From positions 62,001 through 126,000 of the forward strand of contig CAIRZB010000084.1 in the NCBI GenBank assembly GCA_903882935.1: a stretch of DNA of 64,000 bases, given 5' to 3'. The DNA comes from an uncultured Parafilimonas sp. (GTDB lineage Bacteria > Bacteroidota > Bacteroidia > Chitinophagales > Chitinophagaceae). The notes under the pieces are model-generated. The model had not been told where the DNA came from and made no database searches. It saw only the letters and a list, made by a program, of their open reading frames with translations. Shown here piece after piece: positions 1-64,000 of the stretch (positions within the stretch are counted from its first letter, which is position 1; each line of letters starts with the position of its first letter). The position numbers and the translations under genes are program-made.

Positions 1-380
1 GGGCCGACATACACTTGCTTAAGCCCGTAATTAAACCACGAAATGGAAAGTTTGACAGCGACTTGGTTGAAAGTGGCCCACCGGCCATACTAACACCTGC
101 CGGTATTGTACTATTGTACAACGGCCGCAATGTTACCGCCGTGGGCGACAAACAATTGGGCGAAGGTGCCTACGCATCGGGCCAGGTGCTGCTGGACAAA
201 GCCAACCCATTAAAAATAATAGACCGTTTAGAAAACAATTTCTTAAAGCCTGATAAGCCGTACGAGTTTACCGGCCAGGTAAACCAGGTATGTTTTATTG
301 AGGCATTGGCCCAGTTTAAAAACAAATGGTGGCTGTATTACGGCACCGCCGACTCCAAAATAGCCGTAGCAACAAAATAA
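1..380 (+). CDS. GH130-family glycosidase/phosphorylase, C-terminal fragment
   Basis: The reading frame is open from the first bases of the window, so this is the 3' end of a longer gene; a TTG at 15 is only an internal codon. About 126 residues are visible. They contain FDSDLVESGPPAIL near the start, a LLYNGRN strand and a final WWLYYGTADSKIAVAT strand, which match the five-bladed beta-propeller of GH130 enzymes (mannosyl-glucose or mannooligosaccharide phosphorylases and beta-mannosidases). The YYGTAD ending is characteristic of the last blade. Substrate cannot be judged because the catalytic Asp region lies upstream. The family call is fairly secure; the exact activity is unknown. Confidence 0.8.
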   Translation, partial: ADIHLLKPVIKPRNGKFDSDLVESGPPAILTPAGIVLLYNGRNVTAVGDKQLGEGAYASGQVLLDKANPLKIIDRLENNFLKPDKPYEFTGQVNQVCFIEALAQFKNKWWLYYGTADSKIAVATK

Positions 381-513
381 GGTCATTAGGTCAATGGTCA
401 GAAAGGAGTATTCATGCATATGGTTGAGGCATCGCAGTGAAAAAGCTGTTGAATGGTGCAAATGACGCCGGCTTAATATTCATGACTCCTGGCTGCCTAT
501 TCAAGTTTCTCCA

Positions 514-639
514 TTCACGATTGACGTTCCACGATTGACGATTCCCGTTCCACGATTGACGATTCCCGTTTCACGATTGACGATTCACGTTTCTCGTTTC
601 ACGTTTCACGTTTCACGTTTCTCGTTTCCCGTTTCACGA
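514..639. repeat. 7-bp tandem repeat array, 18 imperfect units
   Basis: The segment divides exactly into 18 heptamers of consensus TTCACGW (variants TTGACGA, TTCCCGT, TCCACGA, TTCTCGT). It lies between the GH130 gene and recR and ends 26 bases before the recR start. The last units occupy the place where the -33 element of the recR promoter would be. No ORF runs through it. Confidence 0.85.
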
Positions 640-661
640 TTGCCCTATTGGCTTATCTTTG
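632..661 (+). promoter_or_regulatory. Bacteroidota promoter for recR
   Basis: TATCTTTG at 654-661 is an exact TAnnTTTG -7 element. The -33 position falls in the last repeat unit (TTTC at 632-635, spacer 18). The -7 box ends only four bases before the recR ATG, so the transcript is probably leaderless or nearly so. Confidence 0.6.
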
Positions 662-665
662 CCCA

Positions 666-1283
666 ATGCAATTTCCTTCAACGTTATTAGAAAATGCGGT
701 AAACGAGTTTGCCAAGTTACCGGGTATTGGTAAAAAAACTGCCCTGCGAATGGTATTGCATTTGTTGAAACAAGACGTTGCAGCCGTGGGCCATTTTAGC
801 GAAACGATTGCCAAAATGCGCACCGATATTAAATTTTGTACCCGTTGCCACAACATAAGTGATGGCAACTTGTGTTCCATTTGCGCCAATACCCTACGCA
901 ACCAGCAGCTTATTTGCGTGGTGGAAAACATACGCGATGTTATTGCCATTGAAAACACCCAGCAGTTTAACGGCACTTACCATGTATTGGGCGGCATTAT
1001 ATCGCCCTTGGATGGCATAGGGCCAGACCAATTAAATATTGAGCCGTTGATAGCCCGCGTGGCGCACGAGCAAACAGAAGAACTGGTGTTTGCGTTAAGC
1101 CCTAACATACAAGGTGACACCACCATTTATTATATACAAAAAAAACTACAAAAGTACCCCTGCCGCATCACCACTATTGCCCGGGGCATCGCCTTTGGCG
1201 GAGAGTTGGAGTATGCCGATGAAATGACCCTTGCCAGAAGTCTGGCCAAACGCCTGCCTGTGGAACAATACATGAGCCATTAA
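666..1283 (+). CDS. recR: Recombination mediator protein RecR
   Basis: RecR works with RecF/RecO to load RecA on gapped DNA. The 205-residue product has the family layout: an N-terminal helix-hairpin-helix (FAKLPGIGKKTALRM, residues ~14-28), a four-cysteine zinc motif (CTRCHNISDGNLCSIC, ~57-72), then a Toprim domain beginning at LICVVE, and a C-terminal ARGIAFGGELEYAD segment. The frame opens at a TTG at 648, but that codon lies inside or just before the -7 promoter box; the ATG at 666 gives the standard N-terminus MQFPSTLLENAV. Length and motifs are normal. It is a stand-alone gene here. Confidence 0.95.
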   Translation: MQFPSTLLENAVNEFAKLPGIGKKTALRMVLHLLKQDVAAVGHFSETIAKMRTDIKFCTRCHNISDGNLCSICANTLRNQQLICVVENIRDVIAIENTQQFNGTYHVLGGIISPLDGIGPDQLNIEPLIARVAHEQTEELVFALSPNIQGDTTIYYIQKKLQKYPCRITTIARGIAFGGELEYADEMTLARSLAKRLPVEQYMSH

Positions 1284-1443
1284 TTGCATTTGCACTGCAA
1301 AATGTTAAATGATGATGGCTTGCCTTTGTAAAGGGTGAGCGGTAAACTTACTTGCGTATTTTTGCGCAACCCCCAATTACAAACAAATTTATATGTTATA
1401 CACATCCGCATGTTCGTATAAAAGCAGTTCCCCTTAGTGCTTT

Positions 1444-1451
1444 TACCTTTG
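1444..1451 (+). promoter_or_regulatory. -7 element upstream of the first ECF sigma gene
   Basis: TACCTTTG is an exact TAnnTTTG box 80 bases before the proposed start. No TTTG is found at the expected -33 position, so the promoter may be weak or activated. Confidence 0.4.
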
Positions 1452-1531
1452 AAAAGTATTTACAGGCGGTAAACCTTTTCAGTTTTTGTGTCGTTATCCC
1501 TATTAAATAATATTGTAAGTGTAATAGCCGG

Positions 1532-2119
1532 TTGGAAAATTTGTTACATACTATCCGAAAGTGTATTGAGCAGGACAGGGTGTACCATCGTAAATTTTAC
1601 GACAGGTACTTTGGTTTTGCCATGAAGCTTGCTTTTAGGTATGTTACTGATTACGACAAAGCCAAGGACATTGTGCATGACAGCTTTATTAAAATATTTA
1701 ATAACCTACAGCACTTTACCAACAAAACAGAAAGCAGCAATGTGGAATATGCGCTGATGGCATGGATGAAACGGATTGTGATTAACACAGGTATTGACCA
1801 AATGCGCAGGCAACGGGGAACACTTGCCGTAACTGAGTTGACCGAAAACATTTGGGATGAACACGAAACGAGTGTCTCGCCAGACGACCACTTGCTTTAT
1901 AAGGAGCTGTTGCTTGAGCTTAGCAGTTTGCCGCCAACCTACAGGGTAGTTTTTAACCTACACGCGGTTGATGGCTATACACATAAGGAAATTGGCGAAA
2001 TGCTTGGCATTACAACGGGGGGTACAAAATCAATCTATTTTAAAGCAAAAAGCCTGCTACAAAAAAGAGTAGGTGATAAAATAAACAACAAACCGCAGTA
2101 TGTTAAACCCTGGGGGTGA
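1532..2119 (+). CDS. ECF-family RNA polymerase sigma factor
   Basis: This 195-residue protein has sigma region 2 (YDKAKDIVHDSFIKIFNNLQ, residues ~42-61, then WMKRIVINTGIDQMRR) and sigma region 4 (LPPTYRVVFNLHAVDGYTHKEIGEMLGI with a downstream recognition helix, ~133-175). It should direct core polymerase to a small envelope-related regulon. The only start after the in-frame stop at 1508 that keeps region 2 intact is the TTG at 1532; the next ATG (1622) would remove half of region 2. The 3' end overlaps the next gene by 20 bases, which suggests translational coupling with the barrel-carrying partner that is probably its regulator. Confidence 0.88.
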   Translation: MENLLHTIRKCIEQDRVYHRKFYDRYFGFAMKLAFRYVTDYDKAKDIVHDSFIKIFNNLQHFTNKTESSNVEYALMAWMKRIVINTGIDQMRRQRGTLAVTELTENIWDEHETSVSPDDHLLYKELLLELSSLPPTYRVVFNLHAVDGYTHKEIGEMLGITTGGTKSIYFKAKSLLQKRVGDKINNKPQYVKPWG

Positions 2120-3851
2120 CATAGAGGATTTATACAGGGATTTTGCAAAAAACTATCCGCTTAAAACTGATGACAGCGGATGGGATGATTTTTTGCAAAA
2201 GATGGAAAATGCCCCTGTAAAAAAATTGCCGCCTGAAAAACCAGCGGGGGGTAACCCTTTTGTGCATATGCTGAAGAAGTACGGGTACTGGCTGTCTGCC
2301 GCCGCATTGGTGGCGGTGCTTACCGGCGTGTTTATGTTAAACAGTAAAAAAGAAAATAACGGGCCGCCTGCTGCAACAACGGCGGCCCCAGTTGAAAATA
2401 GCAACACCTTGCCGGCCAGTAAAGCAAAAACCGCCCCCTCAACTTTACCGGCGGCTGAAGCAGGAAAAAATCTACCTGTTACCCGCGAACATTTGCCAGG
2501 GGGTACCGCCGAAACAGCATCCGCCAAAGGCGCCGCGCAACCTTCTGTTACTAAGGCAGATGAACCCCTGAACAAAAGTCAGCAATCTAACAAAACGGCA
2601 GACGTGCTTGGGTCTTTGCCAGCAGCAAGCGGTAAGCATCTATCTAAAAACCAATTACCTGCCAACAATAACGGTAATGTGGCAAAACAGGCCGTAGAGA
2701 CTACAGGCAGCACTGCCAAAAACACAATACCAAGCAAGCCGTTACAGCCAGCCGCCGCAGCACAAAAAGACCCGGCAGCAAGTGCAATATTAAGAGCCCA
2801 GCATTTTGGTGACAATAATAATGCTGGCAGCGGTGAAACAACAATCCCTAAAAATGCCAACAAAACAATAACCGGCTCAACCGCCACCAACACAAAAGAT
2901 ATTGGCGTACCCGATACTTCGATTGTTGAAACTAACCAACAGGGCAACAACAAAACTGGGGCTATTTTCCAAACATCCATCCGGCAGCCTACCATGGGCG
3001 ATACGGTGCTGCAAGCATCACAAACACAAGCCCCTGCGGTAACCCCACCATCTGAGGTTATAGCAATTAGCCCCAACATGGCTGATGCAGCGCCCAATCA
3101 ACCAAAACCGGTTGACTCATCAAATGCTATGGCAAATTCCATTTCGCCCAATTCGACACCAAGCATTGCAAGTTTGGCCGCCTCCAGGGCAGCCAGTAAC
3201 AACAATGTGGACAGTGCGGCAGCAATACAGCCGGTTGTTAAAATAAAAACCCGGGAGGATAAATATTTTTATGCAGGCATTTCGGTCGGCCCCGATTTTA
3301 GCACGGTTAAATTTCAACCCATCCAAAAAACAGGCTCAAATGTCGGCCTCTTGTTAGGGGTTTATCTGGGGCATCATCTGAGTATTGAAAGCGGCTTGCT
3401 TTTTTCCACAAAAAATTATTATACGTCAGGCAGTTATTTCAAACGCGCGTTCAACTTGCCAAATGATAGGATAGAATTAACGTCGGTAAACGCAAACGCA
3501 AAATTTTTAGAAATACCTATTTCGGTGCGTTATGACGTTATACATAAAAAAAGGTTTAAGTTGTTTGTTAACGGCGGGCTGTCTTCTTATTTTACTGACT
3601 ATGAGCATTACGATTTTTTGTTCCACAGACCCATGGGCTACGAAAACAGGGAGGAAGAATCGGATGACGTTTGTGCCAATATCTTCTCCCTGTTACATGT
3701 TAGCGCGGGCTTGGAGTTTAAGCTCACGCTACACAATGTTTTAAGATTTGAGCCATATTTCAAAGTTCCTTTTTCAGGTGTGGGGGTAGGTTCGTTGCCA
3801 GTTACCAGCAGCGGCTTTTATATAAACTTTACGCATTCATTTTTAAAATAA
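2100..3851 (+). CDS. Putative sigma regulator: inner-membrane anchor, long linker, outer-membrane beta-barrel
   Basis: The 583-residue protein has three parts. Residues 1-60 are hydrophilic and likely cytoplasmic. Residues ~61-81 (YGYWLSAAALVAVLTGVFML) form one transmembrane helix. Residues ~82-383 are a low-complexity Ala/Thr/Asn/Pro/Lys-rich linker. The last ~200 residues, from DKYFYAGISVGPDF on, are alternating strands ending in a phenylalanine-containing terminal strand (GFYINFTHSF), typical of a PorT/OmpW-like outer-membrane barrel. It overlaps the ECF sigma gene by 20 bases, so an anti-sigma or signal-transfer role is inferred. No zinc anti-sigma motif is visible in the N-terminus. The barrel call is fairly sure; regulation of the sigma factor is inference. 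Confidence 0.7.
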   Translation: MLNPGGDIEDLYRDFAKNYPLKTDDSGWDDFLQKMENAPVKKLPPEKPAGGNPFVHMLKKYGYWLSAAALVAVLTGVFMLNSKKENNGPPAATTAAPVENSNTLPASKAKTAPSTLPAAEAGKNLPVTREHLPGGTAETASAKGAAQPSVTKADEPLNKSQQSNKTADVLGSLPAASGKHLSKNQLPANNNGNVAKQAVETTGSTAKNTIPSKPLQPAAAAQKDPAASAILRAQHFGDNNNAGSGETTIPKNANKTITGSTATNTKDIGVPDTSIVETNQQGNNKTGAIFQTSIRQPTMGDTVLQASQTQAPAVTPPSEVIAISPNMADAAPNQPKPVDSSNAMANSISPNSTPSIASLAASRAASNNNVDSAAAIQPVVKIKTREDKYFYAGISVGPDFSTVKFQPIQKTGSNVGLLLGVYLGHHLSIESGLLFSTKNYYTSGSYFKRAFNLPNDRIELTSVNANAKFLEIPISVRYDVIHKKRFKLFVNGGLSSYFTDYEHYDFLFHRPMGYENREEESDDVCANIFSLLHVSAGLEFKLTLHNVLRFEPYFKVPFSGVGVGSLPVTSSGFYINFTHSFLK

Positions 3852-4092
3852 TTGTCAATATAGGCCGCTTTCGCTATTCGAAAACACATAATCATGTAAA
3901 AATTTTACCACAGTTAAATACAAGTAGCCATAGGCAGTAATAAAACCAGCCCACTTGCAACGCAAAAACCACAAAGGCTTGGCACAACGGCTGTTGAAAT
4001 TTGATGGGCGTTGCATTTTACCTGCCATCATGGTATTTTCTTTGTTGCTTTTGCTTTAACTGAAAAAATAAATCCAGGTAAATTTAAATAAC

Positions 4093-4293
4093 ATGAAATC
4101 CGTTTTAGAAATAGTCACCATACTCATTTTCCTTTTTTGCATTACCATGTTAGAAAAAATGGACAAAGCCTGTGGGTATAGCCTGCCGGCATCCTACCCC
4201 CTAAATACTAAGCAACAAAAGAATAGTGCGCAAGCCAATTTAGCTGTGTTTGTAACAGGCGGTAAAGCAGCAAGCGTAAAAAATGTAAAATAG
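4093..4293 (+). CDS. Small putative membrane-anchored or exported protein (66 aa)
   Basis: The ORF encodes 66 residues beginning with a hydrophobic segment (VLEIVTILIFLFCITML, residues ~4-20) followed by a polar tail rich in Lys, Asn and Ala. It could be a signal-anchor peptide. It sits alone in an otherwise gene-free stretch between the sigma locus and metH. No family is recognised and no clear promoter box is visible, so it may be spurious. Confidence 0.35.
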   Translation: MKSVLEIVTILIFLFCITMLEKMDKACGYSLPASYPLNTKQQKNSAQANLAVFVTGGKAASVKNVK

Positions 4294-4451
4294 AACGCCG
4301 CCAACCCGGCCGCAGAAAAGATATTTAATTAATACAAACAAACCAGCCCAAGGGTATATCTTTCAACCACCAACCAGCAAAGGCAGCAGCCAACCTAATA
4401 TAGCCCACTATATAGCTGACACCCATTTTTAATTTTCATTCCCAAAATATA

Positions 4452-4459
4452 TATCTTTG
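4452..4459 (+). promoter_or_regulatory. -7 element of the metH transcript
   Basis: TATCTTTG is an exact TAnnTTTG box. It places the transcription start near 4465, which leaves a leader of about 230 bases before metH, unusually long for this window. Confidence 0.55.
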
Positions 4460-4465
4460 CAGCCC

Positions 4466-4570
4466 CGGGTAGATTTGTTTATTGTTCGGCCCGGGCCGTT
4501 GTACGTTCCATGGGCGTAACCCGCCATCTGTAACTGAACTAATAAACGCCGGAAAACCGCACTTCTACCA
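4466..4570 (+). promoter_or_regulatory. Structured metH leader, candidate cobalamin-type riboswitch
   Basis: The first 105 bases of the leader close on themselves. P1 pairs GGTAGA (4468-4473) with TCTACC (4564-4569). P2 pairs TTTATTGTTC (4478-4487) with 4536-4546, ten pairs with one bulged T. Inside are the palindrome GGCCCGGGCC (4488-4497) and a stem ATGG(G)CG/CGCCAT (4510-4527). CCCGCCATCTGTAA (4520-4533) resembles the conserved CCCGC..CTGTAA of cobalamin riboswitches, and GCCGGAAAACCGC (4548-4560) resembles the B12 box. The GCCACTG and GGGAAGG elements are not in place, so a variant, another RNA class or chance must be considered. Confidence 0.4.
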
Positions 4571-4696
4571 TCTTTCCACGCGTTTATTTATAAAACAGGC
4601 CTCCTTGGCCACGCTAAGCAGCTTTGGGCAACAACGTTTCAACCGCTGGCAATGCAAACAATAAACAACTATTTTCAATCTTTTAAATGTAAGGCA

Positions 4697-5722
4697 ATGA
4701 AAACAATAGCGCAGTGTTTGAAGGAACGTATTTTGATTATTGACGGCGCAATGGGTACCATGATACAGCGGCATAAACTTACGGAGGCAGACTACCGCGG
4801 AGAAAGGTTTAAGGATTGGCCAAGCGACCTAAAAGGCAACAACGACTTGTTGAGCCTTACCCAGCCCCATATTATTGAAGGTATACATTTGCAGTACCTT
4901 GAGGCAGGTGCAGACATAGTGGAGACGAACACTTTTAACGCCCAGGTAATATCACTGGCTGATTATAACATGCAAGCCCTAGCCTACGAGCTTAACGTGG
5001 CGGCGGCACAGTGCGCAAGAAAGGCGGTGAATAATTTTTTAGCTTCGCCCAATGGCAAAGGCACTGGCGAAAAATTTGTGGCAGGTGCCATTGGCCCCCT
5101 GAACAAAACACTCAGCCTGTCGCCCGATGTAAACAACCCGGGTTTTAGGGCCATTACATTTGACGAGGCAGTGCAGGCATATTACGAGCAGGTAACCGGC
5201 TTGGTTGACGGCGGGGTTGATGTTTTGTTGATTGAAACTATTTTTGACACGTTAAACGCCAAGGCCGCCATTTACGCTATCAAGAAATATTTTAGGGATA
5301 CAGCCAAGGAAGCCCTACCAATTATGATCAGCGGCACCATCACCGATGCAAGCGGCAGAACGTTAAGCGGCCAAACCTTGGAAGCATTCTATATTTCCGT
5401 AAAGCATGCCAAGCCTTTAAGCATTGGCCTAAACTGCGCTTTGGGTGCAGCGGAAATGCGCAGCCATATTGAGGAGCTTTCGCAAATTGCAGCCTGCTAT
5501 ACCTCAGCATACCCCAATGCAGGGCTGCCCAACACCATGGGTGAATATGATGAGCAGCCCGAAGAAACCGCCCATTTTTTAGAAGACTGGGCGCAGGAAG
5601 GCTTTGTAAATATTGTTGGCGGCTGCTGCGGCACCACGCCCGACCATATTAGGCATATTGCCCAAAAAGTAAAACAATTTACGCCAAGGGCCTTGCCGGT
5701 GGTAGAAGAAGCTTTAATATAA
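4697..5722 (+). CDS. metH: Methionine synthase, homocysteine-binding module (split MetH, part 1)
   Basis: This gene encodes the N-terminal module of cobalamin-dependent methionine synthase, which binds and activates homocysteine through zinc. The 341-residue product starts with the family motif [13 protein letters not shown]. It carries the three zinc cysteines in GLNCALGA (Cys247) and [10 protein letters not shown] (Cys310, Cys311), the same numbering as the Escherichia coli enzyme. The frame begins at 4652, but the ATG at 4697 gives the usual N-terminus [20 protein letters not shown]. The remaining modules are in the next gene 53 bases downstream. This two-gene arrangement is common in Bacteroidota. 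A long structured leader precedes it. Confidence 0.95.
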
Positions 5723-5775
5723 AAAAAAAATCATTTAACAGCCAGTAACCTTTTTTGGGAACACACTTATAAACA

Positions 5776-8478
5776 ATGAGCCAACCAAGCAATATTAAAC
5801 CGTACCTGCGCCTAAGCGGCCTGGAGCCTTTGGTAATACGCCCAGAAACCAATTTTGTAAACGTGGGTGAGCGTACCAACGTAACCGGCTCCAAAAAATT
5901 TGCCCGCCTTATTAGGGATAACCAATATGAGGAAGCCCTAAGTGTTGCACGCCAGCAGGTTGAAAGCGGGGCCCAAATATTGGACATCAACATGGACGAT
6001 GCCTTGCTGGACGGCAAGCTTGCCATGACCACTTTCATCAACATGCTTCAAAGCGAACCCGACATTGCCAAAATACCGTTGATGATTGACTCCTCAAAAT
6101 TTGACATTATTGAGGCGGGTTTAAAATGCGTGCAGGGCAGGTGTATTGTAAACTCCATTTCCATGAAGGAAGGGGAGGAAAAATTTATACAACAGGCATT
6201 TATTTGCCAAAGCTATGGCGCGGCCATCATCGTGATGGCTTTTGACGAGCAAGGGCAAGCAGATACCCTGCAACGTAAAATTGAGATAAGCGAACGGGCC
6301 TATAAAATACTGACCGAAGTGGTCGGTTATGCCCCCGAGGACATTATTTTTGACTTAAACGTTTTTGCCATTGCCACGGGCTTGGAAGAACACAATAATT
6401 ACGGGGTAGATTTTATAGAGGCCACCCAGCACATAAAGCAAAAATACCCGTTGGTTAAGATAAGCGGCGGCGTAAGTAACCTTTCATTCTCCTTTAGGGG
6501 CAATGAGCCGGTTCGTGAGGCCATGCACAGTGTGTTTTTATATTATGCCATTAAGGCAGGTATGGACATGGGCATTGTAAACGCCGGGCAACTGGTGGTG
6601 TACGACGAAATTGAGCCCCGCCTGCGCGATTTGTGCGAGGATGTAATTTTAAACCGCAACAACGATAACAACGAGGCCACAGAAAGGCTGATAACCTTTG
6701 CAGAAACGGTTAAAGCAAAGGGCAAGGAAGAAAAGAAAGACGATGCCTGGCGCCTTTTACCCGTGGCCGAAAAGTTGAAACATGCCCTTGTTAACGGCAT
6801 TACTGATTATATTGATGCAGACACAGAGGAAGCCAGGCTGCAATTTGCCAAGCCATTGGAAGTAATTGAAGGCCCCTTGATGGCTGGCATGAACGTGGTG
6901 GGCGACTTGTTTGGGGCGGGCAAAATGTTTTTGCCACAGGTGGTAAAAAGTGCCCGGGTGATGAAAAAAAGCGTAGCCTATCTGTTCCCATTTATTGAGG
7001 AAGAAAAGAAAAATAACCCGCTGGCCCAGCAAGGCGGCGCGGCAAAAATACTGCTAGCCACCGTTAAAGGCGATGTGCATGACATTGGCAAAAACATTGT
7101 GGGCGTGGTGCTGGGCTGCAATGGGTACGACATTATTGACCTTGGGGTAATGGTATCCACTGACAAAATATTAGACACGGCGATAAAAGAAAATGTTGAC
7201 GTGGTGGGCCTTAGCGGCTTAATTACGCCATCGCTGGATGAGATGGTGCACGTGGCCAAGGAAATGAAGCGCCGGGGCATGACACAGCCATTGCTGATTG
7301 GCGGCGCTACCACCAGCCGTATGCACACGGCGGTAAAAATTGAACCAGGGTATGACAATGGCGTGGTACACGTGTTAGATGCATCACGCAGTGTTACCGT
7401 AGTAAGCTCGTTGTTGAGTAAAGACCAAAAAACTGATTTTCTCGCGGTCATCAACAACGAATATGAAAAACTGCGCGACGACTTCGGCAAAAAACAGTCG
7501 GCCAAGCAATACATCTCCTTTGCGGATGCCCAAAGAAATGCCGTTAAGATTAATTGGGATAGCTACACACCACCGGTACCAACCTTCGCGGGTGTTAAGG
7601 TTTTTCCGGAATATGATTTGGCCGAGTTGCGGGGCTATATTGACTGGGCACCATTTTTTATTGCTTGGGAACTGGGCGGCCGTTTTCCGCAACTGCTTAC
7701 AGATGAAGTTATTGGCAAGGAAGCCACCAAACTGTACAACGACGCAAACGAATTGCTAGATAAAATTGTAGCAGAAAAATGGCTTACGCCAACAGGCGTG
7801 ATTGGATTTTGGGAAGCAGCAAAAACCGGCCCAGACACCATAGCCGTTAGAGACGGCAACACAACAGTACAGCTGGAAAGTTTACGCCAACAAGTAAAAA
7901 AAGCACCGGGCCAGCCCAATTTATCATTAGCCGATTTTATTAAACCCGACGCTTTACAAACCGATGCAGGCCGCGATTATTTGGGTGCTTTTGCCGTAAC
8001 CATAAAAGGTATTGAACCGCATATAAAGCATTTTGAAGAGCAGCTTGACGACTATAACAAAATTATGCTGCAAGCCCTGGCAGACAGGCTTGCTGAAGCT
8101 TTTGCCGAACTGTTGCACGCCCGTGTACGGAAGGAATATTGGGGGTATGTAAAAGACGAGCAACTGACCAGCGAACAATTGATAAAAGAGCAATATGTGG
8201 GTATACGGCCTGCCCCAGGCTACCCTGCCTGCCCCGAGCATACAGAAAAATACAAACTGTTTGCATTGTTGAACGCTACGGAGAACACGGGAATATATCT
8301 AACAGAGTCGCTGGCGATGTACCCCGCCGCAAGTGTATGCGGCTGGTATTTCAGCCACCCGCAAAGCCAGTATTTTGGCATAGGTAAAATAACAAACGAC
8401 CAGTTTGAAGATTATGCCAAACGCAAAGGCTGGGATAAAGAGGAAGCAGAAAGGTGGCTGAGGCCCAATTTGGAGTAA
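5776..8478 (+). CDS. metH: Methionine synthase, folate/B12/activation modules (split MetH, part 2)
   Basis: The 900-residue protein supplies the other MetH modules. The methyltetrahydrofolate-binding barrel covers residues ~20-290 ([32 protein letters not shown]). The helical cap spans ~330-420. The cobalamin-binding Rossmann domain contains the DxHxxG motif with ligand His435 (GDVHDIGKN), SGLI and GGATTS. The C-terminal AdoMet reactivation domain spans ~590-900 and contains [12 protein letters not shown] around residue 812. It transfers methyl from methyl-THF to homocysteine bound by part 1. Together the two products match full-length MetH (about 1240 residues). No odd substitutions were noticed. 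Confidence 0.96.
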
Positions 8479-8510
8479 AAATTGTTGTAGATTTGGCTAA
8501 ATGACGTTTT

Positions 8511-9065
8511 ATGAGGACAGCCGTAAGCGATAAAATTTATACTGTTGAGGAGTATATACAAGAAGAACTACGCTCCGAAGTAAGGCATGAATTTGTTAAC
8601 GGACAACTATTTGAAATGGCGGGGGAAAAAGATATTAATAATGAATTGGCTTTTTTAATTGCCACAGTGCTTTCTGGCCTATTGAAAGTTAAAGGATATA
8701 GCATCTATACCCATGAAGTGAAAATTGCTATACCAGGTAAAACAAAATATTATTACCCGGATGCCTTTGTAACAAAAGAAGCGAAGACAGACAATAACCG
8801 TTACATAAAATACCAACCCGAAATTATAGTTGAAGTAGTATCAGAATCAACTCATGTTACGGATTACGTAGATAAATATATAGACTATTCAAAAATACCT
8901 TCCCTTTTATATTATTTAATTGTTGAACCGGAAACAACCTTGGTAACCGTGTATGAGAGGGAAGCAAATGGTGAGTGGGCGACCCATAAGTACACACAAT
9001 TGGAAGACACCATAAAATTATCCAAACTGAATATTGAGTTTTTGGTTAAACAGGTATACGAATAG
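8511..9065 (+). CDS. Uma2-family (DUF820) putative endonuclease
   Basis: The 184-residue protein follows the Uma2/DUF820 pattern, a PD-(D/E)XK-like nuclease fold. It has YTVEEYIQEE and RHEFVNGQLFEMAGE near the start, YYPDAFV in the middle (the PD motif), EIIVEVVSEST (the E-x-K-like strand) and DYVDKYIDYSKIPSLLYYLIV toward the end. Activity of such proteins in non-cyanobacteria is mostly unproven. It follows metH by 32 bases on the same strand and may be read through from it, but no functional link is evident. The AT-richer sequence compared with metH hints at separate acquisition. Confidence 0.85.
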   Translation: MRTAVSDKIYTVEEYIQEELRSEVRHEFVNGQLFEMAGEKDINNELAFLIATVLSGLLKVKGYSIYTHEVKIAIPGKTKYYYPDAFVTKEAKTDNNRYIKYQPEIIVEVVSESTHVTDYVDKYIDYSKIPSLLYYLIVEPETTLVTVYEREANGEWATHKYTQLEDTIKLSKLNIEFLVKQVYE

Positions 9066-9143
9066 CAATAACGTCCTCAACGGAAACCGGCAGTTTGCGG
9101 CATCTCTCGTTAAGTATTCCATCAACTAAATTCTACTATACCA

Positions 9144-9189
9144 ATAAATAAGAGGCCGTTACATAAAAACGTAACGGCCTCTTATTTAT
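9144..9189. terminator. Bidirectional terminator between uma2 and the amylase
   Basis: A perfect 19-bp stem (9144-9162 with 9171-9189) and an 8-base loop separate two convergent genes. The stem starts and ends in AT-rich arms, giving a U-rich tail in both directions. Confidence 0.9.
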
Positions 9190-9207
9190 GTATCAATAAC
9201 TCTTTTA

Positions 9208-12200
9208 TTACTGCACTAAAATTTTCTCGGTATGGGTTGCCTTGCCTGTTGTAACCTGTAACAAATACATGCCTTTGGCAAGACCTTGTAAAGGTATGTT
9301 AATCTGCTGGCCGGTTACCGCAGCGCTAACAACCTGTTGGTACACCCTTTTACCAGAGGCATCTGTTAAAAGCAACTGCATTTTGCCTAAGTTGGTGTTT
9401 ATATGCAACGCGGTGTTGCTGCGTGCCGGGTTTGGGTACACTTGCCACAAAACACTACTGCCGTCAATACCCATGGTAACCACTTTTGAGTAGATGTGCT
9501 GCCCATTTTTATCTACCTGCTTCAACCGGTAATAATTTAAGCCGTTATAAGGCTTGGCGTCGGTAAATGCATATTGTTGAACACTGTTACCTACTTTGCC
9601 GGCAGGCACGCTGCCAATTGCTGTGTAGGCTTCGCCATCAATGCTTCTTTCCACCTCAAAATGGTCATTATTGATTTCGTTTCCGGTTGACCAGTTTAGC
9701 ACGATGGATTGCTCGTTGCCTTTTTGGGCGGTAAAACTTAACCAATGCACAGGCAGTGCAACAGCATTGCTCACATAAACCGCATACTGCCCTGGTTGCA
9801 GCGTTACATTTTGCAATGCAGTAGTTGTAATAAGCGTATCGGCACCAGTAAACAGGTTATACCAAATGCCCGTACTGGGGAAAGAGACTGTACCGGTTTG
9901 CTGCACCACATCAAAATTACCAAAAGCCATTGTTTGGGCTTTGGTGCTGTAATTACTAATCCATTTTATAGAACCAGACAAATTGTACTTGGTGTTGTTG
10001 GCACTACCATTGTTTGTAAAAGCATCCAGGTAAGCGGGGTTATTGCGCAAGTTTAACAGCTTGCTGTACACATTATACAACGCAAGCCTTCGGGCTTCTT
10101 TGTAATAATTACCCCAAGGCAACGGTTTGGCGTCTAAATTGCCGCAGGTTAACGTTCCGTTGCCGCACGCGTTGGCGGGGTAGTCGTAACCCAGCTCCCC
10201 AAACTGCCAAAGCATTTTAGGGCCTGGCATCATAGCCCAAATAACAGTTGTTAAAGCCGCACGGCGCAATCCGGTGGCAGTATCTTTAATGTTATACGAC
10301 CCTGCTGAGTTACCATACAGCTCGTTCTTAAGCATTAAACGTATTTCATCATGGCTTTCTTGGTAATCAACCAAGCCCGGCTGTGCATGGCCCTGCGCCG
10401 AATAGAGGCCGGAACTGAAATCCCACCCTGAATTATACCCCATGGCAGCTTGTGTAGCGGTGTAGCTCATATTGCCGCCGCCGCCCCAAACAAGCATGCC
10501 TTTGCTAGTATAGTTTTGTAGTTCGGTACTGTTTACAAAGCTCTCCAATATGCAGTAGCTGCCTGGCGCAATACTTTGCATGCTGCTGTAAATGGAGTCC
10601 CAAATGGCCATACGGCCAACATCATAATTATTCTCCCACGTGTAATCGTTACTATTGGTGCCGTAGTTGGTTTGCGTATACCCACCAGCCAAATCAAAAC
10701 GGAACCCATCCAAATGGTAGTTGGTAAGCCACTGTGCATATATCCTATTGCGCAATGCCTGCGTGGCCGCACTTTCGTGGTTAAATTGCAAAAAAGGTAC
10801 AAAAGGCGTGTTGGGCTGTTGGTTAAGCCAGGGGTTATTGGCAGCAGGTGTGTTAGCGGCCCTGTTCCAGTACATACCAGCCAATGGCGAGCTGCCAGCA
10901 ACATCATCCATGGTTAAATCCATAATCACAGCCATGCCATTTTGGTGGCAGGCATCAATAAACTGCTTTAAAGCTGTTGGCGTGCCGTACACTTTAGCCG
11001 GTGCAAAATAAAAATTAGGGTTGTATCCCCAACTGCTGGCACCTTCAAAATTGCAAAAAGGCATCACTTCAATGGCATTTATGCCCAGCCGCTTAATGTA
11101 TGCCAGTGTATCTTTAAGTGTTTGCCAGTTTTGTGCTGCGGTAAAATCCCTAGGCAACAGTTCGTACACCACTAGGTTTCTTTTGTCGGGCCTTGTAAAA
11201 TTGGCTACCTGCCAGTTATAAGGGGCTTGTGCCGTTTGAAAAACACTTACTATGCCGGTTGTTTTACCGGTCGGGTACGGTTTTAGGTTGGGGTAGGTGG
11301 CTGATGATATATACTGGTCAACATTAGGGTCCAGCACTTTTTCGCTGTTGTAGTCGGCCACTTTTACGGTATCGTCAATCAGATACTGGTAGGCATATTC
11401 TGTGCCGGGGGCTAAGCCTGTAATACGCAGCCAAAACCTTTTTTTGTCGGGCGTTACATTCATCTGGTATTTGGTGTTGGGTACCCAGTTGTTAAAATCG
11501 CCCTGCACAAAAATATGGTTCTTAAAGGGCGCATACAGCACAAGGGTAACGGATGTGTCGCCGGCGTCATAGTTAATACCATCGGTAACACCTGCAGGTA
11601 ACGGTGCTATGGTAGTTGGTGCGGAAACCAGAAAATTAAGCGTGTCTGCAAAAGAGTTGCCGCCGCTGCTTGCGAAGGCAATTATCTGCTGGTTGCCTGC
11701 GGTTACTATGTTAGTGGTTACATTGGCGCTGGTGGTGCTGCTGGTTTTTAAAAGGGCCCCGTTAAAATACACGTTTAAAGTGCCGGCCTGGCTGGCATTG
11801 GCCGCAATAGCCAATGGGTCGCCTACATGCAGATTAAGCGGCTGCGGTGTTGGCACGTACATTGGCTGGCGGTAAGGCTGGTCAATACGGGCATACAGGC
11901 CATTGTCGTACACGGGCACATACATGTCGCCACCGTCGGCATTGGCTTCCTTTAGGTTTCCGTTGCCGCTCCTGAACAGGATGGCGATTTTTTGTATTTT
12001 CTCGGATGCGTCTGTAATATTAAAAAAGTTGCGCAGCCCGCCGGTTATGGTAAAGCTCCATTTATTGCTGCCCAAGTAGGCGGCATTGCCTTGCGCGGGT
12101 GTAGTACCCCATTGCGACCAAGATGGCACGTGCAGCCAATTGCTGCTGCCGGTGCTTTTATTGGTTATAACGCCTATATGTACATACACATCGCTGGTGG

Positions 12201-12360
12201 GTGTGTAATTTAAAAGGCCTTGGTTACCCAATGTGGCATCCATGGTAATAACCACTGGGGTTGAACCCTCCTGTATAAAACTGGGCGACCAAGAAAGCAA
12301 TTGTGCATGGGCGCATACGGCAACAACCAGTGCAAAAAGTAGCGTAAAAATCTTTTTCAT
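9208..12360 (-). CDS. Secreted GH13 alpha-amylase with T9SS type A sorting domain
   Basis: The protein (1050 residues) degrades alpha-glucans outside the cell or at its surface. A signal peptide (MKKIFTLLFALVVAVCAHA) is followed by beta-rich N-terminal domains, including a CBM48/E-set-like segment (VQGDFNNWVPN). The GH13 barrel has GFRFDLAGG (nucleophile Asp556), ILESF (acid/base Glu606) and ESHDE (Asp671). A fibronectin-like stretch (VLNWSTGNEINNDHFEVERS) and a type A T9SS sorting domain (VYPNPARS to TEKILVQ) end it. The frame opens with TTG at 12366, but the ATG at 12360 begins the signal peptide. It is monocistronic, with a strong terminator downstream. Amylase, pullulanase or cyclomaltodextrinase specificity cannot be told. 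Confidence 0.93.
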   Translation of the reverse strand: MKKIFTLLFALVVAVCAHAQLLSWSPSFIQEGSTPVVITMDATLGNQGLLNYTPTSDVYVHIGVITNKSTGSSNWLHVPSWSQWGTTPAQGNAAYLGSNKWSFTITGGLRNFFNITDASEKIQKIAILFRSGNGNLKEANADGGDMYVPVYDNGLYARIDQPYRQPMYVPTPQPLNLHVGDPLAIAANASQAGTLNVYFNGALLKTSSTTSANVTTNIVTAGNQQIIAFASSGGNSFADTLNFLVSAPTTIAPLPAGVTDGINYDAGDTSVTLVLYAPFKNHIFVQGDFNNWVPNTKYQMNVTPDKKRFWLRITGLAPGTEYAYQYLIDDTVKVADYNSEKVLDPNVDQYISSATYPNLKPYPTGKTTGIVSVFQTAQAPYNWQVANFTRPDKRNLVVYELLPRDFTAAQNWQTLKDTLAYIKRLGINAIEVMPFCNFEGASSWGYNPNFYFAPAKVYGTPTALKQFIDACHQNGMAVIMDLTMDDVAGSSPLAGMYWNRAANTPAANNPWLNQQPNTPFVPFLQFNHESAATQALRNRIYAQWLTNYHLDGFRFDLAGGYTQTNYGTNSNDYTWENNYDVGRMAIWDSIYSSMQSIAPGSYCILESFVNSTELQNYTSKGMLVWGGGGNMSYTATQAAMGYNSGWDFSSGLYSAQGHAQPGLVDYQESHDEIRLMLKNELYGNSAGSYNIKDTATGLRRAALTTVIWAMMPGPKMLWQFGELGYDYPANACGNGTLTCGNLDAKPLPWGNYYKEARRLALYNVYSKLLNLRNNPAYLDAFTNNGSANNTKYNLSGSIKWISNYSTKAQTMAFGNFDVVQQTGTVSFPSTGIWYNLFTGADTLITTTALQNVTLQPGQYAVYVSNAVALPVHWLSFTAQKGNEQSIVLNWSTGNEINNDHFEVERSIDGEAYTAIGSVPAGKVGNSVQQYAFTDAKPYNGLNYYRLKQVDKNGQHIYSKVVTMGIDGSSVLWQVYPNPARSNTALHINTNLGKMQLLLTDASGKRVYQQVVSAAVTGQQINIPLQGLAKGMYLLQVTTGKATHTEKILVQ

Positions 12361-12598
12361 CGGCAAGCTTTTAATGGATGATATATTTTAAAAATGGCAT
12401 ACAAATATGTGTATATTTTACACAATAGCAAAAATTATTTACCGGCTACCCGCAACCCCTTGTTTAAAAATGGGTTGAAAGCAAACGCATGCAAAATGTT
12501 GAACCGACATTATTACACTCAAGCGGGTTTTGTTAATGTTTTGTGAGGGCTGTGTAATGGCCACAATTTTTGCATCCTTACATAAAACAGCATGTTTT

Positions 12599-14404
12599 AT
12601 GAGGCATATTCTAACATTTTCAGCATGCATGATGACCATTTTTACCTGCGAGGCCAAATACGAAGGCTCCAGTATACCCAGCAAGCTTACCAGCGTAGTG
12701 GTGTACCGCCAAGGCGCGGAAATGACACATACCGCCAGCGTTTTTGCTAAGCAGGGCAACAACCAACTTATTGTGGAGAACATTAGCAATAAGATTGATG
12801 TAAACAGCATACAGGTAAAAACCCCTGGCACGGTAACAGTGCTAGGGGTTGAGTTTTCGGCCAATTACCTGCCCCCGGTTGAAAAAACAACAAAGGAGCT
12901 GGTGTTGGCAGACTCTTTGGAGCACTTACAACAGGATGAGGACAAAATAACCCTGAATATAACCAACACCAGCGACCAATTAGATGTGCTGAAAGAAAAC
13001 CGTAATATTAAAGGAACACAAAGCGGGTTGGGCGTGGCCGAACTGGTGAAGTTGATGGACTATTACAAAACAAAGTCGCTTGAACTGCAAACCAGCCTGC
13101 AACAACTTAACAACCAAAAGAAAAAGCTTGACTTGCTGGAAGAAAAACTACAAAACCAAATGAGCGAAGAGCAAAAGAAAAACGTTACCACCTCCGGCAG
13201 GTTAACATTGCAATTATCGGCCGCATTGGATACCCGTTGCGATATAACCATTACCTATATAGCGCAAAACGCATCTTGGTCGCCTTGCTACGATGTTAGG
13301 GTGGCTAACACCAGCAGCCCGCTTACACTGGTGTACAAGGCAAAAGTGGAACAAACCACAGGTATTGACTGGAAACAGGTAAAACTCTCCTTGTCAACCT
13401 CTACGCCGGCACAATGGGGCAATGCACCAACCTTGGAGGCTTGGTTTTTGGGGTATATTAACCCTTTGGCAAAATATAAAAGGCGCGAATTAACTGGTGC
13501 AGTAGCAGGTATAGACACCAAAAACCTTAATGATGTGGTAGTTACTGGTTATGGTATCAGCTCAACAATACGCGGCTTGGCAACAGAAGTTGAGCAAGAA
13601 GGCCCCTTGTATGTAGTAAATGGCACCCCTACGGCCAAAGCGGAATTCGACAAACTTAACCCCAACGACATCAAATCAGTGAAAGTGCTAAAAGATGATG
13701 CCGCCTCGGCCCTGTATGGTTCCAGTGCATCCAACGGTGCCGTGGTGGTTGAATTAAAAAATGGCTTGGAAGAGTATACATCGGTTGCCAATAATGCGTT
13801 AGACATGTCGTACAACCTGGATGTGCCTTACGATATACCCACCAACGGCAAGCCGCAAACAGCCACCCTAAAAACAACTGAGGTTGCAGCCAACTACAAA
13901 CATTACGCCATACCCAAGTTAGACAACGACGCTTACCTATTGGCGGCAATACCCAACTGGAACAAACTGGGCCTGCTGCCAGGCGAGGCCAATATTATTG
14001 TTGAAAATACTTACATAGGCAAATCGTTTATTGACCCTGCCAGCACCAGCGATACCCTTAACCTAACCCTTGGCCGCGATAAAAGGGTGGCCGTTAAACG
14101 CGAAAAGGTGGTTGACTACAGCAGCGTGAAGTTTTTAGGCAGCAATAAATTGCAAAAGTTTACCTACGAGCTTAGGGTGAAAAACAACAAGCAGGAAACC
14201 ATTAGCCTGTTGTTGAAAGACCAATTTCCACTTTCCACCAGCAAGGATATAGAAGTGGTGCTGGATGACAACGGCGGTGCCGAGGTTAACAACGACGATG
14301 GGCTGCTTAGCTGGAAGTTAACACTTGCCCCCGGCGAAAGTAAAATAGTACGGTTTACCTACAGCATAAGGTACCCTAAGGATAAAACGCTTAATTTGAA
14401 TTAG
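12599..14404 (+). CDS. MuiA-like DUF4139 protein with embedded TonB-plug-like segment
   Basis: The 601-residue protein matches the mucoidy-inhibitor (MuiA) family. An N-terminal DUF4140 domain (SKLTSVVVYRQGAEMTHTA) is followed by a coiled-coil region (residues ~100-190) and DUF4139 strands (APGESKIVRFTYSIRYP at the end). Residues ~305-390 interrupt DUF4139 with LNDVVVTGYG, LYVVNGTP, LNPNDIKSVKVLKDDAA and ALYGSSASNGAVVVELKNG, the hallmark of SusC-type TonB-dependent receptor plug domains, but without a barrel. The frame opens at 12530; the ATG at 12599 is preferred because it begins a signal peptide (RHILTFSACMMTIFTCEA). Function of the family is unknown; it is probably periplasmic or at the outer membrane. 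Confidence 0.82.
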   Translation: MRHILTFSACMMTIFTCEAKYEGSSIPSKLTSVVVYRQGAEMTHTASVFAKQGNNQLIVENISNKIDVNSIQVKTPGTVTVLGVEFSANYLPPVEKTTKELVLADSLEHLQQDEDKITLNITNTSDQLDVLKENRNIKGTQSGLGVAELVKLMDYYKTKSLELQTSLQQLNNQKKKLDLLEEKLQNQMSEEQKKNVTTSGRLTLQLSAALDTRCDITITYIAQNASWSPCYDVRVANTSSPLTLVYKAKVEQTTGIDWKQVKLSLSTSTPAQWGNAPTLEAWFLGYINPLAKYKRRELTGAVAGIDTKNLNDVVVTGYGISSTIRGLATEVEQEGPLYVVNGTPTAKAEFDKLNPNDIKSVKVLKDDAASALYGSSASNGAVVVELKNGLEEYTSVANNALDMSYNLDVPYDIPTNGKPQTATLKTTEVAANYKHYAIPKLDNDAYLLAAIPNWNKLGLLPGEANIIVENTYIGKSFIDPASTSDTLNLTLGRDKRVAVKREKVVDYSSVKFLGSNKLQKFTYELRVKNNKQETISLLLKDQFPLSTSKDIEVVLDDNGGAEVNNDDGLLSWKLTLAPGESKIVRFTYSIRYPKDKTLNLN

Positions 14405-14439
14405 TGGGGTTATTGGCTATACGAAAGGCAATACTTGCC

Positions 14440-14479
14440 ACGAACCAAACGCCAGGACCGGCTCCTGGGTTTGGTTCGT
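14440..14479. terminator. Bidirectional terminator between convergent genes
   Basis: ACGAACCAAA and CCAGGA on the left pair with TCCTGG and TTTGGTTCGT on the right around a CCGGC loop, with one internal mismatch. It ends four bases before the stop of the minus-strand kinase gene and serves both that gene and the DUF4139 gene. Confidence 0.8.
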
Positions 14480-14482
14480 AGC

Positions 14483-15937
14483 TTATTTTTTCAATGCCAC
14501 ATACCTTTCAAACACCGCTTTATACACCGCATGGTTCGCCGCATCAGGCATAAATTCTTCATCGGCCGCAATAAACTGCTTCACATCCAATATATCTTTC
14601 AGCCACCCCACGGCCAGCATGCCCTCATACACGGCACCCATCGCGGAGGAATCTGTATCTCTCTGCAGCAAAACACGCCGGCCAGTAACATCCGCCAACA
14701 ATTGCGCGGTAAACGCATTGTTCAAAAAACCGCCATTGGCATAAATGGCATCCACCACTCCGCAGTTGGGCAGCGACTGAAAAATATCAAACATATTCAG
14801 CAGTACCCCTTCCACCACAGCCCTTGCAAAATCGCAAATGCCGTGCAGGCTTCTAATACCCGCAAACTGCCCGGTGGCGGCCGCGTCCCAAACAGGTGCC
14901 CTTTCCCCATTTAGGTAAGGCACAAAAAATAGCCCCTTGGCGCCCGGTTCGCTGTTTTGCGCAAGGGCAATGATCGCGTCAAAACTTTCATCCACAGGGG
15001 TTGTGGGCAAAAACAACCGGGCAAACCACTGTATAACCACACCGCCGTTGTTGGTGGCACCGCCCGTAAAGTACCAGTTAGCGGTAAACAAGTAGGTAAA
15101 CACCCGCTGGCGCGCATCGGTAAGGGGGCTGTGTATAAACGTACGTACCGCGCCACTGGTGCCTATGGTAAAGCAGGCCTCATTTGGCAACAACGCACCG
15201 CTGCCAAGCTGTGCAGAACCCCCATCGCCACTACCGGCAATAAACACCACCTCGCTGGTTAATCTAAGCCGCTGCCCCATGGCTGGCAACAAGGTTTGTT
15301 GTGCGTAAAATATGCTAACAATATGTGAAAGTTTATCCTGTGTAATACCCGCCACCTGCATGGCTACCTCGCTCCACTTTCCGGTTTTTAGATTAAATAA
15401 ACCCGTGGCCGAAGCCATGGCTTCATCAACAATAAAATGGCCAAACAACTTGTAGAGTATATATTCCTTAAGCGATATAAATTTTGCCGCGCTGCCAAAT
15501 ATATCCGGCCGTTCGTGCTTTAACCACACCAGCTTGCAATAAGGCGTCATTGCATGGGCCGGCACACCTGTTTCCGCAAATATTTCCGCTGCGTTTTCCA
15601 GTTGCTTTAAGAAGGCAGCATAATGGCCGGCCCTAGTATCGGCCCATGTCATAGCCCGCATTAAAGGCTCGCCGTTATTGCCAACCGCAAACAAACTATG
15701 CATGGCTGTGCTAAAACTTACGCAAGCTACATTATCCGCACCCACTTGGCTAAATGCTTCCGTAAGCAGGTCGGCCACCAGGTTAAACACCTCATCTGGG
15801 TCCTGCTCATGCATGCCCGTTTCATCGGTATACGATGTGCAGTTTCTTTTCGCCGAAAACAATAATACCCCTTTTTTATCAACGGCCACAACCTTGCAGT
15901 GGGTGGTACCCGCGTCAATACCGACAACAATTTCCAT
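14483..15937 (-). CDS. FGGY-family sugar kinase, likely gluconokinase
   Basis: The 484-residue protein has the FGGY layout: an N-terminal ATPase strand GIDAGTTHCK (residues 6-15), substrate-side motifs SFSTAMHSLFAV and MTWADTRA, the second-domain phosphate loop IGTSGAVR, and GVLLNMFDIF plus YANGGFLNN in the C-terminal half. STAMHSL followed by TWADTRA is the pattern of FGGY gluconokinases rather than xylulokinases or glycerol kinases. It would make 6-phosphogluconate from gluconate in the cytoplasm. It is divergent from the GMC dehydrogenase pair, with 142 bases between them that may hold shared control. The family is certain; gluconate as substrate is likely but not proven. Confidence 0.85.
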   Translation of the reverse strand: MEIVVGIDAGTTHCKVVAVDKKGVLLFSAKRNCTSYTDETGMHEQDPDEVFNLVADLLTEAFSQVGADNVACVSFSTAMHSLFAVGNNGEPLMRAMTWADTRAGHYAAFLKQLENAAEIFAETGVPAHAMTPYCKLVWLKHERPDIFGSAAKFISLKEYILYKLFGHFIVDEAMASATGLFNLKTGKWSEVAMQVAGITQDKLSHIVSIFYAQQTLLPAMGQRLRLTSEVVFIAGSGDGGSAQLGSGALLPNEACFTIGTSGAVRTFIHSPLTDARQRVFTYLFTANWYFTGGATNNGGVVIQWFARLFLPTTPVDESFDAIIALAQNSEPGAKGLFFVPYLNGERAPVWDAAATGQFAGIRSLHGICDFARAVVEGVLLNMFDIFQSLPNCGVVDAIYANGGFLNNAFTAQLLADVTGRRVLLQRDTDSSAMGAVYEGMLAVGWLKDILDVKQFIAADEEFMPDAANHAVYKAVFERYVALKK

Positions 15938-16079
15938 ACACCGATTATTAGTGGCCCCGAATGTAGAAAAAGCATTTTTGATTCAACATAAAATCATATT
16001 TTCATGCCGTTTTTACAAACAATCTGGTTATTCACCTTGTTCTTGTCAGTATTATTTACTTTATAATCTAACTTGTATT

Positions 16080-17834
16080 ATGCCAGGCATTCAAATTAAG
16101 AAACAACCAAAAACGTATGATGCGGTTATTGTAGGTTCAGGTGCGGGTGGCGGCATGGCGGCCTATGTGTTGGCCAAAGCCGGTTTAAAAGTGTGCCTGC
16201 TTGAGGCGGGGCCGATGTTTGACCCTGCAAAAGACTCCAACCAGTTCCGCAACCCGTGGGAATCACCACGCAGAGGCGCCAGCACAAAATTCCGGCCGTT
16301 TGGCGATTTTGACGGCTGTTACTGGGGCTGGGAAATTGACGGTGAACCCTACACCCATGTAGGCGACACCAAATGGGAATGGTGGAGGGCACGTATGTTA
16401 GGCGGCCGTACAAACCACTGGGGCCGTATATCCCTGCGTTTTGGCCCTAAAGATTTTAAAAGGAGAAGCATTGACGGCCTTGGCGATGACTGGCCAATAA
16501 GCTACGACGACGTTAAACCTTACTACGATAAAATAGACAAACTGCTGGGCGTTTTTGGCACCAACGAGGGTTTGGTTGATGACCCGGACGGCATATTTCT
16601 GCCCCCGCCAAAACCACGCCTGCATGAGCTGTTTGTAAAAAAAGCGGCCACCAACATTGGCATACCGGTTATACCTTCCAGGTTATCCATCCTTACCAAA
16701 AAAATAAACAACGAGCGCGGCGAGTGCGGATATTGCGCACAGTGCGGCCGCAGTTGTAAAATGTATGCGGATTTCTCTTCGTCCTCTGCGTTGGTTATTC
16801 CAGCCCTGCATACAGGCAACGTTGATTTGATTACCGGTGCCATGGCACGGGAGATAATGACCAATAAAGACGGGCTGGCCACTGGCATATCCTACGTTAA
16901 CAAGGATGATATGCAAGAGTACCAGGTAATGGGCAAAACAATAATACTGGCTGCCAGTGCCTGCGAAAGTGCCAGGTTAATGCTTAACTCAAAATCGGTA
17001 CGCCACCCGAACGGGCTTAGTAACAGCAGCGATGTGGTAGGTAAGTACCTACATGATTCCACCGGTGCAGACATGGGCGGTATAATACCCGAACTGTTTG
17101 ACCGTAAACGTTACAACGAAGACGGTGTAGGCGGTATGCACGTATATACGCCATGGTGGCTGGACAATAAGAAACTAGACTTTCCCCGTGGTTACCATAT
17201 TGAATACGGCGGCGGTTTTGGCATGCCTGTATACGGCTTTAACTGGGGCATAGAAAACCTAAACGGCACCTATAAAATTAAAGGCAAGCAAAAGGAAGCG
17301 GGTGGATACGGTGCAAGCCTTAAAGAAGATTACCGTTACTTTTTTGGCGCGCACGTTGGCATGGCCGGCCGTGGTGAGGCGATTGCACGCAAGGAAAGCT
17401 ATTGCGAAATTGACCCTACCGTGGTTGACAAGTTCGGCATACCGGTACTGCGTTTCAATACTACCTATACCGACTATGAGATTAAGCAAGCCAAGCACAT
17501 GAAGGAAACCTTTAAGGAAATACTGCATTCCATGGGCGCAGTTGTAACTTGGGGCGGCGATGACGGCCCAGAAAACAACTACGGCCTACATGCGCCCGGC
17601 AATATTATTCACGAGGCTGGCACGGTGCGTATGGGCGACGACCCCAAAACTTCTCCGTTAAACAAATGGAGCCAGGCGCACGAGTGTAAAAACCTGCTTT
17701 GCGTGGATGGTGGCCAATTTGTAAGCCAAGGTGATAAAAACATTACCTGGACCATACTTGCATTAAGTATGCGTGCAAGTGAAAACCTGGTAGAAGAACT
17801 TAAGAAGGGCAATATACCAAGCAACGGCATTTAA
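16080..17834 (+). CDS. GMC-family FAD dehydrogenase, large subunit
   Basis: The 584-residue flavoprotein begins with a Rossmann motif (VIVGSGAGGGMAAYVLAKAG, residues ~15-34) and has the GMC signature GGRTNHWGRISLRFGP. A four-cysteine cluster (GECGYCAQCGRSC, ~213-225) resembles that in gluconate 2-dehydrogenase and 3-ketosugar-forming dehydrogenases. The C-terminal substrate domain has NIIHEAGTVRMG and VDGGQFVSQGDKN. The frame opens 402 bases upstream, antisense to the kinase gene; the ATG at 16080 gives MPGIQIKKQPKTYDAV just before the FAD motif and clears the neighbour. The next gene encodes the small subunit. It probably oxidises a sugar or sugar acid. No signal peptide is seen on this chain, so export may depend on the Tat signal of its partner. 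Confidence 0.9.
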   Translation: MPGIQIKKQPKTYDAVIVGSGAGGGMAAYVLAKAGLKVCLLEAGPMFDPAKDSNQFRNPWESPRRGASTKFRPFGDFDGCYWGWEIDGEPYTHVGDTKWEWWRARMLGGRTNHWGRISLRFGPKDFKRRSIDGLGDDWPISYDDVKPYYDKIDKLLGVFGTNEGLVDDPDGIFLPPPKPRLHELFVKKAATNIGIPVIPSRLSILTKKINNERGECGYCAQCGRSCKMYADFSSSSALVIPALHTGNVDLITGAMAREIMTNKDGLATGISYVNKDDMQEYQVMGKTIILAASACESARLMLNSKSVRHPNGLSNSSDVVGKYLHDSTGADMGGIIPELFDRKRYNEDGVGGMHVYTPWWLDNKKLDFPRGYHIEYGGGFGMPVYGFNWGIENLNGTYKIKGKQKEAGGYGASLKEDYRYFFGAHVGMAGRGEAIARKESYCEIDPTVVDKFGIPVLRFNTTYTDYEIKQAKHMKETFKEILHSMGAVVTWGGDDGPENNYGLHAPGNIIHEAGTVRMGDDPKTSPLNKWSQAHECKNLLCVDGGQFVSQGDKNITWTILALSMRASENLVEELKKGNIPSNGI

Positions 17835-17941
17835 GGCCGTCGCAAGTTTTCGGACAACGCTTACCGGCGATAACCATTTTAAACTTTTAAGAACCGGGAA
17901 CCAGTAACTTGAAACCGGTAACTGAATTAAAATATTAACAG

Positions 17942-18598
17942 ATGGACAGAAGAAAATCACTCAAAACGCTTGTAATAGGAACCGTAACAACGGGTGTGCT
18001 TGTTGAGGCTTGCAAACCAAGCGACAATAAAACGGCAGGCACCACCGCAACACCCGCCGCCACCGACGGGTACAACCGTATGAAGGAAGAGCAGGAGGCA
18101 CAAAAAACTATAGAAGCACAAGGGGCCTTTTTTACGCAGCAAGAAATGGCAACCATTACACTGCTTGCCGACATAATTATACCCAAAGACGAGGTAAGCG
18201 GCAGTGCCACCGATGCAAAAGTGCCAGAGTTTATTGAGTACATTGTAAAAGACATGCCTGAGCACCAAACGCCACTAAAAGGCGGCCTGCGTTGGCTTGA
18301 CCTAAAATGTATTGGCCTATACGGCAAAGCATTTACAGACTGTAGCCACGACGAACAAATTGCTGTAGTGGATATGATAGCGTACCCCAAAAAAGCCAAA
18401 AAGGAAAACCAACCTGGCGTGGCTTTTTTTAGCCGTATGCGCGATTTAACAGCCACTGGTTTTTATACCACAGAAATAGGCTTTAAAGATGTAGGCTACA
18501 TTGGCAACACCATTACAAAATGGACCGGTGTGCCAGATGATGTGCTTAAGCAGTATGGGTATGCTTATACAGAGAAGGAATTGAAGGAGTGCATATAA
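17942..18598 (+). CDS. Gluconate 2-dehydrogenase subunit 3 family protein
   Basis: The 218-residue protein starts with a twin-arginine signal (MDRRKSLKTLVIGTVTTG) followed by a cysteine in VEAC, which may be a lipobox. The mature part has LADIIIPKDE, FIEYIVKD and ADIMI-type helical motifs, then MRDLTATGFYTTEIGFKDVGYIGN near the end, typical of the gluconate dehydrogenase subunit-3 family. This subunit accompanies GMC flavoproteins and carries the complex through the Tat system to the periplasm. It starts 107 bases after the GMC gene on the same strand, so they form one operon. No cytochrome c subunit is encoded nearby, so the electron acceptor is not known. Confidence 0.9.
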   Translation: MDRRKSLKTLVIGTVTTGVLVEACKPSDNKTAGTTATPAATDGYNRMKEEQEAQKTIEAQGAFFTQQEMATITLLADIIIPKDEVSGSATDAKVPEFIEYIVKDMPEHQTPLKGGLRWLDLKCIGLYGKAFTDCSHDEQIAVVDMIAYPKKAKKENQPGVAFFSRMRDLTATGFYTTEIGFKDVGYIGNTITKWTGVPDDVLKQYGYAYTEKELKECI

Positions 18599-18763
18599 GG
18601 CGACTTGGAAGACTGAGATAAGCAAATTGAAGGGCAAATATGAAGAGAAGCGGCGAAAAGAATAGGGTTAGAACCACCCTTTACAAAGAGGATCATATTT
18701 TGTTGCCGAACTGTACATCTCTCTGCTTTTTTGTTTAGCTTGATTGGCAAATTGTTTTTACTG

Positions 18764-18795
18764 GTAAAGCCCCTGTATAAAAACAGGGGCTTTAC
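18764..18795 (+). terminator. Terminator of the GMC operon
   Basis: A 13-bp perfect stem (18764-18776 with 18783-18795), a 6-base loop and a T-rich tail (TATTTTAT). It lies 166 bases after the subunit-3 gene. The bases between 18599 and 18763 hold no convincing gene. Confidence 0.75.
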
Positions 18796-18961
18796 TATTT
18801 TATGTAGCATATAACTATTCAGTTACCAGCCACCAGGTGTTTTAGAAAAAAAAGCCGTTGAGATATTTTTTTTATACTTTTATAAAACGCGATGCATATC
18901 GCCTACCAAACTGTAACCATAATTTTTTACCCCATTGCCGGTACTTGGCAATACTTGCTTT

Positions 18962-19471
18962 ATGACAAAAAAATGGACCGTAAGCCAAAACATTATTGCC
19001 ACCATATTACAAGCGTGGGCACTGTTTTTTTTATACACCTTTACCAACAGTGTTTTTTCACGCATGGGCAATGCAGTTAACGAGGGCATAGTAGAACAAC
19101 AACAAATCAGCTACGGCAAAATGCTTGTTACATACAACGCGTATTACCTAAGTGGCATTCTGGCAGGCATTGGTGGATTTGGGTTGTTATACGAAAAAAA
19201 ATGGGGCTGGGTTATGTCTTTAGCTGCGTCGCTTACATTTATGGTACTTATGCTTATTACAGCGAGAACAATTATGACCGGCCATGAAAGCGGTAAAACT
19301 GGTGGCAACATTACCACACACTTTATCGAGGCCTTTGCGTTTGCCGCAATAGCCATTATACTTACATTAAAACCATTTAGGGCAAAATATGACCCCAGTT
19401 TATTAACCTGGCTCTCCATTGCGGCTATGGTTGGCTTTTTGCTGGCTGACAAACATTTGTTTGGGCAATAA
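18962..19471 (+). CDS. Small integral membrane protein, DUF4199-like topology
   Basis: The 169-residue product has four predicted membrane helices: IIATILQAWALFFLYTF (~10-26), YYLSGILAGIGGFGLLY (~60-76), VMSLAASLTFMVLMLIT (~83-99) and, toward the C-terminus, AIAIILTLKPF plus WLSIAAMVGFLLA. No catalytic motif is visible and the family is not recognised with certainty. The ATG at 18962 (MTKKWTVSQN) is preferred over the earlier TTG at 18935, which would add nine atypical residues. It stands alone and converges on the threonine aldolase gene. Confidence 0.7.
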   Translation: MTKKWTVSQNIIATILQAWALFFLYTFTNSVFSRMGNAVNEGIVEQQQISYGKMLVTYNAYYLSGILAGIGGFGLLYEKKWGWVMSLAASLTFMVLMLITARTIMTGHESGKTGGNITTHFIEAFAFAAIAIILTLKPFRAKYDPSLLTWLSIAAMVGFLLADKHLFGQ

Positions 19472-19561
19472 CACAAACGGAAATGTAAAAGGCGAGGGAC
19501 ACGGTAATTTTTCTTCGTAGTAAACCTTGCCGCCTTTTATAGCATTGTGCCTCAGTTTCAT
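19403..19561 (-). other. Unconfirmed 52-codon ORF downstream of threonine aldolase
   Basis: An ATG at 19561, eight bases past the aldolase stop, opens a frame beginning MKLRHNAIKGGKVYYEEKL that looks protein-like for its first 30 residues. It then runs antisense into the membrane-protein gene. The bases 19486-19494 and 19531-19539 also form a 9-bp stem that may be a weak terminator, which argues against translation. Confidence 0.2.
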
Positions 19562-19568
19562 CTTCACT

Positions 19569-20588
19569 TTAGAGTCCCTCAACCACTGCTATCACTTTTT
19601 CTACCATCGCAGGCGTTACATCAAGATGCAGTACCAGCCTTATTTGGGTGGGTGCTATGGCAATGGTTAAAATATCGTGTCTTTTAAATTCGGCAGCCAA
19701 ACTAGCGGCAGTGTACCTGCCACCGATGTTGCAAATAACAATATTGGTCTCCACGGGCAATAGCTCCAATGCAAAATCCTTTTTTGCCAATGCCTCGCCG
19801 ATCGCCAGGGCGTGCGCATGGTCATTTGCCAGCCTGTTTATATTATTGCTTAATGCGTAAATACCTGCCGCCGCCAAATAGCCGGCTTGCCGCATGCCGC
19901 CGCCAAACACCTTACGTATGCGCCTTGCCTTGGCAATAAACGCCTTTTTACCCAACAACACACTGCCAACTGGTGCACCAAGGCCTTTGCTTAGGCAAAC
20001 AGAAATACTGTTAAACACTTGGCCGTAATGCAAGGGATTTTCTTTTTTGGCAACAATGGCATTAAATATTCTGGCCCCGTCAAGGTGTAAGGCCAAATCT
20101 TGCTGCGCACAAACTTGTTTTATTTTGTTAAACTCTTCAAAATCGTAACAACTACCTCCGCCACGGTTTCCAGTATTTTCCAAACTCACCAACGTTGTTT
20201 GGGCTTTGTGTACATCAGCCTTATTATTCACACTTTCGGTTACCTGCCGCGCGGTAACACGGCCCCTGTCGCCATCAATCAACCTTACTGAACAACCTGC
20301 GTTAAACGCTATGCCGCCACCCTCGTATTGGTAAATATGGCTTAGTTTTTCGCACACCACCTCATCACCAGGCTGGGTATGGCATTTTATGGCAATTTGG
20401 TTAGTCATAGTGCCACTGGGGCAAAATATCGCCGCCTCCATGCCAAACATGTTGGCGCACAAAGTCTCCAGCTGGTTTACAGTGGGGTCTTCAACAAAAA
20501 CATCATCCCCCACTTTTGCATCAAACATAGCTTGTAGCATGCCGGGAGAGGGCTTGGTAACAGTGTCGGAACGGAGGTCTATGATCAT
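19569..20588 (-). CDS. ltaE: Low-specificity L-threonine aldolase
   Basis: This PLP enzyme splits threonine and allo-threonine to glycine and acetaldehyde. The 339-residue protein opens with IDLRSDTVTKPSPGMLQAM, followed by GDDVFVEDPTVNQLE, the glycine-rich FCPSGTMTNQIA loop, LHLDGARIFNA (the PLP-binding Asp) and SVCLSKGLGAPVGSVLLG, whose Lys (around residue 202) forms the Schiff base. RRIRKVFGGGMRQAGYLAAAG is also family-typical. It is transcribed alone on the minus strand. Length and motifs are normal. Confidence 0.95.
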   Translation of the reverse strand: MIIDLRSDTVTKPSPGMLQAMFDAKVGDDVFVEDPTVNQLETLCANMFGMEAAIFCPSGTMTNQIAIKCHTQPGDEVVCEKLSHIYQYEGGGIAFNAGCSVRLIDGDRGRVTARQVTESVNNKADVHKAQTTLVSLENTGNRGGGSCYDFEEFNKIKQVCAQQDLALHLDGARIFNAIVAKKENPLHYGQVFNSISVCLSKGLGAPVGSVLLGKKAFIAKARRIRKVFGGGMRQAGYLAAAGIYALSNNINRLANDHAHALAIGEALAKKDFALELLPVETNIVICNIGGRYTAASLAAEFKRHDILTIAIAPTQIRLVLHLDVTPAMVEKVIAVVEGL

Positions 20589-20701
20589 ACGTGCGAAGAT
20601 AATAACCGGAACCGGGAATTAGGGATTAGCAACAGCCTAAAATTTTTACTTAGCGCCCATACAATGGCCAAAATAAAATCATCGTAGGGCAGTTTTGCGG
20701 G

Positions 20702-20830
20702 ATGGCTGGCTTTAGCTATAAATTAGTTTTCTTTCGTGGCAAAGCGGGGTTTTCGGACTCAAGTGCTGGTAATAATATTTTTGAAAGGTTAGAAAGTGGT
20801 TGGCGTTTATACAATATGGGAAGTCTTTAA
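20702..20830 (+). other. Unconfirmed 42-residue ORF
   Basis: In a gap between two minus-strand genes, the plus strand has a frame MAGFSYKLVFFRGKAGF...GWRLYNMGSL with protein-like composition. A CAGTTTTG box, one base off TAnnTTTG, ends five bases upstream. No homolog is recognised; it could be a gene remnant or chance. Confidence 0.22.
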
Positions 20831-20872
20831 TGCTTCAAGTTATCATATCCAATGCTTGGGGTGCCAATAACA

Positions 20873-21451
20873 TTAAAATACCCATGCCGCCCTACAGGTC
20901 CAAAACCCGTAGCCGCCATTTTGCAAGCTATTGTTTTTGGCTTGGCTAAAACCTTTTAACGCATTCACCAGTTTTATGCCTAAGTCTATTTTAGATTTGC
21001 CGGTGCGCAGCATTACCCCTGCTGAAGGTGTAATGCCCAAATGTGTTTTGGTGTTATTATTGACGCGTAGTAACAGACCGGCATCGCCGGATACGTAAAA
21101 GATTTTGCCAAAATATAATTTTAGCCCCCCCATAACAGGTATGCCTACAAAATGCCGGATGGCTGTATCTTTCGCCATACCAGGGCGGTTATGATGCGTA
21201 ATTCCGCCCCGGAAATAATTAAACCCAGTACTTACCGTCCAAGAAAAATTGGGAGAAATAAATTTTTCACGGGTAATGTCAACGCCAAATCCCGTCATTG
21301 TACTCCTTGCGTGGTTAGGAAAATAGGCTGGCTTACTTATCAGTCCACCAACACTGTAATCTATTTGCGCCTTTTGCGCCAATAAACGGGCATCAAAACA
21401 ACAAACGGCGACAAGCCACACCAAAACTATTTTAATAAGGGCTTTACACAT
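20873..21451 (-). CDS. Small outer-membrane beta-barrel-like protein
   Basis: The 192-residue protein has a signal peptide (MCKALIKIVLVWLVAVCCFDARLLAQ) and then alternating amphipathic strands: FGVDITREKFISPNFSWTVSTGFNYF, PVMGGLKLYFGKIFYVSGDAGLLLR and TPSAGVMLRTGKSKIDLGIKLVNA. It ends in an aromatic residue (AAWVF), the usual C-terminal outer-membrane barrel signal. It resembles PorT/OmpW-type eight-stranded barrels. The ATG at 21451 is preferred to the TTG at 21466. It is the last gene before the end of the minus-strand rhamnose region; a functional link to that cluster is not evident. Confidence 0.65.
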   Translation of the reverse strand: MCKALIKIVLVWLVAVCCFDARLLAQKAQIDYSVGGLISKPAYFPNHARSTMTGFGVDITREKFISPNFSWTVSTGFNYFRGGITHHNRPGMAKDTAIRHFVGIPVMGGLKLYFGKIFYVSGDAGLLLRVNNNTKTHLGITPSAGVMLRTGKSKIDLGIKLVNALKGFSQAKNNSLQNGGYGFWTCRAAWVF

Positions 21452-21663
21452 AAAATTGTTGACCAATGTTTACTTAAAAACGTTGCACAAGGTATACTTT
21501 TTATTAAAACGTAAACGGCTGTTATTAATTATTTAATCGCTAAGGTTAAACAAGAAAGAGGAAGACGTTCAAGCAATCACGTCAAATATTTGATGTTTAA
21601 CCAAAACTAAGGGCATGCCCTTTTTGCTTGTTGGCTTTTTATAACAAACCAAGCCAGCAGTGC

Positions 21664-22632
21664 CTAGTTAACTTGTGGGTCCATTTTTTTACCCTTTAGC
21701 AGGGCATTTATTTGTTTAACCATTTCATCCGATTTTGTCATGGCTTCTTCCAAAGGCAAACCATCGGGCAAACCAGGCCGCTTATGTTTTGTAGAACGCA
21801 ACCAAGCATCCCGCATCATGTTTTGCCGCTGTGTTACCAGTTTTAGTATCTCTGGGCCATTGGGTATCTTGCCCATTTCGTGTGCTATGCCATGGCAAGT
21901 GGCAGCACCTTCGCAGCCAAGGTAGGCTAGTATTTCCCTAGCCATAATCCAATGCCCGGTTTCATTGGGGTGTACGCCATCTTGCGACAATGCAAAACCG
22001 TCCAACTTAAACTGTGCATCCACCGCACGGTGGGCCTGTAAATATTTTTCCATGGGGTAATGCACATCCAACACCTCCCATTTTTCAATGCCCTTTAAGG
22101 TTAACAGCCAGTCGGCGTACCTGTCTAACACGCCGTTGTAAAAGTTGTTGCCGGCTAACACCCCATCATACACCGGGGGAGTTATGTGTATAAGCCTTGC
22201 CCCTGTTTTTACAACTTCATCATGCATCCAATAAATGCCCTCCTTAAATTTTTGAAAGCGGGCAGAGTCAAAAGGCTTGTAAATACCATCATTCATACCA
22301 TAACAAGCAAATACCAAATCGGGTTTGGTTTGCTCTAATACCCGTTGTAAACGCTCATGTAGGTCGGGCCGGGGAAACTGGCCGCCTGCGTGCCCCTCCT
22401 CCGACAGGCCCGACACCGTTTCGCTGGGCAAACCCACATTTACAAAATCAATATGGCGGTTGGGGTAATGCACCGTTATCCAAGCCTCCACATCGTTTAC
22501 ATAATTGGCCGCCCAGGTGATGCTGTTACCCAAAAACAACACGCGTTTAACGTTTGGGGCAATAGGCTGGGCATTGCTGGATGCTGTGGTTACCAAAAAA
22601 ATAATTAGGCAGAGGCAAATGTTTTTGTGCAT
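21664..22632 (-). CDS. Secreted SGNH/GDSL-family hydrolase
   Basis: The 322-residue protein has a signal peptide (MHKNICLCLIIFLVTTASSNA) and the four SGNH blocks: RVLFLGNSITW (nucleophile Ser), NVGLPSETVSG (Gly block), ACYGMNDG (Asn block) and LSQDGVHPNETGHWIMA (Asp-x-x-His). It should be an esterase or acetylesterase of the periplasm or cell surface. It lies on the same strand just after the Lut/rhamnosidase genes, which fits removal of acetyl groups from rhamnose-containing pectin, but the substrate is inferred from context only. Confidence 0.88.
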   Translation of the reverse strand: MHKNICLCLIIFLVTTASSNAQPIAPNVKRVLFLGNSITWAANYVNDVEAWITVHYPNRHIDFVNVGLPSETVSGLSEEGHAGGQFPRPDLHERLQRVLEQTKPDLVFACYGMNDGIYKPFDSARFQKFKEGIYWMHDEVVKTGARLIHITPPVYDGVLAGNNFYNGVLDRYADWLLTLKGIEKWEVLDVHYPMEKYLQAHRAVDAQFKLDGFALSQDGVHPNETGHWIMAREILAYLGCEGAATCHGIAHEMGKIPNGPEILKLVTQRQNMMRDAWLRSTKHKRPGLPDGLPLEEAMTKSDEMVKQINALLKGKKMDPQVN

Positions 22633-22978
22633 GGTTGTGGATGGTTGTCAGAAAAAGCGTTATGCCGATAAAAATAGATGTTTCTGCTATCTCTCGAATG
22701 GCAATTTCCGTTCACCCAACCTTTAAATTGGCCATAACAAATGAATCAGAGATTAGCAAAGACTAAAAAAATTCGCGGGCTTACCTCTCTTTTTAAAATT
22801 TTTAAGACCATTTTTATGCCCTCGTATGCTGTAATAAACTTCTCAACTGTAATTATTTCCTGTTAAAAAATATGCTTCATTGGGCAATCCGCGTTAAAAA
22901 GAATAGCATGATTGGCTAATGCCGGGTTCATTTATTTTTCGCATTAGTTCTTCTATATTCATTTCAACATTCTTTAAT
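22633..22978. other. Intergenic stretch without a recognisable gene
   Basis: The 346 bases between lutC and the SGNH gene are AT-rich. The only frames are a 41-codon plus-strand ORF at 22741-22866 and broken minus-strand frames with no recognisable motif. No hairpin with a T-run was found. It may contain a decayed gene. Confidence 0.4.
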
Positions 22979-23566
22979 TTACCCCACCACAAAAACCGTC
23001 ATAGTCCTAGCACCGTGTGCGCCCAATACGAGCGACTGCTCAATATCTGCCGTTTTTGAAGGGCCTGCAATAAAGGTGGCAAACCCATAGTCAAAGTTTG
23101 CAATTTTGTCATAAGCATCGTGCATGGTCGCCACAATATCGTTTTTGTGCACTATTGCGGCCAGATGTTGGGTTATAAAGGGCAAGGCACGTTGGGGTAT
23201 CTCCTGGTCGGTTACCCAAACAGCACCATTTTCGGCGACAGCCAGCCGCGATTCCACCACAAACAAGTCTACGTTTTTAAAACTGTGCGGGTTTGCATCA
23301 CTGGTGTAGGACTCTGCCATGGCTGACAAATAACCCAAGTTTGACACCACCCTTTTTGCTGGGCCAAAAAAATCTGTCTGCAATATGTCCAACACTTGGT
23401 TGTGTGTTTCAACTAAATACAATTTGCCGCCTATGCCGCTCAAAACAGTTCCATATTTTTCGACCAAATTTATCTCGCCCTGCGCAAAATGTGGTATCAC
23501 GGGTGCCCCCACAAACGCGGGCTGGTTACTTTTTACAGCCGCCAATATATTTTCCCTACTGCTCAT
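22979..23566 (-). CDS. lutC: Lactate utilization protein C (LUD domain)
   Basis: LutC is one of three subunits of the LutABC L-lactate dehydrogenase, which oxidises lactate to pyruvate. The 195-residue protein shows the LUD-domain pattern: NILAAVKSNQPA near the start, NVDLFVVESRLAVAENGAVWVTDQE in the middle and FIAGPSKTADIEQSLVLGAHGARTMTVFVVG at the end. SKTADIEQ and the LGAHG stretch are diagnostic. The order on the minus strand is lutA, lutB, lutC, with gaps of 249-290 bases that hold hairpin repeats instead of the tight spacing usual for this operon. Confidence 0.93.
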   Translation of the reverse strand: MSSRENILAAVKSNQPAFVGAPVIPHFAQGEINLVEKYGTVLSGIGGKLYLVETHNQVLDILQTDFFGPAKRVVSNLGYLSAMAESYTSDANPHSFKNVDLFVVESRLAVAENGAVWVTDQEIPQRALPFITQHLAAIVHKNDIVATMHDAYDKIANFDYGFATFIAGPSKTADIEQSLVLGAHGARTMTVFVVG

Positions 23567-23624
23567 AGTATTATATTTTTCCTCATTTTTCGATGTGCTG
23601 CACCCACCACTATTTTATTTAATC

Positions 23625-23715
23625 CGCCTTTATCCGATGGGCTTCACCCATCGCTGATATATGTCGCCCCTTTGGGGCTTTCTCACTTTGTTAATACTCC
23701 GTCCCGACTGGAATG
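23625..23715. repeat. REP-like hairpin element between lutB and lutC
   Basis: Two consecutive hairpins, CGATGGG/CCCATCG and GCCCC-TTT-GGGGC, are separated by CTGATATATGT. The double-hairpin-with-ATAT-spacer design resembles dispersed intergenic repeats of Bacteroidota. Confidence 0.5.
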
Positions 23716-23776
23716 AGGAGTTTTTTAGCCCCTATATCTCAAACAACGTGTTTAAAGCATATACAGTGCCTTTGCC

Positions 23777-23811
23777 ATGGACCATCGACAATGGACTATT
23801 GACTAAGGACG
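23777..23811. repeat. Short 7-bp tandem array
   Basis: Five imperfect heptamers (ATGGACC, ATCGACA, ATGGACT, ATTGACT, AAGGACG) end just before the lutB stop. The period equals that of the array upstream of recR. Confidence 0.6.
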
Positions 23812-23815
23812 ATAC

Positions 23816-25180
23816 TTACTCCGCTTTATTCTTTTTATACCATTCGGTAAACGATTCTTTTGGTGCTTCGGGCATATCACGTTGTTTGTACCAGGCATTA
23901 AAGCGGTTATTCACCAAAAAAGGCACATTTTTTACCACCCACCTACCGGCCTTACCCGCTACATTAAATGCGCCGGGGTTGGATAGCGTAAAACCCATAC
24001 CCTTCATGGCAGCAGTTTTTGCGGCGGGGGCATAGCCCTCTTGTACCAGCACCTGGCGCCACTTATACAACTGCTCATGTATATCAATTTTAACCGGGCA
24101 AACATTGCTGCAAGAGCCACAAAGCGTTGAAGCAAAAGGCAAATCGGCATACTGCTTCATATCAAGGTTGGGTGCAAGTATGCTGCCAATAGGGCCCGCG
24201 ATGGCCGTATGGTAACTGTGGCCGCCACTGCGCCTGTACACAGGGCAGGTATTAAAACAGGCCGCACAACGTATACATTTTAGAGAGTTTCTAAAATCAG
24301 CCCGGCCCAGCTGCTTGCTACGCCCGTTGTCAACAATTACTATATGTATTTCTTGGTTTCTCGCAGGCTTTTTAAAATGGCTTGAGTACGTTGTTACTGG
24401 CTGGCCGGTGGCGCTCCTAGCCAGCAACCGCAAGAACACACCCAGGTGCTTTCTTTCAGGTATAATTTTTTCCATACCCATGCAGGCAATATGCACATCT
24501 GCAAGGTGTGCGCCCATGTCGGCATTGCCCTCGTTGGTGCAAACCACAAACTCGCCGGTTTCTGCTATGGCAAAGTTTACCCCCGTTAGTGCTACCCTGC
24601 GCGTTAAAAAAAACTCACGCAGGTTAAGTCTGGCGGCATGGGTCAGTAATTGGGGGTCGGCATTGCCCTCTGGCGTGCCAAGATGCTTATGGAACAACAC
24701 CCCTATTTCTTCCTTTTTCCAATGTATGCAAGGCAACACTATATGGCTGGGAGGTTCTTCCGCCAACTGCACAATGCGCTCGCCTAAATCGGTATCTGTA
24801 ACATCTATGCCTTGCTCTTTTAGGTACTCGTTCAGGTGGCACTCCTCGGTAAGCATTGATTTGCTTTTCACCATCTGCTGCACGCCGTTCTGCTGCAATA
24901 TGCCATACACAATTTTGTTATGCTCTGCCGCATCTGCCGCCCAATGCACGGTTATGCCGTTTTGTTTAGCCTGTTCTTCAAACTGCACCAAATATTCGCT
25001 CAGGTTACTCAGCACGTTGTTTTTTATCTGGGATGCGGTTTCGCGCAACTGTTCCCACTCAGGTATGCCGTGTGCGGCTTTGTCGCGCTTTTGCCTTACA
25101 AACCACAGCGTTTCATCATGCCAGTTTACCCTTGGCTCGTCCTCGTTAAACGTCTCCGATAATTGTGCATGGTCTTTCAT
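23816..25180 (-). CDS. lutB: Lactate utilization iron-sulfur protein B
   Basis: LutB is the iron-sulfur and LUD subunit of the LutABC lactate-oxidising complex. The 454-residue protein has an N-terminal LUD part (VKSKSMLTEECHLNEYLKEQGI, AIAETGEFVVCTNEGNADMG) and two [4Fe-4S] motifs, CIRCAACFNTCP near residue 306 and CGSCSNVCPVKIDIHEQLYKWR near 353. The latter is typical of LutB and the related glycolate oxidase iron-sulfur subunits. The chain is of normal length. It belongs to the rhamnose/lactate cluster read on the minus strand. Confidence 0.95.
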   Translation of the reverse strand: MKDHAQLSETFNEDEPRVNWHDETLWFVRQKRDKAAHGIPEWEQLRETASQIKNNVLSNLSEYLVQFEEQAKQNGITVHWAADAAEHNKIVYGILQQNGVQQMVKSKSMLTEECHLNEYLKEQGIDVTDTDLGERIVQLAEEPPSHIVLPCIHWKKEEIGVLFHKHLGTPEGNADPQLLTHAARLNLREFFLTRRVALTGVNFAIAETGEFVVCTNEGNADMGAHLADVHIACMGMEKIIPERKHLGVFLRLLARSATGQPVTTYSSHFKKPARNQEIHIVIVDNGRSKQLGRADFRNSLKCIRCAACFNTCPVYRRSGGHSYHTAIAGPIGSILAPNLDMKQYADLPFASTLCGSCSNVCPVKIDIHEQLYKWRQVLVQEGYAPAAKTAAMKGMGFTLSNPGAFNVAGKAGRWVVKNVPFLVNNRFNAWYKQRDMPEAPKESFTEWYKKNKAE

Positions 25181-25317
25181 CGTGTCATTAACTTATTTAT
25201 AGTCTGTCAATATTTTATTGATACCAGCTTTTGTTTTCCATGGCATCTTCGTTGCGTCGCAAGCACTTCATCGGCTGAAGCATTGGTGGGCTTTTACTAA
25301 GCGTATCGCACCTGCTT

Positions 25318-25425
25318 TTATCTTGAACCCCGATAGGGTTCCCCGAAATATATTTGCATTGCAATCGCCGCGTTGCACGCGGGGCTATTCACATACAATC
25401 CCTGTGGGTTGGCATGTCCGCTATC
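25318..25425. repeat. REP-like hairpin element between lutA and lutB
   Basis: AACCC-CGATA-GGGTT and CCGCG-TTGCA-CGCGG hairpins flank CCCCGAAATATATTTGC. The general design matches the element between lutB and lutC, although the primary sequence differs. Confidence 0.5.
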
Positions 25426-25470
25426 TTATTTCTACCCGTGTTTTTCTGTTTTCTATTCTGGCTATTTGGC

Positions 25471-26211
25471 TTAAACTCCTTCTCCGTTCAAAATCTCCGC
25501 TATATGCTTTACCTGTACGCTGCTTTTTTGGCGCTTCAAAATGCCTTCCAAATGCATCAGGCAGCTCATGTCGGCGGCGGTTATATATTCTGCACCCTGC
25601 TTAATATGGTCTGCCACCCTATCCTTGCCCATCTTTACACTTACTGCCTCCTCAGCAACACAAAAGGTGCCGCCAAAGCCGCAGCATTCATCCTTCCGGT
25701 CTAACTCCACCAACTCCACGCCTTCCACCATTTGTAACAATTGTAACGGTTTGGAAAATGGTTTTTCCACCAATTCAGTCATTTGCGATAAATGCAAACC
25801 TCTTTGCCCGTGGCAGCTTTGGTGCATGCCCACCCTGTACGGAAATTTTGCATCTAATTTTGTTACATGCAACACATCAGTTAAAAACTCTGTTAGTTCA
25901 TAAACCCTTGTGCGTATTTCTTGGGCCTTGCCTTCCTGGTGTTCATCGTGCAGATGGTCTTTAATGTGCAGGGTGCAACTGCCCGAGGGACAAACGATAT
26001 AATCAAACCCTGAAAAGTTTTTGATGAAAAGGGTATTACATCCCTGCGCCAAATGCTCAAAACCACTGTTGGCCATGGGCTGCCCGCAGCAGGTTTGGTT
26101 AACAGGGTATTGAACAGTAACACCCAACTTTTCCAGCAACTGCAAAGTGGCAATAGCCACCTGCGGGTAAAACTGGTTTACATAACATGGTATAAATAAT
26201 GCCACCCTCAT
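25471..26211 (-). CDS. lutA: Lactate utilization protein A (CCG-domain subunit)
   Basis: LutA carries two cysteine-rich CCG domains of the kind found in heterodisulfide reductase and glycolate oxidase subunits. In this 246-residue chain the first is NQTCCGQPMANSG (around residues 39-51) and the second KDECCGFGGTFCV. HQSCHGQRGL and CPSGSCTLHIKDH are also family-typical. The start ATG lies 11 bases after the stop of the upstream GH78 gene, so lutA is almost certainly co-transcribed with the rhamnosidase. This couples lactate oxidation to rhamnose release. Confidence 0.95.
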   Translation of the reverse strand: MRVALFIPCYVNQFYPQVAIATLQLLEKLGVTVQYPVNQTCCGQPMANSGFEHLAQGCNTLFIKNFSGFDYIVCPSGSCTLHIKDHLHDEHQEGKAQEIRTRVYELTEFLTDVLHVTKLDAKFPYRVGMHQSCHGQRGLHLSQMTELVEKPFSKPLQLLQMVEGVELVELDRKDECCGFGGTFCVAEEAVSVKMGKDRVADHIKQGAEYITAADMSCLMHLEGILKRQKSSVQVKHIAEILNGEGV

Positions 26212-26222
26212 GTTCAGCTTGT

Positions 26223-29200
26223 TTACTGCTTTGTAACGAATATATATGTACCGGGTTGCAATGTGTACACTGCCTTGCCTTTTTCAAATTTAACAAATGT
26301 AACGCCTGTTGCTTTAGTAGCAGGCTTGCCACTTTCCCGCACCGCTTGCGGCGAAGCAGCGGGAAGATAGAGGGTAGCCGTACTGTTTGCTGGAACTGTT
26401 GCCGAATAGGTCAACAACCCTTGGCCTGTTTTCCAGCTACTGCTTATCCTACCGAAAGGGCTGTCGTAATACCCCTTGGCCCAAGTCATCTCGCCAGTGG
26501 GGTCAGGCTCGGGCTGGAGTATAAATTTTTGAAATCCGGGTTCATCGCGCTGTATGCCAAGCGAATATGCCATCATCCACTGCCCAATGGCGCCAAAAGA
26601 ATAATGGTTAAAAGAATTCATGCTGTTGTTGCCACCAAACCCGTTCTCCAGCGTATAGCCGTTTAGGCGCTCCCAAATAGTAGTGGCGCCCTGTTGCACG
26701 GCATATAGCCACGATGGGTATTGGTCGTTCTGGAGCAACTTATACGCCAATAGGCTGTAACCATTGTCACTCAATGCTTTGCTTATCCACGCGGTACCGA
26801 TAAAACCGGTCATAAGCGAATATTTTGGCCTGCGTACGCCATTATCATCTATGTTTTCGCGCGCCACGGCATCTGCAAGATTCCTTGCCATATAGGGCTT
26901 ATTTTCCTCGCTAAAAACATCCAACGCAAGGCCTACGGCGTTGGAAGTTTGTGTATCCGCAGGTTTAAAAACGGGCGTCGGCGGTTTGGTTCCAGGCATC
27001 ACAAACATCGGCACGCCTATAAGCCCCATTGTTTTCTTATCTGCACCCACAAATGTTTTATTAAAAAACGCCTTCCGTTCATTATATCTATCTGTAAACA
27101 AAACGGCATCATCTGTTTTGTTTAAAATAACGGCCACTTTAGCCATAATGCCCAAATCGAAAACGTGGTAAGCTGTTATCAAAAAATCTTGGCCAAGTGT
27201 ATTGTTTTGCGGCCCGAGCCAATCGCCCAGCTGGTTATCTGTACTCAGGCCGGTTTCCTTGCTTATGGTTGAATCTACATAAGCCATATAAGCAGCCATG
27301 GCATTATAGTGTTCCGCCAATAATCCTGAATCCTTATATTGCTCATAGGTTTCCCATGCCACGGTAATGCCCGCGCTGCCCCAAAGCACACCGCCAAAAC
27401 CACCGCCCACTGGTGCTATGTCGGTAAATTTACCCTTTGCGGTTTGCAGGTTCCGCATGGCAACCATATGGCGCTTTAAAAACTGGTCGGCATTGGAAAT
27501 ATAGGTGGCGGTGCGGGAAAAAATACTGATGTCGCCCGACCAACCCATCCGCTCATTGCGCTGGGGGCAGTCAGTAGGTATGGTTAAAAAGTTGTCAATA
27601 TTAGACCATACAAGGTTTGACCAAAGTTTATTTACCTTTTCATTGGATGTATTATAACTGGCGCTAAGCTTTGTGATTGAACTGATGGATACCCCCTGCA
27701 CATCCTCCAATGGCAGAGGCGCATCAATGCCTGTCACCTCAATGTATTGAAACCCGTGGGAAGTAAAATAGGGCTGGAACACTTGTGGCCCATCCTTCAT
27801 AATGTAGCAATCTTCACTTAACGCGGCTCTGTAATTTTCCGTCATTATCATGCCTACATTACTACCCGATTCCTTCAAAGCCGGGTATAAAACCTCCGCA
27901 TACCGCACCGTTATTTTTTGGCCTGCCTTGCCGCTTCGCAACGTAATTTTAGGCACGCCTACTATATTTTGCCCCAGGTTGTACACGTACACGCCTTTGC
28001 GTACTGCCTTAATACTTTTGGCAGTAAGTGTTTGGTATACACCTGCAGGCTCGCCAATTTGGCCAACAAGCGATAGCTTATCAAAATTAAACACGTCTTT
28101 CACGCCCATAAAATCAGGCATCCCCCCTGTGTAGGAAGTACCTTCCAGTGGTACATTTACCGCTGGGTGCCAGTTTTTGTCATCATATGCAGGCGTGGCC
28201 CAATTTTTTATAGCCGCCTCCCGCCCTGCATCATATACCTCACCCATATCAAGGCTGCTGTATACAATGGGGCCTTTATTATAATACTTCCAATCATGGT
28301 TATTGGTCGTTATTACGCTGGTGGTGCCATCAGCATACTTTATTACCAACTTGGCCAATAGCGATTGCCGGTCGCCAAAATGGTTCCAAATGGCCCCAAA
28401 ACTTAACAAACCGCTCCACCATCCCTCGCCAAGCATGGCCCCCATGGCATTTTGGCCATTGGCTACCATGGTGGTTACATCGTAGGTTTGGTAAAAATGG
28501 GTAATGTTATACTGCGTTAAACCGGGATTATAGTAGTGGTTGCCTACACGCTTGCCATTTATATATATTTCGTAAATGCCCCGTGCAGTAACATACAAAC
28601 GGGCATCTGCAATTTTTTTGTTGCCCGTTGTGAATTTTGTGCGCAACAATGGCATAGCGTTGTGGCTTGGGTCTGCCGTAACAAATAAACCGTTTGCACC
28701 ACCCGACAGATGGTACGCACCGTTGCGTACAATTAAGCCAGAGTTTACCTTTTTTGCCATAGATTGAAAGATACCCGCATATTGTGGGCTTGCCAAATCT
28801 TCGCTAAACAGGGTGTTTTGGGGGCTGCGGGTGTTGGAAACCGATAAGTTGGCTACTGATGCCTGCTGTCCGGCATCCATAGAAAATCCAATATCGCACA
28901 AAAACCCAAATGTTATATAATCATGGCCAGCCCCCATAGGGTTAAGGTTTACAATAGCCCCATTGTTTGCGCCGGAAAAACCGGTAAAACCAACGTTACT
29001 TGGCTTATTAGGCTCTTGCACAAAAAACAAATCACTGCCATCTACATTAAACGTGAGCTTTCCGTACTCGTCTTTTAAGTTAAAAAGGTGTTCTTTATTT
29101 TTATTGCTGTTGTTTATATAGTCCTGTTTTATTTCAAAGGTTTTATAAGCAAGGCCTGCAACATCGTTGTTGGTATAACCCACCCTATAAATGTTTAATT

Positions 29201-29885
29201 TTGCTTTACCGCTGTCTGTTGTGCCTAACGCCGCAATATCAAGTTCAATTTTAAAATAGCTTTCATTCCTGCCGTTTTGTAACTGGTAGTTGTTTTTGTT
29301 TTTATCCATCAACCTGCTGTCGTTGGCAGCCAGTATAATACTGGCCCTTTTGCTGCCCGGTGCTATCGTAAGCCCATATTTAAGCCGAAATATGGGTAAA
29401 TAATGAGCGTACAGCACCATATCTTCCTTGCTGCCCCCTATCCAAGTGGCACCACCCCAAGCAGATAAATCTGGGTTAGAGTTCATCAGTCCTGTTTCAA
29501 ACCAGCTTGTGTTTTTCGAGGATGATCCTTTTTGGTCCCAAACAGTTATTGTCCAAAAGTATCGGGTTGCTGCAGTAAGCGGTAAACCTGCATAGGCAAT
29601 GCCCAGTGCGGCACTTCCCGGCGTTTTATTGGTATTCCATAACTGCTTGCCGGTTTCATCCTTCACAATAATTTGCCAAGCTGTTTGTACACAACCGCGT
29701 TCGCCTGCCGGCGCTACCATTTGCCAGCTAAAACGGGGTTTAGCTACATCTATCCCAATGGGCTTGGCAGCGTATTCCACGGTAAGGTTTTCCACTTGCA
29801 CAGCGGCGTTTGCATTGCTAAAGCGTACGCAAAGCAGGGAAATAACCATCAGAAGCGGCAAACTGATATTTTTAGCACGGTACAT
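26223..29885 (-). CDS. GH78 alpha-L-rhamnosidase
   Basis: The enzyme removes terminal alpha-L-rhamnose from rhamnogalacturonan or glycosides. The 1220-residue protein has a signal peptide (to about residue 28), an N-terminal beta-domain (VENLTVEYAAKPIGIDVAKPRFSW), the GH78 motif PTDCPQRNERMGWSGD at about residue 770-785 with the catalytic acid region, an (alpha/alpha)6 barrel including TTIWERLNGYTLENGFGG, and a C-terminal beta-sandwich (WAKGYYDSPFGRISSSWK). Residues ~170-330 contain an extra beta-rich insert, lectin- or DUF1080-like, with Asn- and Gly-rich loops. It sits between the sugar kinase and lutA in a single-strand cluster. Confidence 0.93.
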   Translation of the reverse strand: MYRAKNISLPLLMVISLLCVRFSNANAAVQVENLTVEYAAKPIGIDVAKPRFSWQMVAPAGERGCVQTAWQIIVKDETGKQLWNTNKTPGSAALGIAYAGLPLTAATRYFWTITVWDQKGSSSKNTSWFETGLMNSNPDLSAWGGATWIGGSKEDMVLYAHYLPIFRLKYGLTIAPGSKRASIILAANDSRLMDKNKNNYQLQNGRNESYFKIELDIAALGTTDSGKAKLNIYRVGYTNNDVAGLAYKTFEIKQDYINNSNKNKEHLFNLKDEYGKLTFNVDGSDLFFVQEPNKPSNVGFTGFSGANNGAIVNLNPMGAGHDYITFGFLCDIGFSMDAGQQASVANLSVSNTRSPQNTLFSEDLASPQYAGIFQSMAKKVNSGLIVRNGAYHLSGGANGLFVTADPSHNAMPLLRTKFTTGNKKIADARLYVTARGIYEIYINGKRVGNHYYNPGLTQYNITHFYQTYDVTTMVANGQNAMGAMLGEGWWSGLLSFGAIWNHFGDRQSLLAKLVIKYADGTTSVITTNNHDWKYYNKGPIVYSSLDMGEVYDAGREAAIKNWATPAYDDKNWHPAVNVPLEGTSYTGGMPDFMGVKDVFNFDKLSLVGQIGEPAGVYQTLTAKSIKAVRKGVYVYNLGQNIVGVPKITLRSGKAGQKITVRYAEVLYPALKESGSNVGMIMTENYRAALSEDCYIMKDGPQVFQPYFTSHGFQYIEVTGIDAPLPLEDVQGVSISSITKLSASYNTSNEKVNKLWSNLVWSNIDNFLTIPTDCPQRNERMGWSGDISIFSRTATYISNADQFLKRHMVAMRNLQTAKGKFTDIAPVGGGFGGVLWGSAGITVAWETYEQYKDSGLLAEHYNAMAAYMAYVDSTISKETGLSTDNQLGDWLGPQNNTLGQDFLITAYHVFDLGIMAKVAVILNKTDDAVLFTDRYNERKAFFNKTFVGADKKTMGLIGVPMFVMPGTKPPTPVFKPADTQTSNAVGLALDVFSEENKPYMARNLADAVARENIDDNGVRRPKYSLMTGFIGTAWISKALSDNGYSLLAYKLLQNDQYPSWLYAVQQGATTIWERLNGYTLENGFGGNNSMNSFNHYSFGAIGQWMMAYSLGIQRDEPGFQKFILQPEPDPTGEMTWAKGYYDSPFGRISSSWKTGQGLLTYSATVPANSTATLYLPAASPQAVRESGKPATKATGVTFVKFEKGKAVYTLQPGTYIFVTKQ

Positions 29886-30008
29886 ACATTGGTTGTATTA
29901 AGTGATTTTAAAAGGCCAACCACAGGCGCTTTATGCAATGATCGACGCTTTACACACACGTTTTTGAAACCAGGCACTACAAATAAGCCCAGCATTGGCA
30001 ACGGCCTT

Positions 30009-31391
30009 TTACATAACAACATCCGTCTGCGCCGCATAATGCCTTAGGCCAATAATATTTTCCGGCACAGGTTTGCTATTCCAGCTTTCGTGTATGGCCA
30101 ACGCGGCCCCCAATGCCGATGCTTGGCCTACCGTGGCGGCGTACACCTCCAACTGCGGGAAAGCTTTGGCGAGCAACTGCATGTAAATTAGGTTAGCACC
30201 AAAGCCGCCATCCACAAATATTTGCTTTACCGCAGTGCCGCTTAACACAAGCTTTAGGCTATGTGCCTGCTGCAACATTATATCATACATCAGTTGATGG
30301 TATGCTGCTTCATAACTATTAAAACTGTGCAATGCCCGATGGCCAAACGCCGATTGCTGTACCATGGCTGTTTCAACGTCCAGCTGCCTTGTTGTGTCCA
30401 CATTTGGAAGACTATCCAAAAGAGATGGGTTATACACTACTGTTTTATAGTAATCTTGCGAAACGCCAAAATGTTCCCCCAACTTTTTAACCTGCTGTTC
30501 ATGTTCATACCCTGCAAATAGCCGCGATGCTTTTACCGGGTTACCTTGAAAGGTTAAATAACACAAACAATCCTGGTGCAGTTCGTAATCGCTTAACATG
30601 AAATGGTTGAAGGGATTTAAACTGATACACCAAGTGCCGGTGGATAACAATATAAACGGCTCACCAACCGAAGCTAGGTATGGCACCAGTGCCGCGGAAC
30701 TGTCGTGCAGGCCTTTACCACAAACAACACCTTTATCTTTTATGGCAATCGTTTTATCACTAGGAAAAATAGGCGCAAATAGTTTGTCTATACCTTCCTC
30801 CAACACCCATCTATGGTAAGTATTCTGCTGATAGTCCCATAACCCGGTATGGCAGCCGATGCTGGTGATATCAGTATATGTCTCACCGGTTAAAACAAAC
30901 GCCAAGTACTGTGGCAGATGGAGTGAATACTTGATACTGGCAAATGCATCCGGCCGTTCGTACTTAAGGCGATACAACTGCATACCGCTGTTGAGGTTGC
31001 CCAGCACAGGCGATGCGGTATGCTTTGCCATTACACTTTCACCGCCATAGGTATTATAAAACTGCTCCTTTAAATGCTCGGGGTAAGGTTTTAGATAGTT
31101 ATACAATGGTGTAACAGGCTGTAAGTCGGCACCAAGGTTTACAAAGCTTGCCCCGTAACCTGAAAAATTAACGGCCTTTACGTTAAATGCAGGGTTGTTG
31201 GTTATTTCAGCAAATTTGGATTTAAGCCAGGCAGTAAGTGCGTTAACATCCTCGCAGGGGTAGCCGTCTTCATCTGCCGTTTCCTGCAAATGGCTGGCTT
31301 CTTCGTACACCAAGTTGTACTGCTCATCAAACAGCAACGCTTTTTTGTTGGTTTTGCCCACATCAAATATTAGTATAACCGGGGTAGCCAT
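30009..31391 (-). CDS. FGGY-family kinase, probable L-rhamnulokinase
   Basis: The 460-residue protein has FGGY features: N-terminal IFDVGKTNKKALLFD, VNFSGYGASFVNLG, a central LLSTGTWCISLNPF phosphate loop, and IFVDGGFGANLIYMQLLA near the end. It belongs to the rhamnulokinase/fuculokinase branch and lies between the L-rhamnose isomerase and the GH78 rhamnosidase, so phosphorylation of L-rhamnulose is the likely reaction. It is only distantly similar to the gluconokinase-like enzyme at 14.5 kb. The gap to the isomerase gene holds a hairpin repeat. Confidence 0.85.
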   Translation of the reverse strand: MATPVILIFDVGKTNKKALLFDEQYNLVYEEASHLQETADEDGYPCEDVNALTAWLKSKFAEITNNPAFNVKAVNFSGYGASFVNLGADLQPVTPLYNYLKPYPEHLKEQFYNTYGGESVMAKHTASPVLGNLNSGMQLYRLKYERPDAFASIKYSLHLPQYLAFVLTGETYTDITSIGCHTGLWDYQQNTYHRWVLEEGIDKLFAPIFPSDKTIAIKDKGVVCGKGLHDSSAALVPYLASVGEPFILLSTGTWCISLNPFNHFMLSDYELHQDCLCYLTFQGNPVKASRLFAGYEHEQQVKKLGEHFGVSQDYYKTVVYNPSLLDSLPNVDTTRQLDVETAMVQQSAFGHRALHSFNSYEAAYHQLMYDIMLQQAHSLKLVLSGTAVKQIFVDGGFGANLIYMQLLAKAFPQLEVYAATVGQASALGAALAIHESWNSKPVPENIIGLRHYAAQTDVVM

Positions 31392-31410
31392 ATTGCATTT
31401 TTGTTATTTC

Positions 31411-31449
31411 GCCTCACCCCAACACCTCTCTTCGCGGAGAGGGGCAGAG
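31411..31449. repeat. REP-like element with CTCTC..GAGAG hairpin
   Basis: GCCTCACCCC is followed by a CCTCTC-TTCGCG-GAGAGG hairpin and then GGCAGAG. This arrangement recalls the short dispersed repeats found between genes in many Bacteroidota. It lies between the rhamnose isomerase and kinase genes. Confidence 0.55.
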
Positions 31450-31476
31450 CCAATTATTTATTAAGTTGTCCCCATC

Positions 31477-32751
31477 TCAAAGCCCAGTGGCTACAGTCTT
31501 CAGCCCTCGTTCTTTTATTAAGTTTGCACGTACGTTTTTGTGCCTAAACAAGCCCAACGGGTTTAATGCACCGCCTGACCTTAGCCGGGCCTCTGCCACC
31601 AACGCGCGAACGTCGGTTCGGAAAGCCTCCTGCAACACTTCCTGTGCGGTAACCACATCGTTGTTGTTTTGCGCTTCCTCCAGTTTTTTGCGGTCAACCA
31701 GCAATGCTTGGGCATATGTTATCATGATAGCTTCCACCGATTGCAGCAAGTCTTCCAGCGGATCTTTTACATTATGGCTGGCATCAATCATCCAACCCAA
31801 ACCTGTGGCATGGTCTATGCCTTTGGCATCCATGCCTTCCACCAACTCGTTAAAAATCAGGAACAGTTGGTAGGGTTTTATGCTACCCACTGTAAGGTCG
31901 TCATCGCCATATTTACTGTCGTTAAAATGAAAGCCGCCCAGCTTGCCCTCCATCAGCAGCAATGCCACAATCTGCTCAATATTGGCGTTGGGTAAATGGT
32001 GGCCAAGGTCTACCAGTGTTTGCGCTTTTGGGCCCAGTTTGTTAACGTACGTAAACGACTGCCCCCAGTCGCCCACTGTGGTGCTATAAAAATTGGGTTC
32101 GTAGGCTTTATATTCTACAAACATCTTCCAATCATTTGGCAGGGCTGCATAGATCTCGTGCAAGCTTTCCAACGTGTTTTGAAAAGCCTTGCGGAAATTA
32201 AGCTGGCCGGGGAAACAACTGCCGTCGCTTAACCAAACGGTGAGCGATTGCGAGCCTAATGCAACACCGTGCTTAATTACCTGTATATTGTGTTCAATAG
32301 CCTGCTGGCGTACCGCCTTGTTTACGTGTTGCAGCGATCCAAATTTATAACTCAATGCCTGCCCAGGCTGGTCTTGAAAAGTGTTGCTGTTCATGGCATC
32401 AAACCGTATACCGTGCTGTGCTGCAAGGGCTTTGATGCTGGCAGCATCCTGGGGAATATCCCAGGGTATGTGCAGCGATATGGCCCCGCTGCTTTGGTTA
32501 AGTGCATGCAACAGCCCGATATCCTCAATTTTCTCCTCCAGGCTGCGCGGCTCGCCCCCGCCTGCAAAACGGCCAAACCTAGTACCGCCCGTACCCAAGG
32601 CCCAAGAGGGTATGGCCACTTGAAATTTGATTAATTTTTGCAATACGGCCTCAACATTATCCGTATTGTTTGCCAAAAAATCAAACCTGCGGCAATGTTC
32701 TGCTAATAATGATTGGTTGTGGCCGTGGATGGTATTTTTTTCAATATGCAT
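31477..32751 (-). CDS. rhaI: L-rhamnose isomerase (TIM-barrel, Pseudomonas RhaI type)
   Basis: The enzyme converts L-rhamnose to L-rhamnulose. The 424-residue protein shows IPSWALGTGGTRFGRFAGGGEPRSLEEKIED near the start, the pattern of the Pseudomonas stutzeri type isomerase rather than E. coli RhaA. Metal-site segments follow: FVEYKAYEPNFYST, LVDLGHHLPNANIEQ and GGFHFNDSKYGDDDL. It is the first gene of the minus-strand rhamnose cluster and is divergent from xdhC. A promoter-like pair lies just upstream. No rhamnulose-1-phosphate aldolase follows in this window. Confidence 0.93.
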   Translation of the reverse strand: MHIEKNTIHGHNQSLLAEHCRRFDFLANNTDNVEAVLQKLIKFQVAIPSWALGTGGTRFGRFAGGGEPRSLEEKIEDIGLLHALNQSSGAISLHIPWDIPQDAASIKALAAQHGIRFDAMNSNTFQDQPGQALSYKFGSLQHVNKAVRQQAIEHNIQVIKHGVALGSQSLTVWLSDGSCFPGQLNFRKAFQNTLESLHEIYAALPNDWKMFVEYKAYEPNFYSTTVGDWGQSFTYVNKLGPKAQTLVDLGHHLPNANIEQIVALLLMEGKLGGFHFNDSKYGDDDLTVGSIKPYQLFLIFNELVEGMDAKGIDHATGLGWMIDASHNVKDPLEDLLQSVEAIMITYAQALLVDRKKLEEAQNNNDVVTAQEVLQEAFRTDVRALVAEARLRSGGALNPLGLFRHKNVRANLIKERGLKTVATGL

Positions 32752-32785
32752 TGCAATGTTTTTCGATGGTAAAATTAAGGGTGGG

Positions 32786-32816
32786 CAAAATACCGCCTGC
32801 CCTAAAGTACACCAAG
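32786..32816 (-). promoter_or_regulatory. Probable promoter of the rhamnose cluster
   Basis: On the minus strand TATTTTG (32792-32786), one base short of TAnnTTTG, is preceded after 20 bases by CTTG (32816-32813). It lies 35 bases upstream of the rhaI ATG. Confidence 0.4.
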
Positions 32817-33017
32817 TTTAAAATTAACCGTTATTGGGTAAAAATAGAAATGATAGGTTTTAGTGCCGTCATGGGCTGTATGAAAAGTAGGTAAGGTTTT
32901 TGGAATTTTCCCGCAACGCGCATTAAAAAATTAGGGATGAAAGACGTTTTAAAAAACAGTTACACAGCCATTTGCGCACGTTAAAACAACTACTTTTACG
33001 CAGGCAAATTGATTGGC

Positions 33018-34142
33018 ATGAAAGAAATTAAGGCATTGATTGATGCTTTTGAGAAGGCAAGCCGAGAAGGCAGGCGATGCGCATTGGCAACGGTGGTGCA
33101 TGTGGAGGGTTCCTCGTACCGGCGGCCGGGGGCAAGAATGTTGGTGGATGACACGGGCCAGTTAACAGGGGCTATAAGCGGCGGCTGTTTAGAAGGCGAT
33201 GCATTAACCAAGGCCATGTTGGTGCTGGGCAGGCAAAAAGCCAAGCTGGTAACGTATGATACCAATGACGATGACGATGCCAAACTTGGCGTAGGCCTAG
33301 GATGCAACGGTATAATTCAAGTATTGATAGAACCCATAATTACAACGGATGCCAACAACCCGATAACATTGTTAAAAGCAACAACAAATAACCGACAAAG
33401 CGCAGTGCTGGTTACATTGTATAATTTATTGCAAAAAAACGAGGAGCAACCAGGCACCTGCATGTTGATTTCGCAGGATGGTACAACCATATTTAAACAA
33501 AATACGGTGCCCCTGCCTGAACCCGTAGTTGCCGACGCCGGGCAGGCCTTGCAAACCCATACCAGTAACTTTAAAACATACCCGGCCGACCACCAAAAAC
33601 TATCCGCATTTATTGAGTACATGCCGCCCTGTATATCGGTGGTGGTGGTTGGTGCGGGCAACGATGTAATGCCTTTGGTAAGTATGGCTGCCATATTGGG
33701 CTGGCAAACCACCGTTATTGACGGTAGGCATACCCATGCAACAGCCGAGCGTTTTAATTACGGCTGCCAAGTAATGGTAAGCAAACCCGAGCAGGCATTA
33801 GAGCGCGTTATTATTGACGCGCGAACCGCGGTTGTTTTGATGACCCATAACTATAATTACGATTTGGCGGTTTTGCGCAACCTTACCGTTACCCAAGCCG
33901 CCTATATTGGTATGCTAGGGCCCAAAAAAAAGCTTGCACGAATGTTAAGCGAACTTGAAAATGAGGGCATTGATTTAAATAACAACCTACTAAGCCGTTT
34001 GTACGGCCCAACAGGTTTGCATATTGGGGCAGAAACACCCGAGGAAATAGCATTGGCTATTTTAGCCGAAATAAAAGCGGTATTTTCCCATTGCGCTGGC
34101 GGGCTGTTGCGAGACCATAACCAAGCCATTCATGAAAGGTAA
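33018..34142 (+). CDS. XdhC/CoxI-family protein
   Basis: XdhC-family proteins bind and sulfurate molybdenum cofactor for delivery to xanthine dehydrogenase-type enzymes. The 374-residue protein has the N-terminal signature VHVEGSSYRRPGARMLVDD and ISGGCLEGDA, and a C-terminal Rossmann domain (VVVVGAGNDVMPLVSMAAILGW, MTHNYNYDLAVLRNL, YIGMLGPKKK). The ATG at 33018 is preferred over TTG at 33009. No molybdenum hydroxylase genes flank it in the window, so its client enzyme must be encoded elsewhere. Confidence 0.92.
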   Translation: MKEIKALIDAFEKASREGRRCALATVVHVEGSSYRRPGARMLVDDTGQLTGAISGGCLEGDALTKAMLVLGRQKAKLVTYDTNDDDDAKLGVGLGCNGIIQVLIEPIITTDANNPITLLKATTNNRQSAVLVTLYNLLQKNEEQPGTCMLISQDGTTIFKQNTVPLPEPVVADAGQALQTHTSNFKTYPADHQKLSAFIEYMPPCISVVVVGAGNDVMPLVSMAAILGWQTTVIDGRHTHATAERFNYGCQVMVSKPEQALERVIIDARTAVVLMTHNYNYDLAVLRNLTVTQAAYIGMLGPKKKLARMLSELENEGIDLNNNLLSRLYGPTGLHIGAETPEEIALAILAEIKAVFSHCAGGLLRDHNQAIHER

Positions 34143-34250
34143 AAAGCCATTACCGAAAAATCCCCATAAGGCGGCCGATTGTTGCCAGTAACCAACCCAC
34201 CCATAATTGGCAGCAACCATCTTTACAGGTTTGTATACCCCAAAAAAAAA

Positions 34251-34273
34251 TCCCGTTCAAAAATTGAACGGGA
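34251..34273. terminator. Bidirectional terminator between xdhC and rpsP
   Basis: TCCCGTTCAA pairs perfectly with TTGAACGGGA around AAA. A run of nine A on the left gives a U-run for rpsP on the minus strand; CTTTTAT on the right serves xdhC. Confidence 0.9.
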
Positions 34274-34305
34274 CTTTTATACGATTTTCGTCAAGCTGCA
34301 AAACG

Positions 34306-34746
34306 CTATGCCGGACTTTCGTTGCTGTTTTCAACCTTTCTAACGAAAGATTGACCCGGACGGCGTGACCGCTGAGCCTTTTTGTGCTCTTCGTTGCGGC
34401 GCTTTAGGTTTACTTCATGTTCTTCATGCCATTTTTGGAACTTAACCATGGCAGCAGCTTCATCAAATAAACCAAGTTTTACACCACGCAACAAATGCTT
34501 TAAATACAACACACCCTTAAATGAAAGAATACGCCTAACAGTATCAGTAGGCTCGGCACCTTTGTGCAGCCATTCTAACGCTTTTTGACGATCTAACTGG
34601 ATTGTTGCCGGTACGGTTAACGGGTTGTACGTACCAATCTTTTGGATAAACTTACCATCCCTGGGTGCACGGGCATCTGCCACTACTATAAAGTAGAACG
34701 GACGCTTCTTAGAGCCGTGCCTCTGTAGTCTCATCTTGACTGCCAT
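34306..34746 (-). CDS. rpsP: 30S ribosomal protein S16
   Basis: The 146-residue protein begins [40 protein letters not shown]-type, the universal S16 N-terminus, followed by the [13 protein letters not shown] motif. S16 is an assembly protein of the small ribosomal subunit. The family core is about 80-90 residues; here a charged Lys/Arg/Glu-rich tail of some 50 residues (from [17 protein letters not shown] on) is added, which is seen in Bacteroidota. The gene is monocistronic here: rimM, often the neighbour, is not present. Confidence 0.96.
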
Positions 34747-34797
34747 CTTAAATAGAAATTTAAAGGCTAAAAAATTAGGTTAACATTTACTGAGCGG

Positions 34798-34828
34798 CAA
34801 AAATAATTTTTTTGGATGAATAACCAAA
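34798..34828 (-). promoter_or_regulatory. Consensus promoter of rpsP
   Basis: On the minus strand TTTG (34828-34825), a 19-base spacer and TATTTTTG (34805-34798) match the Bacteroidota housekeeping consensus exactly. The -7 box lies 51 bases before the ATG. Confidence 0.85.
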
Positions 34829-35024
34829 AAAGTTTCAAGCTTAATGTGCACAATACACCTTATTAAGGCGATATTAACAAAATTGCTTACAAGTTCAATT
34901 TTTTACAAAAGGCACCGTACTATTTACCGTTTTGCTAACCTACTGAACAATTATTGGTTTATATATCGGCCATTTCAACACCCATAAAAATATTAACAAC
35001 TAAGCAAATTATATCAGCACTACG

Positions 35025-36344
35025 CTACCTCCGCATGCCAGGCATTTTACCCATCGGCATTTTGTTCATCATTTTCATCATGTTACGCATTTGGTCAAAC
35101 TGTTTCATAAACGCGTTTACATCGGTTAAATCCTTTCCGCTGCCTTTGGCTATACGCAAACGGCGTCCAGGATTTATTACATCTGGGTTAGCCCTTTCAA
35201 ACGGGGTCATGCTTTTAATCATGGCTTCAATGCCTTTAAAAGCATCGTCGCTTATGTCAATATCTTTAATCGCCTTGCCCATGCCGGGTATCATACCCAT
35301 AAGATCTTTAAGGTTACCCATTTTTTTAATCTGCTGCAACTGGTCTAAAAAATCCTGAAAATCAAACTGGTTTTTCCTAATTTTTTTCTCCAGCCTTTTT
35401 GCTTCCACCTCATCGTACTGCGCCTGGGCCTTTTCTACCAATGTGGTAATATCACCCATACCCAAAATACGCTGGGCCATACGGTCGGGGTAAAAAACAT
35501 CCAGCGTGTCTAACTTTTCACCGCTGCTAACAAACTTTATGGGCTTGTTAACGGTGTATTTAATTGACAAAGCAGCACCACCCCTTGTATCGCCGTCTAA
35601 TTTGGTAAGCACCACGCCGCTAAAGTCAAGCCGGTCGTTAAATGCTTTGGCCGTATTAACAGCATCCTGGCCGGTCATGCTATCTACAACAAACAAAATT
35701 TCCGTGGGCTTAACCGCGGTTTTAATATCTGCCACCTCGGTCATCATTACCTCGTCAATGGCAAGGCGACCCGCCGTATCTATTATTACTACATTTTTAT
35801 TTTTGCTGCGCGCCTCCTTAATGGCGTTCTGGGCAATTTCAACAGCATTTTTATTATCCCGTTCGCTGTATACATCAACACCTACCTGTTCCCCCAACAC
35901 CGTTAACTGGTCAATGGCCGCAGGCCTGTAAATATCTGCCGCAACCAGCAATGGAGACTTCCCTTTCTTTGTTTTTAAATAACTGGCCAGCTTACCGCTA
36001 AAAGTTGTTTTACCGCTACCTTGTAGGCCAGCCACCAAAATAATGGCCGGGTTGCCGGTAATGTTAAACTCAGCTTCGGTGCCGCCCATCAGCTCAGCAA
36101 GTTCATCCTGCACAATTTTAACCATTAGCTGGCCGGGGCTAATCGCATTAATAACCTTTGCCCCCGAGGCTTTATCCTTTACCTTATCAGTAAATTCTTT
36201 GGCAATTTTATAGTTAACGTCGGCATCAATCAAAGCCCGGCGTATATCTTTTACGGTATTGGCAATATTCAGTTCATTAATACGTGCTTCGCCTTTAAGG
36301 TTTTTAAAGGCACTCTCCAACCGCTCGGTAAGATTATTGAACAT
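35025..36344 (-). CDS. ffh: Signal recognition particle protein Ffh
   Basis: Ffh is the SRP54 GTPase that binds signal sequences and SRP RNA and docks with FtsY. The 439-residue protein has the N-domain (LTERLESAFKNLKGEARI), then G motifs GLQGSGKTTFSGKLA, DTAGRLAIDE and TKLDGDTRGGAAL, and a methionine-rich M domain (MGNLKDLMGMIPGMGKA, ending KMMNKMPMGKMPGMRR). All are in the expected order at normal length. It is transcribed alone, upstream of rpsP on the same strand but with a separate rpsP promoter in between. Confidence 0.97.
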   Translation of the reverse strand: MFNNLTERLESAFKNLKGEARINELNIANTVKDIRRALIDADVNYKIAKEFTDKVKDKASGAKVINAISPGQLMVKIVQDELAELMGGTEAEFNITGNPAIILVAGLQGSGKTTFSGKLASYLKTKKGKSPLLVAADIYRPAAIDQLTVLGEQVGVDVYSERDNKNAVEIAQNAIKEARSKNKNVVIIDTAGRLAIDEVMMTEVADIKTAVKPTEILFVVDSMTGQDAVNTAKAFNDRLDFSGVVLTKLDGDTRGGAALSIKYTVNKPIKFVSSGEKLDTLDVFYPDRMAQRILGMGDITTLVEKAQAQYDEVEAKRLEKKIRKNQFDFQDFLDQLQQIKKMGNLKDLMGMIPGMGKAIKDIDISDDAFKGIEAMIKSMTPFERANPDVINPGRRLRIAKGSGKDLTDVNAFMKQFDQMRNMMKMMNKMPMGKMPGMRR

Positions 36345-36396
36345 AGTATAAATTATTTAGGGTAATGGCAGCCATTTTTGCCTGTTTACCGGGGTG

Positions 36397-36404
36397 CAAA
36401 TGTA
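36397..36404 (-). promoter_or_regulatory. -7 element of ffh
   Basis: The minus strand reads TACATTTG, an exact TAnnTTTG, 52 bases before the ATG. The -33 region has only a weak match (GTTT). Confidence 0.6.
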
Positions 36405-36584
36405 AACAATATACATTTTACTGAAACCTGCATTAAAAACTAAATGTAATTTATTTAGCGCAGTAGCTATTTGCCCTATAACAAGGCCAAATAGCTTGGT
36501 GGAAGTAAGCCAAAAAAAACCTTTCTTTGACCGCTGAAAAAACAACCCACGCATCTGGTTACATACCAATTTGGTAAACCCTTG

Positions 36585-37373
36585 ATGAGCATATTAACAA
36601 AATTGAATCGCATGACAAGTGAATACAACGCACCATTAGGCAAACGGCATACCATACTGGAAATTGCAGTATTTAACGCAACCTCGGCACTGGTTGCGGC
36701 CGCCGCAGGGGCTGACAGGATTGAATTGTGCGAAAACGCCGCAGAAGGAGGCACCACCCCCAGCTACGGAACATTAAAAACAGTGAAGCAGGCTCTAAGC
36801 ATACCCGTGTTCCCCATCATTAGGCCACGCGGTGGTGATTTTCTATTTTCTGCCGATGAGTTTGAAGTGATGAAATGGGATATTAAAATGGTAAAGGAAT
36901 TGGGCTTCCAAGGGCTGGTTACTGGGCTGTTGAATGCTGACGGGACGGTTGACAAAGAAAGGACTAAGGAGTTGGTTGAGCTTGCTTACCCGTTACAAGT
37001 TACCTTTCACCGCGCTTTCGACAGGGCGGAGAGCCCACTGCAAGCCATGGAGGATGTTATTGCCTGCGGATGCAGCCGCATTTTAACCAGTGGCCAGGTG
37101 CCCAATGCTTACGACGCAAAAGAATTGATTGGCGAGTTAGTTAAACGGGCTGATGGCCGCGTTATTATTATGCCTGGCAGCGGGGTGCGTAGTGGCAATA
37201 TAGCCAGGTTGGCCGAATATACCGGGGCTGTTGAGCTGCATTCTTCTGCCCGAATTCTGCAATCAACCGCAATGGCCTATATAAAGGAAAGCATGCAGGA
37301 AGACCTGACCACTGTAACTGTAGATACAGATGAGATACAAAAAATGAAGGCTGCAATAGCCAGTGCGCAATAA
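36585..37373 (+). CDS. cutC: CutC-family copper homeostasis protein
   Basis: The 262-residue TIM-barrel protein has the CutC pattern: ILEIAVFNATSALVAAAAGADRIELCENAAEGGTTPSYG near the start, PIIRPRGGDFLFS, VTFHRAFDRAESP, RILTSGQVPNAYD and IIMPGSGVRSGNI. Members are linked to copper homeostasis in E. coli and eukaryotes, but the biochemical role is not settled. ATG codons at 36585 and 36612 are both possible; the first adds nine residues and neither adds a signal. It is divergent from ffh and stands alone. Confidence 0.92.
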   Translation: MSILTKLNRMTSEYNAPLGKRHTILEIAVFNATSALVAAAAGADRIELCENAAEGGTTPSYGTLKTVKQALSIPVFPIIRPRGGDFLFSADEFEVMKWDIKMVKELGFQGLVTGLLNADGTVDKERTKELVELAYPLQVTFHRAFDRAESPLQAMEDVIACGCSRILTSGQVPNAYDAKELIGELVKRADGRVIIMPGSGVRSGNIARLAEYTGAVELHSSARILQSTAMAYIKESMQEDLTTVTVDTDEIQKMKAAIASAQ

Positions 37374-37510
37374 TGGATATTGCAGCAAATAACTTGCTAA
37401 AATGATTTATTGCGCACCCCTGGAAATGCTGATAGCTGAGTACTTGGTGAACGAAAAACGCAGCCATGCACACACAAACAGCTTAATGCCTAAAAAGCCC
37501 CGCCACCTTT

Positions 37511-38230
37511 CTATTTATCGGAAATAAGCCTTGCGATACCAAATGCGGTGGCCGCAGCCGCAGCACCTATCAGCATAACTTTTATTCCACCGGCAATTGG
37601 GTGTATGCCAGTGAGCTTGCTTTTAAAATACCCGAATACAAACAGGCATAACAGCGTAATTATGGCGGAAAGCTCTAAGCCACTCAAGGCATCTTTTACA
37701 AAAAAATAAGGGCTTAGCGGTATTAGACCACCTATAATATAAGAAACACCGATATTAAATGCACTTTTTGATGCACGCTTTGGGTCGGGCTTAGACAAAC
37801 CAAGCTCGTGGCGCATCATAAAATTAACCCACTGGTCGTTGTCTTTCATCAGCTCAGTAACCGCTTTTTCCTGTACCTCTTCGCTAAGCCCCCATTCGGC
37901 AAACAATTCTTTTACTTCGGCTTTTTCTACCTCGGGAAGATGCTCCACTTCGTAATATTCCCTTTTAAGTTCACTTTCGTAATGGTCTGCTTCTGTTTTA
38001 CCCGCAAGATAGCCACCCAGCCCCATGGCAATGGAGCCTGCTGCAATTTCAGCAATGCCAGCCAAAATTATCAGGCGGGTTTGGTCAATTTCTACATTTT
38101 TAACCGCGCTTACCATGCCTGCTGCCAAAGCAAAGGGTACCGTTAAGCCATCGCTCATGCCGATGACAATATCTTTTAATAGGTCCGAGCTTTCTAGGTG
38201 CTGCTCACTGTGGCTGTGCGTTTGGGACAT
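37511..38230 (-). CDS. VIT1/CCC1-family iron or manganese transporter
   Basis: The 239-residue membrane protein matches the VIT1/CCC1 family: DIVIGMSDGLTVPFALAAGM in helix 1, AGIAEIAAGSIAMGLGGYLAGKTEADHYESELKREYYEVE (helix 2 and start of the cytoplasmic metal-binding domain), a Glu-rich cytoplasmic segment (~75-130), then three helices including IGVSYIIGGLIPLSPYFF and AGGIKVMLIGAAAAATAFG. These proteins move Fe(II) or Mn(II) out of the cytoplasm. It is read alone on the minus strand; a palindrome lies about 75 bases upstream. Confidence 0.92.
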   Translation of the reverse strand: MSQTHSHSEQHLESSDLLKDIVIGMSDGLTVPFALAAGMVSAVKNVEIDQTRLIILAGIAEIAAGSIAMGLGGYLAGKTEADHYESELKREYYEVEHLPEVEKAEVKELFAEWGLSEEVQEKAVTELMKDNDQWVNFMMRHELGLSKPDPKRASKSAFNIGVSYIIGGLIPLSPYFFVKDALSGLELSAIITLLCLFVFGYFKSKLTGIHPIAGGIKVMLIGAAAAATAFGIARLISDK

Positions 38231-38303
38231 AAGAAAAATTATACGGTAAAAATAGGCACGAAAATTTAAAAAAAGTCGGCCATTCCGGTTATGGGTATAA
38301 ACT

Positions 38304-38341
38304 GATTGTAAACATTGCGCTGTTGCACAATGTTTACAATC
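38304..38341. repeat. 14-bp perfect inverted repeat
   Basis: GATTGTAAACATTG (38304-38317) and CAATGTTTACAATC (38328-38341) flank a 10-base centre. It lies between the end of the GH16 gene and the start of the VIT1 gene, both on the minus strand. It could be a terminator for GH16, but no good T-run follows on that strand, or an operator for the transporter. Confidence 0.6.
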
Positions 38342-38411
38342 TTTTAAAGCATCCTATCATACAAAACAATACATGGGTTAAATACCCCAAATGTATAACC
38401 AGACCGTTGGC

Positions 38412-39599
38412 CTATTTTTGGTAAACCCGCACATAGTCAACCACCATGCGTTGTGGAAATTGCGTTGTGCCGTCGGGCGCACCTGGCCAGCCACCGCCTA
38501 CAGCGATGTTAAAGATTAAAAAAAACTTATTATTGAAGGGGTTGCCCAAGGGAATATTACTGGAGGGTAACGAAAAATATTTTTGGTCATCAATCAATAT
38601 ACTTAGGCTGTCTTTGTCCCACAAAAGGCTATATAGGTGAAACTGCTGGTCAAAGCTACCGGAAGGCAACACATAACTGCCGCCTTTCGATTCATGTGCC
38701 GCTACCGAACTACCCCAGTGCAGTGTGCCATAAATTTTATTAGGCTGGTGGCCAAGCAATTCCATCATATCAATTTCGCCGCAAGTTGGCCAGCCCACTT
38801 GGTCGATATTGGCGCCTAACAGCCATAAGGCAGGCCAAAGGCCCTGGCCGATAGGCAGCTTTGCCCTTATGTCAATACGGCCATATTGAAAGCTTTGGTT
38901 GCCTTTGGTGATCATTCTTGCTGAGGAATAATTAAAGCCGCCCGCAGGTTCCCTCCTCGCCTCAATAACTAGGTTACCGTGGGATACAAAAGCGTTGTTT
39001 GTGCTGCTGGTGTAATATTCCAATTCGCCGTTGCCCCACCCGTTATTATTGCCCGTTTCAAAAGTCCAGTTATTGGTGTTTACTGCGTTGCCGCTAAACT
39101 CATCGCTCCAAGCAAGTGCGTACCCAGGGTAGCTGGTGGCTGCGGCATAACCGGCATTGTCAACAGGAAAATACAACAGGTTTTGGTTAATAATGATGGC
39201 TGTGGCCTTGCCGCTGGTACCAAGCGAGCAGTTTTGGGGGTTGCTTAGCTGCACATAAAAATCCTGGTCAGCTTGGCGGGTACTGTCTCCGTTTACAGTA
39301 ACCTTAATTGTGGCAGAAGAACTGCCCGCAGCAATGGTAACCGTGCCGGTGGCCGCTTGATAATCCTTACCTTGTTTAGCGGCCCCGTCAACCGTTGTAT
39401 ACTGAATGGTCGCATCCTTTGTTGCTGCGGCACTTAGGCTAACATTAAACTGAAAGGTACTGTTGGTTGTAACCCGCGCTTGGGAAACATCGGCAATTGA
39501 AACAGTGGGACCGGTAGTGGCGGGTGTGGTTGAGCCGCCCGACTTACTACACCCAATGCAAAACAATATTGAAGCAAAACTAACAATGGCTAATTTCAT
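38412..39599 (-). CDS. GH16 beta-glucanase lipoprotein with Calx-beta-like domain
   Basis: The 395-residue protein has a lipoprotein signal (SILFCIGCSKSGG), then a Calx-beta-like domain at ~30-135 (VSIADVSQ, DATIQYTTVDGAAKQGKDYQ, GTVTIAAGSSSATIKVTV), then a GH16 catalytic domain. The active-site motif is E275-I-D277-M-M-E280 in CGEIDMMELLG, with LVIEARRE and GRIDIRAKLPIGQGLWPALWLLG upstream. The pattern fits laminarinase-type endo-beta-1,3-glucanases at the outer membrane. It is monocistronic. No sorting domain follows, so lipid anchoring replaces T9SS export. Confidence 0.9.
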   Translation of the reverse strand: MKLAIVSFASILFCIGCSKSGGSTTPATTGPTVSIADVSQARVTTNSTFQFNVSLSAAATKDATIQYTTVDGAAKQGKDYQAATGTVTIAAGSSSATIKVTVNGDSTRQADQDFYVQLSNPQNCSLGTSGKATAIIINQNLLYFPVDNAGYAAATSYPGYALAWSDEFSGNAVNTNNWTFETGNNNGWGNGELEYYTSSTNNAFVSHGNLVIEARREPAGGFNYSSARMITKGNQSFQYGRIDIRAKLPIGQGLWPALWLLGANIDQVGWPTCGEIDMMELLGHQPNKIYGTLHWGSSVAAHESKGGSYVLPSGSFDQQFHLYSLLWDKDSLSILIDDQKYFSLPSSNIPLGNPFNNKFFLIFNIAVGGGWPGAPDGTTQFPQRMVVDYVRVYQK

Positions 39600-39851
39600 G
39601 GAAGCAAAGTGTTTGATGTAATTATTGATGTTTGGTTAACCTTATAAACCAAAGGCTTAGTATGCAAATTACAAAAAAGTATCATAATAACCATTTAACT
39701 TTTGTGATGCAACAATGTTTATTTCAATTGAGGTTGCCAGGGGCCATAAATTAGGTTTTACAGCCAAAAGGCCATTTTCCGAGCACGGCAATATTTACAT
39801 GGCCGCCAGCGTTTTCAACATATATATTAGCGTAATTTTTTACCCATATCA

Positions 39852-41303
39852 ATGAAAAATCCTTCATACTCAACCGTAGCATTGTTATTAACAATGGGCT
39901 TAACTATCCATAACTGCATGTCACAGAGTTACCATGCTATTGGCGGCTCGGCCTATGGCGGGGTTAACAGCATGTACGTAAACCCCGGGGCAACGGTAAA
40001 CCAACCTTTTAAGTGGGATGTAACGCTTTTTTCCATGCAGTCAACCTTGGCAAATACAGCTTTTCAAATAAAAAACAAATCATTAACAACCATATACTCC
40101 TCTCCTTTTTATCTGGCCCAAGGCTTATTGAAAAGAGATTTGAATAATAATATTGACTTCAACTTGCTTAGTGCACGTTTTAGAATAGACAAAAAAAGTG
40201 CTTTTGCCGTTAGTTTTCGCGTGCGAACGTACAACCATGCCTCCGGTATGCCTTTTTTTTACAACGATACTATTAAAACCCTCAACAATTTTTTGCATTT
40301 AAACAATAGCCTTACCTATTACGATGGCTATTTTACCCATGCCGCTTGGGGGGAACTGAACCTTAACTATTCACGCATCATCCTTCAAAACGAATTATCC
40401 TACCTCAGCGCGGGTATAAACCTCACATATATGCGGGGGTTATCCGGAGCGTTTTTTGACCTTTCACGTATTAATTTCCAGGAAGGCCAGAAAAACGGAA
40501 ACAACTATTACGTGCTAAAAAAAGGGTCTGCGACTATGGAATATTCCGCCAATTACCAAACGGCCAACAACACAAGTAATACGCAATTCGTAAAAAATTT
40601 TATTAAGGAGGCACTGCCTTCTTTTGGCGTTAGCTTAGGGGCAGAATACCTTGTTAAAAACGAGGAAGGCGAAAGTACACCCATTAGCCCAACCAACTAT
40701 AATTGGAAGATAGGTATGGCAATAATGGATATTGGGCGTAATAAATTCAACCCCATTAATGGCTCATTTTTTGTAACAAACCCAAAACAAAACATCACCG
40801 ACAGTATTTTAAATAAGCAGCTAAGTGGGGTAAAAAACATTTTAAGCCTAAGGGACACGCTGGGCCGCTTTTTTAAAGTAGATACCGCGCTTAAAAACCG
40901 CTTTACAGTTTCGTTGCCTACCCGGTTGGTAATTTCTGTAGACAAAAACCTTGGTTCTAATTTTTTTATCAATGGGGAACTTACCCTCAGCTTCTATTCA
41001 ACCCAACCAACCTCTGAGGCATTAAAAACACGGGAAATAAACTTACTCTCCGTTACCCCCCGCTGGGAAACCCGCGCCTTGGGCTTTTACCTACCCATAC
41101 AGTACAACACTGAGGGCATGTTATGGGTTGGTGCTGCGGTAAAGCTGGGCCCGGTTTTATTAGGCGTGCACAACCTTGATTTTTTTAGGTGGTTTAAGCC
41201 AGGTACGCAAAATTATAATGGCGGCGGATATATTCTGGTAAGCATCCACCCCTTTGGCCACAAGCAAAAAGAGCAAGACGCGCTTCCATGCCCAAAACCG
41301 TAA
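39852..41303 (+). CDS. DUF5723-family putative outer-membrane protein
   Basis: The 483-residue protein has a signal peptide (to about ...HNCMSQS) and then SAYGGVNSMYVNPG, NPFKWDVTLFS-type strands and a long run of amphipathic beta-strands (FAVSFRVRTYNHASGMP, ELNLNYSRIILQNELSYLSAGINLTYMRG, FFINGELTLSFYS, MLWVGAAVKLGPVLLGVHNLDFF). This is typical of DUF5723 proteins in Bacteroidota, predicted FadL-like barrels of unknown role. The C-terminus is a short polar tail rather than the usual aromatic residue. It is followed by a membrane-bound AraC regulator 103 bases downstream. Confidence 0.8.
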   Translation: MKNPSYSTVALLLTMGLTIHNCMSQSYHAIGGSAYGGVNSMYVNPGATVNQPFKWDVTLFSMQSTLANTAFQIKNKSLTTIYSSPFYLAQGLLKRDLNNNIDFNLLSARFRIDKKSAFAVSFRVRTYNHASGMPFFYNDTIKTLNNFLHLNNSLTYYDGYFTHAAWGELNLNYSRIILQNELSYLSAGINLTYMRGLSGAFFDLSRINFQEGQKNGNNYYVLKKGSATMEYSANYQTANNTSNTQFVKNFIKEALPSFGVSLGAEYLVKNEEGESTPISPTNYNWKIGMAIMDIGRNKFNPINGSFFVTNPKQNITDSILNKQLSGVKNILSLRDTLGRFFKVDTALKNRFTVSLPTRLVISVDKNLGSNFFINGELTLSFYSTQPTSEALKTREINLLSVTPRWETRALGFYLPIQYNTEGMLWVGAAVKLGPVLLGVHNLDFFRWFKPGTQNYNGGGYILVSIHPFGHKQKEQDALPCPKP

Positions 41304-41406
41304 TCAAATTTATGGCATTGTAAAACCTGATAAATTAACGTTAATTCAATATTACCCTTACAGCCAACCGCCGTAGTTTTGGTTATAGTTAAAGCCAAAC
41401 TTTATT

Positions 41407-42552
41407 ATGACCGGTTTCTCCAAATTTCTCAATGTGCTGGTTTTGCTGGGTGCCTTGCAGGGCATTATTATCAGCAGCTTGCTGCTTTTTACAAAGCAAA
41501 AGCCGCAGGCCAGCCGTATTTTGGGGATGCTTATTTTACTAACAGCACTGGCTTGCTTTAATCTATACGGGGCAAACAATAATTGGTTCGGGTCAGACAT
41601 TATCCGCTTTATTGCAGACATCATTCCGCTGGTTGTTGTTATGCCTTTGGGGCCACTAATCTATTTTTATGTAAAGTGTACCCTTGATCCTACATTTAAA
41701 CTAACCAAAAAACAACGGCCGTATTTTTATCCCGTAGTTATCGATCTTGTTCCATCTGCCACGGTTATCACATTTATTATGGGGCTTGTATTGGGTATTT
41801 TTAAAAACAAGCCCGGCCCTTGGGGAAGTTTTATTGACGACTATAATGTATATGCGGATATTCCACGTTGGGCTTCCATCACCTTCTACGTATGGCTTTC
41901 CGCCCGCTACCTGCGTAAAAATAAAGCAGCCCACCTACAAAAAAGTATGCTTACATGGCTGAAGCAATTCGTTCTTGTTTTTATAGTTTTCCAAACCATT
42001 TGGTTGGTATACTTAGTGCCATATATCATTCCAAAATATTCCAACAAATTGGTGGACACTTTTGACTGGTACCCTATTTACATACCAATGGCAGCCATTA
42101 TATACTGGCTGGGCATAAAAGGATATATGGCCGCCCAAATGCCGCAAACGCCCGCTACTACAGCTAAAGCACAACCCACAACAATGGCATTAACCGCCGC
42201 CAGCATACAATTTGCGGTAGAATCGCTTGAACGCTGCATGAAAACCGACAGGCTTTACCTTAACCCTGCCCTTAATTTGGATGCAGTGGCGCAACATACC
42301 GGCCTGCCCCAAAAAACCATCTCCGCAGTGCTAAACCAGCACGTACACAAAAGTTTTAACGAGTTTGTGAACGAATACAGGGTAATAGCCTTTACAGAGA
42401 AAATGCAGCAACCGGGTACAGAAAACTTAACTATTGCGGGCATTGCGTTTGATTGCGGCTTTAACAGCCAAGCTACCTTTCAGCGCACGTTTAAACAGGT
42501 TACCGGCATGTCGCCGACCGAATACCGAAAAACAGCCCTTATCACCTCTTAA
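41407..42552 (+). CDS. Membrane-anchored AraC-family regulator
   Basis: The 381-residue protein has an N-terminal half with about six or seven hydrophobic helices (LNVLVLLGALQGIIISSLLLF, FIADIIPLVVVMPLGPLIYFY, VLVFIVFQTIWLVYLVPYII, YIPMAAIIYWLGIKGYM) and a C-terminal AraC DNA-binding domain with two helix-turn-helix motifs, ending in TIAGIAFDCGFNSQATFQRTFKQVTGMSPTEYR-type sequence. It should sense a membrane or periplasmic signal and act on DNA directly from the membrane. Target genes are not known; neighbours are the DUF5723 protein and a serine hydrolase. Confidence 0.88.
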   Translation: MTGFSKFLNVLVLLGALQGIIISSLLLFTKQKPQASRILGMLILLTALACFNLYGANNNWFGSDIIRFIADIIPLVVVMPLGPLIYFYVKCTLDPTFKLTKKQRPYFYPVVIDLVPSATVITFIMGLVLGIFKNKPGPWGSFIDDYNVYADIPRWASITFYVWLSARYLRKNKAAHLQKSMLTWLKQFVLVFIVFQTIWLVYLVPYIIPKYSNKLVDTFDWYPIYIPMAAIIYWLGIKGYMAAQMPQTPATTAKAQPTTMALTAASIQFAVESLERCMKTDRLYLNPALNLDAVAQHTGLPQKTISAVLNQHVHKSFNEFVNEYRVIAFTEKMQQPGTENLTIAGIAFDCGFNSQATFQRTFKQVTGMSPTEYRKTALITS

Positions 42553-42661
42553 TCAGTAATCATTTTAGGATAAATAATGCTCAAATCTGGATTTGAATAG
42601 GTGCTAACGTGCTTTTTATAGAGTATTGCCCCAACATTTAACCATGCTAAATACCCGCCAA

Positions 42662-44098
42662 ATGAAAAAACATTATGACCATCTATGCATTTGTTTGCTG
42701 TTTGCCGCAACCCCTGCCCTGTCTCAGCCAACACTCATCAAGCAACCCAGCGGCAAAATAATTTCAACTGCATCCATTGATAGTATTATCAACAACCTGA
42801 TGGATGCCGCAGATGTCACCGGGCTAAACCTCGGCATTATTAACAATAACACAGTTGCCTACGTAAAAGGCTACGGATATAAAAACAAAGCAACCGGTGG
42901 CTTTAATGATACCGCCACCAGCCTATATGCAGCATCACTTGCAAAACCGCTGTTTGCTTATATTGCTATGCAACTGGTGGACGCAGGCAAACTTAACCTA
43001 GATAAGCCCATATACAAATACTTGCCTAAACCCATACCGCAGTATGACGACTATAAAGACCTGGCAAGTGATGACCGCTGGAAATTAATTACGGCGCGTA
43101 TGTGCCTAAGCCACACCACAGGTTTCCCCAATTGGCGGCAACTATTTCCGCCCGATTACAAGCTGAAAATATTGTTTACACCTGGGGCAAAGTATTTCTA
43201 TTCTGGCGAGGGCCTTTGTTTGTTGCAGCTGGTGGTTGAAACCATCACAGGCCGCCGGTTGGAACAACTTGCGCAGGAAAACATTTTCAAGCCCTTTGGC
43301 ATGCCCCACAGCAGCTTTTTATGGCAACCGGCTTTTGAAGACGATTATGGCATGGGCCATAACATGAGCGAGGACACCCTGGCTATTGGCAGGCCTGTAA
43401 AAGAAAACGCGGCGGGCAGCATGCAAACAACCATAGCAGATTATACCCGCTTTATGGCTGCAGTTATGCGGAAAAAAAGATTGTCAGAAAAAGCATGGAA
43501 CGAAATATTTAAGCCCCAGGTAAAAATCAGTTCAAAACGGCAGTTTTCCAGCTTAGACGAGGATACCACGGCCGACAATGACAACATCCAATTGGGTTAT
43601 GGGCTTGGTTGGGGGCTTTTTACCAGTGTGTTTGGCCCGGCCTTTTTTAAGGAGGGGCATGGGTGGGGCTGGCAGCATTATGCCTTAAGCATACCCGGTA
43701 AAAAATGCGCGTTTATCATTATGACCAACAGCGATAACGGCGAAAGCATTTTTAAAGCGTTGGTGGAAAAGCTAACGGGTATTACCATACCTTGGTACTG
43801 GGAAGGTTACACACCCTACCGACCAGCGGTAAAACTACCAGCGGATGTATTGCGGCAGTTTACGGGTGAATACACCGGAAAGCTTACCGCTATTGTTACC
43901 CTTGTAAACGGAATATTAAAAGTGGAGAGCCCCACGGTTAACTTGGCCAAAACAAACCTGTATGCCATAAATGACCATCATTTTTTCCTTAAAATTATGG
44001 ACACCGAGATAGATTTTGTGAAACGTGCGGACGGAACAATAGAAAAAGCCGTTTTGGATGACGAAGGAGACCATTATGAATTGACGAAAGTAAAATAG
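42662..44098 (+). CDS. Secreted serine hydrolase (class C beta-lactamase-like)
   Basis: The 478-residue protein has a signal peptide (MKKHYDHLCICLLFAATPALSQ) and a beta-lactamase/esterase fold. The nucleophile motif is Ser92-Leu-Ala-Lys95 in YAASLAKPLFAY. The tyrosine motif is YSGEGLCLLQ, and a HGWGWQHYAL segment occupies the KTG-like position. A C-terminal lipocalin-like extension (LRQFTGEYTGKLTAIVTLVNGILKVES) is typical of Bacteroidota members. It may be an esterase, D-aminopeptidase or similar peptidoglycan-related enzyme; specificity is unknown. The frame opens with TTG at 42626, but the ATG at 42662 begins the signal peptide. Confidence 0.88.
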   Translation: MKKHYDHLCICLLFAATPALSQPTLIKQPSGKIISTASIDSIINNLMDAADVTGLNLGIINNNTVAYVKGYGYKNKATGGFNDTATSLYAASLAKPLFAYIAMQLVDAGKLNLDKPIYKYLPKPIPQYDDYKDLASDDRWKLITARMCLSHTTGFPNWRQLFPPDYKLKILFTPGAKYFYSGEGLCLLQLVVETITGRRLEQLAQENIFKPFGMPHSSFLWQPAFEDDYGMGHNMSEDTLAIGRPVKENAAGSMQTTIADYTRFMAAVMRKKRLSEKAWNEIFKPQVKISSKRQFSSLDEDTTADNDNIQLGYGLGWGLFTSVFGPAFFKEGHGWGWQHYALSIPGKKCAFIIMTNSDNGESIFKALVEKLTGITIPWYWEGYTPYRPAVKLPADVLRQFTGEYTGKLTAIVTLVNGILKVESPTVNLAKTNLYAINDHHFFLKIMDTEIDFVKRADGTIEKAVLDDEGDHYELTKVK

Positions 44099-44200
44099 CT
44101 AAAACCCAAGATAGTGTAAGGGCATGGTTGCCAAATGCAGGCCTACGTTTGGTTGCCCCACACGGATTCTGAAACATATGATGCAACGCCAATGGTTAAC

Positions 44201-44208
44201 TACCTTTG
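44201..44208 (+). promoter_or_regulatory. -7 element of the DUF457 gene
   Basis: TACCTTTG is an exact TAnnTTTG box that ends 11 bases before the ATG at 44220. It supports that start over the upstream in-frame codons. Confidence 0.55.
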
Positions 44209-44219
44209 CTTTTGGACAA

Positions 44220-45230
44220 ATGGATTCACTCACGCATATTGCCCTTGGTGCCTGCATTGGCGAAGCCTTTTTTGGAAAAAAGATTGGCAAAAGGGCTATG
44301 TTGCTGGGTGCCGTTGCGCAAAGCCTGCCTGATATTGATTTTCTCGCCTCAGTTTGGACTGGTATGCCCGCTGTTTTGTTAACACACCGCGGGTTTACCC
44401 ATTCCATTTTGTTTGCAGTGTTGGCGGCAGTATTATTGGCTTTAATTGCAGAGCGTATTCACCGCCCGCATAACATAGGGTTGGCAAAATGGATGTTCTT
44501 TTTTGCGATCCAGATGCTCATACACATTTTTATTGATGCGTTCAACAATTACGGCGTTGGCTGGCTTGAGCCTTTTAGCCACTACCGCATATCATTCAAT
44601 GCCATTTATGTTGCCGACCCATTCTTCTCCCTCTGGCCTGCCATTGCTTTTTTTGTTTTGCTGGTGCTTAAACGCGGCCATGCCAAACGCAGGTATTGGT
44701 GGATATTTGGGGTTGCGATAAGTTTTATTTATTTGGGGTACTGTTTAATAAACAAAGCTACCATAAAAGCTGCCGTAAATACCGCATTTGCAAAACAGGG
44801 CATACCCCATACAAGATATTTTACATCTCCGGCTCCTTTACAAAACTGGTTATGGTATGTAGTTGCAGGCAACGACAGTGGCTATTACGTGGGCTACCGC
44901 TCGGTGTTCGACACTAAAGATTCCATAGCTTTTACCTTTTTCCCTTCCAATAGGCAATTGTTAAACCCGGTACAGCAAAAAAAAGATGTTCAACAACTCA
45001 TACGTTTTAGCCAACAATATTATACGGCTGAACAATGGCACGACACATTAGTGTTTAACGACCTGCGTTTTGGGCAAATTATAGGCTGGCAAAACCCGCA
45101 GGAAAAATTTGCGTTCCATTATTTTTTACAACCACCCAACAGCAATAAAATGGTTGTGCAACGTGGCCGTTTTGCCAAATGGGACGGTAATGTGGTGCGA
45201 AACTTAATCAACAGGATTAAGGGTAATTGA
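44220..45230 (+). CDS. DUF457/YdjM-family membrane-bound metal-dependent hydrolase
   Basis: The 336-residue protein begins MDSLTHIALGACIGEAFFG and has LPDIDFL and LTHRGFTHSILFAVLAAVLL, the metal-binding His/Asp pattern of DUF457 proteins, followed by HIFIDAFNNYGVGWLEPF. Several membrane helices follow, then a soluble C-terminal domain from about residue 215. The family includes YdjM and is thought to hydrolyse phosphoester or lipid substrates, but this is not established. The frame opens at 44124; a -7 promoter box at 44201-44208 and the family N-terminus decide for 44220. Confidence 0.88.
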   Translation: MDSLTHIALGACIGEAFFGKKIGKRAMLLGAVAQSLPDIDFLASVWTGMPAVLLTHRGFTHSILFAVLAAVLLALIAERIHRPHNIGLAKWMFFFAIQMLIHIFIDAFNNYGVGWLEPFSHYRISFNAIYVADPFFSLWPAIAFFVLLVLKRGHAKRRYWWIFGVAISFIYLGYCLINKATIKAAVNTAFAKQGIPHTRYFTSPAPLQNWLWYVVAGNDSGYYVGYRSVFDTKDSIAFTFFPSNRQLLNPVQQKKDVQQLIRFSQQYYTAEQWHDTLVFNDLRFGQIIGWQNPQEKFAFHYFLQPPNSNKMVVQRGRFAKWDGNVVRNLINRIKGN

Positions 45231-45277
45231 TAGCAAATTTGCCAAACACCTTACTGCGGCAACTCTGTAGGATGTAT

Positions 45278-46468
45278 TTAATCGTAATTCTTCCGTTGCT
45301 TAAAGTAAAAGGTAAAAACAAAAATCATCAACCGTATAAACTCGTAGCTCAGCCATCGTATAAACCGGCTGAAAATATTCCGGGTTTTAAATAACACATC
45401 TTGGGTAACCGGTATACAATCATTGGAAACGATCGCCGACAGCTCATTTTCAACTTGTTTTGCAAATACGTCGCTTCGTACATCAAGGTTTAACTCTACA
45501 CTGGCGTAGGCACTTATGTTATTAACATTATACGAACCCACCGTTAGCCATTTGCCATCAGCAACAGCAAGTTTTGCATGCAACATGTTGCCCTTGTATT
45601 CAAATATCTGTATATTGTTGCGCAATAGCCAGTCGTACATAAACCGCTCGGCATTTTTTGCCACCCAAACATCGCTCTGGCCTGCCATGATAACGCTTAT
45701 TTTCACACCACGTTTTATAGCGTTTGCTATATATCGTTTAATTTTGTTGCCGGGCATAAAATAACTGCATACAAACACTATGTGCGACGATGCCGTGTTT
45801 AGCATTTCCCTGTAGGTTCTTGAAATTTGGTTTTTACGGTTCACCCAGTCGTTTTGCCGTAAACGCACAAGGCTGTTTTCTGTTGGGTGTATGGCCGGGC
45901 TGTAATTCTGAATAACGGGCGGCAGTTTTTTCTGTAACGAAAAGCCCTGCCATGTTTTGCGGGCGAGCAAATATACCTGCCAAGCAATGTCACCTTCGGC
46001 ATATAATGCAAAATCAAGCCAAGCATTGCCGGCCATAGTATCATTGTATCTGTCACCAATATTTATGCCGCCCACCATGCAATACTTTGCATCAGCCACT
46101 ACTAATTTGTGGTGCAGCCTTCTGCCAATATAAAAATGCTTGCTCTTAAAAATGGGTTCAAAAAATCTGAAGTTTACTCCTCCCTGTTCCAACAACGTTA
46201 CAAACTGTTTAGGTAGCCTGCCCGAAGCATACGCATCGGCAATTACATACACCAGCACCTTTCTCTTAACTGCCTCCAACAATGCCGCCGCTACCATTCG
46301 GCCCGTTTCGTCATCCTCAAATATATAGGTTTGTAAGTGTATGCTGTCTTTTGCACAGGCAATCATTTGCAACAACAAATTAAAGTAAGCGTTACCGGCA
46401 CGCACCAATTTTACGCTGTTGTGCACCGTATAGACAGACGAAATACGTTTTAATTTGCGGGATGGCAT
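45278..46468 (-). CDS. Cardiolipin synthase-like phospholipase D protein
   Basis: The 396-residue protein has two HKD motifs: HHKLVVADAKYCMVGGINIGD (around residue 118-138) and HAKLAVADGKWLTVGSYNVNN (around residue 298-318). It should join or cleave phospholipids at the inner membrane. It lacks the N-terminal transmembrane helices of ClsA and resembles ClsB-type enzymes; a hydrophobic stretch near the C-terminus (FIRLMIFVFTFYF) may anchor it. It converges on the DUF457 gene. Confidence 0.88.
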   Translation of the reverse strand: MPSRKLKRISSVYTVHNSVKLVRAGNAYFNLLLQMIACAKDSIHLQTYIFEDDETGRMVAAALLEAVKRKVLVYVIADAYASGRLPKQFVTLLEQGGVNFRFFEPIFKSKHFYIGRRLHHKLVVADAKYCMVGGINIGDRYNDTMAGNAWLDFALYAEGDIAWQVYLLARKTWQGFSLQKKLPPVIQNYSPAIHPTENSLVRLRQNDWVNRKNQISRTYREMLNTASSHIVFVCSYFMPGNKIKRYIANAIKRGVKISVIMAGQSDVWVAKNAERFMYDWLLRNNIQIFEYKGNMLHAKLAVADGKWLTVGSYNVNNISAYASVELNLDVRSDVFAKQVENELSAIVSNDCIPVTQDVLFKTRNIFSRFIRWLSYEFIRLMIFVFTFYFKQRKNYD

Positions 46469-46788
46469 ACCGTAAAGCTACTTGTTTTTACTGGTGGGAA
46501 GTAAAATGCCTAAAGCACAATTAGTGTTCCAAATTCCAATAATCAGGCCGGAGATTAATGACTTTATTTAGCTAAGGGAACCTATCAAAACAACTTAAGC
46601 AACCGAAAGGCAAGGACTACGTTATAACTGTGAGCCCTGGTTTCTCCTAATTACTGGCTCCTCCTAAATAACTAATCAACCTCTCAAAATGGCTAAGGCA
46701 GGCAAGCCTGATTAGCTTTGTGAGATACCTGCCTTCGCAGGTATGACGAAAAGGGCAACATATTGCCTAAGTTATTTTAAAAAATTTG
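46469..46788. other. Intergenic stretch with a REP-like hairpin
   Basis: No gene was found in these 320 bases. A hairpin ATACCTGC-CTTC-GCAGGTAT at 46725-46744, followed by GACGAAAAG, matches a common dispersed bacterial repeat pattern. It lies just downstream of the batA gene on the minus strand. Confidence 0.55.
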
Positions 46789-47796
46789 CTAAGGAAACTT
46801 TCTAAAAACGGTATAGCGCAAAAGGGTTTCAAGCAAAACGGCTATTATACCCGCAAGCAACCATGGCGTAAATTTATCTACCGCACGTTCGTAATTGGTT
46901 ACCTTAACTTTTGATTTTTCCAACTGGTTAATGCTGGTATAAATCTTCTGGAGGCCGTCCTTATCAGTAGCGTGAAAATACTGCCCGCCTGTTTCGGCAG
47001 CAAGGGTTTGTAAAAGCGGCGCATTAAATTCCATTTTACGGGTTTGGGTAACCATGCCTAATGGGCTGTTTACATGCTCTTGTATTTCACCGTCGGTACC
47101 CACACCAATGGTATATACTTTTACATTGTACATCTTTGCCATGTCTTTGGCAATATCGGGCGGTATGGTGCCGCCAAAATCAACACCATCTGTTAGCAGC
47201 ACAATAATTTTTGTTTTCGACGTGCTAAAGCGCAGCCTGTCAACACTGGTAGCCAATCCCGAACCTATAGCCGTGCCCTCATCCTGCAAATACCCGCTTT
47301 GTATGTTGTCTATTTGGTTTAACACCGTGTTGTGGTCGGTAGTGATGGGGCAAAGGGTAAAGCTGAGGTTGCTGAAAATAACAATACCAATACGGTCGCC
47401 CGGCCGGTTTTTCACAAACTCGGCGGCCACCTGCTTACTGGCCTCTAGCCTGTTAGGTGCAAAATCTTGCGAGGTCATGCTGCCGCTTATGTCAAAACAC
47501 AGTATTATGTCAATACCCTCCCCTTCAGTAACTTCTTGGGAAAATTTGCGCTGCGGCCTTGCCAATACCACTATAAAGCAGATTAATGCCAAGCACCGCA
47601 AAACAAATAGCATGTGGCGCAATACCGTTTTGTAGCTTTGGGTATCCTTTATAAAATGTGTGGTGGTTACCAGCATGGGCGCATTAATACGCCGGTTACG
47701 CCGCACATATTCCACCACCAAAATAGGCACAAGCAACAGTGCGCCAAGTACCCAACCGTGGGCAAAAGTTATGTAATGCATCCAATTAGTTAACAT
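46789..47796 (-). CDS. batA: BatA-like von Willebrand A domain protein
   Basis: The 335-residue inner-membrane protein has membrane helices near residues 12-32 and 58-80, a VWA domain with the MIDAS motif CFDISGSM near residue 100, PGDRIGIVIFSN, LLTDGVDFGG and YTIGVGTDG, and a C-terminal helix. This is the BatA/BatB layout of the Bacteroides aerotolerance operon, in which MoxR ATPase and VWA proteins act at the membrane, possibly as a chaperone complex. Its start overlaps the upstream gene by 11 bases. BatB-BatE genes are not found downstream. Confidence 0.9.
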   Translation of the reverse strand: MLTNWMHYITFAHGWVLGALLLVPILVVEYVRRNRRINAPMLVTTTHFIKDTQSYKTVLRHMLFVLRCLALICFIVVLARPQRKFSQEVTEGEGIDIILCFDISGSMTSQDFAPNRLEASKQVAAEFVKNRPGDRIGIVIFSNLSFTLCPITTDHNTVLNQIDNIQSGYLQDEGTAIGSGLATSVDRLRFSTSKTKIIVLLTDGVDFGGTIPPDIAKDMAKMYNVKVYTIGVGTDGEIQEHVNSPLGMVTQTRKMEFNAPLLQTLAAETGGQYFHATDKDGLQKIYTSINQLEKSKVKVTNYERAVDKFTPWLLAGIIAVLLETLLRYTVFRKFP

Positions 47797-48772
47797 GCCC
47801 GTTTGCTATTTGTAATTGCTTTTCAATATGTTGTAAAGATGTGGTGGCGTGCTGCAGCGCTTGTGCGTGTTGGCCTTCGGCAGGTAAATATTTTGCAAAT
47901 TTAACGGCATCAACCAGCCGAAGTAATTGGTAAAATGTTGTTTTCACGCCCCTATCCTGCAGGTATACAGCCAGTTTTATTATTAGTTCGTCACTGGTAC
48001 TTTGCATTGATTGAATTTGCATGCGCCTGTAAAAATAGGTGCGGCAAATACTGTCCAAGCGGGTATAAAAAAGCTTTAGCTGCCCTTTTTGGGTAAGCCC
48101 CTCACTAGCCAATGCCTGCAGGTTTTGCAAGGCCTCGTCAATAGGGTTTATAAATACACCGTTTGTTTGCTGTATAATGGCTGGCTTTTTTCTGCGCTTG
48201 AGCAACAATACTATCAACCCGGCCGCAGCAATGGCCGATGCTATGCCTGCAATTAAAAGGGTGTAATTGCTTTTAACGGGTACGTCTATAATATCTTTTA
48301 CATCGTGGTAATCTCTAAGGGCCGAAACATCCACCGGCAGCACTTGTATAAAAACGCTGTCAGTTTTAACGGTGGTTTGCTTGCCTGTGGCTTTATCTTG
48401 GATAGCCAATTTTGACAGCGTTATGGCCCAACGGCCAGAGTCAAATGAAGTTACCGTAATATGCTGCTGGTAAGATGTAAGCCCATTAACTTCAATGGTG
48501 TCGGTGGTGTCTCTCCTTATTACCTGAATATGGTTTGCGGTATCGGGCAGGGCAAACCAGTCTTTCAAAAAGAACCTGGCCCCATTTAGCCCTTCCAATT
48601 TCAGCTCTAAAGTAACTTGTTCGCCCAACACAATTTTATCCCTGTCAAGTTTGGCAGTAACGGTTTGCGACCGGCCTGCGGTGGCAAACAAAAAACAAAC
48701 CAACAATGCACTAGCAGTTGGTATTGCCCCGTTCAGTATCCCCCTTACTTTATAGCCTATGCCTGTGTTCAT
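47786..48772 (-). CDS. BatD/DUF4381-like membrane protein of the Bat operon
   Basis: The 328-residue protein has a signal peptide (GAIPTASALLVCFLFATAGRSQ), a periplasmic beta-domain (LDRDKIVLGEQVTLELKLEGLNG, the BatD-like pattern), a membrane helix at ~168-192 (YTLLIAGIASAIAAAGLIVLLL), and a cytoplasmic helical tail (LFYTRLDSICRTYFYRRM). Such hybrid proteins stand between DUF58 and BatA in Bacteroidota Bat operons. It starts two bases after the DUF58 stop and ends inside batA, so all three are translationally coupled. Confidence 0.8.
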   Translation of the reverse strand: MNTGIGYKVRGILNGAIPTASALLVCFLFATAGRSQTVTAKLDRDKIVLGEQVTLELKLEGLNGARFFLKDWFALPDTANHIQVIRRDTTDTIEVNGLTSYQQHITVTSFDSGRWAITLSKLAIQDKATGKQTTVKTDSVFIQVLPVDVSALRDYHDVKDIIDVPVKSNYTLLIAGIASAIAAAGLIVLLLKRRKKPAIIQQTNGVFINPIDEALQNLQALASEGLTQKGQLKLFYTRLDSICRTYFYRRMQIQSMQSTSDELIIKLAVYLQDRGVKTTFYQLLRLVDAVKFAKYLPAEGQHAQALQHATTSLQHIEKQLQIANGHVN

Positions 48773-48774
48773 GC

Positions 48775-49641
48775 TTATGCTCTTCTTAAAAAAAATTCCT
48801 TTAATGCCTTTACATAGTCCCCGCCTGTTTCTACTTGCACCAGGTCGGCGCCAGCATTACGAAAGGTAAGCTTTGCATCGTCCATTACTTGTAAAAACTG
48901 CCTGTTATACTGCACACGGGTAAAAGTGTCGGATGTATCCAGCCAAACAGTGCGGCCCGTTTCGGCATCTACCACCTGCATCAGCCCAACATTGGGCAAT
49001 TGTTCATCCCGCCTGTCGTACACCTGCACGCCAATCACGTCGTGCCGCTTGGCAGCGGCCCTCAAGGCGTCTTTGTAGCCGGCGTCGGCAAAATCGCTCA
49101 GTATAAAAACAATGCTTTTATGCTTGGTTACACTGTTTAAATATTGTAACGCTTTAACAATATTGGTTTGGGTTGATGCGGGGTTAAATGTCAGCAGTTC
49201 CCTAACCATATATAATATATGGTCCTTGCCTTTTTTTGCAGGAATGTATTTCTCCACCTTGTCGCTAAACAACACAAGCCCAGCTTTGTCATTGTTGCTA
49301 ATGGCCGAAAAAGCAAGCACGGCGCACATTTCGGTAATAAGGTCTTTTTTGCTTTGCCTAAAAGTTCCAAATAGGCTGCTGGCACTTACGTCGGCCAATA
49401 GGTACACTGCTAATTCACGTTCTTCCTCAAACAGCTTGCTAAAGGTGTTGTTCATCCTAGCACTTACATTCCACTCAATAAAGCGAATATCATCCCCGGG
49501 CTGGTATTCACGTACTTCTTTAAAGGCCATACCACGGCCTTTAAACGCTGTATGATACTCACCAGTAAAAAGGTGGTTAGTTAGGCGCTTGCTTTTTATC
49601 TCCAGCTCGCGTACTTTTTTCAGTATTTCAGCAGTGTCCAT
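48775..49641 (-). CDS. DUF58-family protein of the Bat operon
   Basis: The 288-residue protein contains the DUF58 pattern: GEYHTAFKGRGMAFKEVREYQPGDDIRFIEWNVSARMN, then a VWA-like fold with LADVSASS, GLVLFSDKVEKYIP and IFILSDFAD-type strands. DUF58 proteins pair with MoxR ATPases. The moxR gene usually lies directly upstream, but the 343 bases before this gene are non-coding and the next gene is a desaturase. It is therefore the first gene of a shortened Bat operon here. Confidence 0.92.
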   Translation of the reverse strand: MDTAEILKKVRELEIKSKRLTNHLFTGEYHTAFKGRGMAFKEVREYQPGDDIRFIEWNVSARMNNTFSKLFEEERELAVYLLADVSASSLFGTFRQSKKDLITEMCAVLAFSAISNNDKAGLVLFSDKVEKYIPAKKGKDHILYMVRELLTFNPASTQTNIVKALQYLNSVTKHKSIVFILSDFADAGYKDALRAAAKRHDVIGVQVYDRRDEQLPNVGLMQVVDAETGRTVWLDTSDTFTRVQYNRQFLQVMDDAKLTFRNAGADLVQVETGGDYVKALKEFFLRRA

Positions 49642-49984
49642 TAAGTTTAGTCGTTAGCGGCCTATTTATTAGGTACCCATCATATAAAAGCCGGTGTTTT
49701 TAGGCAGGTGCTATCAGGTGTTTAATTTCGCCATAATACACCGGCATGAAGTTAACGTAAAAACATTACCATGCCGCTGTAATTCGCACTTGTACTGCTT
49801 TTATAACAACGCAAGGTGGCAAGCACAAAAAATCAAAACCCGTTTTGCATATTTTTCAGCGCATAAACCATGCCTAAAAAATTGCGCTTACTTAATATTT
49901 TATAAACATCAAAAGCCCTGCTTGGGGCTGTTTGTTGCGGCCCGCAAATGAAATACACCTGCTGCCAGACTATGATAAAAGACA
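49642..49984. other. Intergenic stretch; possible desaturase terminator
   Basis: No gene is visible. A small hairpin on the minus strand (AGCCC..GGGCT, 49914-49929) followed by four T may end the desaturase transcript. GCCGGTGT at 49690 and ACACCGGC at 49738 form a distant inverted repeat. Confidence 0.4.
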
Positions 49985-50716
49985 TTAAAAGTCCCGGCGA
50001 AGCTTGATAATCCTCATCTTATCCAATAATACAATAACCGGGTAGGTGGGGTCAAATTCAAACCATTTTTTGGCAAAATTAACGCTGTTGGGGCTTTTGT
50101 GATGGTTGTTCTGCATCAATTCACCCATCAGGAAAATATCTATTGGAATGGAGTTTTTACTGTGGTCGTGGTTGTCGTAGTTGGAATACCCATATTTGTG
50201 GCCGCACCAATTAACGATGGCTCCATGTACCGGCCCCATAAAAAAATGGATAGGCAACAATAAAAACATCCACCAGGCGGTGGCAAAATGCACGTAAAAA
50301 AACACATATCCCACGGCAAACAATATTCTTACCATCCACATATTGGCCACCCAGTCCATGCTTTTCCACTCTGGGTAATTACCCCTAAATGCTTTTTCCG
50401 GTTCAATGTTATGCTTAGCGTAGTTAATGTAAATGTCTTTGGTGTGCATGGTCATTTGCCAAACATCCTTAAAAAAATGGGGAGAATGTGGGTCTTTTTC
50501 CGTATCACTGTAGGCGTGGTGCATACGGTGCATAATGGCATATGCCCTAGGGTTTAAAAAAGACGCGCCTTGTGACATGATGGTGAATGCATAAAAAAAA
50601 CGCTCCCAAAACCGGTTCATGGTAAACAATTTGTGCGAGGCGTACCTGTGTAAGAAAAACGTTTGACAAAACAAGGAGAGGAACCAATGAGCCAAAAAGA
50701 AAATTAAAATAGCCAT
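49985..50716 (-). CDS. Fatty-acid (acyl-CoA) desaturase family protein
   Basis: The 243-residue membrane protein introduces a double bond into fatty acyl chains using a di-iron centre. The histidine boxes are HRYASH, HRMHHAYSD and, at the third position, QNNHH in ELMQNNHHKSP, where the common HNxHH reads Q at the first place. NWCGHKYGYSNYDNHDHSKN is also typical. Hydrophobic stretches flank the boxes. The frame opens at 50824, but the ATG at 50716 (MAILIFFLAHWFLSLF) is the probable start because the upstream 36 residues are atypical. It is divergent from a CBS gene, with a palindrome in between. Confidence 0.88.
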   Translation of the reverse strand: MAILIFFLAHWFLSLFCQTFFLHRYASHKLFTMNRFWERFFYAFTIMSQGASFLNPRAYAIMHRMHHAYSDTEKDPHSPHFFKDVWQMTMHTKDIYINYAKHNIEPEKAFRGNYPEWKSMDWVANMWMVRILFAVGYVFFYVHFATAWWMFLLLPIHFFMGPVHGAIVNWCGHKYGYSNYDNHDHSKNSIPIDIFLMGELMQNNHHKSPNSVNFAKKWFEFDPTYPVIVLLDKMRIIKLRRDF

Positions 50717-50870
50717 AATACGTGATGATTTTTTAAATATTAGTAACAGATAGCCAGAAAACAAGCCGTTTTTAAAAAATATGCGCGAAGGTAATGTTTC
50801 AGGTAGTATCTGGCTATTAAACAATTATTAGTAAAAAATGTTCTCCCGCCTGGTTGATGCCAATATTTTA

Positions 50871-50902
50871 ACAATTTGTAAAATTTTAATTTCACAAATT
50901 GT
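50871..50902. promoter_or_regulatory. Candidate operator between desaturase and CBS genes
   Basis: ACAATTTGT (50871-50879) and its exact complement ACAAATTGT (50894-50902) flank 14 bases. The right arm overlaps the spacer of the CBS-gene promoter. A repressor site controlling both genes is plausible. Confidence 0.4.
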
Positions 50903-50920
50903 GTTTTTACTGTATCTTTT
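50890..50920 (+). promoter_or_regulatory. Promoter of the CBS-domain gene
   Basis: TTTC (50890-50893), a 19-base spacer and TATCTTTT (50913-50920) match the Bacteroidota consensus with one mismatch in each box. Confidence 0.55.
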
Positions 50921-50941
50921 CCTTCATTAAACGATTGCAAT

Positions 50942-51370
50942 ATGAAAAAAGTCAGCCACATTCTCCACCGTAAGGGATACCATGTTACCAACGTACCCCC
51001 ATCAACCACCGTAATTAACGCCTTGCACCTAATGGCCGACCAAAATATAGGTTCTGTCGCCGTAATGGAGGGAGGCAACTTTTTAGGTATTATGACCGAA
51101 CGGGATTACTCTAGAAAGGTTGTTCTAAAGGGCCGCTCATCCACCCACACGACAGTTGGCGAAATTATGACCGCCGATTTCCCCTTTGTAACCCAAAACG
51201 ACACCGTTGAATTTTGCATGGAATTAATGAGCGACCGTAACCTGCGCTACCTGCCTGTTATGGATGGCAAAAAACTTTCAGGCATTATTTCTATTAATGA
51301 TATTGTAAAAGAAACCATACTCACCCACGAAGAAACTATATCGCACCTGCACAGTTATATACATTCCTAA
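50942..51370 (+). CDS. Two-CBS-domain protein
   Basis: The 142-residue protein is a stand-alone tandem CBS protein. The first CBS covers ~10-70 (STTVINALHLMADQNIGSVAVMEGGNFLGIMTERDYSRKV) and the second ~75-135 (IMTADFPFVTQNDTVEFCMELMSDRNLRYLPVMDGKKLSGIISINDIVKE). Such proteins bind adenine nucleotides and regulate partner enzymes or transporters; no partner is fused. It is followed by a terminator shared with a small minus-strand ORF. Confidence 0.92.
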   Translation: MKKVSHILHRKGYHVTNVPPSTTVINALHLMADQNIGSVAVMEGGNFLGIMTERDYSRKVVLKGRSSTHTTVGEIMTADFPFVTQNDTVEFCMELMSDRNLRYLPVMDGKKLSGIISINDIVKETILTHEETISHLHSYIHS

Positions 51371-51440
51371 TCGGCAGAAGGCCATTGGATAAAATAAATG
51401 GGAAAATGAAAACCCGGTTTGTTTTGGCATAAAAAAGCAA

Positions 51441-51485
51441 AAAATGGAAAGCCCTGTTAAATCAATTAACAGGGCTTTCCATTTT
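51441..51485. terminator. Terminator after the CBS gene and small minus-strand ORF
   Basis: A perfect 20-bp stem (51441-51460 with 51466-51485) and a 5-base loop. On the minus strand the stem begins seven bases after the stop of the 51-residue ORF and is followed by TTGCTTTTTT. Confidence 0.88.
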
Positions 51486-51491
51486 GATTGG

Positions 51492-51647
51492 TTAACCCCA
51501 AAACATAACACCAAACCACTCTACACTTGCGGCAAGTACGCCGTCCCAGGGGTCATTTTTTTTAATTTTGGCAACAGAGGCGCTTACCGTACCCGAAATA
51601 GTAACCGGTTTAATTTCAACCCAATCCAATTTTGCTGCAATTTCCAT
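51492..51647 (-). CDS. Probable small protein (51 aa), unrecognised family
   Basis: The minus strand encodes 51 residues, starting MEIAAKLDWVEIKPVTISG and ending WDGVLAASVEWFGVMFWG. Codon use resembles neighbouring genes, and there are no rare-codon runs. A strong terminator begins seven bases after its stop, which is where one is expected for a real transcript. There is no signal peptide; four tryptophans and an amphipathic, hydrophobic C-terminal half are notable. The function is unknown. It is too short for usual ORF thresholds and may have been overlooked. Confidence 0.5.
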   Translation of the reverse strand: MEIAAKLDWVEIKPVTISGTVSASVAKIKKNDPWDGVLAASVEWFGVMFWG

Positions 51648-51727
51648 AAAAGCCGAATTTTGCCCGCAACAAGCTATAAACTATTATAAAAATGGCCATT
51701 GGCTTTAAAAAAATATAATTTTCGTCA

Positions 51728-51758
51728 TTCGCCTGTTTATGTTATTGTATTACCTTTG
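51728..51758 (+). promoter_or_regulatory. Promoter of rpsA
   Basis: TTCG (51728-51731), a 19-base spacer and an exact TACCTTTG (51751-51758). Transcription should begin around 51764. Confidence 0.7.
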
Positions 51759-51760
51759 CA

Positions 51761-51793
51761 GCCCCGCAGCAAAAAAAGGCGGGGTTTTATTTT
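51761..51793 (+). promoter_or_regulatory. Hairpin in the rpsA leader
   Basis: CCCCGC (51762-51767) pairs with GCGGGG (51779-51784) and is followed by TTTTATTTTT directly before the ATG. It looks like a short terminator or an S1 autoregulation structure placed in a leader of about 30 bases. Confidence 0.5.
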
Positions 51794-51794
51794 T

Positions 51795-53765
51795 ATGAGT
51801 GAAAACAATATTGTTAACCCAAACGCTGAAGAGCAGGAGGTTGCCCCGGTAGCAGAAGTTGCGGCCGAAGCACCTGCAGCGACAACAAACGTACCTGCGG
51901 AAGCACTTGTTGAAGAAACAGTTGCTGAAGAAGCGCCTATTAGCCATGAACCGGTAAAAGTTGTAGCACCCGTAGCTGAAATAGTAGCGGCGCATGACGA
52001 TTTTGACTGGACAATTGACAAGCGTAACGTTGCCCATTACTCCCCTGAGGAGAAAGCCAAGTACGACAAAGTGTATGACAATACCTTTGTAGCCATTGAA
52101 GACGGCGAAATAATACCTGGCCTGGTTGTGGCGTTAACAAAAACCGATGTTGTTGTAAATATTGGTTTTAAAAGCGATGGCCTTATTTCGTTAAACGAGT
52201 TCCGCGATACGCCAAGCCTAAAAATTGGCGACGAAGTGGAAGTACTTGTTGTGGAAAAAGAAGACCGCGAAGGCCACCTGCACCTTAGCCGTAAGCAAGC
52301 CCGTATTTTACGCGCTTGGGAACGTATTGTTGAAGTGCATAAAACAGGCGAAGTGGTTACCGGTACCGTTACCAGCAAAACCAAAGGCGGCTTGATTGTG
52401 GATGTATTTGGCATGGAAACCTTCTTGCCAGGTTCACAAATTGACGTTAAGCCTGTTACAGATTACGACCAGTTTGTTGGCAAAACAATGGAGTTTAAGA
52501 TTGTTAAGATCAACGAAACAATTAAAAACGCCGTGGTTAGCCATAAAGCGCTTATTGAAAGCGATATTGAGGCACAACGCGCTGAAATCATCAGCAAGCT
52601 TGAAAAAGGCCAAGTATTGGAAGGCACCGTTAAAAACATTACCGACTTTGGTGCATTTATGGACCTTGGCGGCTTAGACGGTTTGCTATACATCACCGAT
52701 ATTTCATGGGGCCGTATTTCGCACCCAAGCGAAGTGCTTAAACTTGACCAGAAATTACAAGTGGTTGTACTGGATTTTGACGATGACAAAAAACGCATCA
52801 GCCTCGGCCTGAAACAATTAACACCACACCCTTGGGATGTGTTGCCTGAATGGATACACGAAAGTGCTACCGTTAAGGGTAAAGTTGTTAATATTGAAGA
52901 CTACGGTGCATTTTTGGAAATTCAACCGGGCGTAGAAGGGCTGGTGCATGTAAGCGAAATTACCTGGGCTAACACCCCAATTAACGCGAAGGAGTTCTTT
53001 AAATTGGGCGATGAATACGAAGCCAAAGTTGTTACGCTGGATAAAAACAGCCGCAAAATGAGCCTCTCCATCAAGCAATTGAGCGAAGATCCTTGGAACA
53101 CTATTGAAACCAAGTTTCCTGCTGGCAGCAAACACCAAGGGTTGGTTAAAAATATTACCCCTTACGGTGTGTTTATTGAGTTGGAACCAGGCATTGGCGG
53201 TATGATACACATAAGCGACTTAAGCTGGCTTAAACGCTTTAACCACCCAAGTGAATACACAAAGGTTGGTGCACACATTGATGTGGTAATACTGGGCATA
53301 GACAAGGAAAACCGCAAGCTTCAGTTGGGCCACAAACAACTGGAAGAAGACCCTTGGAACGCGCTTGAAGACACCTTTGCAGTAGGCAGCGTGCATGATG
53401 GCACCGTAACCCGCAAAGACGATAAGGGCGCGCTTGTTCAACTACCTTATGGTTTGGAAGGCTTTGCCCCCAACCGCCACCTTACAAAGGAAGACGGAAA
53501 AACTGTAGGCGCAGACGAAACTGTACAGTTTATGGTAATTGAATTTGACAGGAACGAAAAACGTATACTGTTGAGCCATAGCAAAGTATGGGAACAAGTA
53601 AAAGCTGCAGAAGCCGAAGCCGTACGAAAGGAAGCTAGGGTTGAAGCAGACAAAACAAAGAAAGCCGTTAAAACAATACAAGGTAAAGTTGAAAAAGCAA
53701 CCTTGGGTGATTTAGGCGCTTTGGCTGAAATTAAAGAAAAACTGAAACAGGAAGAAAGCAAATAA
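51795..53765 (+). CDS. rpsA: 30S ribosomal protein S1
   Basis: S1 binds mRNA on the 30S subunit and helps initiation, which matters in Bacteroidota because they rarely use Shine-Dalgarno sites. The 656-residue protein has an acidic, Ala/Glu/Pro-rich N-terminal extension of about 75 residues and six S1 (OB-fold) repeats, for example GQVLEGTVKNITDFGAFMDLGG, VKGKVVNIEDYGAFLEIQPG and HQGLVKNITPYGVFIELEPG. A Lys/Glu/Ala-rich helical tail follows. The frame opens at 51699 inside the promoter; the ATG at 51795 follows the promoter and leader hairpin. Confidence 0.95.
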   Translation: MSENNIVNPNAEEQEVAPVAEVAAEAPAATTNVPAEALVEETVAEEAPISHEPVKVVAPVAEIVAAHDDFDWTIDKRNVAHYSPEEKAKYDKVYDNTFVAIEDGEIIPGLVVALTKTDVVVNIGFKSDGLISLNEFRDTPSLKIGDEVEVLVVEKEDREGHLHLSRKQARILRAWERIVEVHKTGEVVTGTVTSKTKGGLIVDVFGMETFLPGSQIDVKPVTDYDQFVGKTMEFKIVKINETIKNAVVSHKALIESDIEAQRAEIISKLEKGQVLEGTVKNITDFGAFMDLGGLDGLLYITDISWGRISHPSEVLKLDQKLQVVVLDFDDDKKRISLGLKQLTPHPWDVLPEWIHESATVKGKVVNIEDYGAFLEIQPGVEGLVHVSEITWANTPINAKEFFKLGDEYEAKVVTLDKNSRKMSLSIKQLSEDPWNTIETKFPAGSKHQGLVKNITPYGVFIELEPGIGGMIHISDLSWLKRFNHPSEYTKVGAHIDVVILGIDKENRKLQLGHKQLEEDPWNALEDTFAVGSVHDGTVTRKDDKGALVQLPYGLEGFAPNRHLTKEDGKTVGADETVQFMVIEFDRNEKRILLSHSKVWEQVKAAEAEAVRKEARVEADKTKKAVKTIQGKVEKATLGDLGALAEIKEKLKQEESK

Positions 53766-53788
53766 GCAAACAACCTGCGTATATTATG

Positions 53789-53818
53789 GCCCCCCGGTTA
53801 CACTGGGGGGCTTTTTTT
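53789..53818 (+). terminator. Rho-independent terminator of rpsA
   Basis: GCCCCCC (53789-53795) pairs with GGGGGGC (53805-53811) and is followed by seven T. It starts 23 bases after the rpsA stop. Confidence 0.95.
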
Positions 53819-54041
53819 GTGCTATGCCTTATGCTAAATCTCTAATCTGGATAACACATCCCGATCTATTCGGCTTTTCCAAAGTATTCATCAGAGCGGG
53901 GACACCCTTGCGAACGTTTAGCAGGGCGGGCAACCCAAGGCAGCCGCACAGGGTGAGCGTTGTAACAAATCCACCAATTTGATGAAATTGGGTTTGTCGG
54001 CTTAAAATTGGTGGCAACAGAACTGGCAATGGGCAGCGTAC
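53819..54041. other. Intergenic stretch with alternative stems
   Basis: No convincing gene. CCACCAATTT (53971-53980) can pair with AAATTGG at 53985-53991 in a tight hairpin or perfectly with AAATTGGTGG at 54005-54014. It is downstream of the DUF2141 gene on the minus strand, so it may act in termination. Confidence 0.35.
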
Positions 54042-54473
54042 CTAATAACATACTTTTATTTCCTCTGTAATGTTTGCCGCCACCTTAAACTGCGCGTTGT
54101 TAAACGAAGGCGGGCCCATAAACCCTTTGGCGTTGTTGGAGGCACCGGTACCTTCTTTGGGTATGCCTAAAAAATTGGTGTCTATTTTTCCATTGTCGTT
54201 TTCGTCGTGGTAGCAGGCCACTGCATATACGCCCTCAGGCAGGCCTTCAAACATAACTCTGCACTTATTGCCGAACACTACGGAATGGGCAACCTTAAAA
54301 GCCTTCGCATGTTCCTTTGGGTATCCATCGCTTTGGTTATAGAGGCTAATATATACAGTGCCTTTATTTGTACGCAACCCTGTAATATTAACAGTTACTG
54401 TACAAACCTGAGATAACACCACATTACAAAAAAGTGATGCTAATGAAACTAATAACAGCCGTAACGGTTTCAT
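54042..54473 (-). CDS. DUF2141-family secreted protein
   Basis: The 143-residue protein has a signal peptide (MKPLRLLLVSLASLFCNVVLSQ) and a compact beta-sandwich with the DUF2141 pattern: LRTNKGTVYISLYNQSDGYP near the start, LPEGVYAVACYHDENDNGKIDTNFLGIPKEG in the middle, and a C-terminal FKVAANITEEIKV strand. The HDENDNGKIDTN loop looks like a metal- or Ca-binding turn. The function of the family is unknown; it is exported. It sits 66 bases downstream of the L,D-transpeptidase on the same strand. Confidence 0.88.
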   Translation of the reverse strand: MKPLRLLLVSLASLFCNVVLSQVCTVTVNITGLRTNKGTVYISLYNQSDGYPKEHAKAFKVAHSVVFGNKCRVMFEGLPEGVYAVACYHDENDNGKIDTNFLGIPKEGTGASNNAKGFMGPPSFNNAQFKVAANITEEIKVCY

Positions 54474-54539
54474 ATATACTTTTGGTATTGGGCTTGCCTA
54501 ACTAAAAACGGCAAATTAGGCATAAAGTACTAGCCCCTG

Positions 54540-55061
54540 TTATTTTTCAATGGTAACTTTTGTGCCTACGGGTATTGTATTATACAATTCGTCGATGTCT
54601 TCATTTTTTAGGCTTATGCAACCGTCAGTCCAATTATCATAGCGGTCAATGGTGTACCCTTCATGCGGCCAGGTGCCGTGTATGCCAATACCGCCGCCAA
54701 TTTGGGCGTTTTTCGGCAAAAGCCCTTGCGCTTTGCGCGCATTAAACTTTGCATAGCTATCTGCATTGGGGTAATCTAGCATTATAAAACGCTCCCATTT
54801 TTCATGCTCCCTTTTACTTATAATGGTAAAGGTGCCTTCGGGCGTTTCACGGTCGCCCTCCTGCATTTTGTCGCGCAGGTCCTTGTTGCCGAAAACAACG
54901 GGATATTTTACCAGCCAGCCTTTGTCATCGTATAACGTTAACTCGTAATTATGCTTGGAGATGATAATGTAATAGCCCTTGCTGGAATAATTATTAAACT
55001 TGAATGAAGTAACACAAATAAACAATACCAAAATACAAAGCAGCCTAACCAATTTAAACAT
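54540..55061 (-). CDS. L,D-transpeptidase (YkuD) domain protein
   Basis: The 173-residue protein has an N-terminal hydrophobic signal or anchor (MFKLVRLLCILVLFICVTSF) and a YkuD catalytic domain with YYIIISKHNYELTLYDDKG, FGNKDLRDKMQEGDRETPEGTFTI, the active-site His in GIGIHGTW and Cys148 in WTDGCISLKN. It would make or edit 3-3 cross-links or attach proteins to peptidoglycan in the periplasm. The TTG at 55079 would add six residues; the ATG at 55061 fits the signal better. No extra peptidoglycan-binding domain is present. Confidence 0.9.
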   Translation of the reverse strand: MFKLVRLLCILVLFICVTSFKFNNYSSKGYYIIISKHNYELTLYDDKGWLVKYPVVFGNKDLRDKMQEGDRETPEGTFTIISKREHEKWERFIMLDYPNADSYAKFNARKAQGLLPKNAQIGGGIGIHGTWPHEGYTIDRYDNWTDGCISLKNEDIDELYNTIPVGTKVTIEK

Positions 55062-55240
55062 GTACGGGGTGTTTCGCAATGAAACGCTTTTTTTCGCAGA
55101 ATTTTATTTTTTTCTGATAAAATTTTCATTAAAACTTTTCCCCATCACAGGCAAAAAGGCCCCGGAGAACCGGCGCCTGTATAATGCACAAACGAGAAAA
55201 CGTTTTTTGGTATTGTAACAAAACAATCCGCAGCTTTTTA

Positions 55241-56113
55241 TTACCAATTACTAAACCTTATGCCTACGGCGTATGGGTATTGCACCACCGCATCTTGCTG
55301 CAAGGCATTAATGCTGTAGCTGCCGTACAACCTTACAGGGCCAATGCCAAGCTCGGCAATATAGGCCAGCCGCCACGGGTCAAGGTCAAAATCACCGGCT
55401 AGTTTTTGCTTGCCCCTTGCATCACTTTTTTGTTTGGTGTGGGTGCCAACCCTGTAACCGGCACTAAAACCCATGCTAAAGCTAAAGCCCCTTTTTCTGT
55501 CGGGCGTGGCGTTTATGTTCAACATAAGCGGCACGGTAAGGTAACTGGCATACAGCTTGTCTTTGGTAAAGTTCACCGTGTCTCTAAAAACATACACGGG
55601 GTTTTTGTTGTAACTAATATTGTTTTCGTAGCGAAAGTTGTACATCTCCATACCCAAGCCATATTTAAGGTTAACCACATGGTGGGTAAGGTTAAGTTTT
55701 TGCATAAAGAACCAAATATTTACATTGGTACTCTTTGTGGTAATCAGGCTTAGGTCACTTTTTGTGAAGGGGGTACCCGAAAACGTATGCAAAAAGCTAT
55801 TCGTGGTGGGCGTGCCATATGCCGTTTTATCCCGCCAGTTGGCAAATCCTAGGTCGCAAATAAACCAATTGGTGCTAACATTTGAATGGTTTTTGTTGCG
55901 GTTACGTTTGCTGAAAAGGTTCACGTCGAACGAGTAATGGCGGTCATCACTTTTATAGCTGGAGTCGTCCCCCCCCTTATCCTTATTTTTTTGTATAATA
56001 ATAAAGTTGCCCACGTGTATCGTGTCCGTTTGGTCTCTTTTTATTGAATCAGTTTGGGCATTCACCTGCAGGGTGAGCAATATTGCCACCGCGCCTATTA
56101 AAATTTTTTTCAT
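55241..56113 (-). CDS. Outer-membrane beta-barrel protein of the second sigma operon
   Basis: The 290-residue protein has a signal peptide (MKKILIGAVAILLTLQVNA), a charged linker (~20-60), then strand-rich sequence: YSFDVNLFSKRNRNK, NVNIWFFMQKLNLTHHVVNLKYGLGMEMYNF, LYASYLTVPLMLNINATPDRKRGFSFSMGFSAGYRVG and a terminal VVQYPYAVGIRFSNW strand. This is a PorT-like eight-stranded barrel. It is the last gene of an operon with the sigma factor and anti-sigma protein, 66 bases after the latter. A role in relaying an outer-membrane signal is inferred. Confidence 0.75.
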   Translation of the reverse strand: MKKILIGAVAILLTLQVNAQTDSIKRDQTDTIHVGNFIIIQKNKDKGGDDSSYKSDDRHYSFDVNLFSKRNRNKNHSNVSTNWFICDLGFANWRDKTAYGTPTTNSFLHTFSGTPFTKSDLSLITTKSTNVNIWFFMQKLNLTHHVVNLKYGLGMEMYNFRYENNISYNKNPVYVFRDTVNFTKDKLYASYLTVPLMLNINATPDRKRGFSFSMGFSAGYRVGTHTKQKSDARGKQKLAGDFDLDPWRLAYIAELGIGPVRLYGSYSINALQQDAVVQYPYAVGIRFSNW

Positions 56114-56179
56114 AAAAATTGTGTTTGTAAATTCAAATTGTTTATCCGGGTTTTTTATAGGGTAGTTTATTGCAAGGCG

Positions 56180-57307
56180 TTAATCGGTATCTTTTTTCGG
56201 CCTTGCCCCAAAAATGCGGCCAGCCCTTTTAAAAAAGCCCTTTATCTTATCCTTGTTCAATTCCAGCGACCCTACATACATGCTGTGGTCATCCTCATTG
56301 GTATCAATTTCCTTATAGGCCACTGTTTGCGGCGGAGGTATTGCGGATGGCTTAACCACAAACGGGTTTTCTGCAGATTTTCCGCCGCGGTCGCTTACCG
56401 TTAGGCTCCCCCCGCCTTCTGTCGGGCTGGTTTGGCCAATACCTTGTCCTTTGTCGCCATTGTTGACCAGCTTATCAATTTCAACCGGCTCCACAATACC
56501 GCTAATGCTGGTGGTTGATGGGTTTACCGTACTTGCGCTTACCGTTGGCATATCATTATTTTCAACTGGCTTAACAGTTTCGTCCGCTGGCTGTACACTC
56601 TGCTGCTGGGCAACGTTTGTACCAAGCACCTGTGTTTTAACACCATCGCCTCTTTTTACCTTGGCGGTAACTGCCACGGCATCTTTTGGCACTTGCTCAA
56701 CAGCTTGTGCCCCGCCAACCCCTTTGCCAATAGCCCCAACTACCGGCGTTGTTGTTTTTGGCAAAGTTTTGGTTGCTGCCAAGTTGTCGCTTTGCACCTT
56801 TAGTGCTGTTTTAGGGTACATCCACCAACCCAACACCACCAACCCAATAATTGCAGCGGCCGCTGCTAACCTTGCAAAGCCTAAATAAGCAACCCTGCGT
56901 TCTTCCTTTTTATACAGTACGCTTTTATCTCCAAATGTTATTGCCTCCGGCTGCAAAACTGTTTGTTTCAATAGCGTAAACGCGGGCTGTAACTGTGGGT
57001 GCTGCAACACAAATTTTTCAACTCGGTCGGCTGTGGCGGCATCCAGCTCTTTGTCTACATATAATAAAAAGTAGGTTTCGTAGTTGTGTATATTTATTTC
57101 AACATCCGCTGTTTTAAACAGCAAGCTCTTGTCGGGAAAAACTATGCTATCCTCCGGCTCCAGCTTCATTTGCCGTATTATTTCCAGCTCAGCGGCCATG
57201 TCGGGGTTTTGCTGAACAAACAGTTCCACTTCCGCACGCTGCTGATTGCTTAGCTCATCATCTGCGTACAGCAAAAAATACTCTTCGTAGTTGTGTCTGT
57301 TTACCAT
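56180..57307 (-). CDS. Putative anti-sigma factor with tandem N-terminal repeat
   Basis: The 375-residue protein begins with two copies of a ~60-residue helical module: HNYEEYFLLYADDELSNQQ (residues 5-66) and HNYETYFLLYVDKELDAAT (73-130), each continuing to FPDKSLLFK or FGDKSVLYK. A membrane helix follows at ~145-165 (LAAAAAIIGLVVLGWWMYP), then a long Thr/Val/Lys-rich periplasmic linker and a conserved-looking end (DDHSMYVGSLELNKDKIKGFF). The gene starts two bases after the sigma stop. No classic HxxxCxxC zinc site is seen. Anti-sigma function is inferred from position and topology. Confidence 0.75.
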   Translation of the reverse strand: MVNRHNYEEYFLLYADDELSNQQRAEVELFVQQNPDMAAELEIIRQMKLEPEDSIVFPDKSLLFKTADVEINIHNYETYFLLYVDKELDAATADRVEKFVLQHPQLQPAFTLLKQTVLQPEAITFGDKSVLYKKEERRVAYLGFARLAAAAAIIGLVVLGWWMYPKTALKVQSDNLAATKTLPKTTTPVVGAIGKGVGGAQAVEQVPKDAVAVTAKVKRGDGVKTQVLGTNVAQQQSVQPADETVKPVENNDMPTVSASTVNPSTTSISGIVEPVEIDKLVNNGDKGQGIGQTSPTEGGGSLTVSDRGGKSAENPFVVKPSAIPPPQTVAYKEIDTNEDDHSMYVGSLELNKDKIKGFFKRAGRIFGARPKKDTD

Positions 57308-57309
57308 AA

Positions 57310-57795
57310 TTACATCACATTTTCGGGGCTCACCAAATAATTCCGCAACGTTAACCTTGCCCGGTGTAAATATACTTTTACCTGGCTTTCATTCAAGCCC
57401 ATAATTTGTCCAATTTCCTCGTAACTGTAGCCTTCGTAATCCTTTAGCAAAACAAGGCTTTTTTGGGTATCGCTCAACCTGTTAAGCGCCTCGTGCAGGT
57501 TTTTTTTCATGTCGTTTACTTGGTAGCTGTGTACTTTGGCCTCCGCGTTAAACGTATCTTTTAGTTGCACCCGCTTTACCTTGCGTATATGGTCTATCAT
57601 TTGGTTGTAGGCCACCGTAAACAGGTACGATTTGCATTTGTCATTGTCCACCGTGTCTCTGTTGCGCCACATTTTTTCAAACGCGGTTTGCACAATATCC
57701 CTCGCATCCTCTTCATGGCGAAGATTCTTCACTATAAAGCGGAAAACGTTATCCGCATAATCATTAACACATTCGTTGTATTCTCGTTCCGTCAT
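57310..57795 (-). CDS. ECF-family RNA polymerase sigma factor
   Basis: The 161-residue sigma factor has region 2 (VNDYADNVFRFIVKNLRHEEDARDIVQTAFEKMWRNRD, residues ~9-46, and SYLFTVAYNQMIDHIRK) and region 4 (LNRLSDTQKSLVLLKDYEGYSYEEIGQIMGLNESQVKVYLHRAR, ~108-150). It is smaller than the sigma factor at 1.5 kb and only distantly similar. The operon order is sigma, anti-sigma, outer-membrane barrel. Three phased GTAAC boxes just upstream may be its own promoter. Confidence 0.93.
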   Translation of the reverse strand: MTEREYNECVNDYADNVFRFIVKNLRHEEDARDIVQTAFEKMWRNRDTVDNDKCKSYLFTVAYNQMIDHIRKVKRVQLKDTFNAEAKVHSYQVNDMKKNLHEALNRLSDTQKSLVLLKDYEGYSYEEIGQIMGLNESQVKVYLHRARLTLRNYLVSPENVM

Positions 57796-57831
57796 AAACA
57801 GCGTGGCCTTGTGTGCTTGTTTCTCTCGTTC

Positions 57832-57870
57832 GTTACCATTGTGTTACGACACAGCAATAAAAAAGTTACA
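57832..57870 (-). promoter_or_regulatory. Candidate autoregulated ECF promoter
   Basis: On the minus strand GTAAC occurs at 57869-57865, 57847-57843 and 57836-57832, with intervals of 22 and 11 bases. TGTAACTTTT, a 17-base spacer and GTCGTAAC resemble the -35/-10 of an ECF-dependent promoter. Confidence 0.4.
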
Positions 57871-58226
57871 CATGAAAAATATATTTTTCCTAATACCCTT
57901 TTAAATGCCAAAAAACGGAATGGCCGGGGGCGGGCTAAGCCATGCCTAAAGCCTTTTTGCGTGTTTTGCAAAAATATACAAATGCCAATGGCAAAGCCCA
58001 GGTTTTGCAAGTGGCGCGCAGGTATAAAATAAGCATCGGTGTATTTAACCTTTTACACAAATTGGCTTTTTGCATAGATGGTTTTACCGATTATTGGACC
58101 ATCTGACCAAATTTTCCAATGAAGTCTCGTTGAGGGCTCACCAAGGCTTTTGCACGGAGAGGTTTCCTTGGTGCCCCCTCAAAAGGCAGTCTGCAAAGAA
58201 AAAATACCTTATTTAAGCTTGCACCA

Positions 58227-58257
58227 TTGCAGGCTATACAATAATACACTATCTTTA
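58227..58257 (+). promoter_or_regulatory. Promoter of the T9SS type B protein gene
   Basis: TTGC (58227-58230), a 19-base spacer and TATCTTTA (58250-58257), each one base off the consensus. The predicted leader is about 50 bases. Confidence 0.5.
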
Positions 58258-58312
58258 ATCCGACACCTATTGCCTTTGCAAAACACAACCAAAACTACTT
58301 ATTAAACCAACC

Positions 58313-61300
58313 ATGCTTACCTACAGGCTAACCATTGCAATTTTGGCATTTCTATATTCGGTTACCCCAATATCTGGGACCAAACTAACCACTGGGGAGG
58401 TATTTGAGCAGCCAGCCCGAGGCATTGTTGTTACAAATAGCAACTTTGGTTACAACATTGGTGCAACCGCTATTGACCGTGCCGAAACCAATACCACGCC
58501 CGCACCTCCCCCGCCCGACACCACATTTACGTTACCTGTTGTTTTCCACATCATCAGTGCAACTCCTTCCGCCATAACCGACCAGCAAATAAAAGCCGGG
58601 CTGCAAGACCTAAATGATGCGTTTGGCAAAGCCGGCGCGTATTCGGCCAGCAAAGGGGCAGACACTAAGATTAAATTTTGCCTGGCCCAAAAAGACCCCG
58701 ACGGAGGCAATACCACCGGCATTACCCGAACCACCTATTTTTTTGGCGAAGACCTTAACCCGGATATTGAGGACGACCGGCTAAAAAATTTAATTCAATG
58801 GGACCCATCCCAGTATATAAATATTTGGTACGTGCCAACTATGCACCTACCAACCTTTGAAACATATGGTTGCGGCCATTGGCAACGTGGCTTTGTGGGC
58901 GGCTATGCCACCCAGCCGCCGAATGCCGGTGCCAAAGACGGCATTGTGGTTACCGGCTTTGGCGTGTTACTGGCAAGCTGCATGGGTACCTACCTAAGCC
59001 TGTTACCAACCTTTAATGGTGGGTGTAACAACAACAACTGCCATACAGACGGAGACCAAGTGTGCGACACACCGCCAGAAGATGTTTACTACAGCAACAG
59101 CCCAGACTGCAATAACCCGTCCAACTCCTGCTCAACAGACACACTCTCAGGGTTTAAAAAGGATGTACCAGACCAGAAAGCAAACTTTATGGACCGCGGC
59201 AACCAGGCCTGCCAAAATGAATTTACCCAGGGTCAAGCAACACGCATGTACCGTTGCATACTTACACAACGCAGCGGGCTGTTGGCCAACAAGTGCGACC
59301 CGCCTTGTGCCGCCAACGCGGTGGCCAATTTTACCCGTAGCAATGCGTATCCCCTGCCGGGCGATAATGTAGTGTTCACAAATAACTCTTTTGGGGCTGC
59401 ACGCTACCAATGGCTGGTTGACGGCACGCCCGTTTCAACCAATACCAATTTTTCTTACAATTTTGCAACCGCAGGTAAATACAAAATAACCCTCAAAGCC
59501 TATAGTACAGGCGCAACCTGCTACGCCGCCTATACCGATTACGTTACCGTAACCTGCGGCGTTACTGCAAGATTCTATACCGATAAAAAAACAATCGCTT
59601 CCAAATACCCGCTTTATGTTGACAGTATTAGGTTTACCAACACCTCTACCAATGCCACATCGTTCAAATGGCTTATGGCTAACAACAAAAGCATGACGGA
59701 ACAGGTAGTGTCTACCCAAAAAAACTTTACCTATGTGTTTAAGAACCCGGCCAATTACACCGTACGCCTTATTGCCACAAACGGCAACTGCACAGACACC
59801 ACCGAAACACTTACCATTACTACCTACGACCCCACCCAGGACGGAGTTTTGTATGTAACCAACGTTAACTGTTATCAGCAAACAAAGCTGCAAGTGAGTT
59901 TTTTTGTGTGCAACTACGGTTACGCCACCATACCGCCCGGTATACCGATATCATTTTACGATGCCGACCCCAGTACCAGCAATGCACACAAACTATCACC
60001 CACCTTTATACTGCCCGACTCCATACAGGGGCTTTGTTGCGGCTACAGTTACATACAAACAATTGATGTAGGCAAAAGGGGGCTAAACCAACTGTATGCG
60101 GTTTTTAACGACAGCGGCACTACGATGCCGCTGCACCTGCCAAACACCCCTATGGCAGAGGTAAACTACGATAATAACATCCAAAACCTTAGTGGTTTTC
60201 AATATAAGGCCTTTATTAAGCCGCCTACTGCAGTAATGCAGCCGGGCGACACCTTGCAATTGAGTGCTAATGCATCGCATGACTATACCCAGTCGTATGC
60301 ATGGTCGGCAGACACAGGCCTAAGTTGCATCAACTGCGCAAACCCTTTTTTTATTGCCGATACCCAAAATGTTACAAAACAGGTGGTAACCACCAGTGGT
60401 TATGGCTGTACAGACACCGCATATTCAACCATCAAAATACCACCCTACAATGATTTTTCGGTAACCTTGGATGGGGTGGAATGTGCGGCAAACGACAGCG
60501 TACATGTTAGTTTTACCCTTACCAACCACTTTAAACGGGGTGTTATACCCAAAGGGCTTTCGGTTGCTTTTTATAATGGCAACCCAACAGCGGGCAACGC
60601 CAATTTGCTACCGCCCGTTTTTTTTGTGCAAGACACTGTGGCGGCTAAATCGGCATCGTTCAGCTCCGTTGTACAAAACATACACATCGGCAGTACCATT
60701 TATGCCGTGGTAAACGACAGCGGCACTACCAAACCGTTAAAACTGCCTAACACCCCATTTACGGAGAGTGACTATACGAACAATATTACGTTTGCCCCCT
60801 ACATTAGGCTAAAAGCAACGGCGTACCCCACGCAAGCAATACTCGAGCCCGGAGACACCTTGCAGATGTACGCTAACGGTTCGCCTGGCCACACAGCTTC
60901 GTACGTATGGGCACCACCGCTTAACCTTAGCTGCACCCATTGCGACACCACCTACCTTATTGCCGACTCAAACCGAGTAAAGCAGGTTACCGTAACAAAC
61001 GACTACGGATGTATTGATACAGCCAACGTGGTAGTTAAAGTACCACCTGCAAACGACTACACCATTGTGGTTAACGATATTGAATGTGCAGCAAACGACA
61101 GCCTGTATGTAAATTTTACCCTTACCAACCATTTTAAAAGAGGGGTGATACCGGCAGGTATAACCGTGGCATGGTACAAAGGCGACCCAACCATTGGCGG
61201 GGCCACTTTGTTAAACCCGCTTTTTGCAGTACGGGATAGCGTTAAGGCGAAGCAGGCCACCTTTAGCGCGTTTATCAAATCGGCTGGCCCGGGCAATGTG

Positions 61301-62539
61301 TATGCGGTGGTAAATGATAGCGGTACTACCATGCCGCTGGTGCTGCCCAATGTTGTGCACCTGCCCGAAAAAGATTACGGCAACAACATAACCCCATACA
61401 ACTACCAACCCCAGCAAGTGCTTTTACAACCTGCGGACACCACAGTTTTGCGAAAAACATCGTTTGTTTACCGGGTGCTTACCCCCATTATTAAGCCCGC
61501 CAGCACCACCTGGCAAACCAGCACCAATTACACCCTTAGTTGTTACAATTGCGATGCTCCGTTGGCAACTATTTTTGACAACGACACGGTAATAATGCAC
61601 ACAGCCAATCAATTTGGCTGCCTCATAGAGGGTAGAAGCACGGTTAAAATACTGTTGCCCGACATGACTGTGCAGTTGTTGCACAACGACTGCTACACCA
61701 ACGACAGCACCTTGGTTTTCTTTAAAATATGCATGGGCAATAACTATGATACCGTTTTTGCAGCCCTGCCGGTTTCGTTTTATGATGGCACTCCCTCCTC
61801 CCCGGCATCGCATTTGTTGTTGCCGGTGTTTTATACCAAGCAAGCTACCGCTAACAACTGCGATACTTTTTTCTGTTCGGTAGCCTCGCCAGCCACCCAT
61901 ACTTTATACGCATCCGTAAATGACAAGGGCCGGGCAGGTTCGCCGTTAAAAGCGTACGACGAAACCGATTATGCAAACAATACCGATGTAGCCAACACAG
62001 TACCTTTTGTTGCATCAATTGCGCCCGCAGACACCAGCGTACCGTACGGCACAACACTGCCATTGGTTATAAAAGCCACCGGCAAGGTTTCAACCGAGTT
62101 ATGGCAGCCCGCACAATACCTTACCTGCACCCAGTGCATGGCAACCATGGTAACCCCGCCATACACGGTAAATTACACAGCCATTGTGCGCAACCAATAT
62201 TTTTGCGTGGATACTGCCTACACCATCATACGAACCTACCGCGGCACCGACATAAACGTTCCATCGGCCTTTACACCCAACGGCGATGGTTTTAACGATG
62301 TATTTTATGTGCTTGCAGGCAAAGGAGCAGCAATCATCAAAAATTTTGCCGTGTTTAACCGGTGGGGAAACATCGTTTTCCAAAAAAGCAATGTAATACC
62401 CAACACCCCCGCCAATGGATGGGATGGCAACATAAAAGGCATAAGAGCAGAGGCGGGTACGTACGTTTACCAACTAACCATGCAGTTTGAGAATGGGTTG
62501 GAAAAAACATACAAAGGAACAGTGGTATTGGTTAAGTAG
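58313..62539 (+). CDS. Large secreted protein: degenerate pappalysin domain, PKD and repeat domains, T9SS type B sorting domain
   Basis: The 1408-residue protein has a signal peptide, then an M43 pappalysin-like domain (~60-340: LPVVFHIISATPS, GGCNNNNCHTDGDQVCDTPPE, NFMDRGNQACQNEFTQGQATRM). The zinc helix HExGHxxGxxH reads SCMGTYLSLLP at residues 222-232, so the domain should be inactive. Two PKD-like domains follow (~345-500). Then come four ~203-residue repeats starting near residues 505, 709, 910 and 1114, each pairing a CARDB-like domain (ECAANDSVHVSFTLTNHFKRG in copy 2) with a short Ig-like unit containing a CxxC pair. The end (NVPSAFTPNGDGFNDVF onward) is a type B T9SS sorting domain. 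It is probably a surface adhesin. Confidence 0.9.
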   Translation: MLTYRLTIAILAFLYSVTPISGTKLTTGEVFEQPARGIVVTNSNFGYNIGATAIDRAETNTTPAPPPPDTTFTLPVVFHIISATPSAITDQQIKAGLQDLNDAFGKAGAYSASKGADTKIKFCLAQKDPDGGNTTGITRTTYFFGEDLNPDIEDDRLKNLIQWDPSQYINIWYVPTMHLPTFETYGCGHWQRGFVGGYATQPPNAGAKDGIVVTGFGVLLASCMGTYLSLLPTFNGGCNNNNCHTDGDQVCDTPPEDVYYSNSPDCNNPSNSCSTDTLSGFKKDVPDQKANFMDRGNQACQNEFTQGQATRMYRCILTQRSGLLANKCDPPCAANAVANFTRSNAYPLPGDNVVFTNNSFGAARYQWLVDGTPVSTNTNFSYNFATAGKYKITLKAYSTGATCYAAYTDYVTVTCGVTARFYTDKKTIASKYPLYVDSIRFTNTSTNATSFKWLMANNKSMTEQVVSTQKNFTYVFKNPANYTVRLIATNGNCTDTTETLTITTYDPTQDGVLYVTNVNCYQQTKLQVSFFVCNYGYATIPPGIPISFYDADPSTSNAHKLSPTFILPDSIQGLCCGYSYIQTIDVGKRGLNQLYAVFNDSGTTMPLHLPNTPMAEVNYDNNIQNLSGFQYKAFIKPPTAVMQPGDTLQLSANASHDYTQSYAWSADTGLSCINCANPFFIADTQNVTKQVVTTSGYGCTDTAYSTIKIPPYNDFSVTLDGVECAANDSVHVSFTLTNHFKRGVIPKGLSVAFYNGNPTAGNANLLPPVFFVQDTVAAKSASFSSVVQNIHIGSTIYAVVNDSGTTKPLKLPNTPFTESDYTNNITFAPYIRLKATAYPTQAILEPGDTLQMYANGSPGHTASYVWAPPLNLSCTHCDTTYLIADSNRVKQVTVTNDYGCIDTANVVVKVPPANDYTIVVNDIECAANDSLYVNFTLTNHFKRGVIPAGITVAWYKGDPTIGGATLLNPLFAVRDSVKAKQATFSAFIKSAGPGNVYAVVNDSGTTMPLVLPNVVHLPEKDYGNNITPYNYQPQQVLLQPADTTVLRKTSFVYRVLTPIIKPASTTWQTSTNYTLSCYNCDAPLATIFDNDTVIMHTANQFGCLIEGRSTVKILLPDMTVQLLHNDCYTNDSTLVFFKICMGNNYDTVFAALPVSFYDGTPSSPASHLLLPVFYTKQATANNCDTFFCSVASPATHTLYASVNDKGRAGSPLKAYDETDYANNTDVANTVPFVASIAPADTSVPYGTTLPLVIKATGKVSTELWQPAQYLTCTQCMATMVTPPYTVNYTAIVRNQYFCVDTAYTIIRTYRGTDINVPSAFTPNGDGFNDVFYVLAGKGAAIIKNFAVFNRWGNIVFQKSNVIPNTPANGWDGNIKGIRAEAGTYVYQLTMQFENGLEKTYKGTVVLVK

Positions 62540-62629
62540 GTATATACAGGTAGGGAAGCTTATGCTTTTTGATGGTAAACTGATGCATTTTTTTTGAACA
62601 CAAACGCTACATTTACAAAAACCAACGGT

Positions 62630-64000
62630 ATGGTTACTATTAGGTTCGCTTTGGGGATGCTATTGCTTATTGTGACTGAGGCAAACAGCCAGTCTGGAGA
62701 CACCCTAAACGCGCCGGAAAAAATCTTGTATAACGCCAAGATATTTACTGCCGATGCAGCCCAACCATACGCCGAAGCGGTGGCCATACGCGGCAACAAA
62801 TTCGTTGCCGTTGGCAGCTTGGCAGAGGTGAAGGTGGCTTTGGGCAAAACAGCAAGGCTGGTTGATATGCATGGCCAATGTATACTGCCCGGCCTGGTAG
62901 ACAGCCACAACCATGGTTTGCAAGGCGGCGAGGGCCTGCTACATGCCAACGTTACCGACAGCGCAGAAACAGTGGAGCAATTGGCCGCCTATGCGGATGA
63001 AGTGCGTAAAAACGGGCTGGGCATGGACAGCAATGTGTTGGTGATTGAGGGGCTGAACATTGAAACATGGTCGCACATACCACAACTGAGCAATATTTTT
63101 AACAATGGCATATACAGCAAGCTGCCTGTATTTTTGCGCGGCAGCGACGGCCATACGGGCTGGGCAAATACCGTGCTGGCAAACCTGGCCGGTTTAAACA
63201 AGGCATTTATACAACAACTAACCCCCGATAAGAAAAAATACTTTGGTTACAATGCCAGCAATGAGCCCAATGGCTTTTTTGCCGACAGCGGCTTTTACAA
63301 AGTGGAGGCCGTAATGCCAACCCACCAAACAGATTACACAAAGGCGGGTATAAAAGCCATGGAATACAACAACGGCCTGGGAATTACTGCTTGGCTAGAC
63401 CCCGCTGCGAGCGACATACAGGATAGCGGCAACCCCACGCTGGATGCGTATAAAATGTTGTCGCAAAAACACCTACTTACGGCACATGTGGCCGCAACAG
63501 TGGTTGCAGATGCCAACGGTAACGCACAAAAGCAAATAGATGCTGTAAAAAAATTACAGAAAACATACAACAGCACCCCCAACTTACAGGTGTTGGGCTT
63601 TAAGATTTTTGGCGACGGGGTGATTGAGTACCCCACCCAAACTGCTGCCCTCTCCCAGCCCTATACCAACAGCGGCGGTTACGGCGCGTTGATGTTTAAC
63701 CCAAAAAAGTTTGGCCAATTTGTTACGCTGGCCGATAAACAAGGCCTGTTGGTGCATGTGCATGCCATTGGCGACCTTACCGCCACCGAGGCCCTGAATG
63801 GTTTTGCAGCTGCCCGCCAAGCCAATGGGTACAGCACTATACCGCATACCATTACCCACTTGCAAATTGTGCAACCGGCTGACATACCTAGGTTTAACCA
63901 ACTGCACATACTGGCCTCACTGCAATTGCTGTGGGCTTTGGGCGACCCCACCACCGTTGATATTGTGAAACCGTATATTTCGCCCGAGTTGTACAAATAC
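62630..64000 (+). CDS. YtcJ-like amidohydrolase, 3' end beyond the window
   Basis: The gene begins at an ATG at 62630 and is open to the last base (457 codons). The product has a signal peptide (RFALGMLLLIVTEANSQ), then the amidohydrolase-3 pattern: ILYNAKIFTADAAQPYAEAVAIRGNKFVAVG, the metal-binding LPGLVDSHNHG (HxH), GSDGHTGWANTVLA, GFKIFGDGVIE (the lysine-like position) and VHVHAIGD. It is probably an exported metal-dependent hydrolase related to YtcJ and N-substituted formamide deformylase. It is 90 bases downstream of the T9SS type B gene on the same strand; no shared role is evident. Confidence 0.9.
   Translation, partial: MVTIRFALGMLLLIVTEANSQSGDTLNAPEKILYNAKIFTADAAQPYAEAVAIRGNKFVAVGSLAEVKVALGKTARLVDMHGQCILPGLVDSHNHGLQGGEGLLHANVTDSAETVEQLAAYADEVRKNGLGMDSNVLVIEGLNIETWSHIPQLSNIFNNGIYSKLPVFLRGSDGHTGWANTVLANLAGLNKAFIQQLTPDKKKYFGYNASNEPNGFFADSGFYKVEAVMPTHQTDYTKAGIKAMEYNNGLGITAWLDPAASDIQDSGNPTLDAYKMLSQKHLLTAHVAATVVADANGNAQKQIDAVKKLQKTYNSTPNLQVLGFKIFGDGVIEYPTQTAALSQPYTNSGGYGALMFNPKKFGQFVTLADKQGLLVHVHAIGDLTATEALNGFAAARQANGYSTIPHTITHLQIVQPADIPRFNQLHILASLQLLWALGDPTTVDIVKPYISPELYKY

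Follow-up and report, generated by a model that had tools for sequence, protein, structure and literature searches.

A probably inactive pappalysin (M43) domain in a probably exported Parafilimonas protein and the apparent repeated loss of zinc ligands among its relatives

The window, by which we mean the whole stretch of 64,000 nucleotides analysed here from an uncultured Parafilimonas sp. (Chitinophagaceae), contains on its forward strand a gene (58313..62539) coding for a 1408-residue multi-domain protein in an open frame with no internal stops. A probable signal peptide, whose end was set by eye, is followed by a stretch devoid of cysteines (residues 23-71, 58379..58525) and then by an M43 domain (residues 72-326, 58526..59290), which is predicted to assume the pappalysin fold. 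Within this domain lie the former zinc-binding motif SCMGTYLSLLP (residues 222-232, 58976..59008), which corresponds to HEMGHYLGLYH in orthologs, and the Met-turn NFMDR (59183..59197), where Arg295 takes the place of the Tyr that follows the Met-turn. Further downstream on the same strand are two PKD domains (residues 332-505, 59306..59827; Pfam boundaries 349-396 and 426-503), a region of repeated modules of about 200 residues (59828..62212), which were recognized as off-diagonal self-matches with period and borders drawn by eye and match no Pfam family at its cut-off, and a C-terminal domain of the CHU_C/TIGR04131 type associated with type IX secretion (residues 1314-1405, 62252..62527). The profile match to Peptidase_M43 (Pfam PF05572) covers residues 163-314 with an E-value of 3.8e-7 and 30.6 bits, above the cut-off of 23, and phmmer searches recovered the PDB sequences of mirolysin (3.3e-14) and ulilysin (1.7e-13). 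The C-terminal domain scores 56.9 bits against the CHU_C cut-off of 27 in Pfam and 44 bits against the TIGR04131 cut-off of 35 in NCBIfam. As the same genome encodes one SprA (TIGR04189, 2358 bits), the type IX component that was searched for, and 23 matches to TIGR04131, type IX export of the window protein is likely, in agreement with an earlier note made from the bare sequence of the window; the flanking motifs quoted there (GGCNNNNC, DGDQVCDTPPE and NEFTQGQATRM) are present as given.

The window genome is 99.4% complete and shows one match to PF05572, namely the window gene itself, which rules out that its product regulates or assists another detectable M43 enzyme in the same cell. The annotation of the neighboring genes in the window yielded no functional link, and a conserved operon was likewise rejected, as the six neighbor proteins had no match at an E-value of 1e-5 in the flanks of 12 ortholog loci. 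In the two available congeners (G001 and G002, 63% and 69% complete) there was no match to the window M43 domain, and the gene is absent from the syntenic place in both (L293 and L294). In the former other ORFs occupy the space between the same sigma-factor and amidohydrolase neighbors, and in the latter the sigma-factor side was the one seen. This implies that the gene is dispensable within the genus.

The altered motif aligns without gaps to that of orthologs with about 60% identity, and all three zinc-binding His residues and the catalytic Glu are replaced in it, as the earlier note had observed when it described an M43 domain deprived of its ligands in an intact frame. Two further losses extend that description, namely the Tyr after the Met-turn, most orthologs having NFMDY, and the Cys that acts as the cysteine switch in the propeptide; the Tyr preceding the third His of the motif is also replaced. 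The column of the Tyr after the Met-turn is a weaker criterion of activity, in that 13 of 172 motif-intact domains carry another residue there, nine of them Phe. By a hand count from the codons, the substitutions H>S, E>C, H>T and H>P together require at least nine base changes, and so the conversion of HExxHxxGxxH to SCMGTYLSLLP is not a slip of sequencing or a frameshift: these changes are in frame and the flanks are conserved. A replacement zinc helix elsewhere is ruled out too, since neither HExxH nor HxxxH occurs anywhere in the 1408 residues; there are only four His (H79, H178, H189 and H244) between residues 60 and 331. Deprived of its zinc ligands and catalytic Glu, and lacking both the cysteine switch and the Tyr after the Met-turn, the window domain should, as judged from its sequence and the model described below, be unable to hold a catalytic zinc or to cleave in the manner of pappalysins, and its designation as a pseudoprotease in the earlier note thus appears apt.

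The rest of the domain is conserved. Over residues 72-331, 12 motif-intact orthologs share 81 invariant columns, from which the window protein departs at six (H222, E223, H226, Y231, H232 and Y295), all of them within the active site or adjoining it and comprising five catalytic residues and one neighbor in the motif; outside the active site it changes none of the 75 invariant columns. Since the orthologs were picked for an intact motif, the invariance of the four motif columns follows from that choice; among the other 77 invariant columns the window protein changes two, one of them being the Tyr. The hypergeometric probability is 2.3e-7, a post hoc value for a finding that was chosen for its motif, and in a leave-one-out comparison each of the 12 intact orthologs deviates at 0 to 7 out of 81-88 invariant columns. 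The domain is 62-64% identical to those of three orthologs, much as the members of four intact pairs are to each other (64-71%), which speaks against a general decay. The model, for which 57 relatives were used, has a mean pLDDT of 87.9 and a pTM of 0.89 (an earlier one from 7 sequences, with a pLDDT of 33.6, was unusable), and shows a helix at residues 218-227 in the place of the active-site helix. With this model Foldseek retrieves ulilysin first (5.2e-16), and VIA-align superimposes it on mirolysin (6r7w) with a Z-score of 25.7 over 234 residues at 2.4 A and on ulilysin (2cki) with a Z-score of 25.4. The domain is thus modeled as a full pappalysin fold. Part of the cleft framework is also kept in the window protein, such as a GGYA stretch that we placed at the upper rim of the cleft by eye from the mirolysin alignment, and is altered in the proteins of genus g57 discussed below.

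The named relatives of the window protein come from Chitinophagaceae and from other metagenome-assembled genomes labeled Sphingobacteriales. We compiled a census of M43 domains from the best matches to the window protein or to L046 together with hand-picked ranks, which is accordingly not a random sample. Its 197 ORFs collapsed to 184 distinct ones when the first 200 residues of the domain were identical, and 183 had a readable motif, 172 of them intact and 11 altered; L009, which ends before the motif, and L071, which has no N-terminus, were excluded from counts that need those parts, and the states of motif, Tyr and Cys were all taken from a single automatic alignment. Five species of genus g57 possess altered copies that also lack the prosegment: L046, L065, L066 and L067 carry SLMGSYLGLKY and variants with the Met-turn NFMSL, and L051 carries FLVAGYLGLHT with NFMSQ. 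The altered copy L065 (G422:C194) has a break in its reading frame downstream of the PKD region, beyond which the sequence stays open in a different frame; this may reflect either an assembly error or real decay. A third altered group, from genera g84 and g101, includes L094 (QEMGHALSLFN), L159 (QEMGHALSVFN), L114 (QQMAKALSVLP) and L160 (QQMAYALSVLY), none of which has the switch Cys; the first two retain the Glu, the second His and the Tyr and have lost two of the three His, and their inactivity is less certain. In L092 (G225:C3:43789-44535, forward strand) only the Glu is changed, to Gln. It forms a tandem M43 pair with L056, in which L092 has HQMGH with the zinc ligands and the switch Cys, and the other copy is intact. 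An order-level search added 27 new loci (L132-L158), which returned the window once more and 26 motif-intact domains. A search of viral_contigs with query A1 found no relative; among IMG/VR contigs 94 stretches, of which 80 were fetched, encode M43 relatives, some on contigs longer than 100 kb.

A tree of 182 rows requires four changes of motif state, and a more careful tree of 38 rows, from which the Asp294 column was dropped in place of the Tyr295 column (a matter of one column), requires two, with none of 200 bootstrap trees giving one. A single clade of the window protein and g57 is rejected by the AU test (p 8.7e-7), which rules out one loss common to the two; such a loss is contradicted also by the motif-intact L043, L068 and L069, which group with g57. 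As read from these alignments and trees, zinc ligands have been lost in at least three lineages of the M43 family of the window protein, and the latch, as we call the cysteine switch, has been lost in each.

In mirolysin, according to excerpts of PMC6949598 and PMC8259862, the lost residues correspond to the three His ligands of the zinc, to Glu225 and to Tyr286, and Cys23 of the prosegment binds the zinc and thereby confers latency. Most orthologs have a Cys-containing prosegment in the region corresponding to residues 23-71 of the window protein, which has no switch Cys there. Of the motif-intact domains with an N-terminus, 165 of 171 show a Cys at the corresponding position of the alignment, so that the switch Cys is absent from 6 of 171 intact domains as against 10 of 11 altered ones, the exception among the latter being L092. 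The Fisher p of 1e-11 for this association ignores relatedness and is therefore inflated; a test of independent pairs was underpowered, with four pairs, about two of which have contrasting Cys states, in the same direction each time (median sign-test p 0.5). L068 and L069, sisters of the altered g57 copies, lack the switch Cys and keep HExxH, L068 having already lost the Tyr, and in the g57 tree they adjoin the inactive clade with a support of 100. From this placement the latch was probably lost before the ligands in the g57 lineage. The motif-intact L038, L048, L064 and L099 are likewise Cys-less (L048 wholly lacks the prosegment), with ligand loss not nearby in the tree or none seen, and indicate that loss of the latch does not always lead to loss of the ligands; L038 is not a supported sister of the window protein.

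The inactive domains can be examined for selection where synonymous sites are not saturated. By the NG86 method, dN/dS is 0.10-0.17 for the M43 domain in six g57 pairs, in the same range as the adjoining PKD domains (0.08-0.18), and 0.049, 0.083 and 0.119 for the pairs L094-L159, L114-L160 and L094-L114, respectively. With dN/dS at 0.05-0.17 wherever it is measurable, the inactive g57 and g84/g101 domains are under purifying selection and hence maintained. The remaining pairs of altered domains are saturated, as is the comparison of the window protein with its orthologs, so that selection on the window protein may be judged from column conservation. The same dN/dS values would arise from purifying selection on the stability of the fold alone.

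Pseudopeptidases are best studied in animals, and ADAM22 is an inactive metzincin that has been kept as a partner-binding receptor. The model of the window domain resembles its metzincin fold (5y2z and 8hpy; VIA-align Z-scores of 14.0-14.1), and the PDB titles of these structures name a complex with LGI1. Unlike the window protein, ADAM22 is an animal membrane protein of the ADAM family (M12), and its loss of activity must be separate. Closer at hand, mirolysin and ulilysin share with the window domain the fold over nearly its whole length and the Met-turn NxMD, and Cys residues of the window lie, by eye, near the places of the two mirolysin disulfides described in excerpts of PMC6949598. In contrast to both enzymes, the window domain is without zinc ligands, catalytic Glu, Tyr after the Met-turn and Cys-switch prosegment, and is embedded in a 1408-residue protein with PKD, repeat and type IX domains. 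Cytophagalysin, as presented in excerpts of PMC11674741, is comparable in that it too is a large bacterial pappalysin of many modules, with Ig-like ones following the catalytic domain; unlike the window protein it is a zymogen of an active enzyme, and its prosegment has a Cys that corresponds to Cys23 of mirolysin.

Based on these observations we propose that the window protein is an exported pseudoprotease maintained as a binding or structural module, and we consider it probable that it has been retained because its pappalysin domain binds something without cutting it. Having kept the fold and the columns of its active relatives and shed the catalytic parts, the N-terminal domain might use the old cleft to bind a partner, most likely a peptide or protein, without cleaving it, while the PKD domains and repeat modules would hold it out from the cell. 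In this the proposal is modeled on inactive metzincins such as ADAM22, and it takes up the suggestion of the earlier note, equally conditional, of a binding or structural role at the tip of the protein. A broader version, which we regard as possible though somewhat doubtful, is that secreted pappalysins of Chitinophagaceae have repeatedly turned into zinc-free binders along a stereotyped route, the latch being lost before the zinc site or along with it, and that the window protein is one end point. Excerpts of PMC8259862 describe Cys23 mutants of mirolysin as being activated within minutes and mostly self-digested, with about 7% surviving. By analogy, an active enzyme without its latch would tend to destroy itself, and this self-digestion may have made inactivation favorable, with the cutting apparatus being removed and the fold and part of the cleft being kept.

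The main rival to the binding proposal, which we judge unlikely but of some weight, is that the enzyme became dispensable, its active site drifted and the domain persists only for the stability of the exported protein. Selection for stability alone would be expected to keep the fold-level columns and not the catalytic ones, as is seen, and the inactive copies do share the full-length layout with PKD domains, repeats and type IX domain. Such drift is harder to reconcile with the dead helix of four g57 species, in which 8 of 11 positions are identical at a dS of about 0.7-1.2, including three replaced ones (Ser for the second His, Lys for the Tyr before the third His and Tyr for the third His). 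The convergence of at least three lineages also speaks against it, as does the consideration that a dispensable terminal domain could simply be lost.

It is far less probable that the inactivation is recent and the gene, having no retained role, is on its way to becoming a pseudogene. The earlier note had reckoned with this case if orthologs were found with an intact motif, and the nearest ones fetched (L032-L035 and L038-L045, 57-64% identity, two of them fetched twice) are indeed all intact, which places the loss in the lineage of the window protein; the absence of the gene from the locus in both congeners points the same way. However, a mere recent mutation does not fit well, because the motif has undergone at least nine base changes, the Tyr and the switch Cys are lost too and the rest is conserved, and because the same conversion is also fixed elsewhere, in lineages under purifying selection. 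The open frame of 1408 residues, the 75 of 81 invariant columns kept and an identity to orthologs about equal to that between intact ones are equally at odds with a decaying gene. That the protein is still an enzyme, with another metal site or a non-metal mechanism built on Ser222, Cys223 and Thr226, is hardly credible: Ser and Cys are potential nucleophiles and excerpts of PMC10211241 mention pseudoenzymes with migrated catalytic residues, but HxxxH is absent, residues 60-331 offer only the four His named above, and this combination of residues is not found in the other inactive lineages.

Inactive peptidases are already known as a kind. In excerpts of PMC3650047 substituted HExxH motifs are reported as occasional in about half of the surveyed HExxH metalloprotease domains, and its main text has no mention of M43, PF05572, pappalysin or ulilysin; similarly, excerpts of the pseudometallopeptidase review PMC11266112 assign the inactive mammalian members mostly to M12 and M14, and its main text does not mention M43, pappalysin or PAPP-A. 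Among the matches listed from the open-licence PMC literature, as represented by titles and the beginnings of abstracts, there was no M43 pseudoprotease, and as far as could be seen an M43 pseudoprotease is new. The finding carries a warning for annotation: both L046 and the window protein score above the M43 cut-off of Pfam and would be called metalloproteases, while neither should cut by the M43 mechanism. The proteins described here form a set of bacterial exported pseudopeptidases for which there are close relatives with an intact motif as well as graded intermediates, and in which ligand loss has apparently arisen at least three times. Such a set allows one to ask in which order the parts are lost as an enzyme becomes a binding protein, and whether loss of the latch drives the conversion.
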